Made by a program: the position numbers and the translations under genes
From: a virus
Strand: one strand, 5' to 3'
Length of the DNA: 29,884 nt
Virus record (IMG/VR): IMGVR_UViG_3300000117_000153
Location: 1-29,884 of that record
Shown: piece by piece, positions 1 through 29,884 of the stretch
Layout of the letters: each line of letters opens with the position of its first letter
How positions within the stretch are numbered: position 1 is the stretch's first letter
Notes under the pieces: generated by a model
The model's database searches: none
Told to the model about the DNA's origin: nothing
The model's input: the letters and a program-made list of their open reading frames with translations, nothing else

Positions 1-72
1 GCAAGACATAAATGTTCTACGTGTAAAAGAAGTGACTACTCCGCTAGATGTATGGCTTGTAGAGATTGGTGA
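1..72 (+). CDS. C-terminal end of a Cys-rich (zinc-knuckle-like) small protein, 5' truncated
   Basis: Frame 1 is open from the window edge to a TGA at 70-72 and reads ARHKCSTCKRSDYSARCMAC followed by RDW. Two CxxC pairs (CSTC and CMAC) separated by 13 residues look like a zinc ribbon or zinc knuckle. The stop codon lies inside the GGTGAT ribosome-binding site (68-73) of the terminase gene, the same tight coupling seen throughout this operon, which supports this being a real gene end rather than chance. Only 23 residues are visible, so its function is unknown. An HNH-type nuclease or a small zinc-binding protein is possible but unproven. Confidence 0.45.
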   Translation, partial: ARHKCSTCKRSDYSARCMACRDW

Positions 73-76
73 TATA

Positions 77-1513
77 ATGGAACTAGGTAGTACGGATTTT
101 ATGACTTCTATGGATATGGAATTATCCAAGACTTCTTTTCCGTATTTTTTTAAGAATGTATTAGGAATGATGTATCCTGAATATATGCAAGAATGGTTAG
201 AGTTAATGCAGGGTACAGATAGAACTGTTATTGTTTGTAGTCGTGACCATGGAAAATCCGTCTTTATGCATAGTTGGGTAGTATGGAATCTTGTGTTTCA
301 AGAACCACCTTTTCAAATGCTATACATATCTTCTAATCAAAAACAGACTTTAGTACATATGCGTGAAATTGATAAATATTTTAATCTTCCACAATTAAAA
401 AAATTCAGACCTTCTAGAGGTTGGGCTATTGGGAATATTCAACTGACTAATGGTAATGCAATTTTAGAGCGTTCTGTTGGTTCTCAAATTAGAGGACTTC
501 ACCCTCAAGAAATAATTATTGATGACCCTTTGAAAGAGTTTAGTTTATCAGGTATTCAAAGAGTTACAGATTGGTTCTTTGGAGATATGATACCGACATT
601 ACACCATACTGCAAGTTTGAGAATGATTGGTACTCCTTTTACATATACTGATATATTTTCACAGTTAGAAGAGAATGATGCTTATACTGTTAGAAAATAT
701 CCATGCTTAAATTCAATGAATAAACCTCTTTGGCCTGAAAGATGGGACTATGATGCATTAATGCAAAGAAAATCGGAAATAGGGTCATTGAAGTTTACTA
801 GAGAGTATTTATGCATACCAGTTTCAACCGGAACTGCACTTTTTGACCCTGATTATGTAAATAAATGTAAAAATAAAGAATATGTGTTAAAATTAGGCCA
901 TCGTAAAGATAAAGGATACAAATATTACGTTGGAGTTGACCCTGCTATCTCTACTGATGGTGATTATAATGTAATTGTTGTTTTAGAAGTAGATGAAGAG
1001 AAAAATAAAACAATTGTTCATGTTGATAGAGCAAAAAATGTTGAATTTAGAGAAAATATTGAAAAAATAAGAATAATAGGCCAAGTTTTTGAGCCTGAGC
1101 AGATATTATATGAAACAAATACATTTGCTAAGGCCTTTACACAAGAATTACGCAGTTTGACTGATATGAACATCAAAGACTTCAACACAACAAGAAAAAA
1201 GAAGCAAGAAATCATATTAAATCTACAAATGAACATAGAAAATGGTAAAATTAACTTTCCTTATGGTGATAATAACAGTAGGAGTATGACTACTGCATTA
1301 ATTGAAGAATTATCTATGTTTTCTATAACAGAATCCGGCAGATTTGAGGGGGTAGGGGCGCATGATGACTTAGTTATGGGATTAGCATTGGCTAATGCTG
1401 CTACTCAGTCTCCTACTGACTCCTTTATACTACTAGATGACCTCGGAGTGTTTGATGCGCCACAAAAGCCATCTATAAATATGAACACAGGATTGATGGG
1501 ATTGAATTTTTAA
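77..1513 (+). CDS. terL: Terminase large subunit (packaging ATPase and nuclease)
   Basis: 478 residues. It is the motor that drives viral DNA into proheads and cuts the concatemer. The N-terminal ATPase has a Walker A of the terminase type (CSRDHGKS, about residues 54-61), a Walker B (EIIIDDP, 145-151) and a coupling motif (MIGTP, about 183-187). The C-terminal RNase H-like nuclease shows the three acidic positions: D288 in VGVDPA, E346 in YETNTF, and D430/D431 in AHDDLV. I chose ATG 77 because GGTGAT ends three bases upstream; a longer GTG start at 32 has no such site and overlaps the preceding gene. The length is typical for the family. No small-terminase gene is visible upstream inside the window. 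The next gene begins 15 bases downstream. Confidence 0.93.
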   Translation: MELGSTDFMTSMDMELSKTSFPYFFKNVLGMMYPEYMQEWLELMQGTDRTVIVCSRDHGKSVFMHSWVVWNLVFQEPPFQMLYISSNQKQTLVHMREIDKYFNLPQLKKFRPSRGWAIGNIQLTNGNAILERSVGSQIRGLHPQEIIIDDPLKEFSLSGIQRVTDWFFGDMIPTLHHTASLRMIGTPFTYTDIFSQLEENDAYTVRKYPCLNSMNKPLWPERWDYDALMQRKSEIGSLKFTREYLCIPVSTGTALFDPDYVNKCKNKEYVLKLGHRKDKGYKYYVGVDPAISTDGDYNVIVVLEVDEEKNKTIVHVDRAKNVEFRENIEKIRIIGQVFEPEQILYETNTFAKAFTQELRSLTDMNIKDFNTTRKKKQEIILNLQMNIENGKINFPYGDNNSRSMTTALIEELSMFSITESGRFEGVGAHDDLVMGLALANAATQSPTDSFILLDDLGVFDAPQKPSINMNTGLMGLNF

Positions 1514-1528
1514 AAAGAGGCAAATATT

Positions 1529-2896
1529 ATGGCGACTCCTAATTCTGAACAACTACAAGCATTAACAGACAAAGTAAAGGAAGTTGAAGAACTTACTGCT
1601 GAACAACGTCAACTAGAGCAGGAGATGGAACTAGAGGCCAAGATGTTATGGCTCGATGGTAGGCCATTATCTAGCCACAATGATTTAGTAAAAGAATTTG
1701 CAGAAGATTTCAATATGTCTTATACAAAGGCAGATAGAATATTAGATTTATCACTTAAGGAATACACAATAGAGAGTAAGAACATTCCTGATTTGGTTAA
1801 AGATATGAGAATGTTCAGAAGAACCCTTAAGGGTGAAAAAAGGTTGGATATGAGTAAATCTATTGATAATTTAATAGATGCTTACGCAGACCATTTAGAT
1901 AAGAGTATTGATAAGATTTATTGGGCTAGTCCATATAAACCTATAATTAAAGATATGACTTGTTCGGAATCACAGATAATCAAACTTAGCAAAATTCAAG
2001 ATATAGATACCAAAAGACAGGTTATAGATTCTCTTTGTAAGTATTGGGAGAATAAATTAGAAATAAAAGATATGCCTTTAAATAAACAATATATTTCTAT
2101 TAGTAAAGAAATGACAACAGCAAAAAAAGATTTTAAGAGAATTATAAAATCTCAAAGTTCTACAAAAGGAATTAAGAAAAGGATTAAAGAAAATATTTTG
2201 AAATCTGTTTGTAATTCACCGGGAATATCTTCTAGAGAAATACACGAAGCATTACCTGATAATCTTAAGAAAATGTCTTCTCCTCAAATTATTTCTAAAT
2301 TAGCAATTAGTCAAAATATTACTAATGTGGATGGAGCATATTATAAAATAAATGATGATATTAAAAAGAATGTTTGGGCCTATACTGCGGCATTCATAGA
2401 TTCTGATGGATATATTACTATGGATAGAAATAACAATCCTAGAGTTGGTTTAGTTGCTACGGGAGATAGAGGTAAGGCTTTCATGTTAGAATTACACAAG
2501 TGTTTAGGTATGGGTAGATTACATTTAGACCAAAAATCTCCACAAGATACTAGACTAGTTAATAGATTAAATTTTTATTCTCAAAAAGATGTGCATGAAT
2601 TATTGACTAAATGTAGGCCACACTTTAGAATGAAAGGTCCGAATGCAGATATATTACTAGAGTTGGTTAGAATCAAAAAAGGATTTAAAAAACAACCTTG
2701 GGCTAAAGGTAGGATGGGAGAATTATTTAAATTAATGAAATATCATAATCACAGGGATAATGTGAACTTTGACTTTTCTGCTTTCGATATTGATTTGGAT
2801 TCTATAAGTAAACTAGAAGAAAATTCTAAAATGAGTTGGATGGATAAGTTAGAGAGAGATGATGCTTCAAATCTGATAGGAGTAAATAGCACATAA
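1529..2896 (+). CDS. LAGLIDADG-endonuclease-domain protein with coiled-coil and winged-helix-like parts
   Basis: 455 residues between terminase and portal. Residues 1-40 are charged and predicted coiled coil. Residues about 40-135 are helical, including a stretch that resembles a helix-turn-helix (FAEDFNMSYTKADRIL). Residues about 210-275 resemble a winged helix (IKENILKSVCNSPGISSREI). From about residue 284 there is a LAGLIDADG homing-endonuclease domain whose signature is AAFIDSDGYI, with both acidic residues kept. Only one clear copy of the signature is present, so such an enzyme would act as a dimer. The C-terminus contains MSWMDKLERDD, recalling a Trp motif in other proteins here. The start follows GAGG eight bases upstream. 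No intein splice junctions were recognised. It may be a homing endonuclease fused to a small-terminase-like or DNA-binding protein; that is inference. Confidence 0.75.
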   Translation: MATPNSEQLQALTDKVKEVEELTAEQRQLEQEMELEAKMLWLDGRPLSSHNDLVKEFAEDFNMSYTKADRILDLSLKEYTIESKNIPDLVKDMRMFRRTLKGEKRLDMSKSIDNLIDAYADHLDKSIDKIYWASPYKPIIKDMTCSESQIIKLSKIQDIDTKRQVIDSLCKYWENKLEIKDMPLNKQYISISKEMTTAKKDFKRIIKSQSSTKGIKKRIKENILKSVCNSPGISSREIHEALPDNLKKMSSPQIISKLAISQNITNVDGAYYKINDDIKKNVWAYTAAFIDSDGYITMDRNNNPRVGLVATGDRGKAFMLELHKCLGMGRLHLDQKSPQDTRLVNRLNFYSQKDVHELLTKCRPHFRMKGPNADILLELVRIKKGFKKQPWAKGRMGELFKLMKYHNHRDNVNFDFSAFDIDLDSISKLEENSKMSWMDKLERDDASNLIGVNST

Positions 2897-2952
2897 AGGA
2901 ACTTTAATATGTGTTTGGGAAATCGGATAATTAACAATTAGGGGGATAAGAT

Positions 2953-4599
2953 ATGGTAGAAGAAAAAAGAAGATTCAGCATAACGAATCTATTCAGAAGA
3001 ACAACCCCAAGACCTGCTGACCGTAAGGTGTTTAATCCGGGTATTCAGGAGAAAGATAATTCCTATATGTTAACTGCACCTATTATCTATCATATAGCAA
3101 ACCAATCTATAATAGTTAGAACGTGTGTTACTCAATTAAAAAATGAAATATTTAGAAGGGGATATGTTTGGGAAGAAAAGTTTGTCGCTAAGTGTGATGA
3201 CTGCTGTAAAGAACATAAAACTCCAACAATCGAATGTGTAGATTGCGGCTCTACAAATTTGTCTAAACCTAATCGTGACCAACTAAAATACGCATTATCA
3301 TTCATGGAGGGGTATGTCAACAAATCAGAACAATTGTTTATTGATGTGCTTAAGGAGTTGGAAGATGATTTGAACATAATGGATGACGCATACTTAGTCT
3401 TAGTTAAGGAATATTTCTTAGATAACGATTCAGAAGTAATGATGCACCGTATAAAGGAAATCTATCGAGGCGACCCAGTTGGTATGCATATTTATGCTGA
3501 TGACTTAGGTGAAAGAGGTAATGAGGGATTTACCTGTTTAAGGCATAGAGATTTCATTAGTGATACTCCGGTAGGGTCTTGTCCTCATTGTGGTACATCT
3601 GAATTATATCCTATACATTATGTTAATAGAGTAAATGGTGAAGAACAATATTTCTTAGAAGGTGAAGTCTTACATTTTAGTAAATATACACCTAGTAGGC
3701 TATATGGTCTATCACCACTAATTACTTTATGGAATAGTGTTACAACACTTATTGCTATGGATAATTATATCAATTCATCATATACTAAGGCAAGAATGCC
3801 TAGAGGATTACTTGCAGTACAGACTAGAAACATAGAATCTATGAAATCTTTTTGGAAAGGCGTAAAAGAAAAGATGGAACAAGACCCACATTTTATACCT
3901 GTAATGGGTATTGAATCAGAAGGTGGTAAAGGTTCTATTGAATGGATTAAGTTTATGGATAGTCTAAAAGAAATGGATTATGTCTCAGTCAAAGATGATT
4001 TGAGAGATAGGGTATCAGGTTTCTATGGAGTAAGTAAAATATTTATGGCTGATAATTCTTCTAGTGGAGGATTAAATAATGAAGGTATGCAAATCCTTGT
4101 TACTAATAGAGCAGTAGAAATGGCTCAGACAATTTGGAATAATTATGTATTTCCTTTTGTAACAAAAGAGTTTGGAATTACCGATTGGGTTCTAAAACTT
4201 CCACCATCGGAAGAAGAGGATGAAGTTGCTAAACTAAGAAAAAGAGAACTTGAAGTTAATATTGCTGCATCAATTAAAAATTTAGGATTTGAAATAGATA
4301 TGGATGATGAAGGTAGGTTCTCTTATAGTAAACCTGAACCAAAACCTGAACAAGAAGGTGCAGGTGGAGAGCAAGAAGAAAAGGTTGAGTTAGACCCGTA
4401 TGCAGGTACAAATATTGATGCAAGTCAATTAGGGCAAATGCAAGAAGAGATGATGAATCAAGGTAAAAAACAAGAGAATCCTGCTACAACTAGAAATAAA
4501 CCTAGTATGGATAGTGGGCCTGATAAAAGATTTAGTGGTTTACCCGAAGCAGCCGGAAATCAAAATGTTGATAAAAGAACTGAAAGAAGGGTAGGTTAG
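2953..4599 (+). CDS. Portal protein with inserted zinc-ribbon-like clusters
   Basis: 548 residues. It should form the ring at the head vertex through which DNA passes and to which terminase and tail bind. The call rests on position after terminase, length, and the portal-like core (VLHFSKYTPSRLYGLSPL, then a long helical stem, then FYGVSKIFMADNSSSGGLNN with VTNRAVEMAQTIWNNYVFPF). Unusually, it has two Cys clusters in the N-terminal half: C81, C84, C95, C98, and C195, H198, C210, C213, each spaced like a zinc ribbon. The last 100 residues are acidic, Gln/Gly-rich and probably disordered. The start follows GGGGGAT. I am confident of the portal call; zinc binding is inferred from spacing. Confidence 0.85.
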   Translation: MVEEKRRFSITNLFRRTTPRPADRKVFNPGIQEKDNSYMLTAPIIYHIANQSIIVRTCVTQLKNEIFRRGYVWEEKFVAKCDDCCKEHKTPTIECVDCGSTNLSKPNRDQLKYALSFMEGYVNKSEQLFIDVLKELEDDLNIMDDAYLVLVKEYFLDNDSEVMMHRIKEIYRGDPVGMHIYADDLGERGNEGFTCLRHRDFISDTPVGSCPHCGTSELYPIHYVNRVNGEEQYFLEGEVLHFSKYTPSRLYGLSPLITLWNSVTTLIAMDNYINSSYTKARMPRGLLAVQTRNIESMKSFWKGVKEKMEQDPHFIPVMGIESEGGKGSIEWIKFMDSLKEMDYVSVKDDLRDRVSGFYGVSKIFMADNSSSGGLNNEGMQILVTNRAVEMAQTIWNNYVFPFVTKEFGITDWVLKLPPSEEEDEVAKLRKRELEVNIAASIKNLGFEIDMDDEGRFSYSKPEPKPEQEGAGGEQEEKVELDPYAGTNIDASQLGQMQEEMMNQGKKQENPATTRNKPSMDSGPDKRFSGLPEAAGNQNVDKRTERRVG

Positions 4600-4642
4600 T
4601 GCCGGAGTTGTTATTCTAGCATATTTAAAAAAAGGTGATTAA

Positions 4643-4855
4643 ATGACTGAAAAAAGTGTAAGACAATTAGAAAGAGAACTAGCAGAGGCAAGAGCAAAAG
4701 TGTATAATGCACGTAAGGTAGAAGTGAATAGAGATTTAGATGCAGTAGGTATTGATTTGTCTAGAACAGTAGAAAAGAAAATTCCTGACAGCAATGATAT
4801 TCCTGACGTAATTTTAATGCCAAAGAGAAAAAGAAATACAGAAAATAAGTGGTAA
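4643..4855 (+). CDS. Small charged coiled-coil protein, unknown
   Basis: 70 residues, start preceded by GGTGAT with three bases of spacing. The first 40 residues (KSVRQLERELAEARAKVY onward) have heptad-like spacing of hydrophobics among charges, so a coiled coil is likely. The C-terminus is basic (MPKRKRNTENKW). It overlaps or abuts the next gene. It is the first of a run of small helical proteins between portal and ligase. No family recognised. A minor head or scaffold-assisting role is only inferred from position. Confidence 0.7.
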   Translation: MTEKSVRQLERELAEARAKVYNARKVEVNRDLDAVGIDLSRTVEKKIPDSNDIPDVILMPKRKRNTENKW

Positions 4856-6207
4856 GTGTGTCTATACTATTGAAAGCAGATATTCGCGGTCATAAAGAGC
4901 CTACGGCTAAAACTGCTTTTGTATTAGACCAAATTAAAAAAACATTTTCTCCTAAAGTAAAAGATTTATTGTCTAGTAAAGTTCCTGATAACTTCGTTAA
5001 CAATTTGGAAAATGTAGTTAGAGTTACTGATGGTAATTGGAAAGATAGGCTTCGAGAATCTTTATCTGATGACTTGATGACTGCTTCAGGTGGATATAAT
5101 AGATTAGGTTCACAAAATTTTAGAGATTCAGGAGAACCTGTAAGAGAACCTAAGATAGATATGAGTAAAATATTTGTAGCCATTACAGCACATCGTAAAG
5201 TGTTTAAACAAATTCTAAAAATTAAACAAGATAATGCTACTATGTTTTTATTAGCGGGTATGTCTGATGATATGCGTTCAGAAGAAAATCAACAACAATT
5301 AGATAATTTTGTAGAAAATTTAGAAGAAGGTTCAGATGAAAAGGCTATCTATGATGCGTTTGTAGTCGATGAAAATATATTCAGTAAATTAGAAACTGCT
5401 ATATCTACGCTCGATAAGTTAGAAGACCAACTATCTAGAAAAGAAAGAAGGTCTTCTAGTGATTATTCTTTTATCTCCACATTAACTAATTTACTTAATA
5501 GATATGGTAAAGACTCTAGAATGGAAAATTATAGAGGTGAATTGGATACATTACAAAGTGAGTCTAGACTATTTTCTCAAGAAAATGTATTTAAATTTCT
5601 AGATAAATATGAACAAGGTAGACACCCTGTTAGATTGTTAGAAGTATTAAATGATGAGTATTCTGGTAAAACAGGAATAGAATTGTTGAAAGAAATATTT
5701 ACTAAGAAAGGATTTAAATTAGAACAAATAAAAGTTGGAGATACAAAACGATTAAGAGGGTTTATAGATTTAAATTATAGAAAAGTAGCAACAGATATTA
5801 AACAAGCAATGAATCCTGATGCTACTAAATCACAGGTAAAAATATTTACTGAAATGAAAGAGTCTAAGATTATTGATTATGCTGATGCAATAGAAATAAG
5901 ACTTGGTGATTTATTAGATGATGAAGAGGCTAAAGAATCCTATTACTTGGCTGAACCTGACCCTATGTTTGATGAAAAGGGATTACCTGAAGATGTTAGT
6001 ATAGGTGTAGCAGATATAAAAGATGAGGATTATCGTATGGAATTAAAAAGAACTACTGAATTATATGCATTTATGTATTATTTAGCAGAATTAAGGGAAA
6101 TCTCTTTAGATAAGTCGTTCTTACGAAATGATGCACATACTGTTGAAGTTGAGTCTTTACCTGAAAAGTTTGCTATATTAAGAGAAGTCATGGGTGATTT
6201 AGAATGA
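4849..6207 (+). CDS. Hypothetical protein in the head cluster (452 residues)
   Basis: A soluble, charged, mostly helical protein without recognisable motifs, signal peptide or membrane segment. It could start at GTG 4849, overlapping the previous stop, or at GTG 4858 right after it; no good ribosome-binding site separates them, so translational coupling is likely. It ends with an ATGA overlap with the next gene. Its place between portal and prohead protease fits a minor capsid or ejected internal protein, but nothing in the sequence proves this. Confidence 0.75.
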   Translation: MVSVSILLKADIRGHKEPTAKTAFVLDQIKKTFSPKVKDLLSSKVPDNFVNNLENVVRVTDGNWKDRLRESLSDDLMTASGGYNRLGSQNFRDSGEPVREPKIDMSKIFVAITAHRKVFKQILKIKQDNATMFLLAGMSDDMRSEENQQQLDNFVENLEEGSDEKAIYDAFVVDENIFSKLETAISTLDKLEDQLSRKERRSSSDYSFISTLTNLLNRYGKDSRMENYRGELDTLQSESRLFSQENVFKFLDKYEQGRHPVRLLEVLNDEYSGKTGIELLKEIFTKKGFKLEQIKVGDTKRLRGFIDLNYRKVATDIKQAMNPDATKSQVKIFTEMKESKIIDYADAIEIRLGDLLDDEEAKESYYLAEPDPMFDEKGLPEDVSIGVADIKDEDYRMELKRTTELYAFMYYLAELREISLDKSFLRNDAHTVEVESLPEKFAILREVMGDLE

Positions 6208-6452
6208 GTTGGGAAGATATAATTAAATTTAAGTATTATCCTTATCCTGAAGATGAAGATGCAGAGTTTAATAGAGTTAAAGTAAAAAGGGAAGGAAACA
6301 AAAAAGGAACACCAAAATCTGCATCTGTTGATATGCCAAAAAGAAAAATAAAAGACAGAAAGGATTTAGAAAAGATAGCAAGGGAATTAGATAAAGCCGT
6401 TGAAATGCACACATCTCAGGCAAAAAGAATTAGAGAAATTATAGGTGATTAA
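6204..6452 (+). CDS. Small basic protein beginning MSWEDII, unknown
   Basis: 82 residues. The start ATGA overlaps the previous stop, and an upstream GGTGAT supports it. The N-terminus MSWEDIIKF carries a short Trp motif seen in variant form in several neighbours. The middle is Lys-rich (REGNKKGTPKS); the last 40 residues form a probable amphipathic helix (KDLEKIARELDKAVEMHTSQ). No family recognised. It may bind DNA or a head component. Confidence 0.7.
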   Translation: MSWEDIIKFKYYPYPEDEDAEFNRVKVKREGNKKGTPKSASVDMPKRKIKDRKDLEKIARELDKAVEMHTSQAKRIREIIGD

Positions 6453-6453
6453 T

Positions 6454-6786
6454 ATGGGTTGGCAATATACACTTCAAAAAGCAGATAGTGGTTTATTGGA
6501 AAAACTAGAACCTAAAGAAAAAAAGAAATTGAAGAAATTACTTCAATCTACTCAGCCCTCTGAATACTTTGGTCAAGATTTAACTAAACTATCTTCTCTT
6601 ATAGATGAGATGAAGAAAGTTGAATTAATTAAAAGTGATAAGAAACTAACTAAGAAATTAAATGGGTTTGATGAAAAGAACTTAAGTATTGTAGCGTCAG
6701 CAGCAGAACTAAGGAAGGATTACGAGACTTTGTATAATCAGTTGCGAAGTATGGTGTATCCCAGTAAAAAAGGTGATTTGAAATGA
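6454..6786 (+). CDS. Small Lys-rich helical protein beginning MGWQYTL, unknown
   Basis: 110 residues. ATG 6454 is preferred over an in-frame GTG at 6445 because GGTGAT (6444-6449) sits four bases before it, and the GTG lies inside that site. It begins MGWQYTLQKA, a relaxed version of the MSWE motif of its neighbours, and has a charged helical region (EPKEKKKLKKLL) followed by further helices. It shares an ATGA overlap with the next gene. Function unknown. Confidence 0.7.
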   Translation: MGWQYTLQKADSGLLEKLEPKEKKKLKKLLQSTQPSEYFGQDLTKLSSLIDEMKKVELIKSDKKLTKKLNGFDEKNLSIVASAAELRKDYETLYNQLRSMVYPSKKGDLK

Positions 6787-7103
6787 GTTGGGAAACGACA
6801 TTGAAAAAAGAACGTAAGGTAGCAAGAGATATAAGAACATTTAAAGGGATTTTAGAAAAGGAAGTAGATAACTTCCTAAATAGGAATATATTTGATGAAA
6901 GCGATTATACCGAAGAAAAATTAAAACAATTACAAGGAGATATTGATAGTGGAGAGGTAATGGCAGGTCTTGGCCGTTTTCTTAAAATAGAGTTGAGCCT
7001 TATTGATGGAGAAGGGTTTTATATTGATGTTGCAGAAAAAGATGATACAAAAGTAGTATCCTTTCAATTTGATTCAGATGGTAAATTAAAGAGGAGGGGT
7101 TAA
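6783..7103 (+). CDS. Small protein beginning MSWETTL, unknown
   Basis: 106 residues. ATG overlaps the previous stop by four bases, with GGTGAT five bases before it. The N-terminal MSWETTLKKERK repeats the Trp motif of the gene at 6204. Residues 20-60 look helical. The C-terminal 40 residues look like alternating beta strands (GFYIDVAEKDDTKVVSFQFD). No family recognised; presumably part of the same head-associated set. Confidence 0.7.
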   Translation: MSWETTLKKERKVARDIRTFKGILEKEVDNFLNRNIFDESDYTEEKLKQLQGDIDSGEVMAGLGRFLKIELSLIDGEGFYIDVAEKDDTKVVSFQFDSDGKLKRRG

Positions 7104-7331
7104 ATGAGTGAAGAAAATGAAATGCTTATGCTAATGAAAGAGTTAGTTGATAAAGTGAAAGCACTAGAAGATACAGTATATAGACAAGATAATTTATTAA
7201 TGAAATCAGGATTTGTAGTTTCTACATCTCCTAAACCTGCTATGGTAAATGGTGCTGCTCCTTCAAGTGATATAATATCTAAAATGAATTGGGATGATAT
7301 TCACAAAATTGTGGAAAGAATTGAGGGGTGA
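7104..7331 (+). CDS. Small coiled-coil protein sharing a C-terminal motif with the scaffold
   Basis: 75 residues, starting directly after the previous stop and preceded by GGAGG. Residues 1-30 are a probable coiled coil (MLMLMKELVDKVKALEDTVY), residues 35-55 a Ser/Pro/Ala linker, and the end is SKMNWDDIHKIVERIEG. The protease-scaffold fusion encoded at 10681-11868 ends in the closely similar SSMSWGDIHNLARKF after a similar coiled coil and linker. Scaffolding proteins usually bind the capsid protein through their C-termini, so this small protein may be a second coat-binding or mini-scaffold protein; that is inference. Confidence 0.72.
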   Translation: MSEENEMLMLMKELVDKVKALEDTVYRQDNLLMKSGFVVSTSPKPAMVNGAAPSSDIISKMNWDDIHKIVERIEG

Positions 7332-7336
7332 AAAAA

Positions 7337-8086
7337 ATGCCGGAAAGAGTAACAAAAGAAGAAAAAATGATTGAACTAGCAATATTGAAAGCAAAAGAAG
7401 TTTTGGCTGAATTTAATGATGGAACTACTGTTGCTAATGAACAAGATGTTATGGGTGAAGAAGTTAAGTTGAAAAGCCCTCCTAAAAATCCTAAAGAAGA
7501 AAAGATATCAAATCCTACTGGCGAAGAAGGATATGGTTACGTTGGTAAATCAGTAATGAAAGATTTCTTATCTGATGAAAGAGATAGAGAAAAACAAAAG
7601 AGAATTAAAGAATTGCAGAAAGATTTAGATGATGTTAATACTGAACTAGAAGAATTAGAAATTACAGGTTCAGATAAAAATTCTATGGGATTTGATGCAA
7701 CACAAGGTAGAAGGCAGAAAAAACTATTAGAAGACGAACAAAGATTGAATCAACAGATTGGTGATTTACACGATTCTTTGGGTAAAGCAATTATGCTAAA
7801 GAGACTATTAACAGTAGCAAAAGGATTAGATTTAGTTAGAAGTTTAGAAATGGATAGTATTGCAAAAGGAGAACTAGAAGATTTGGATGCTCAGTTTATA
7901 GAAGCATTTGAAAAATTTAATTCTAGCCCTAAAAAGGACGCTGATTTTGCTAGATACGAAAAAGAATATTCAGAACTAAAAGCACTAGTCAAAAAATTAG
8001 GTTTAGAAGGCACAACTTATATGGATGCTGAACATGGTGGCCGCGTTCAAATGGAAAGAAAATATGGGTTTAATCTACACGAATAG
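7337..8086 (+). CDS. Coiled-coil protein, unknown
   Basis: 249 residues from ATG 7337, six bases after GGGGTGA; a GTG at 7328 is also in frame but lies within that site. A strong coiled coil spans roughly residues 75-150 (KQKRIKELQKDLDDVNTELE). Before it is a Lys/Pro-rich segment (KLKSPPKNPKEEK). It is acidic overall, with no membrane segments. The gene ends 9 bases before the ligase. Function unknown; position fits an internal head or assembly factor. Confidence 0.72.
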   Translation: MPERVTKEEKMIELAILKAKEVLAEFNDGTTVANEQDVMGEEVKLKSPPKNPKEEKISNPTGEEGYGYVGKSVMKDFLSDERDREKQKRIKELQKDLDDVNTELEELEITGSDKNSMGFDATQGRRQKKLLEDEQRLNQQIGDLHDSLGKAIMLKRLLTVAKGLDLVRSLEMDSIAKGELEDLDAQFIEAFEKFNSSPKKDADFARYEKEYSELKALVKKLGLEGTTYMDAEHGGRVQMERKYGFNLHE

Positions 8087-8095
8087 AGTGGTTAA

Positions 8096-10648
8096 ATGTC
8101 AATTTCAGGTATAGTATTTGAAAAGAAAAAAGATGTGCTAACAAAGCGCGTATTAGATTTTTTTGAGCGAACTAGATTTTCATATTTATCTGCATTAGAA
8201 GACCCAAAAGAATACAGTAAAAAATGGAAAAAAACTGTAAAGTCTATACGGACTCAATTTGATTCTTTAGATGCTTTTACAGGATTATTGAAAAAACATT
8301 TAGATGAAGATATTTTATTTGATGAAAGGACAGAAGATGTAACTTCTACACAAGCAAAAAAATTATATGATGCTGTTAAATCATTGAGATTTGAATCTAA
8401 AGAAATAAGTGACCCGTTTGCAGAACAGTTAGGTGATAATGTAGTAGATACATTGTTATCTAATGATAGTGTATATGCTGCATTTATACATTATGCATTA
8501 AGAGCGCACAATGTTCCATTGCCTTCTGAAGCGTGGGAAAAACATGGTCTTCTTCCTGATGAAATTACTCAGGGTGCTATGGGATTAGATTTAGAATCTA
8601 AAGATATTCCATTATATATTTCTGAACACTATGGTGAAAATAAAGATACTAAGAGAATTAAAACTAAGTTTAGTAGTATGTTGTCTCTGTTAAAGAAAGT
8701 ATTTTTAGAAGAATATACTAATGTACAATGGAATAAGTTAGTTGATATTAATATAAAAAAATCTGATGATACTAAATCAGAAGAAGAAAAAGCAGATATT
8801 AATTTTATAATTCCAAATAAGCCTATGTATAGAATATTTGAATTAAATGATATGGAACAATTAAAAGGTTTTAGTGGTGAATATGTTGTTCAAGAAAAAT
8901 ATGACGGAATGAGGGTTCAATTACATAAGATAGATGGTAAGATAAAAATATATTCTTATAATCAAAAAGATATTACTGATAAATGCCCTGAGCAAGTAGA
9001 ACAATTAAATAAAAAGCAATTTGGAGATTGTATATTAGACGGAGAATTAATGTTATTTAGAGGTGAAGAACCTTTACATAGAGCATCAGTAATTAATTAT
9101 ATGTTCAAGAAACCCGTAGATGGATTAAAACTTAGACTCCATGTATTCGACATAATGAGACATGAAGAAAGAGATTTAATGGATGAACCATTGAGAGAAA
9201 GAATTAATATTTTAATGTATCAATATTCACAACATTCCTCAGAAGATTTGGCATTCCCATCTAAAAAAGATACTAGGATAGCAGATTCTATCAAAGAAGT
9301 AGGCACTTATTCTGAAACTATAATGCAACTACCTGCGTCAGAAGGTGTAGTGATTAAAGATATAGAATCTACTTATCAGATAGGTAGTAGAAAAAATCCT
9401 AAATGGGTTAAGTGGAAAAAGTTTGTTGATTTAGATGTTGTAGTATTAGATTCTAAAAAGACTAAGAGTGATTTATATTCTTATACTATTGGTATTGGGC
9501 CTGTAACCGCAGAACAATCAAGAAAATACAAAACTACGGAATTAAAAGATAAAGCATATATTCCTGTTGGGAAAGCGTTGAATACAAAAGAATCTGTTGA
9601 GGTTGGTGAAATAGTTAGGGTAAAGGTTGATGAAGTAAAGAAAACTAAAGAAGGATTTAGTTTGTATTCTGCTAAAGTAATTGAAATACCTGAAGTTACT
9701 GAATCTGATAAATTAGCAACTTTAGAATTATTATCTGATAAAACTAAAAAATCTATTTGGGAAGATTTAGATAAGCCATTTAAGTATAGATTGAAAGGTG
9801 TCAAAAAGATGTATATTACTGATGATATACATGGTGAAGCAGAAATATTATTGAAAAATGATTTCGATGGATTTACTATTATGGGTTTTAGTGGTGACAC
9901 ATTGATGGAGAAAAAGGCGTTGTATGATATTGATGTTTGGAAAGAAGATTTGAAAGCAGCCATAAAAAGTATGCGTTCTGAGTTGAGGTTATCAATAAAG
10001 AATAAATTATTAGAAATGGATGAGCCAGTTACTTTTGAACAAATAGTAGAGTTTGTTAAAGAACATCATATGGATAAGTTTGAAAGCACTGCTTTTAATT
10101 CAGATTTGAAAAGATTAAAGAAATGGTTAATTAGACAAGAAGATATTGTGTATAATAAAACAGAAGATAATTTTGTGGCTAATAATGATACAATAGAAAA
10201 ACAACCAAAAAAAAATCCTAAAGAAGCAAACTTTGTAATTCAAAGAAGAGGAGATAATAATTTAGATTTTATTATTGAAACATCAGAAAAAAGTATGGCT
10301 TGGTTATTTGATATAGAAACAACTTCGGATGTTTATAACTTATTTGGTAAGTCTGGTAAGTTTCCTGCTAAAATAAGTTTATCGGGTATTAAAGAAGGTA
10401 AAGTGATTGATAGTGGTAAATTAATACTAGGAGTACAAAAGGATGGTTATCATGAGTATAAATTAGAAGGTGATAAGTTTGATACTAGATTACACGTTAG
10501 GGTCGTACCTTTAGATGGTAAAGATACTTGGGTTACATGGACTGGTAAAAAACAAACTATGTTAGATACTAAAGAAGATGAAGGAGTATGGGATATTACA
10601 CTTGACAGGTATAAAAAATTAGACTTACCTGAATCTGAAACCGCTTAG
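8096..10648 (+). CDS. Large ATP-dependent DNA ligase with non-standard N- and C-terminal domains
   Basis: 850 residues, well above the roughly 550-600 of archaeal ligases. The nucleotidyltransferase core is clear: motif I EKYDGMR with the adenylated Lys at about 268, ILDGELMLF (about 313-321), motif III region LHVFDIM (about 348-354), motif IV EGVVIKD (about 416-422), and motif V KWVKWK (about 436-441). An OB-fold follows to about residue 533. Residues 1-240 do not show a standard DNA-binding domain I recognise. Residues about 540-700 are unknown. Residues about 712-835 (FVIQRRGDNNLDFIIE, then YHEYKLEGDKFDTRLHV) weakly resemble the 3'-phosphoesterase domain of LigD but lack its catalytic His. 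It seals nicks; its position among head genes instead of replication genes is odd. Confidence 0.88.
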   Translation: MSISGIVFEKKKDVLTKRVLDFFERTRFSYLSALEDPKEYSKKWKKTVKSIRTQFDSLDAFTGLLKKHLDEDILFDERTEDVTSTQAKKLYDAVKSLRFESKEISDPFAEQLGDNVVDTLLSNDSVYAAFIHYALRAHNVPLPSEAWEKHGLLPDEITQGAMGLDLESKDIPLYISEHYGENKDTKRIKTKFSSMLSLLKKVFLEEYTNVQWNKLVDINIKKSDDTKSEEEKADINFIIPNKPMYRIFELNDMEQLKGFSGEYVVQEKYDGMRVQLHKIDGKIKIYSYNQKDITDKCPEQVEQLNKKQFGDCILDGELMLFRGEEPLHRASVINYMFKKPVDGLKLRLHVFDIMRHEERDLMDEPLRERINILMYQYSQHSSEDLAFPSKKDTRIADSIKEVGTYSETIMQLPASEGVVIKDIESTYQIGSRKNPKWVKWKKFVDLDVVVLDSKKTKSDLYSYTIGIGPVTAEQSRKYKTTELKDKAYIPVGKALNTKESVEVGEIVRVKVDEVKKTKEGFSLYSAKVIEIPEVTESDKLATLELLSDKTKKSIWEDLDKPFKYRLKGVKKMYITDDIHGEAEILLKNDFDGFTIMGFSGDTLMEKKALYDIDVWKEDLKAAIKSMRSELRLSIKNKLLEMDEPVTFEQIVEFVKEHHMDKFESTAFNSDLKRLKKWLIRQEDIVYNKTEDNFVANNDTIEKQPKKNPKEANFVIQRRGDNNLDFIIETSEKSMAWLFDIETTSDVYNLFGKSGKFPAKISLSGIKEGKVIDSGKLILGVQKDGYHEYKLEGDKFDTRLHVRVVPLDGKDTWVTWTGKKQTMLDTKEDEGVWDITLDRYKKLDLPESETA

Positions 10649-10680
10649 TTAATATAGTCGTTGAAAAAAACATATTGCTA

Positions 10681-11868
10681 ATGCTGTCTGCCCCAATGCG
10701 TCTTGTTAATCAAGATGCACGTGATTTTAGTATTCTAAAGTCAGATGATTTAATTATTGGTGGTTATGCTTCAATAGAAATGATAGATAAACAAAATGAT
10801 TTGATTACTATTAAGGCATTAGAAGAGGCTGTTGATGGCTTTATGGTTAATAAAAAATTTAGAAATGTAATGTCTAACCATTCTAATGTGCAAGTAGGAG
10901 AAGTAATTGATTCTTATAGAGATAAAAATGGTTTAGTGCATAAGACTCACGTAGATGACGTTGGATTTTATGTTGTTATTAAATTAAGAGATGATATTGA
11001 AAAAGCAAAAGAAATATCTAGAAATATTAGAAAAGGAACATTGCGTTCTTTTAGCATAGGAGGTCAGGCTATTTCTAAAAGAAGCCGTAAATCAAATGAT
11101 TTAGGTGAATATAATGAAATAGATGGTCTTGAATTACACGAAGTCACAATTTGCGAAAAAGGAATTAATCCTGAAGCCAAGTTTGATATATTAAAGGAAG
11201 AAAAAGGTGAAAAAAATATGACTGAAAAGTTAGAAAAAGCCCTTGAGGAGTTGAATGACTTGATGAAACAAGTTAATTCTCTCAATAAGGAAGAAGAAAC
11301 GATGGAAGCCCCAATGGAAGAAGACATGGAGTACATGGCTACTGAAGACGGGAAAGATGAGATGGAAATGACTCTTGATGATGAAGAAGCAAAAGCATTA
11401 GATGACCAAGACTTAGTACATATAGAAGCAGGTGAAGAAGTAGTAGTAAATGGTAACCCAACTGCAACTCCTGCACCTCTAAAAGTATCTAAAGAATGGG
11501 ATGCATCAGAATTTAAATCACTAGATTTATCTGCTGAAAATGTTGAAAAGGCTTATGAACAATTCAAAGCAGAGCAATTAGAAAAGATTGCTTATGAAAA
11601 CCTATCAAAACAATTTGAAACAAGATTTGTTTCAGAACAGGCTGTAAGAAAGTCTGCTAATGAGAGAGCAGAATATGATGCTCGTACCGAAGTAGCAGCA
11701 TTAAAAGAAGAGTTTGCTGTACTACGCAAATCATTATCTGCTAAAGATACTGAAATCGCAAAAGCAAAAGAAATTTCGTTTGGATTACCTGAAGGTTTCC
11801 CTGCAACATCAGAAGAGTTATCTTCTATGAGTTGGGGAGATATTCATAATCTAGCGAGGAAGTTTTAG
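10681..11868 (+). CDS. Prohead maturation protease fused to scaffold
   Basis: About 395 residues. The first 170 residues match the serine prohead protease fold: NHSNVQVGEVID with the candidate catalytic His, RSFSIGG with the Ser about 58 residues later, and LELHEVTICEKGINPEA, the beta-strand block typical of the family. The rest is acidic and helical (MTEKLEKALEEL onward) like a scaffolding delta domain, ending SSMSWGDIHNLARKF. It should drive procapsid assembly and then cleave itself and head proteins. The start is uncertain: ATG 10681, TTG 10675 or ATG 10696; none has a strong ribosome-binding site, unlike other genes here. It sits directly before the major capsid gene. Confidence 0.85.
   Translation: MLSAPMRLVNQDARDFSILKSDDLIIGGYASIEMIDKQNDLITIKALEEAVDGFMVNKKFRNVMSNHSNVQVGEVIDSYRDKNGLVHKTHVDDVGFYVVIKLRDDIEKAKEISRNIRKGTLRSFSIGGQAISKRSRKSNDLGEYNEIDGLELHEVTICEKGINPEAKFDILKEEKGEKNMTEKLEKALEELNDLMKQVNSLNKEEETMEAPMEEDMEYMATEDGKDEMEMTLDDEEAKALDDQDLVHIEAGEEVVVNGNPTATPAPLKVSKEWDASEFKSLDLSAENVEKAYEQFKAEQLEKIAYENLSKQFETRFVSEQAVRKSANERAEYDARTEVAALKEEFAVLRKSLSAKDTEIAKAKEISFGLPEGFPATSEELSSMSWGDIHNLARKF
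11218..11868 (+). CDS. Putative nested scaffold protein (internal in-frame start)
   Basis: ATG 11218 is in frame inside the protease-scaffold gene and is preceded by GGTGA seven bases upstream, a site as good as those of the main genes. Translation from here would give a 216-residue protein starting MTEKLEKALEELND, exactly where the protease domain ends and the helical scaffold begins. This matches the lambda C/Nu3 arrangement, in which free scaffold is made in excess of protease. That it is used here is inferred from the site and the domain boundary. Confidence 0.5.
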   Translation: MTEKLEKALEELNDLMKQVNSLNKEEETMEAPMEEDMEYMATEDGKDEMEMTLDDEEAKALDDQDLVHIEAGEEVVVNGNPTATPAPLKVSKEWDASEFKSLDLSAENVEKAYEQFKAEQLEKIAYENLSKQFETRFVSEQAVRKSANERAEYDARTEVAALKEEFAVLRKSLSAKDTEIAKAKEISFGLPEGFPATSEELSSMSWGDIHNLARKF

Positions 11869-11880
11869 GAGTGAGAAAAG

Positions 11881-13257
11881 ATGAGTGGATACACAAACAC
11901 AATTAAAGATTTAGAAGCCGCAACCTATGGATTAACTGGCCCTGCCGGAAATGCTCTATTAAAGAGTTCAGGTGTTGTCGGTGGATTCGGAACGCCCCAT
12001 GACGCTGCATCAAACCCGTTTAGTGCAGCAAGTGGATTGGGAGATTTATACAATGTTCTTTACGGACAAAAAGTATGGTCAATGCTAAACCAAGAGGTTA
12101 ACCCTCTTTCAATTCTAGCAAAAAGACCTTACACATCATCAGGATGGAGAGTTCTAAAGAGCCGACCTACTGGTGGTAGTGGTTCTGCATTTGGAACAGG
12201 AACAACTGCTGTTGCTGCAAACACTGCTGATTTATCTACACCTAGAGTAGACCAAATTGGTGGAGTAGAAGAAAATGCAACATTAGACGGTGCAAATGGG
12301 TTTAGACCACTTTCACCTGAATACGCTAAATTATTCGTAAGTCCAAAAACTGTTGCTCATTTGTTTGAGTTCTCAGAACTTGGTATGGAATTGGCTGCTA
12401 TTGATGATGGTGTCGGAGACATTCGTGCAATCGTTAGAGAAGATATGGGTAAGCATCATGCAGAAACACAAAGCAAAATGCTAGTTATGCCATACGAATC
12501 ATATGATGATGGTACAGCAACAAACATTGAAAGAAACTATACTTCTTTGATGAAGATTGTTTCTTCTGCGGGTGAAATTGCTGCTATGTATAATGCTAAC
12601 TTATTGACTACTGGCGCAAACAATGGAGATAACTCCGCAGTTGTTGCAGATGTAGTTAATCTGTTTGGTACAACAAGAAGTGTTACTATTAGTAGTAATG
12701 CTGCAACAGGTGTTGCTTCTTTCTTGGATGCAGAGGTTGACTTTGGAGATGGATATGCAGCAGGTGATGCTAGAGTTCTAACTCTCACTATGATTAATAG
12801 TATGATTAGAAGAATCCGTCAAAATGGTGGAAACCCAAAATGTATTCTAACAGGATACGATACTATTCAGCACATTGCTGACTTACTACAAAGCCAAGAA
12901 AGATTTATGGATAGGAAAGAGATTGTTCCTACACATAATGGTGTAAAAGGTGCAAAGGGTCAAGAAGTTGGATTTAGAGTAGCAACATACTTTGATATCC
13001 CTCTAATCCCTGCAAAGGATATGCCTTCAACTGGTAGTAACTCAACAAATGAACTGAGTGATATGCTGTTCCTAGATACAGACCATATGTGGCTATCTGT
13101 TATGAAACCAACTCAATACTTTGAGGATGGAATTACTAACGGAAACCCATTCGGTGTCGGTAAACTTGGAAACCAAGGAATGTACAGAACAATGGGTGAA
13201 ACTTGCTGTTCTTTCTTCAAGGGTCAAGGTAAGATTACTAACATTAAGAGTGCTTAG
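11881..13257 (+). CDS. Major capsid protein, HK97-type
   Basis: 458 residues. It follows the protease-scaffold gene by 12 bases, the standard place. The N-terminal 60 residues are Gly/Ala/Ser-rich, followed by YGQKVWSMLNQEVNPLSIL and RPYTSSGWRVLKSRP, then a long alpha/beta body; the C-terminal part (MWLSVMKPTQYFEDG and GMYRTMGETCCSFF) looks like the final beta strands. Codon choice is more uniform and less A-rich than in neighbours, with many preferred C-ending codons such as AAC and TTC, consistent with high expression. The start follows GGAGTGAG. The HK97 fold is inferred from context and general pattern, not from a diagnostic motif. Confidence 0.85.
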   Translation: MSGYTNTIKDLEAATYGLTGPAGNALLKSSGVVGGFGTPHDAASNPFSAASGLGDLYNVLYGQKVWSMLNQEVNPLSILAKRPYTSSGWRVLKSRPTGGSGSAFGTGTTAVAANTADLSTPRVDQIGGVEENATLDGANGFRPLSPEYAKLFVSPKTVAHLFEFSELGMELAAIDDGVGDIRAIVREDMGKHHAETQSKMLVMPYESYDDGTATNIERNYTSLMKIVSSAGEIAAMYNANLLTTGANNGDNSAVVADVVNLFGTTRSVTISSNAATGVASFLDAEVDFGDGYAAGDARVLTLTMINSMIRRIRQNGGNPKCILTGYDTIQHIADLLQSQERFMDRKEIVPTHNGVKGAKGQEVGFRVATYFDIPLIPAKDMPSTGSNSTNELSDMLFLDTDHMWLSVMKPTQYFEDGITNGNPFGVGKLGNQGMYRTMGETCCSFFKGQGKITNIKSA

Positions 13258-13266
13258 GTGATTTGA

Positions 13267-13620
13267 ATGGCTTTAGCATATACAGTTACTTTGCTTGCAG
13301 ACCATAAGGGAGTTACACTTCCAAAGGCTGTTGGTGATGAATATGTTGTAGATGCTTTGATAGATGTAACGTCAATAGTCGCAGCAGGGTCAGTAATCCC
13401 TGCTTCGGCTCTTGGCCTTTCATCACTTCATTGCGTAACTATTACAGGTTCAGACAATGCTAATGCAGTGTTACCATTAGTAGAAATTAGTGCCGCAGGT
13501 GCGTATGAGAGTGGAACATCTTTTGCTCTTATGTTTACAGCATTAGATGGTACTAACGCTACTTTGGCTAATGATGCTAACGGTGGTTCAGTTCGAGTAA
13601 GAGCATGGGGCAACCTTTAA
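13267..13620 (+). CDS. Probable capsid decoration protein
   Basis: 117 residues, start four bases after GGTGAT. It is small, neutral, Ala/Val/Thr/Ser-rich and predicted almost all beta, like head-stabilising or decoration proteins. It lies immediately after the major capsid gene, the usual position, and shares its even codon use. No motif allows a firmer call. It is followed by a promoter/hairpin region, so capsid and decoration genes probably end one expression unit. Confidence 0.6.
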   Translation: MALAYTVTLLADHKGVTLPKAVGDEYVVDALIDVTSIVAAGSVIPASALGLSSLHCVTITGSDNANAVLPLVEISAAGAYESGTSFALMFTALDGTNATLANDANGGSVRVRAWGNL

Positions 13621-13624
13621 AATA

Positions 13625-13636
13625 GAAAATATATAC
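13625..13636 (+). promoter_or_regulatory. Possible archaeal BRE/TATA promoter
   Basis: A purine run GAAAA followed by ATATATAC resembles an archaeal BRE plus TATA box. It lies in one of the few non-coding gaps, about 70-80 bases before the next start. The predicted transcription start, about 25 bases downstream, would fall inside the left arm of the hairpin at 13636-13696. AT-rich sequence makes chance matches easy. Confidence 0.3.
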
Positions 13637-13696
13637 CATTATAATAACGTAGTCTTATTCCCTTCTTTACTGAGGGGAATGAGATTACTATAATGG
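13636..13696 (+). promoter_or_regulatory. Long imperfect hairpin overlapping a ribosome-binding site
   Basis: CCATTATA (13636-13643) pairs perfectly with TATAATGG (13689-13696). After a 5-base bulge, 13649-13662 pairs with 13675-13688 over 14 positions, including two G-T wobbles. The loop is 12 bases. The 22-pair stem takes in the first two G of the GGAGG ribosome-binding site of the next gene. It could end or protect the capsid-gene transcript, or control translation downstream. Confidence 0.65.
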
Positions 13697-13707
13697 AGGA
13701 AAAGAAA

Positions 13708-14124
13708 ATGAGTAATGTAAAATTGAAAAGAGTAAAACACGATGGCCCACTTCTACTAAGAAGAGGTGGTACAGTTTACCAAATAAGCCATGATGTTAAT
13801 TGTGTAGTACCTGTTGGAATTGCAGTAGGTATGCTAGGAGATGCAGGGCTAGTAGTCGAATTGACAGGTGAAGATAGAGAGGCTATTTCTAACTTTGGGG
13901 CTAATGAATTAAGATTAATTAAGAAAGAATTTAATCTACAAGGTTCATCAGAAGAAGTAGCAGAAACTTTATTTCCTAGTAAAAAGAAAACAAAACCAAA
14001 GAAAAAGACTATTTCTAAACCAAAGGCAGAAACACCTACTAAATTTGAGGATTTAGTTAACGCTGCTAAAAAAGATTCACTAAAAACTAAAAAAGAAAAA
14101 GTTGTTTCTGATTTAGAAGAATGA
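13708..14124 (+). CDS. Small protein with Lys-rich tail, head-associated, unknown
   Basis: 138 residues from ATG 13708, eight bases after GGAGG; an in-frame ATG at 13693 lies inside the hairpin and overlaps that site, so it is less likely. Residues 1-65 look beta-rich (GPLLLRRGGTVYQISHDVNC), then a short helical stretch, then a strongly basic tail (FPSKKKTKPKKKTISKPKAE). A compact domain with a basic tail could contact DNA or the acidic capsid interior. No family recognised. Confidence 0.7.
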   Translation: MSNVKLKRVKHDGPLLLRRGGTVYQISHDVNCVVPVGIAVGMLGDAGLVVELTGEDREAISNFGANELRLIKKEFNLQGSSEEVAETLFPSKKKTKPKKKTISKPKAETPTKFEDLVNAAKKDSLKTKKEKVVSDLEE

Positions 14125-14141
14125 ACCGAAGATTGATAAGG

Positions 14142-14163
14142 CAACCCCTTGTTTCAGTGGTTG
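14142..14163 (+). other. Short hairpin between two head genes
   Basis: CAACC (14142-14146) pairs with GGTTG (14159-14163) across a 12-base loop, in the 49-base gap before the gene at 14174; GAGG just after it is that gene's likely ribosome-binding site. The stem is weak and may be chance. Confidence 0.25.
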
Positions 14164-14173
14164 AGGAATAGGC

Positions 14174-14467
14174 ATGAGTGGTTGTAGTACAAGTGGAGTA
14201 TTAGCGGCATCTACGGTTGTTTCAACATCAAGATGTAGACTAGTAAGTGTACACATGACTTCTACCACGAATTCTTTATTCACAATTAAAATTTGGGACA
14301 GTGCAAATAGCACTCTTTCAGGTAAAAAAGAAGTATTGCGACTTCATATGCACGCAGGTAATACTGCGGCGGCATTAGAGCAAGATTTACATGGGGCGAT
14401 ATTAGCACAAGGATGTTATGTCGAATTTGATGCAGGTGCAGGTAATTGTACAGTTAATTTCGCATAG
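14174..14467 (+). CDS. Small Cys-containing beta-rich head protein, unknown
   Basis: 97 residues; GAGG lies seven bases before the ATG. It has the look of a small virion surface or decoration protein: Ser/Thr/Ala-rich, alternating strands, no long helix, and a C-terminus ending GNCTVNFA. Cysteines at about residues 4, 21, 83 and 93 could form disulphides or bind metal. It lies between the basic-tailed protein and the membrane proteins. Function not shown by the sequence. Confidence 0.62.
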   Translation: MSGCSTSGVLAASTVVSTSRCRLVSVHMTSTTNSLFTIKIWDSANSTLSGKKEVLRLHMHAGNTAAALEQDLHGAILAQGCYVEFDAGAGNCTVNFA

Positions 14468-14484
14468 ATATAGGTGAGAAAAAG

Positions 14485-14904
14485 ATGCCAAGTTTAGAAG
14501 ATGATACAAGATTAGTAATGACGATTTTATTTGTTGGCGCAGTAAGTGGCGTTAATATTTATTTTTATACCCAATATGGATTTATGTTTCCATATGCAGG
14601 TTATACCCATGCACTATTGTTTGGGATATTAACCATAGGAGGTATAATGATACTGAAAGCAATATTCGATTTAACTTTATTTGATAGAATAGAAGATGTT
14701 TTATTGCAAAGAAAGATAGATGCATATTGGGCTAGAAAACAGAAAGAAGAAGAAAATCGAAAGAGAGTTAGAGATACAATGCGTCAATATGACCAAACTT
14801 ACGGAAATAACTTCATACAAAATCCCGTACCTGCATTTGGTCAAGCATATCAGCAACCTGTTGATAATACCATAAGCCCTACATTCTTGACTATGAATGA
14901 GTGA
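14485..14904 (+). CDS. Membrane protein with two transmembrane helices
   Basis: 139 residues, start seven bases after GGTGA. Two hydrophobic segments span about residues 10-31 (VMTILFVGAVSGVNIYFYTQ) and 38-62 (YAGYTHALLFGILTIGGIMI). A basic, charged cytoplasmic-type helix follows (about 68-105; RKIDAYWARKQKEEENRKRV), then a Gln/Pro/Asn-rich tail. Membrane proteins are unusual inside a head-to-tail structural block. It overlaps the next gene, also a membrane protein, which is followed by the small GTPase, so the three probably act together. Confidence 0.75.
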   Translation: MPSLEDDTRLVMTILFVGAVSGVNIYFYTQYGFMFPYAGYTHALLFGILTIGGIMILKAIFDLTLFDRIEDVLLQRKIDAYWARKQKEEENRKRVRDTMRQYDQTYGNNFIQNPVPAFGQAYQQPVDNTISPTFLTMNE

Positions 14905-15134
14905 GGTATATGGTTTCTGAATTATTAATGGGATTCGATGAATCCACATTAGCATATGATTTACAAAGAGCGCACTCTGCTGATATATGGTTTTTAAGAA
15001 CTAGATTTTTTATTTGGTCAACTGCCGCATGTATTGCTAGTTTTTTTGTAGGACATGCTTTGCCTTTTTGGGGAATTAATCTTTATAATTCTACTTGGAC
15101 TGCAATCGTTAATTGGTGGCATCATCTGTGGTGA
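14901..15134 (+). CDS. Small Trp-rich single-span membrane protein
   Basis: 77 residues from GTG 14901 (overlapping the previous stop) or 74 from ATG 14910; the GAGGT before the ATG is very close, so the start is unsettled. The N-terminal half is soluble (DESTLAYDLQRAHSADIW), the segment FFIWSTAACIASFFVGHALP is a likely membrane span, and the tail is rich in aromatics (WTAIVNWWHHLW), suggesting interfacial contact with the membrane. Its stop lies inside the ribosome-binding site of the GTPase gene, so the two are translationally coupled. Confidence 0.72.
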   Translation: MRYMVSELLMGFDESTLAYDLQRAHSADIWFLRTRFFIWSTAACIASFFVGHALPFWGINLYNSTWTAIVNWWHHLW

Positions 15135-15140
15135 TTAATT

Positions 15141-15812
15141 ATGTCAGTAATGGCGGGGTTTGTTATATTAGTAGCAGAAGGTGTAGCAAAGATGTGGAAC
15201 AGAATGCATTCTATTCCTTTTGGTGTCTATGGTGCAACAAAGGTAGGAAAAACCACATTACATCATCAATTAAGAACGAGAGGTGAAGTACCGGAAATTA
15301 AGAAAAGAACTGTTGGTCGTGAAACGGCAAGTAGGAAATATGTTAAATTAGATGGGGATGCACATACAGTTAAAACAGCAGATGTAGGAGGAGAAACAGT
15401 ATTTTGGTCTGAATGGATTGGGGATATGAAAACTAGAAAGGTTAAGTATATCATATTCATGATTGATGACAGACATATGGATAAGCATTATGATATTGAG
15501 CAGCAGTTGTGTTGGACTTTTTTAGTTGATACAATATGTTCTCCTTATTGGGATGCTATAAATAAAAAGGGTAGAAAAAAATCTCATGATTATCCAATAG
15601 CAGTAGGTATATGGGCTAACAAATATGATTTATGGAAAAGCAAATACCCACATGAAGGAGAAATTAAAGACCATCCAATATTTGAGACTTTTAAAAGTGG
15701 AATGACAAAATTAAATGAGAAAGGAATACCATGCTTCAAATATATAGTAAGTGCAAAATCAGATTCAGAAATGGTATATCGTGGCGTATTAACAATGATT
15801 AAAGATTATTAG
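15141..15812 (+). CDS. Arf/Ras-like small GTPase
   Basis: 223 residues, start five bases after GGTGAT. All five G-motifs can be read: G1 GATKVGKTT (31-39), G2 Thr in KRTVGRET (about 57), G3 DVGGE (81-85), G4 NKYD (160-163) and G5 SAK (204-206). The strand IIFMIDDRH between G3 and G4 matches the place of the IFVVDSND block of Arf proteins, and DVGGE corresponds to Arf DVGGQ with the catalytic Gln replaced by Glu. The N-terminal 20 residues (MSVMAGFVILVAEGVAKMWN) are hydrophobic or amphipathic, like the membrane-anchoring helix of Arf. It follows two membrane-protein genes. Arf-like, SRP-receptor-beta-like or another TRAFAC-class GTPase are the options. Its role in a virus is unknown. Confidence 0.8.
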   Translation: MSVMAGFVILVAEGVAKMWNRMHSIPFGVYGATKVGKTTLHHQLRTRGEVPEIKKRTVGRETASRKYVKLDGDAHTVKTADVGGETVFWSEWIGDMKTRKVKYIIFMIDDRHMDKHYDIEQQLCWTFLVDTICSPYWDAINKKGRKKSHDYPIAVGIWANKYDLWKSKYPHEGEIKDHPIFETFKSGMTKLNEKGIPCFKYIVSAKSDSEMVYRGVLTMIKDY

Positions 15813-15820
15813 GTGATTAA

Positions 15821-15922
15821 ATGAAAAGAAAAGAAAACAGATATTATACAACACTAAATTGTTCTATGAGTGAATTTTGTAATTGTATTGAATGTAAAGA
15901 AATGGATGGGATTGAACAATGA
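15821..15922 (+). CDS. 33-residue Cys-rich peptide
   Basis: The start ATG follows GGTGAT with the standard three-base spacing, and the stop overlaps the next ATG by four bases, so it fits the operon as a real gene despite its size. The peptide carries four cysteines: Cys14 and then FCNCIEC, enough for one metal site. Charged N-terminus MKRKENRYY. Function unknown; it could be a zinc-binding partner of the downstream protein. Confidence 0.6.
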   Translation: MKRKENRYYTTLNCSMSEFCNCIECKEMDGIEQ

Positions 15923-16596
15923 GTATGAATTATCAGCCTCCTAGTTTAATTGGTTCTACTAACGCATATGTTGAAGCCAATCCATTTTTACCTCCCAAAG
16001 AAATGGCTCGCGCACCGGGTTCTATAATGAAATATGAATTTAAAAGTAACAAGCCAAAAAAACAATTAAAAGAAATTATTGCTATTCTCAAACCTGAGAA
16101 AAAAACATTTTTAAAAATCCCATATAAGTTTGCATTTAATGTAAAAGATAGGTGTGTAGTATGTGGTACACAAAAGCGTTGGAATGCTTCTGATGCAACT
16201 AGACCACCGATACCTTTACATAAAGTTAGGAAGGGCTACCCAATGAGAGGTACTTATTGTGATAAGCATTCTCATATGCATAGGCAATATGAAATGTTAG
16301 AACAACAGATGCTTGCGGAGGAACATGGATTATCATTTAGTGCTTATGTACCTAGTATGAAATCACTAAATCCAATTGCAAGTGGGCCATTAACTACTTT
16401 GAAACAACAGGACATACAAAACTTATCAGCATTAGGATGGACTATAAAACCCCCACAAATGAATACAGAAACAAGAGAGGAAGAATTGTTTAGATTAATT
16501 GTAGAAAATAATGCACATAATGAAAGAGTTAAAAAATTATTAATAGAAGGAACACAAATACAAGAAAATAAGGAGGAAGACGAATGGGGTGGCTAG
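15919..16596 (+). CDS. Zinc-finger-like protein, unknown
   Basis: 225 residues. The ATGA overlap couples it to the Cys-rich peptide. A probable zinc site lies at about residues 79-120: CVVC, then YCDKHSHMH some 30 residues later, giving Cys4 or Cys3His ligands. The N-terminus is Pro-rich (NPFLPPKEMARAPG); the C-terminal 60 residues are helical and acidic (LIVENNAHNERVKKLLIE). No family recognised. It sits between the GTPase and a low-complexity protein. Confidence 0.7.
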   Translation: MSMNYQPPSLIGSTNAYVEANPFLPPKEMARAPGSIMKYEFKSNKPKKQLKEIIAILKPEKKTFLKIPYKFAFNVKDRCVVCGTQKRWNASDATRPPIPLHKVRKGYPMRGTYCDKHSHMHRQYEMLEQQMLAEEHGLSFSAYVPSMKSLNPIASGPLTTLKQQDIQNLSALGWTIKPPQMNTETREEELFRLIVENNAHNERVKKLLIEGTQIQENKEEDEWGG

Positions 16597-17297
16597 GTAC
16601 AAGTAATGGGTCGTTATCGAATCAGATAACACAAAACCAACAAACGCAATTTAAGTCAATGAATAATTTATTGACACTACAAGAAAATCATGTAGAAGAG
16701 TTCTTCTATTATCATGGTGAAGCATTTTTAACAGCATTTGAAAAATTGTTAGAAGATGTTACCCAAAGAGTATTAGGACAAATGCTACCACAATTAAAAT
16801 TTATTCAAGGTGCAGGTGGAGATTTAGAAGTACATCCTGATTCATTGAGAGAATATGAATCTATTACTGCTGAAAATATTACATTAGATTTGCAGAATAT
16901 TCTAGGTGCTGCACTTAATACCGAAGTTATTATGCAAAGAAAGATGGCAAAAGAACAATATTTAGAGTCTCAAGGATTTGCATCTAGTTCAGGTTCAATG
17001 GCACAAGGTAGTCCTCAAGGTATGAATCCTGCAATGGGTAATCCTCAAGGTATGAATCCTGCAAATATACATGGCGCACCTGCAATGGGTGGAATGAATC
17101 AACAAGTAATGCAACAACAAATGGCTATGAACAATGGTAGTGGTTATCCTATACCACCATCAGGTTATGACCAGTTTAATAATCCATATTGGATTGACCC
17201 ACAAACAGGTCAACCAACATATACACCACCTCAAAGTGGATTGGGGATAGCACAGGGAATTGGTAAAGCAGTTGCTTGGGCTAAATGGTTGGCGTAA
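16584..17297 (+). CDS. Protein with helical N-terminus and Gln/Met/Asn/Pro-rich C-terminus
   Basis: 237 residues; start nine bases after GGAGG, overlapping the previous gene by 13 bases. Residues 1-140 are helical (VEEFFYYHGEAFLTAFEKLL). Residues 140-225 are low-complexity with repeats of PQGMNPA and Gln-Met runs, including a direct DNA repeat at 17012-17064. The end is a short hydrophobic segment (IAQGIGKAVAWAKWLA), possibly membrane-interacting. It begins MGWLG, loosely like the MSW/MGW starts elsewhere. Function unknown; a virion or membrane-tethered linker is conceivable. Confidence 0.7.
   Translation: MGWLGTSNGSLSNQITQNQQTQFKSMNNLLTLQENHVEEFFYYHGEAFLTAFEKLLEDVTQRVLGQMLPQLKFIQGAGGDLEVHPDSLREYESITAENITLDLQNILGAALNTEVIMQRKMAKEQYLESQGFASSSGSMAQGSPQGMNPAMGNPQGMNPANIHGAPAMGGMNQQVMQQQMAMNNGSGYPIPPSGYDQFNNPYWIDPQTGQPTYTPPQSGLGIAQGIGKAVAWAKWLA
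17012..17064 (+). repeat. Two 23-bp direct repeats within a coding region
   Basis: The 23-base unit starting TCCTCAAGGTATGAATCCTG occurs at 17012-17034 and again at 17042-17064, 30 bases apart and in frame, encoding PQGMNPA twice. It looks like a recent tandem duplication in a low-complexity protein tail. Confidence 0.85.
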
Positions 17298-17310
17298 ATA
17301 TGGTGAGTAA

Positions 17311-19041
17311 ATGGCAGAAGCAGAACGAATATTTGTTGAAGATGATAATAGCCCGACTCAATCAGACATTATATTAGAACCTACATATTTAACGTATGGT
17401 CATGTTAGGCTTATGGAAAATGTAAAATTATATGAGCATTTAGTTACTTATATTTTTCATGAAATACAGCCTAATAATCCTAGAATGAATAATCTAGATG
17501 ACCTTGTTTATGATGCATTAAATAAAAAAAAGTTTGATAATTTAGATATTAATAGTTCAGAAATTGATTTAAGTAATGAAAATAGACCATATTATTCTCA
17601 TGAATCATATGGAATGTATATGGATAGGTTTCTAACTGTAATACAACAACAAAATTTAATATCTTTGATTAATGATTTAAAGAAAAGAAATCTTTTAAAT
17701 GAATCAACTATTTTTAGTGATATTACTAAAAAAAGAATGGATGATATTAAATTTAAAGTAAAAGATTTAGAGAATAAAGCCAAAGTAGATAGAGTTATCA
17801 ACTATACTTTAGAAGTAGAAGGTAGTGATAATAGTACATTAGATGCATTTCTTTCAGGAAAACCTATGTTGAGTTCTAATCTAAGTGACTATGTTAATAG
17901 TGGTAATAGCGGTATTATATTTGATTCTGAAAAATACATAGAAAAAATGTTAAAAGATGCAAAGATAATGGATAGAAAAGGCAATTTAAAGTCAGGTAAA
18001 AGAAAATCATTTAAGAGAACAGTAAAGGTAAAAGTAGGTACTATATTTGATGCTAAAAATATACAAGAAAGAGGCATTCGGGATTCTAAAAAAGTTACAG
18101 GAAAATCAGGTATTATTTACGCAATGCGTGTAGAAGTTAATGAAGATGGTGATGATGAATATATTTTCTACGGTTTAGGAGAAGATAAAAGTTTTACAGA
18201 TTTTGCAGAAGCAAAGTCATATTTTGAATCTTTTACTATGGAAGATATATCTTTAGATTTAAATAAACCTGTAACTAATCCTATAAAAGATGCAATCATG
18301 AGTTTTGTTCAGCCTGAAAATGGTAAATTAAAAACAGGTAGTTTAGATATTACATATAAAAAGATGAAATTAAATAAATCTGATATAGCAGCAATAACTG
18401 GTGATTATAGTAGTGGTGAAGCAAAAGATACTGCTAAAGATTTGGTAGAGGCATCTAGAGATAGAAAAAAAGTATTAGAAGCAGAAAAATCAATTAGAGA
18501 TAAAGCAAATGCTTCTGTATCAATTGATGAACAAAATAGATTAGTTATTGAGTCCGATGAGGGAGATGAAGATGTTACTGATATAAGTTCTGAAAGAGAT
18601 ATTTTAGAAGATATTGTAGAAACATATGGGGCAAGTTTTGTTGATGCTGCTATAAATAAAGAACCTCAAGAATTTTTAGCATGGTATAATACACCTAGAC
18701 AAAAAAGAATTGTATCAGCAAGAAGAGAAGATGGGACAAATGCTCTTGGAACAAAAGAAATTACAGATGCAGGTAGATTAAAAATAACTAGTAATGTATT
18801 TCCTGTAATAAAGATAGATGAAATAGCAAAAGAATATTTAAGTGAGTATAATTTTAATGTTAATAAAACATTTTTATCTCCTGAACGTAGGGGTAAAAGA
18901 ATGACAGAACGTGGTGGGTCAAAAACAATATCATCAGAAAAAGATGGTTCAACGGGGGACTACCAATTGAAAGATGTAGGAACAATTAATAGACTAAAGG
19001 CGACATACAGAAGTTTAGAACGGATGGTGGATAGGTTTTGA
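17311..19041 (+). CDS. Large hypothetical structural-region protein (576 residues)
   Basis: Start three bases after GGTGAG. Soluble, charged, with mixed helices and strands and no motif I recognise. Residues about 225-320 hold a beta-rich stretch (RTVKVKVGTIFDAKNI, then GIIYAMRVEVNEDG); residues about 385-440 are charged and helical; the C-terminus is basic and probably flexible (ERRGKRMTERGGSKT). It lies 15 bases before the head-tail connector. A neck or minor head protein is possible; nothing confirms it. Confidence 0.72.
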   Translation: MAEAERIFVEDDNSPTQSDIILEPTYLTYGHVRLMENVKLYEHLVTYIFHEIQPNNPRMNNLDDLVYDALNKKKFDNLDINSSEIDLSNENRPYYSHESYGMYMDRFLTVIQQQNLISLINDLKKRNLLNESTIFSDITKKRMDDIKFKVKDLENKAKVDRVINYTLEVEGSDNSTLDAFLSGKPMLSSNLSDYVNSGNSGIIFDSEKYIEKMLKDAKIMDRKGNLKSGKRKSFKRTVKVKVGTIFDAKNIQERGIRDSKKVTGKSGIIYAMRVEVNEDGDDEYIFYGLGEDKSFTDFAEAKSYFESFTMEDISLDLNKPVTNPIKDAIMSFVQPENGKLKTGSLDITYKKMKLNKSDIAAITGDYSSGEAKDTAKDLVEASRDRKKVLEAEKSIRDKANASVSIDEQNRLVIESDEGDEDVTDISSERDILEDIVETYGASFVDAAINKEPQEFLAWYNTPRQKRIVSARREDGTNALGTKEITDAGRLKITSNVFPVIKIDEIAKEYLSEYNFNVNKTFLSPERRGKRMTERGGSKTISSEKDGSTGDYQLKDVGTINRLKATYRSLERMVDRF

Positions 19042-19056
19042 TTTGGGGTGAATTAA

Positions 19057-20127
19057 ATGAGTAAAGCATCATCACCAAGTGATTTCACCAATATTGATGT
19101 GAATTATAATATAGGTTTTGGGTATTATACAACACATACTGATATTTCTAACTTATTACAAATTAGTGCGTTTACGGATGGTACGACTCCTACAAGAGCA
19201 GAAGTAGGTAAAATAATTAAAAGAGTTGAAGATAAGATAGATGATAAAGTAGGTCATCCTTTTAGACCAATAATATACAGAGATGAAGTACATAATTTTG
19301 AGTTCTTTAGACATGCTCAGTATCCGATACAACCATACAAAGACTATGTGGGTTTTATACAATTAGAAAGACCTAAAATAATGAAAATAGTTAGATTAGA
19401 AGTTTGGCAAGGTAATAGTTATGTTGATTTGGCTTCTGCTACTGCTTCTTATTCTCCACCTGCAACAGGTTCAGGATATAATTTAACATTAGGAGTAGGT
19501 AATTTTTCATTTGTATTAACAGAAGGTGTTCATTTCTTTGGTTCATTTGGTAAAAAGACTACTGCTAGTCAAGTAGCAGATGCAATTAATGAAGTATTTC
19601 CACAACAAACTGCACAATTTACAGGTGAGACTGCGGCTAAATCTAAAACTGCTACTAGTGGTGGATTAACTAGAAACATATCTGATTTCTTTTATGCATC
19701 TACTGATACAGAAGACAGCAGTAAAGTGATTATATCTTCCCTTTTACCGGGGGATGATGGTTCAGATTGTACTATAACTGCTAGTGCAGGTTCTAAAACA
19801 AACTTTACAGACAATCAAGACCAAAGACGATTAGGTGATTATTGGACTATTAACAGTGAGGGTAAAATATTCTTTTTGAAAAATTATCCTTATGTTCAAA
19901 ATCATTCTTGTAGAATAACTTATGTTAGTGGAGATAGAAGAGTACCCGGAGTTATACATGATGCCGCAACTAAATTGGTTGCTGCTGAAATAATAAGACA
20001 TGATGATAATTCAATATTAATTGCTGAAACAGGTTCTAATATTGACTTAAAAACTAAGCATGATATATTAGTAAAAGAAGCAATGGAAACTCTAGATGGT
20101 AAGAAAATAGTAATTTATAGTTTGTGA
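19057..20127 (+). CDS. Probable head-tail connector with a central insert
   Basis: 356 residues; GGGGTGA precedes the start. The ends resemble gp6/gp15-type head-tail connectors: DISNLLQISAFTDG with EVGKIIKRVEDKIDDKVGHP at the N-terminus and a helical C-terminus (VIHDAATKLVAAEIIRHDD). The middle 150 residues form an insert with strands and the pattern KTTASQVADAINEVFPQQ followed by SSKVIISSLLPGDDGSDCTI, which recalls the IN-motif fold of flagellar hook-type proteins. Standard connectors are near 100 residues, so the insert is the odd part. Position between the head block and tail terminator supports the call. Confidence 0.6.
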   Translation: MSKASSPSDFTNIDVNYNIGFGYYTTHTDISNLLQISAFTDGTTPTRAEVGKIIKRVEDKIDDKVGHPFRPIIYRDEVHNFEFFRHAQYPIQPYKDYVGFIQLERPKIMKIVRLEVWQGNSYVDLASATASYSPPATGSGYNLTLGVGNFSFVLTEGVHFFGSFGKKTTASQVADAINEVFPQQTAQFTGETAAKSKTATSGGLTRNISDFFYASTDTEDSSKVIISSLLPGDDGSDCTITASAGSKTNFTDNQDQRRLGDYWTINSEGKIFFLKNYPYVQNHSCRITYVSGDRRVPGVIHDAATKLVAAEIIRHDDNSILIAETGSNIDLKTKHDILVKEAMETLDGKKIVIYSL

Positions 20128-20131
20128 TATT

Positions 20132-20329
20132 ATGAAAAAATTGATGGCTAGATTTAATGAGATTTTGGAAATCCAAAAACAGAGAAATCTTTTGTTAAAA
20201 GAGATAGAAGATGATTTGGGTTTTGATATGAGTTTTTCAGAAGAAGATACTTTAAAAAATGCTATGGATATATTTCAAAAAGAGTTAGAGAAAGAAATTA
20301 CTAAAGAGGTTTCATCATGGATGAAGTGA
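20132..20329 (+). CDS. Small coiled-coil protein, unknown
   Basis: 65 residues. The previous stop forms part of a GTGAT site three bases before this ATG. Mostly helical and charged (EIQKQRNLLLKEIEDDLGF; IFQKELEKEITKEVSSWMK). It overlaps the next gene by 13 bases. No family recognised; a small neck-assembly factor is plausible from position only. Confidence 0.65.
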   Translation: MKKLMARFNEILEIQKQRNLLLKEIEDDLGFDMSFSEEDTLKNAMDIFQKELEKEITKEVSSWMK

Positions 20330-20844
20330 CATTCATTATCACATTATTACAAGATAGATGGAGTTCTGCTATTACTGCATTGCGAAGTGCGGGTGCTATA
20401 TCTTCAGCCCATATGGAGACTCCAAGATTTATTGATGTTCGGTCTGTTGCTCCCAATGAAGGAAGAAGAGTTGATATTGATTCTCAATCAGTAATAGTTG
20501 TTTTTGAAGATAGTAATAGTACAGATTACCCTACCATAGATTATTCTGTTAGAAATGAAACATATACATTTACTTTACATTTGAGAGTATTACATCGTAG
20601 GAATTTTGCTGAGTTAACGACTTCTAGAGAAAGATTACAGCAATTATATAAAACTGCACGATATATTATAGAGACTAATGGGCTTCGACCAACAGTGTAT
20701 GTGGGTGGTGGAACATCGGGAACAGTAGCAGAAAGTGCAGAGTTGATTAAACTAACAGGAAGAAGCGAAGCCAATGATAGAGGAAAAAGGTTATTAGGAT
20801 ACAAACTCTCCATTGAGTTAAAGCGGTTCGCTAGAAGCATCTAA
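20317..20844 (+). CDS. Probable tail terminator / tail completion protein
   Basis: 175 residues. The opening ITLLQDRWSSAITAL, a central beta stretch (SQSVIVVFEDSN, then YTFTLHLRVLHRR) and helix RERLQQLYKTARYIIE fit the alpha/beta tail terminator fold that caps the tail tube and joins the head. It lies immediately before the tail tube gene, the standard place. The exact start is uncertain because the ATG at 20317 lies inside the preceding gene, without a clear ribosome-binding site. Confidence 0.6.
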   Translation: MDEVTFIITLLQDRWSSAITALRSAGAISSAHMETPRFIDVRSVAPNEGRRVDIDSQSVIVVFEDSNSTDYPTIDYSVRNETYTFTLHLRVLHRRNFAELTTSRERLQQLYKTARYIIETNGLRPTVYVGGGTSGTVAESAELIKLTGRSEANDRGKRLLGYKLSIELKRFARSI

Positions 20845-20855
20845 GGTGATAAAAA

Positions 20856-22307
20856 ATGAGTAATGAAGTATATGTCGGTAGTGGCACACAAGCAACAATG
20901 ATACCTGAATGCAATATCGTACTAGGTACTGCGTGTACATACGCAGCAAAAGTAATTTCAACTATTGATACTACAATAAAACTAGTTCCTAATTTATATG
21001 TTGGATGTGAAGTTAAATTAGTAGAAGGTAGTGATACTGAATATCATACTATAATAGAAAATGATGCTACTTCAATTACTGTTGATTCAAGTATTGGGTC
21101 TGCATTAGCATCAGGTAGTATAACTGCAACAATCCAAAAGTTTGGCGCACCTGCACCTACTTCACAGTTTGTCCGAGCAAGTGCTAATAGACACGCTCTA
21201 TTATCAGACAATTGGTTAGGTCTAGTTAATGAGTTCACGCCTCCTAATGTTGAAGTTGAAATGAAACAACTTAACCTAGCAGTTTCAGGTACACGAAACT
21301 TTGCACATCAATACAAAGGTGCAGAAACAGTTAGTGGTGGTTCTTTAGATATATCAATGAATAATGGTTCTTGGCTATACTATGCTCTAGGTAAGATTGA
21401 TGCGGTAACACATGATGCAACTGATACTGCTATGAATAGTGATAGTACAATTGTTACTGTTGGTGATAATAGTACCAAGTTCTTTAGAGTGATTGGTGGT
21501 AATGAATATCCTCCATCTGCTCATGGAAACAGTACATTAAAAAATATTGACCCCGCAAAAACAATAGCATACACATTTAAAGAATTAAATGGTCAAGAAT
21601 TACCTTCGTTTGCTTTAGATGTAAGTTATAATAAAGCATCTAACACCAATAGACTTGTTGTAGATGATGGTGGAGCATCTATGTATTCAAGAATATTTAC
21701 AGGATGTCAGGTTAATACTATGACACTAAATTTTGAAGAAAGCCAAGAATTAAAAACTTCTCTTGAATTAGTAACTCGAAGGGCTTTTGATGCACCTACT
21801 GATTATGTTCCTCATAGAGCCGAAGAAGGAGCAACAGGGTTATTCAATTATGACGCTTCAACAACTACACCATATATGTATTCTGATGGTTCTATAACAT
21901 TATTCGGTCAGACTTATGCTAGGGTTAAATCAGGTTCATTAACTATTAATAATAACTTTACTCAGCAGAGATTTATTGGTAATACTAATAGACAAATAAT
22001 GAATGCTCATATACCTGCTCAAAGGACATATGAATTATCATTAACACTATTAATTACTGATACTGCAATATGGAAAGAATTGAGAGAACAAGAAGAATAT
22101 GATACAGATGCAGGAACAATCAAATTAAGATTTGAAAAATCTACTAATGATTTCATAGAGATAGAATTAGATGATTATATCATTCAAAGTGTAAATGTAC
22201 CTTTCCCTAGTGATAAAGGGCCAATAGAGGTAGAAGCAACTATATCTGCTAGAAAACTATCTGATTGTAAATACACAGGTAAATGGGTTATTATAAACGA
22301 TGATTGA
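20856..22307 (+). CDS. Major tail tube protein
   Basis: 483 residues; GGTGATAAAAA precedes the ATG. Beta-rich and Ser/Thr/Asn-rich throughout, with an N-terminal surface of repeats of short strands and a C-terminal block (RTYELSLTLLITDTAIWKEL, then GTIKLRFEKSTNDFIEIELD and PIEVEATISARKL) that resembles tail tube proteins. It is long for the family (often 150-250), so added domains are likely. No sheath gene follows, which supports a non-contractile tail. A strong hairpin and a promoter-like element follow, so this gene may end a transcript. Confidence 0.75.
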   Translation: MSNEVYVGSGTQATMIPECNIVLGTACTYAAKVISTIDTTIKLVPNLYVGCEVKLVEGSDTEYHTIIENDATSITVDSSIGSALASGSITATIQKFGAPAPTSQFVRASANRHALLSDNWLGLVNEFTPPNVEVEMKQLNLAVSGTRNFAHQYKGAETVSGGSLDISMNNGSWLYYALGKIDAVTHDATDTAMNSDSTIVTVGDNSTKFFRVIGGNEYPPSAHGNSTLKNIDPAKTIAYTFKELNGQELPSFALDVSYNKASNTNRLVVDDGGASMYSRIFTGCQVNTMTLNFEESQELKTSLELVTRRAFDAPTDYVPHRAEEGATGLFNYDASTTTPYMYSDGSITLFGQTYARVKSGSLTINNNFTQQRFIGNTNRQIMNAHIPAQRTYELSLTLLITDTAIWKELREQEEYDTDAGTIKLRFEKSTNDFIEIELDDYIIQSVNVPFPSDKGPIEVEATISARKLSDCKYTGKWVIINDD

Positions 22308-22321
22308 TAGAGGTATTTACA

Positions 22322-22354
22322 TGGTGGGGGCGGCTGCAATTACTACCCCCACCA
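22322..22354 (+). terminator. GC-rich hairpin after the tail tube gene, possible terminator
   Basis: TGGTGGGGG (22322-22330) pairs perfectly with CCCCCACCA (22346-22354): nine pairs and a 15-base loop, strikingly GC-rich in AT-rich surroundings, followed by CCTTTCT. It lies 14 bases after the tail tube stop. It could slow or end transcription, or protect the mRNA 3' end; archaeal termination usually needs only T-runs, so the hairpin role is inferred. Confidence 0.6.
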
Positions 22355-22380
22355 CCTTTCTAATTATGGAGGCATAAATA

Positions 22381-22402
22381 GAAAAAAGTAGTATATTATA
22401 TT
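22381..22402 (+). promoter_or_regulatory. Possible archaeal BRE/TATA promoter for the late tail genes
   Basis: GAAAAAAG followed by GTATATTATATT resembles BRE plus TATA box. Transcription would start near 22421-22427, giving a leader of about 25 bases before ATG 22450. It lies just after the terminator-like hairpin, in the longest non-coding gap of the window (142 bases). Confidence 0.4.
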
Positions 22403-22447
22403 CCACTAACAGTCGTTTGTTTGTTTGTTAGTTTATTGAAGGTGGAA
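22401..22447 (+). promoter_or_regulatory. Hairpin that includes the chaperone gene ribosome-binding site
   Basis: TTCCAC (22401-22406) pairs with GTGGAA (22442-22447), and the adjoining TAACA (22407-22411) pairs with TGTTA (22426-22430), with an 11-base bulge on the right side and a TTTG-repeat loop. The right arm contains most of the GGTGG ribosome-binding site (22441-22445). If transcribed from upstream it could limit chaperone translation. Confidence 0.4.
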
Positions 22448-22449
22448 AA

Positions 22450-22815
22450 ATGGAAAAGAAAGTAATTAGTGATAAGAGTAAATTGTTTGCAGCCGTAAAT
22501 ACTGAATGCCATCATTTGAGGGTAGAACCCGATTCTGATGAATACCTAATGGTTTGGGTTAAAGAACCAACTTGGTTACAGGTGGAACAAGCCTTATCAA
22601 CCGTGATGGATATTGATTCATCAACCAATTCATTTGGTTTAGATTTAAATAAAATGTATAGGTTTATGGTTGAAAATTTTGTTGAGAAAACTGAACCTAG
22701 TTTAAGTGCATTAGAATTATTGCGTTTAAGTCCGTATGTAGGTACACAATTAAAAGAAGTGTTACCTAACCCCTTTACAGATATGATGGGGGATGATACG
22801 GGAAACGAAAGTTGA
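22450..22815 (+). CDS. Tail assembly chaperone, short (G-like) product
   Basis: 121 residues; ATG five bases after GGTGG. It lies between tail tube and tape measure, the fixed place of tail assembly chaperones, and has the family's small helical, acidic make-up (LFAAVNTECHHLRVEPDSD; SALELLRLSPYVGTQL). Its last codons contain the in-frame heptamer G GGA AAC, a canonical -1 slip site, just before the stop. The chaperone would coat the tape measure during tail assembly. A minority of ribosomes should shift to make the longer fusion described at 22806-23018. Confidence 0.8.
   Translation: MEKKVISDKSKLFAAVNTECHHLRVEPDSDEYLMVWVKEPTWLQVEQALSTVMDIDSSTNSFGLDLNKMYRFMVENFVEKTEPSLSALELLRLSPYVGTQLKEVLPNPFTDMMGDDTGNES
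22800..22806 (+). promoter_or_regulatory. Programmed -1 ribosomal frameshift site GGGAAAC
   Basis: The heptamer GGGAAAC is in the exact zero-frame phase G GGA AAC, required for tandem slippage. It lies three codons before the UGA at 22813-22815. Slippage gives GGG AAA then CGA and continues in the frame of the downstream part. A 5-pair hairpin GGTGG/CCACC (22833-22849) lies further downstream, farther than is usual for a stimulator. Confidence 0.8.
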
Positions 22816-23018
22816 TTCGTAAAGCATTAAAGGGTGGTAGTGTTCCACCATATATTGCATCACGAATAATGATATATACTTATTCAACAACTTTTAGTGT
22901 TAGTCCTTTAGAGGCTTATCATACTCCCGCAACTTTAGTATCGCAGATGTTAGAGATACATGGTGAAGTTAAAAGAATAGAATCAGAAGAATTTAATAAA
23001 GCAAAGAAGGGAAGGTGA
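22806..23018 (+). CDS. Tail assembly chaperone, frameshift-accessed (T-like) domain
   Basis: 70 codons in the -1 frame relative to the upstream gene. They would be read after slippage at GGGAAAC, giving a fusion of about 189 residues. The alternative, a free start at TTG 22812, has no good ribosome-binding site. The sequence (PPYIASRIMIYTYSTTFSVS, then EAYHTPATLVSQMLEIHGEV) resembles the C-terminal T parts of phage G-GT pairs, which recruit tail tube protein to the tape measure. The stop overlaps the ribosome-binding site of the tape measure gene. Confidence 0.75.
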   Translation, partial: RKLIRKALKGGSVPPYIASRIMIYTYSTTFSVSPLEAYHTPATLVSQMLEIHGEVKRIESEEFNKAKKGR

Positions 23019-23023
23019 TTTTT

Positions 23024-25417
23024 ATGGGTATGACAGATGAAATTAATGAATTAGAAGATTCCTTGAAAGGAATGGATAAATTATTAGTTCAATCTAGTAA
23101 AGATGCTATGATGTTAAAATCATCATTAAAAGGTGTAAACACATTTGTTAGTGGTAAAAATTATGAGATTATTAGTAGATTCTTATCAGGAACGGGTGCT
23201 TGGAAGGTATTGAATAAAGCAAAAGCAACTGTTTTAACAATGATACAATTAGTTTCTGTACAAGAAAGAGCCGCATTACAAGACAATCTTAGAATGAAAG
23301 AAATGGCTAAGATAATCAAAGAAAGAAGAGAACTTCTTGCATTAGAAAGCCAATTCAAAAAGGCTTCTGTAAAAATGGATAAAGAGTCAATTGAAAAATT
23401 AAAAGAAAAATCAGATGTTTTTGCCGCAACCGCTATGATGGTGGGGGATGAAAAAGCAATTGTTCAGATATTAGATAGAATTAATAAGAGTAAAGGCTTA
23501 TTAGATAATATATTAGGTAAAGGTAAAGTATCAGGTAAAACCATTGTAGAAGACCCAATGAGTAAAAGCATATTAGAATCAACTACATTACAAACTGCGG
23601 CAGTTATTACGGGTTTTATGTTAAATCAAAAATTCTTGAAGCAAATGGCTACCTCATCTACTGAAGTATCCAAGTTTGCAAGTGAACAAAATGCTAAAAT
23701 TGCAGAGTTAACTGCTACGTTTAATAAGAATAATCCTAAACTAATGGACGAAAGATTAGGTGAGGGTGAAGGAGAATACCAAGATAAACTATTAGCATAT
23801 CTAAATAAAGAAACTGGATTTGCTCTAACTGATAAAAATGCGGTAAAAGGTACAGACATATTTCAAATTAACATGGAACAAGCAAAAAAAGTGCTTGAAG
23901 ATAGTGCAAAACTGTTTAAAAATATAACTTTAGACCCAAGAGAATTAAAGAACCAAGGCATAGAATATGTTAAAAATTTAGTAGATGTGCATGATGAGTC
24001 TTATAAAAAAGATTGGGAACTATTACGTGAAAGAGAAAAACTGTTTAAACAATCAAAAATAGACCCTGCAAAATTTGCTAAAAAATTTCCGGTTGCAGGT
24101 GACTTTGATAACAAAATAACTAGAAAAAAAATAGATGAACAAAAATCCCAAATGCAATTTACTATTCCGGCACAAGGAATGATGAAAAAATATACGTCTT
24201 TCTTTAGTGAAAGTGCAAAAGAACAATATCACATATTAGAAGACCGTGAGAAAAATACATTAGGATTACTTATACAAACTAAAGAAAAAATAAAAAAAAG
24301 ATTAGAAGAGGCAGTAGGAATTACTTCCGAAGGCGGCTTTATACTATCACCTGAAGATAGACAAGTTAATCAAGATTCAAGAAGAAGTAGAAGAAAAAAA
24401 GCATTTGGGCTTGCTACAACTGATGAAGAAAAAGAACAAAGAGGCAAATTAAAAAACACATCAGAGAAATTTGTTAATAGGCAAAATGTACTTAAAAAAA
24501 TATTTGGAAGACCTCTTCTTAGAATTAGACAAAATATTGTAGAAAATGGTGGTATAGCCAAAGCAATGGGAGAAGGAGCAAGAGAAAGTTTTACTAAACT
24601 AGTTGAATTTACAGGTAAATTATTGATGTTTGCTAAGAAAGCATTTGTGACAATTGGGTTAGCGTTGTTAACTTTATTCTTATTGTATAGAGCATTTAAG
24701 AGTGCAGGTGTTAGAGAAAAATTAGGTGAGATTTGGGAACAAACTAAATCCCTATTTACAATGATGGTATTGCCTTTCTTAGAACTAGTAGCAAGTGGTA
24801 TAGGAGATATTGTTACAGGATTTCAAGAAGGTAAATTCTTTTTAGTAATAGAAGGATTATTAAAGATTTTAGGTGGTATAGTTATGGCTTCTTTAGCACT
24901 ATTATCTTTAGCACTTATAGTAGTGTTAAAATTAATATGGGCGGGTATTATGGGGCTTGTTGCTTGGGCTACTAAATCTAGTGATAGCGCAACCAAAACT
25001 ATGTCAAAAATTGCTTATATTGCTTCTGCTATACTATTTTTAGTTGCATTCTTTACAGGAGGTTGGTTAATTGCATTGGGTGCAGTATTTGCACTAGCAA
25101 TTGGTGCGGCATTAGAAAAATTATCTTTCCTTCCCGGCTTTTCTAAGGGAGGTGTAACTGGTTCAGGTTTATCCGTAGTAGGAGAAAGAGGGCCGGAATT
25201 AGTTAAATTACCAACTGGTTCAAGAGTTTATTCTAATGCAGATTCAGGTAAAATGGTAGCGGCTAGGGCTGCTAGTTCAGGAGGTAATACAATCAATGTT
25301 CATGTCAATGGTAGAGTTGGTGCTTCTGATACAGAGATACGAGATATAGCAAATAAGGTTGCTAAAGAAATTAATATTAGAATGAATCAAACAAGTTCAA
25401 CGGTGAGTATGATATGA
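23024..25417 (+). CDS. Tape measure protein
   Basis: 797 residues from ATG 23024, four bases after GGTGAT; a GTG at 23015 is inside that site. Residues 1-530 are long charged helices. Three hydrophobic regions follow: about 531-560 (LLTLFLLYRAF), 604-650 (GGIVMASLALLSLALIVVLK) and 663-697 (AYIASAILFLVAFFTGGWLI), as expected for a protein released to the host membrane. The C-terminus has the family hallmark GFSKGGVTGSGLSVVGERGP followed by ELVKLPTGSRVYS. At about 0.15 nm per residue, a rule from known phages, the tail would be near 120 nm. It ends with an ATGA overlap. Confidence 0.9.
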   Translation: MGMTDEINELEDSLKGMDKLLVQSSKDAMMLKSSLKGVNTFVSGKNYEIISRFLSGTGAWKVLNKAKATVLTMIQLVSVQERAALQDNLRMKEMAKIIKERRELLALESQFKKASVKMDKESIEKLKEKSDVFAATAMMVGDEKAIVQILDRINKSKGLLDNILGKGKVSGKTIVEDPMSKSILESTTLQTAAVITGFMLNQKFLKQMATSSTEVSKFASEQNAKIAELTATFNKNNPKLMDERLGEGEGEYQDKLLAYLNKETGFALTDKNAVKGTDIFQINMEQAKKVLEDSAKLFKNITLDPRELKNQGIEYVKNLVDVHDESYKKDWELLREREKLFKQSKIDPAKFAKKFPVAGDFDNKITRKKIDEQKSQMQFTIPAQGMMKKYTSFFSESAKEQYHILEDREKNTLGLLIQTKEKIKKRLEEAVGITSEGGFILSPEDRQVNQDSRRSRRKKAFGLATTDEEKEQRGKLKNTSEKFVNRQNVLKKIFGRPLLRIRQNIVENGGIAKAMGEGARESFTKLVEFTGKLLMFAKKAFVTIGLALLTLFLLYRAFKSAGVREKLGEIWEQTKSLFTMMVLPFLELVASGIGDIVTGFQEGKFFLVIEGLLKILGGIVMASLALLSLALIVVLKLIWAGIMGLVAWATKSSDSATKTMSKIAYIASAILFLVAFFTGGWLIALGAVFALAIGAALEKLSFLPGFSKGGVTGSGLSVVGERGPELVKLPTGSRVYSNADSGKMVAARAASSGGNTINVHVNGRVGASDTEIRDIANKVAKEINIRMNQTSSTVSMI

Positions 25418-26133
25418 CAGAGTTAGTAGTATTTTTAGAATTAGCAAGGCGGTCTGATGTTAGTGGAACGGATAGCCACGTTAATAGAATACCACTATAT
25501 GTAACTGAATTATCATTTAATACAAATAAAACTGTACCTAATGTTGGTATTCCCTTTTCAGGAGCAATACGTGGTGAATCTACTAATCTAGCATTTGATA
25601 TGGGACTTGCACAAAAAACTGTAAGTATAACAGGGGTATTATTAGAACAAGAAATTGTGAAGAATAATAAAGAAGGAGATACTAAAACGGTCACATTTAC
25701 TGCCTACGAATTGGCACAATTAATTCATTCTTATACTGACTCAAGTAGTTTTCAAGATGACCAAAATGTAAACAAATTATTAGTATTTTATCCTAGTAAA
25801 GTAGATAATAGTTTTAACCAAAGGCTTGCAGACAAAGCAGGAAACACAATAACTGCTGCTGAAATGGTAGCATTAGATATTGGTGATGCACCGTTAATAC
25901 CTTGGAATTGGAAAAATAGAGCATATGATAATACATTTACTGCGGGAAGTGGTAATACAACTGATTCTCCTTCTACTGCTTTTGATATAATAAATAAAAC
26001 TAGTAATCATATTGGTCTTGGTGGATTTATACGCTCATTTGGCACTACATTTTCGGGAGCAGAATATCCTAGTGTAAATTTCACTATGGAGTTTGAAGAA
26101 GCGACTGTTATTGCAGACAATTTCTTTGACTGA
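25414..26133 (+). CDS. Probable distal tail / baseplate protein
   Basis: 239 residues; overlaps the tape measure stop by four bases, with GGTGAG upstream. Its place directly after the tape measure is that of distal tail (Dit-like) proteins. It is beta-rich with RIPLYVTELSFNTNKTVPNV and GLAQKTVSITGVLLEQEIV, and ends in a strand-rich block (SVNFTMEFEEATVIADN), compatible with a tube-joining domain. No catalytic motif seen. The family call rests mainly on position. Confidence 0.6.
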   Translation: MTELVVFLELARRSDVSGTDSHVNRIPLYVTELSFNTNKTVPNVGIPFSGAIRGESTNLAFDMGLAQKTVSITGVLLEQEIVKNNKEGDTKTVTFTAYELAQLIHSYTDSSSFQDDQNVNKLLVFYPSKVDNSFNQRLADKAGNTITAAEMVALDIGDAPLIPWNWKNRAYDNTFTAGSGNTTDSPSTAFDIINKTSNHIGLGGFIRSFGTTFSGAEYPSVNFTMEFEEATVIADNFFD

Positions 26134-26147
26134 TTGGGGGTGTAAAA

Positions 26148-27206
26148 ATAGCAAACGTATATGTTGGGGATTCAAGAAAACTAGTTTTTCCTGTTATGTG
26201 TGATGGCTATTTGAAAATAGAATATGATGATACTAACCTAAGTACATCTAAGGGTAATCTTTGGAATCATAATGGTAGTTTTGTTTTTGAAACTATTATT
26301 ACACCTTATGATGTTAATGGATTTGGTCATGCAACAGATAGCACAAAAGATACATTAGACTCAACTAAAACTCCACCATGCCCCGCAACTAGTGATTCAC
26401 TCGCCAACTTTGAGAGTGGTACATACTTTGGTAGTTCTCGATTTTCACATAAAATGATGTTATTTTATAATGGGCATTTTCAAGTGTATTTAGAAAATAC
26501 AACTGCTCATAATTTTAATCAACCCGCAGAATATAAGATAGTAGTTAAATTAGCAAATACTGCATCAGGTTCTCCTGTTTATTATGACCCAATAGAAACA
26601 GGAACAGTAATAAAATCAATAAACACTCTTCATGGATACTATGACTTAAATGGATATTATGATGGGAATAATACAAGTTTAACTTTACTACAAGCAGATA
26701 CGACAAATCCTAGTGGTAATCAAATTAGATTTCCTGATGGGGCGGTCAATGTAGCAAAATTAGCAGATGGTTCAGAACTGTTCAATAGTAATGGGGTTAG
26801 TTTAGGTGTTGTTACAGAAAAGAATAATATAGAAACAGTTACAGTTACAGATGCCTCTAATCATACAGCAGCAATATATGTTTCACAACCTAAAGAAGCA
26901 TTCTATGTAGAACAGTTATACAAAATATCTTGTGTATTTAACAAAGGTGGTAGTGTAGATATATATCTAAATAATTCTTTAATTAAATCTGAAAAGTTTT
27001 CTAGTGAACCTACATTTGCATTCAAAGCCGATGATGTTTTCATAGGACAAAAGGCTGATGAAGCATCAGGTGCAAGAGAACATTTTCAATTCATGGGGGA
27101 GTTATATGAAGTATCTTTATCTAAAGGCAATCAACCTTCTCAATCATTAAATACATTATCTCCTAGTTATAGCAATATACTATTTTATTATACATTTGGT
27201 GAGTGA
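26148..27206 (+). CDS. LamG/ConA-like lectin-domain tail protein with a likely AUA start
   Basis: 352 residues if translation starts at ATA 26148, which lies a few bases after GGGGGTG in the normal position; the first ATG, at 26196, has no ribosome-binding site and would remove the likely strand YVGDSRKLVFPV. The protein fits a concanavalin A/LamG sandwich: GSFVFETIITPYDVNG early, and YKISCVFNKGGSVDIYLNNS, DDVFIGQKAD, HFQFMGELYEVSLSKG at the end. Such domains bind glycans, so it may recognise the host surface. It precedes the giant tail-tip gene by two bases. Confidence 0.7.
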   Translation: MANVYVGDSRKLVFPVMCDGYLKIEYDDTNLSTSKGNLWNHNGSFVFETIITPYDVNGFGHATDSTKDTLDSTKTPPCPATSDSLANFESGTYFGSSRFSHKMMLFYNGHFQVYLENTTAHNFNQPAEYKIVVKLANTASGSPVYYDPIETGTVIKSINTLHGYYDLNGYYDGNNTSLTLLQADTTNPSGNQIRFPDGAVNVAKLADGSELFNSNGVSLGVVTEKNNIETVTVTDASNHTAAIYVSQPKEAFYVEQLYKISCVFNKGGSVDIYLNNSLIKSEKFSSEPTFAFKADDVFIGQKADEASGAREHFQFMGELYEVSLSKGNQPSQSLNTLSPSYSNILFYYTFGE

Positions 27207-27208
27207 AT

Positions 27209-29884
27209 ATGGCTGTTAGCGGAAGAATGATATTACCACTAAATGCAGGAGTAGTTGAGTCTACTTTTGAAACTGATTTTGGTAATAATAATATTTATAC
27301 TTCAAGAGGTAATTCTACTTGTAGAGCAAACGCATACAAAGAAGTATCAGTTAATCCTACACTACTTACATTAGGATTAGAAAATGAAACAGATTATGTG
27401 AGTACTGCTAGTGGGAATCCTCCTATTGCATCAGCAATGTTTACAGAAATAAGAAAAGGCCCACATACAGATGGAATATCAGTACAATGTACTAGTAGTA
27501 TTCAGAATAGATTATTACCAACTGCTTCCACATCCCTATCTACTTACGCTACAAATAAAGAAAATACTCCATCATATAAAGTTAAAATTTATGACTCTAC
27601 TAAAACAAATACATCTACAAACAGAAAGGCTACTTACTCTACTGTTTCAGATTGTCCTGACAGTAATATTGGATTAGATATAGAGAATAGAGACTACTTT
27701 ATTTTATTAAATCCTGAAATATATGACCATGTTACAAGAGAAGATACAGTAAGACCACATTTTGCTAGAATAACTAGAATTACTACTTTTGATGAGTTTG
27801 GTGATGGAGTTGAGTTTGAGCCTAAATATACAGGAGAAATTGTTAAAGGAACTAAGTTTGAAATATATAAAGGGCCACATAAAACAAATGATAGTGATGT
27901 AGTTGCAGTTAGTTATGGTCTTAGAGGCGATACTGATGCTTCAACTAATAAATATGATAAGATAAGTATAGTTAATACTCCTACATTTTATTTTTACAAT
28001 GATAGGTTAGAGGTAAAGAATCAACTAGATTATAATGAAAAATATACATTAACTTCTGTTAGGTATTGGGGTTCTCAGTCTATTAGCATACTTGCTACTA
28101 CTGGGGGTAATTTATCTCAATATGAACAAGGCTCGGCATCAAAATATTTTACAATTAATTCTACTGGGTATAATCAACTAACCGAAGGTGGGTCTTTATT
28201 TAGTGGCACTACTTACATAGGTAATGTAGAATCTAAATACGCAAATGACCCGTTTGGTACAATATCATATAGATTTTATTTAGATTATGCTAGACAAAAT
28301 CTTGGTACTATTTCTTCAGTAACCGTAGGTACAACTATACAGAATGTAGTATTCAGAACAGAAAGAAAATATGGAAATACTATACAGAATTTAGGTAGAA
28401 GTAGATTAGATGCTGTATTAGTTGATAATAATATGGTTGCAGATGATGCTGATAGTAATATAGACCCTATATTTTGGCATAAAACATTTCCTAAAATGAA
28501 AAGACATGAAGAAGACCATACCTTAACTTATGAGGAATCACTTCATACTATTCCTGATTCACCCCATAGAAAAATAAATGGCCCTGCTAAATATATAACA
28601 TGGGAAAGTGCTGAACTCAAAAACGATAAATTACCTGTTGTAATGGATACCGTAGTTAATAGTCCTAGAAATAAACTATCTAAATTAGCAAGAGTCAAGG
28701 GATTAGATAATGCAGGTATTCAACATCTTAAATATAAAGAAGAAGATAAGTTAGTAGTTAGAAATGGTATCTATTCTAATAATTTAAATATGCAATTATT
28801 ATTTCATAAAGTAACTAATACTGATACTCAGTTAGCGTTCAATAATAAATCTAATGACAATGCTGATACAGGTTGGAAATATGATTATTCTGCTATATTA
28901 GGAGCAGATTCAATTATTTTAATAGGTGATTATTATTATAGAGTAAATGCAATAGATGCTAAGGCCGATGGGGTTAATCAAAAGTTTAGTGTTTCACATA
29001 AGCGGTTAAAAACTGCATCAACATGGACTCAAGACTCTACTCCTCCAACGGTAAGTTCTGCTGATATTTATGTTTCTGTATATTCTAACTCTAAATTAAT
29101 TACAGGGTTTTCAGCAGATACAGAAATTATAACCAGCCAAAATAATAGAATCACAATGGATAACCATACTGTCACAAAAGAATCTACTAAATTATATAAT
29201 TCTAGAGTATATATTAATGGATTTAAAGGGCATGATATTAAGGTAGATTATGGTGATAGAAATTTAAAATATCTTTCATTGCAGTCGGCTACCGATAAAT
29301 ATTATCAGAAAACACCTAAAGATAGAGTATATTATTATGGTGGTAGTTATACTTTACATGAAGAAGTATTTACAGGAAAAATAGAAGATATAACTTCATC
29401 AATGGAAAATGGTATGTTGAATTATGATATAGTAGGAAGAGACAATACATCAAGTTTATTGAGTAATACATTTACTAAAAATTTAAATTATTCAAATGAT
29501 ATAGTTAAATCTACTTTAAATCCAAGTTTAGTTTTGACTCAAGTTACAGGTGGTTCTACTGATATAGATACAGATATAACTAGCACTACTGCTACTGTAA
29601 ATGGTGATATGGAAAGTTTATTACCAAAATATACCTTATTATTTGATACAAATAAAAATTTGATTGGTGAAGTTAGTAGTATAACTCACTCATCAGGTAC
29701 TAGTACTATAACATTACTAGATAAGGCATATGTTGGTATAGAAAATGGAGGTACATATTACTATTATAATCCATTTAGTGAAAGTAATTTTATTTCTCTA
29801 AATAAAGCAATGGGTGCTAATACGTTGATGAATAAGCATCCCACTGATTTAAATGGGGCTAGTGATGTAGGTCTTACCTTTGAA
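27209..29884 (+). CDS. Giant baseplate/tail-tip protein, 3' truncated
   Basis: The frame from ATG 27209 stays open for 892 codons to the window edge, so the gene is incomplete. GGTGAG ends four bases before the ATG and overlaps the previous stop. The protein is Asn/Ser/Thr/Tyr-rich and beta-rich. A block near residues 690-760 (EEVFTGKIEDITSSMENGML, then YDIVGRDNTSSLL) resembles the beta-barrel domains of tail-hub proteins, and YTGEIVKGTKFEIY near residue 210 is similar in style. It probably forms the tail tip with or below the LamG protein. No enzymatic motif is visible in the part present. Confidence 0.75.
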   Translation, partial: MAVSGRMILPLNAGVVESTFETDFGNNNIYTSRGNSTCRANAYKEVSVNPTLLTLGLENETDYVSTASGNPPIASAMFTEIRKGPHTDGISVQCTSSIQNRLLPTASTSLSTYATNKENTPSYKVKIYDSTKTNTSTNRKATYSTVSDCPDSNIGLDIENRDYFILLNPEIYDHVTREDTVRPHFARITRITTFDEFGDGVEFEPKYTGEIVKGTKFEIYKGPHKTNDSDVVAVSYGLRGDTDASTNKYDKISIVNTPTFYFYNDRLEVKNQLDYNEKYTLTSVRYWGSQSISILATTGGNLSQYEQGSASKYFTINSTGYNQLTEGGSLFSGTTYIGNVESKYANDPFGTISYRFYLDYARQNLGTISSVTVGTTIQNVVFRTERKYGNTIQNLGRSRLDAVLVDNNMVADDADSNIDPIFWHKTFPKMKRHEEDHTLTYEESLHTIPDSPHRKINGPAKYITWESAELKNDKLPVVMDTVVNSPRNKLSKLARVKGLDNAGIQHLKYKEEDKLVVRNGIYSNNLNMQLLFHKVTNTDTQLAFNNKSNDNADTGWKYDYSAILGADSIILIGDYYYRVNAIDAKADGVNQKFSVSHKRLKTASTWTQDSTPPTVSSADIYVSVYSNSKLITGFSADTEIITSQNNRITMDNHTVTKESTKLYNSRVYINGFKGHDIKVDYGDRNLKYLSLQSATDKYYQKTPKDRVYYYGGSYTLHEEVFTGKIEDITSSMENGMLNYDIVGRDNTSSLLSNTFTKNLNYSNDIVKSTLNPSLVLTQVTGGSTDIDTDITSTTATVNGDMESLLPKYTLLFDTNKNLIGEVSSITHSSGTSTITLLDKAYVGIENGGTYYYYNPFSESNFISLNKAMGANTLMNKHPTDLNGASDVGLTFE

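Follow-up and report, generated by a model that had tools for sequence, protein, structure and literature searches.

The window examined here, the whole of the analysed DNA at 29,884 bases, is an IMG/VR virus record that carries genes for a terminase, a portal, a DNA ligase, a prohead protease/scaffold, a major capsid protein (MCP), a GTPase and tail proteins, the main genes all sharing one strand. Between the MCP gene and a large ORF that precedes the neck gene lies a five-gene cassette in the order TM1-TM2-GTPase-Zn225-Q237 (14485-17297), and the region contains the following features:

11881-13257, plus strand: MCP, HK97-like (SU10_MCP; Pfam 6.9e-8, PHROG 6.9e-22), the upstream anchor of the cassette.
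14485-14904, plus strand: TM1, a membrane protein of 139 aa with hydrophobic segments at about residues 9-27 and 42-64 (hydropathy 2.26 at residue 43) and a polar C-terminal tail.
14901-15134, plus strand: TM2, 77 aa, with one hydrophobic segment (hydropathy 1.64) and a conserved LAYDLQRAHSADIWFLRARF.
15141-15812, plus strand: predicted small GTPase (Ras superfamily), 223 aa, ATG to TAG, with a hydrophobic/amphipathic N-terminal helix.
15821-15922, plus strand: optional Cys-containing ORF, 33 aa, with a CxC..C pattern, the Shine-Dalgarno sequence AGGTGAT and an ATGA overlap with Zn225.
15919-16596, plus strand: Zn225, 225 aa, with CxxC...CxKH and a basic KPKKQLKE segment.
16584-17297, plus strand: Q237, 237 aa, with a conserved NNLLTLQENHVEEFF in its N-terminal part, a Q/G/P/N-rich low-complexity middle and a conserved C-terminal GLG...KxxAWAKWLA.
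17311-19041: large neck-side ORF, 576 aa in the window virus.
19057-20127, plus strand: neck356, a positional neck/adaptor gene and the downstream anchor (hmmsearch and MCP-to-neck distances), present in the cassette-less sister clade too.

The window virus is a magrovirus (Magrovirales). Its MCP is about 25% identical to the capsid proteins of Druskaviridae, and its longer relatives, which reach 99 kb, have the MCP in common in 12 of 12 cases tested. One relative of 95.6 kb (G012), with a GTPase 99% identical to that of the window, carries on the opposite strand a PolB split over two ORFs, an ERCC4 nuclease, an RFC-like AAA protein, a TFB-type zinc ribbon and a second DNA ligase. This arrangement matches the published magrovirus layout (order Magrovirales, family Aoguangviridae; PMC10768690, PMC10160649) and thereby identifies the virus, as do the Druskaviridae-related MCP, a size of 90-100 kb, a GC content of about 32%, the split PolB, the ERCC4 nuclease and a ligase beside the prohead protease, the last of which is described for a group A magrovirus (PMC7318539). 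The presumed host, taken from the literature on the group, is Poseidoniales (MGII) (PMC10768690, PMC10160649, PMC7318539), and the family comprises abundant, widespread ocean viruses whose hosts are probably archaea. A chaperonin, a candidate host marker, is present in two of nine long contigs. We also observed two distinct ATP-dependent DNA ligases, one in the structural block (window 8096-10648, 850 aa) and one in the replication block (L338 538-2187).

The GTPase ORF has an archaeal-type Shine-Dalgarno sequence, GGTGAT, directly 5′ of its start, and its pairwise dN/dS against relatives is approximately 0.04-0.10, which indicates that it is a functional gene under purifying selection and no chance reading frame. 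It is the best-conserved gene of the block, with a median identity of 77% vs 74% for the MCP. Its motifs lie at residues 31-39 (G1, GATKVGKTT), 81-85 (G3, DVGGE), 160-163 (G4, NKYD) and 204-206 (G5, SAK), with the strand IIFMIDDRH at 104-112 and a conserved Thr57, within RTVG, at the place of G2. A search for the same gene in related viral contigs returned 161 full-length relatives, and in all 161 the patterns GxxxxGK[ST], DxxG, NKxD and SA[KL], required in that order, are intact. The motifs named in the first-pass annotation, G3 and G4 included, are therefore kept across the family. The hydrophobic N terminus that it described is likewise conserved and forms a helix (residues 2-22) ahead of the first strand in the AlphaFold model; the segment is short and contains no clear transmembrane helix, with a maximum 19-residue hydropathy of 1.5 in the window protein.

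At the catalytic position of the G3 motif, relatives carry either Glu (132 of 161) or Gln (29 of 161) after an invariant DxGG, and at least two changes between these residues fall on the GTPase tree. The Q61E variant of Ras still hydrolyses GTP and is no dead mutant. Given this activity and the natural variation, the slow or altered hydrolysis earlier proposed from the Gln-to-Glu change cannot be read from the residue; the Glu of DVGGE is, to judge from the relatives, one of two natural states, with no signature of a defect.

The AlphaFold (AF2) model of the GTPase is of modest quality (pLDDT 64.8, pTM 0.67), the switch regions (residues 33-88) being modelled with low confidence, and its order of elements, b1-P loop-a1-b2-b3-a2-b4-a3-b5-a4-b6-a5, is that of a six-stranded G-domain. 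Foldseek returned 670 matches in the PDB at E<=0.001, the best being Rab33 (E 3e-6); among the 50 matches listed, all are Rab/Ras GTPases or G-alpha, with Rab, Ras and G-alpha ranked first. The TM-scores are modest (0.35-0.6), owing to the poor modelling of these regions. Profile matches of the single protein are weak but consistently to GTPases (small_GTP 3e-5, SRPRB 4e-4, MMR_HSR1 5e-4, Roc 8e-4), all of them under the curated cut-off, and the Pfam search of the window protein gave no family above its cut-off. Across 44 diverse relatives, TIGR00231 small_GTP matches 43. From the motifs and the fold match, we predict with high confidence that the product is a Ras-superfamily small GTPase. An unrelated P-loop protein, such as a nucleotide kinase or an AAA-type protein that resembles a GTPase only superficially, could account for stray weak matches to a Sak4-like PHROG (6e-4, in 5 of 44), a kinase model (4 of 44) and AAA_24 (2). 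Such a protein is not what the conserved DxGG, NKxD and SAK of 161 of 161 relatives, the small_GTP matches and the small GTPases or G-alpha listed by Foldseek describe; we reject this candidate on the conserved G3, G4 and G5 and the fold matches, and consider its chance very slight.

The Arf type first assigned to this protein is not established. Over the 44 relatives, MMR_HSR1, Roc, SRPRB and Arf compete as the best family, and the Arf profile matches nine members (best 3.8e-5) and is not the top family overall. A PDB profile search placed Ras first at E ~0.03, and hhalign gave a probability of 90% for HRas vs 14% for Arf1, both reference sequences having been entered by hand. The Arf-like features are single motifs only (GKTT, DxGG and ANKxDL), and neither profile nor pairwise scores support Arf membership. 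MglA was also considered as the closest subfamily and rejected, as the P-loop alone aligns. We treat the protein as a separate, divergent family within the Ras superfamily.

We found no relative of the GTPase by tblastn against 50,697 annotated phage records and no convincing family in a PHROG search, and the named small GTPases among the structures listed from BFVD all come from giant viruses of eukaryotes. The statement that small GTPases are not standard in tailed viruses is thus borne out by the annotated-virus collections searched, which contain no tailed-virus relative. A scan of genome contigs with virus-specific patterns matched only two, L093 and L094 (NZMJ01000101.1 and NZMJ01000024.1), which are labelled as a Maricaulis MAG; their magrovirus structural genes, in virus gene order, mark them almost certainly as misbinned DNA of viral origin. 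Maricaulis was accordingly dropped as a cellular donor, in a scan whose virus-specific patterns distant cellular relatives could escape. The literature searched held no link between magroviruses and a GTPase; the discovery paper of Philosof et al. 2017, whose supplement may name the gene, lies outside that search. Small GTPases in giant viruses are already known, and what is new is a five-gene cassette with a small GTPase in the magrovirus structural block.

The cassette is inherited in an all-or-none manner. Wherever a GTPase locus extends far enough upstream, TM1, TM2 and the MCP accompany it (150 of 150 loci), TM1 and TM2 being the two adjacent membrane-protein genes pointed out at the outset; wherever it extends far enough downstream, so do Zn225 and Q237 (142 of 142). 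The gene order is fixed and the spacing mostly tight, with overlapping or close genes on the same strand; TM2, read from a GTG at 14901, overlaps TM1 by 4 nt and has an alternative ATG start at 14910. We counted loci with profiles of the cassette genes and an MCP-based search independent of the GTPase. Among 230 MCP loci with enough sequence, 186 hold all five genes, 44 hold none and no locus is partial. Near-identical contigs are part of these counts, as are some contigs reached via the GTPase. This pattern argues that the five genes are a cooperating unit, and we regard a single functional unit as very probable. The 33-aa ORF at 15821-15922 is judged to be outside the core cassette because the median gap between GTPase and Zn225 is 17 nt, which leaves no room for it in most relatives.

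The two downstream cassette proteins have little resemblance to known families. Zn225 has four invariant residues (C79, C82, C114 and H117), and its CxxC...CxKH is a probable zinc site; it gave no Pfam match and no significant fold match. A likeness of Zn225 to ArfGAP or ArvC was considered and set aside, as its AF2 model is poor (pTM 0.47) and without a fold match, and only the CxxC...CxKH pattern remains. Q237 has no match in the Pfam or PHROG searches, and no GEF, GAP or effector was recognised by sequence or fold.

On an MCP tree from which close copies were removed (69 with the cassette, 21 without), possession of the cassette is a single change (SH-aLRT 93), on a tree made by a quick method and with long branches among the far outgroups. 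One gain on the stem would be the simplest reading, with loss as the alternative. The cassette-less sister clade (L224, L255-L273), which includes a 94-kb contig, has the protease, MCP, small head genes and neck gene in the same order, but one long ORF (977 aa in L224, about 980-1020 aa in the clade) takes the place of the cassette and the 576-aa ORF. The MCP-to-neck distance is 4.2 kb in this clade (n=19) vs 5.8 kb in the cassette clade (n=167). These arrangements suggest that the cassette came in as a single block, either by insertion or by an exchange that also took in part of the long ORF. HCTV-1, of the Druskaviridae, has no orthologue of the GTPase. Because the flanking head and neck genes persist in the sister clade, the cassette is dispensable for the shared head-neck module and lies outside the core capsid machinery. 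The role in virion assembly once suggested for the GTPase is weakened accordingly, since the same module is built without it.

In one clade (L095, L160, L098, L162, L222 and others), accessory ORFs are inserted at the TM2/GTPase and GTPase/Zn225 junctions, and many of these bear an N-terminal peptide of the type M-W-x-x-I-L-K. The same start, M(0-2)W-x-x-[ILV]-[ILV]-K, is found on about 142 distinct ORFs of about 69 otherwise unrelated families at many loci, for example at window 6204-6452 (variants at 6445 and 6783) and at 16444, 19441 and 3001 of L336. All 164 of 164 occurrences are on the structural-gene strand, and control searches gave 0 for the reversed motif, 2 with Y for W and 7 with F for W. 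By eye, some of the peptide-bearing proteins resemble acetyltransferases, nucleotidyltransferases and metalloproteases, as packaged cargo might. The prohead protease/scaffold (window 10675-11868) has the C terminus SSMSWGDIHNLARKF, with a [S/D]Wx[D/E]I-like end in 100 of 101 relatives, and a second small protein (window 7104-7331) has the same kind of end (SKMNWDDIHKIVERIEG); this C-terminal motif has 264 distinct occurrences vs 4 for its reverse. The N-terminal peptide may be a packaging signal. It resembles the MSWxDI motif at the protease/scaffold C terminus, and our guess from this resemblance is that cargo may mimic the capsid-binding end of the scaffold.

The best overall explanation of the locus, to which we give an even chance, is that magroviruses have a membrane GTPase module of five genes that serves as a late switch at the host membrane. 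This proposal derives from the all-or-none inheritance and its single change on the MCP tree, the fixed gene order, the intact G motifs and GTPase fold, the purifying selection, the two membrane proteins, the N-terminal helix, the cassette-less sister clade and the precedent of ArvA, and action of the GTPase at the host membrane is a plausible proposal that we lean slightly towards. The N-terminal helix, together with TM1 and TM2, would hold the GTPase at the infected archaeon's cytoplasmic membrane, where its GTP state would recruit or organise Q237 and Zn225 would act as a regulator (GAP- or GEF-like) or an effector. The GTPase cycle could then remodel or weaken the membrane late in infection, leading to release of virions or vesicles. 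We advance only tentatively, at less than even chance, the broader view that tailed archaeal viruses evolved their own dedicated five-protein small-GTPase machine. A large magrovirus clade would have acquired it a single time, at its base, and it would reshape or open the archaeal membrane, a functional parallel to Arf/ArvA vesiculation. Egress or membrane remodelling in particular is the likeliest of the roles considered, though we hold it at well below an even chance.

The position of the cassette among late structural genes fits a part in the virion equally well. The five proteins might be carried in the particle, for example at a vertex or inside the head, and act at entry, where host GTP would let the GTPase open the membrane or pass through it following injection. 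The location between MCP and neck genes, on the same strand and with overlapping or close genes, suits such a component, as does a GTPase better conserved than the MCP, but the sister clade and the Druskaviridae relatives make head and neck without the cassette, so it is not core morphogenesis, and the Pfam and PHROG searches gave no match to a structural-protein family; we judge this reading rather unlikely. An assembly factor, or chaperone, for the clade's large neck-side protein (17311-19041) would explain why the ORF adjacent to the cassette also differs by clade (576 aa vs about 980-1020 aa), yet it leaves two conserved membrane proteins unexplained, and few relatives have a recognisable large ORF whereas the cassette is conserved. 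We hold little hope for it.

A complex for superinfection exclusion or anti-defence at the host membrane, in which the GTPase would be the sensor or switch, would bring membrane proteins and a regulatory GTPase together and would agree with the single clade-specific change on the MCP tree and with the accessory genes inserted between cassette genes in some genomes. Such modules are, however, usually gained, lost and mosaic, and this one is kept by 186 of 186 loci of the sampled clade, which points to something more basic; we rate exclusion as improbable. The cassette is a self-contained, strictly conserved and small set of proteins that could be expressed in a model archaeon, with the cassette-less sister clade as a natural control. 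We know of no described mechanism for the entry and exit of marine-archaeal tailed viruses, and membrane-controlling small GTPases have a central place in the debate on how eukaryotic trafficking arose.

The window virus and its relatives share with the described magroviruses (Aoguangviridae) the kind of MCP, the genome size, the split PolB, the ERCC4 nuclease, RFC, TFB and the ligases; the published group descriptions searched make no mention of a GTPase. The Ras/Rab/Ran GTPases of giant viruses (Pithovirus, Klosneuvirus, Tupanvirus and others) are likewise virus-encoded and of the same fold (BFVD best E 2e-5), but they are Rab/Ran-like, belong to viruses of eukaryotes and have neither the five-gene cassette nor a tailed-virus context. 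With Arf and SRP-receptor beta, the viral protein shares the GKTT P-loop, the DxGG G3, the ANKxDL G4 and a helix before the first strand, whereas it falls under the Pfam cut-offs and, with the references entered by hand, aligns less well with Arf1 than with HRas. The closest parallel in kind is ArvA of Haloferax volcanii (HVO_3014), an archaeal small GTPase that drives vesicle release and budding and whose operon includes a Zn-ribbon protein, proposed to be a GAP, the loss of which raises vesiculation (PMC10927574). As in the viral set, ArvA has an N-terminal membrane-interacting helix and a zinc protein in its operon (PMC10927574); the viral set differs in its upstream membrane genes, and its neighbours have no Pfam match to ArvB (DUF2073) or ArvC (DUF2072) at E<=1. 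By analogy, the viral cassette may work in the manner of the vesiculating GTPases ArvA and Arf, a parallel that we draw in function and not in membership of either family.
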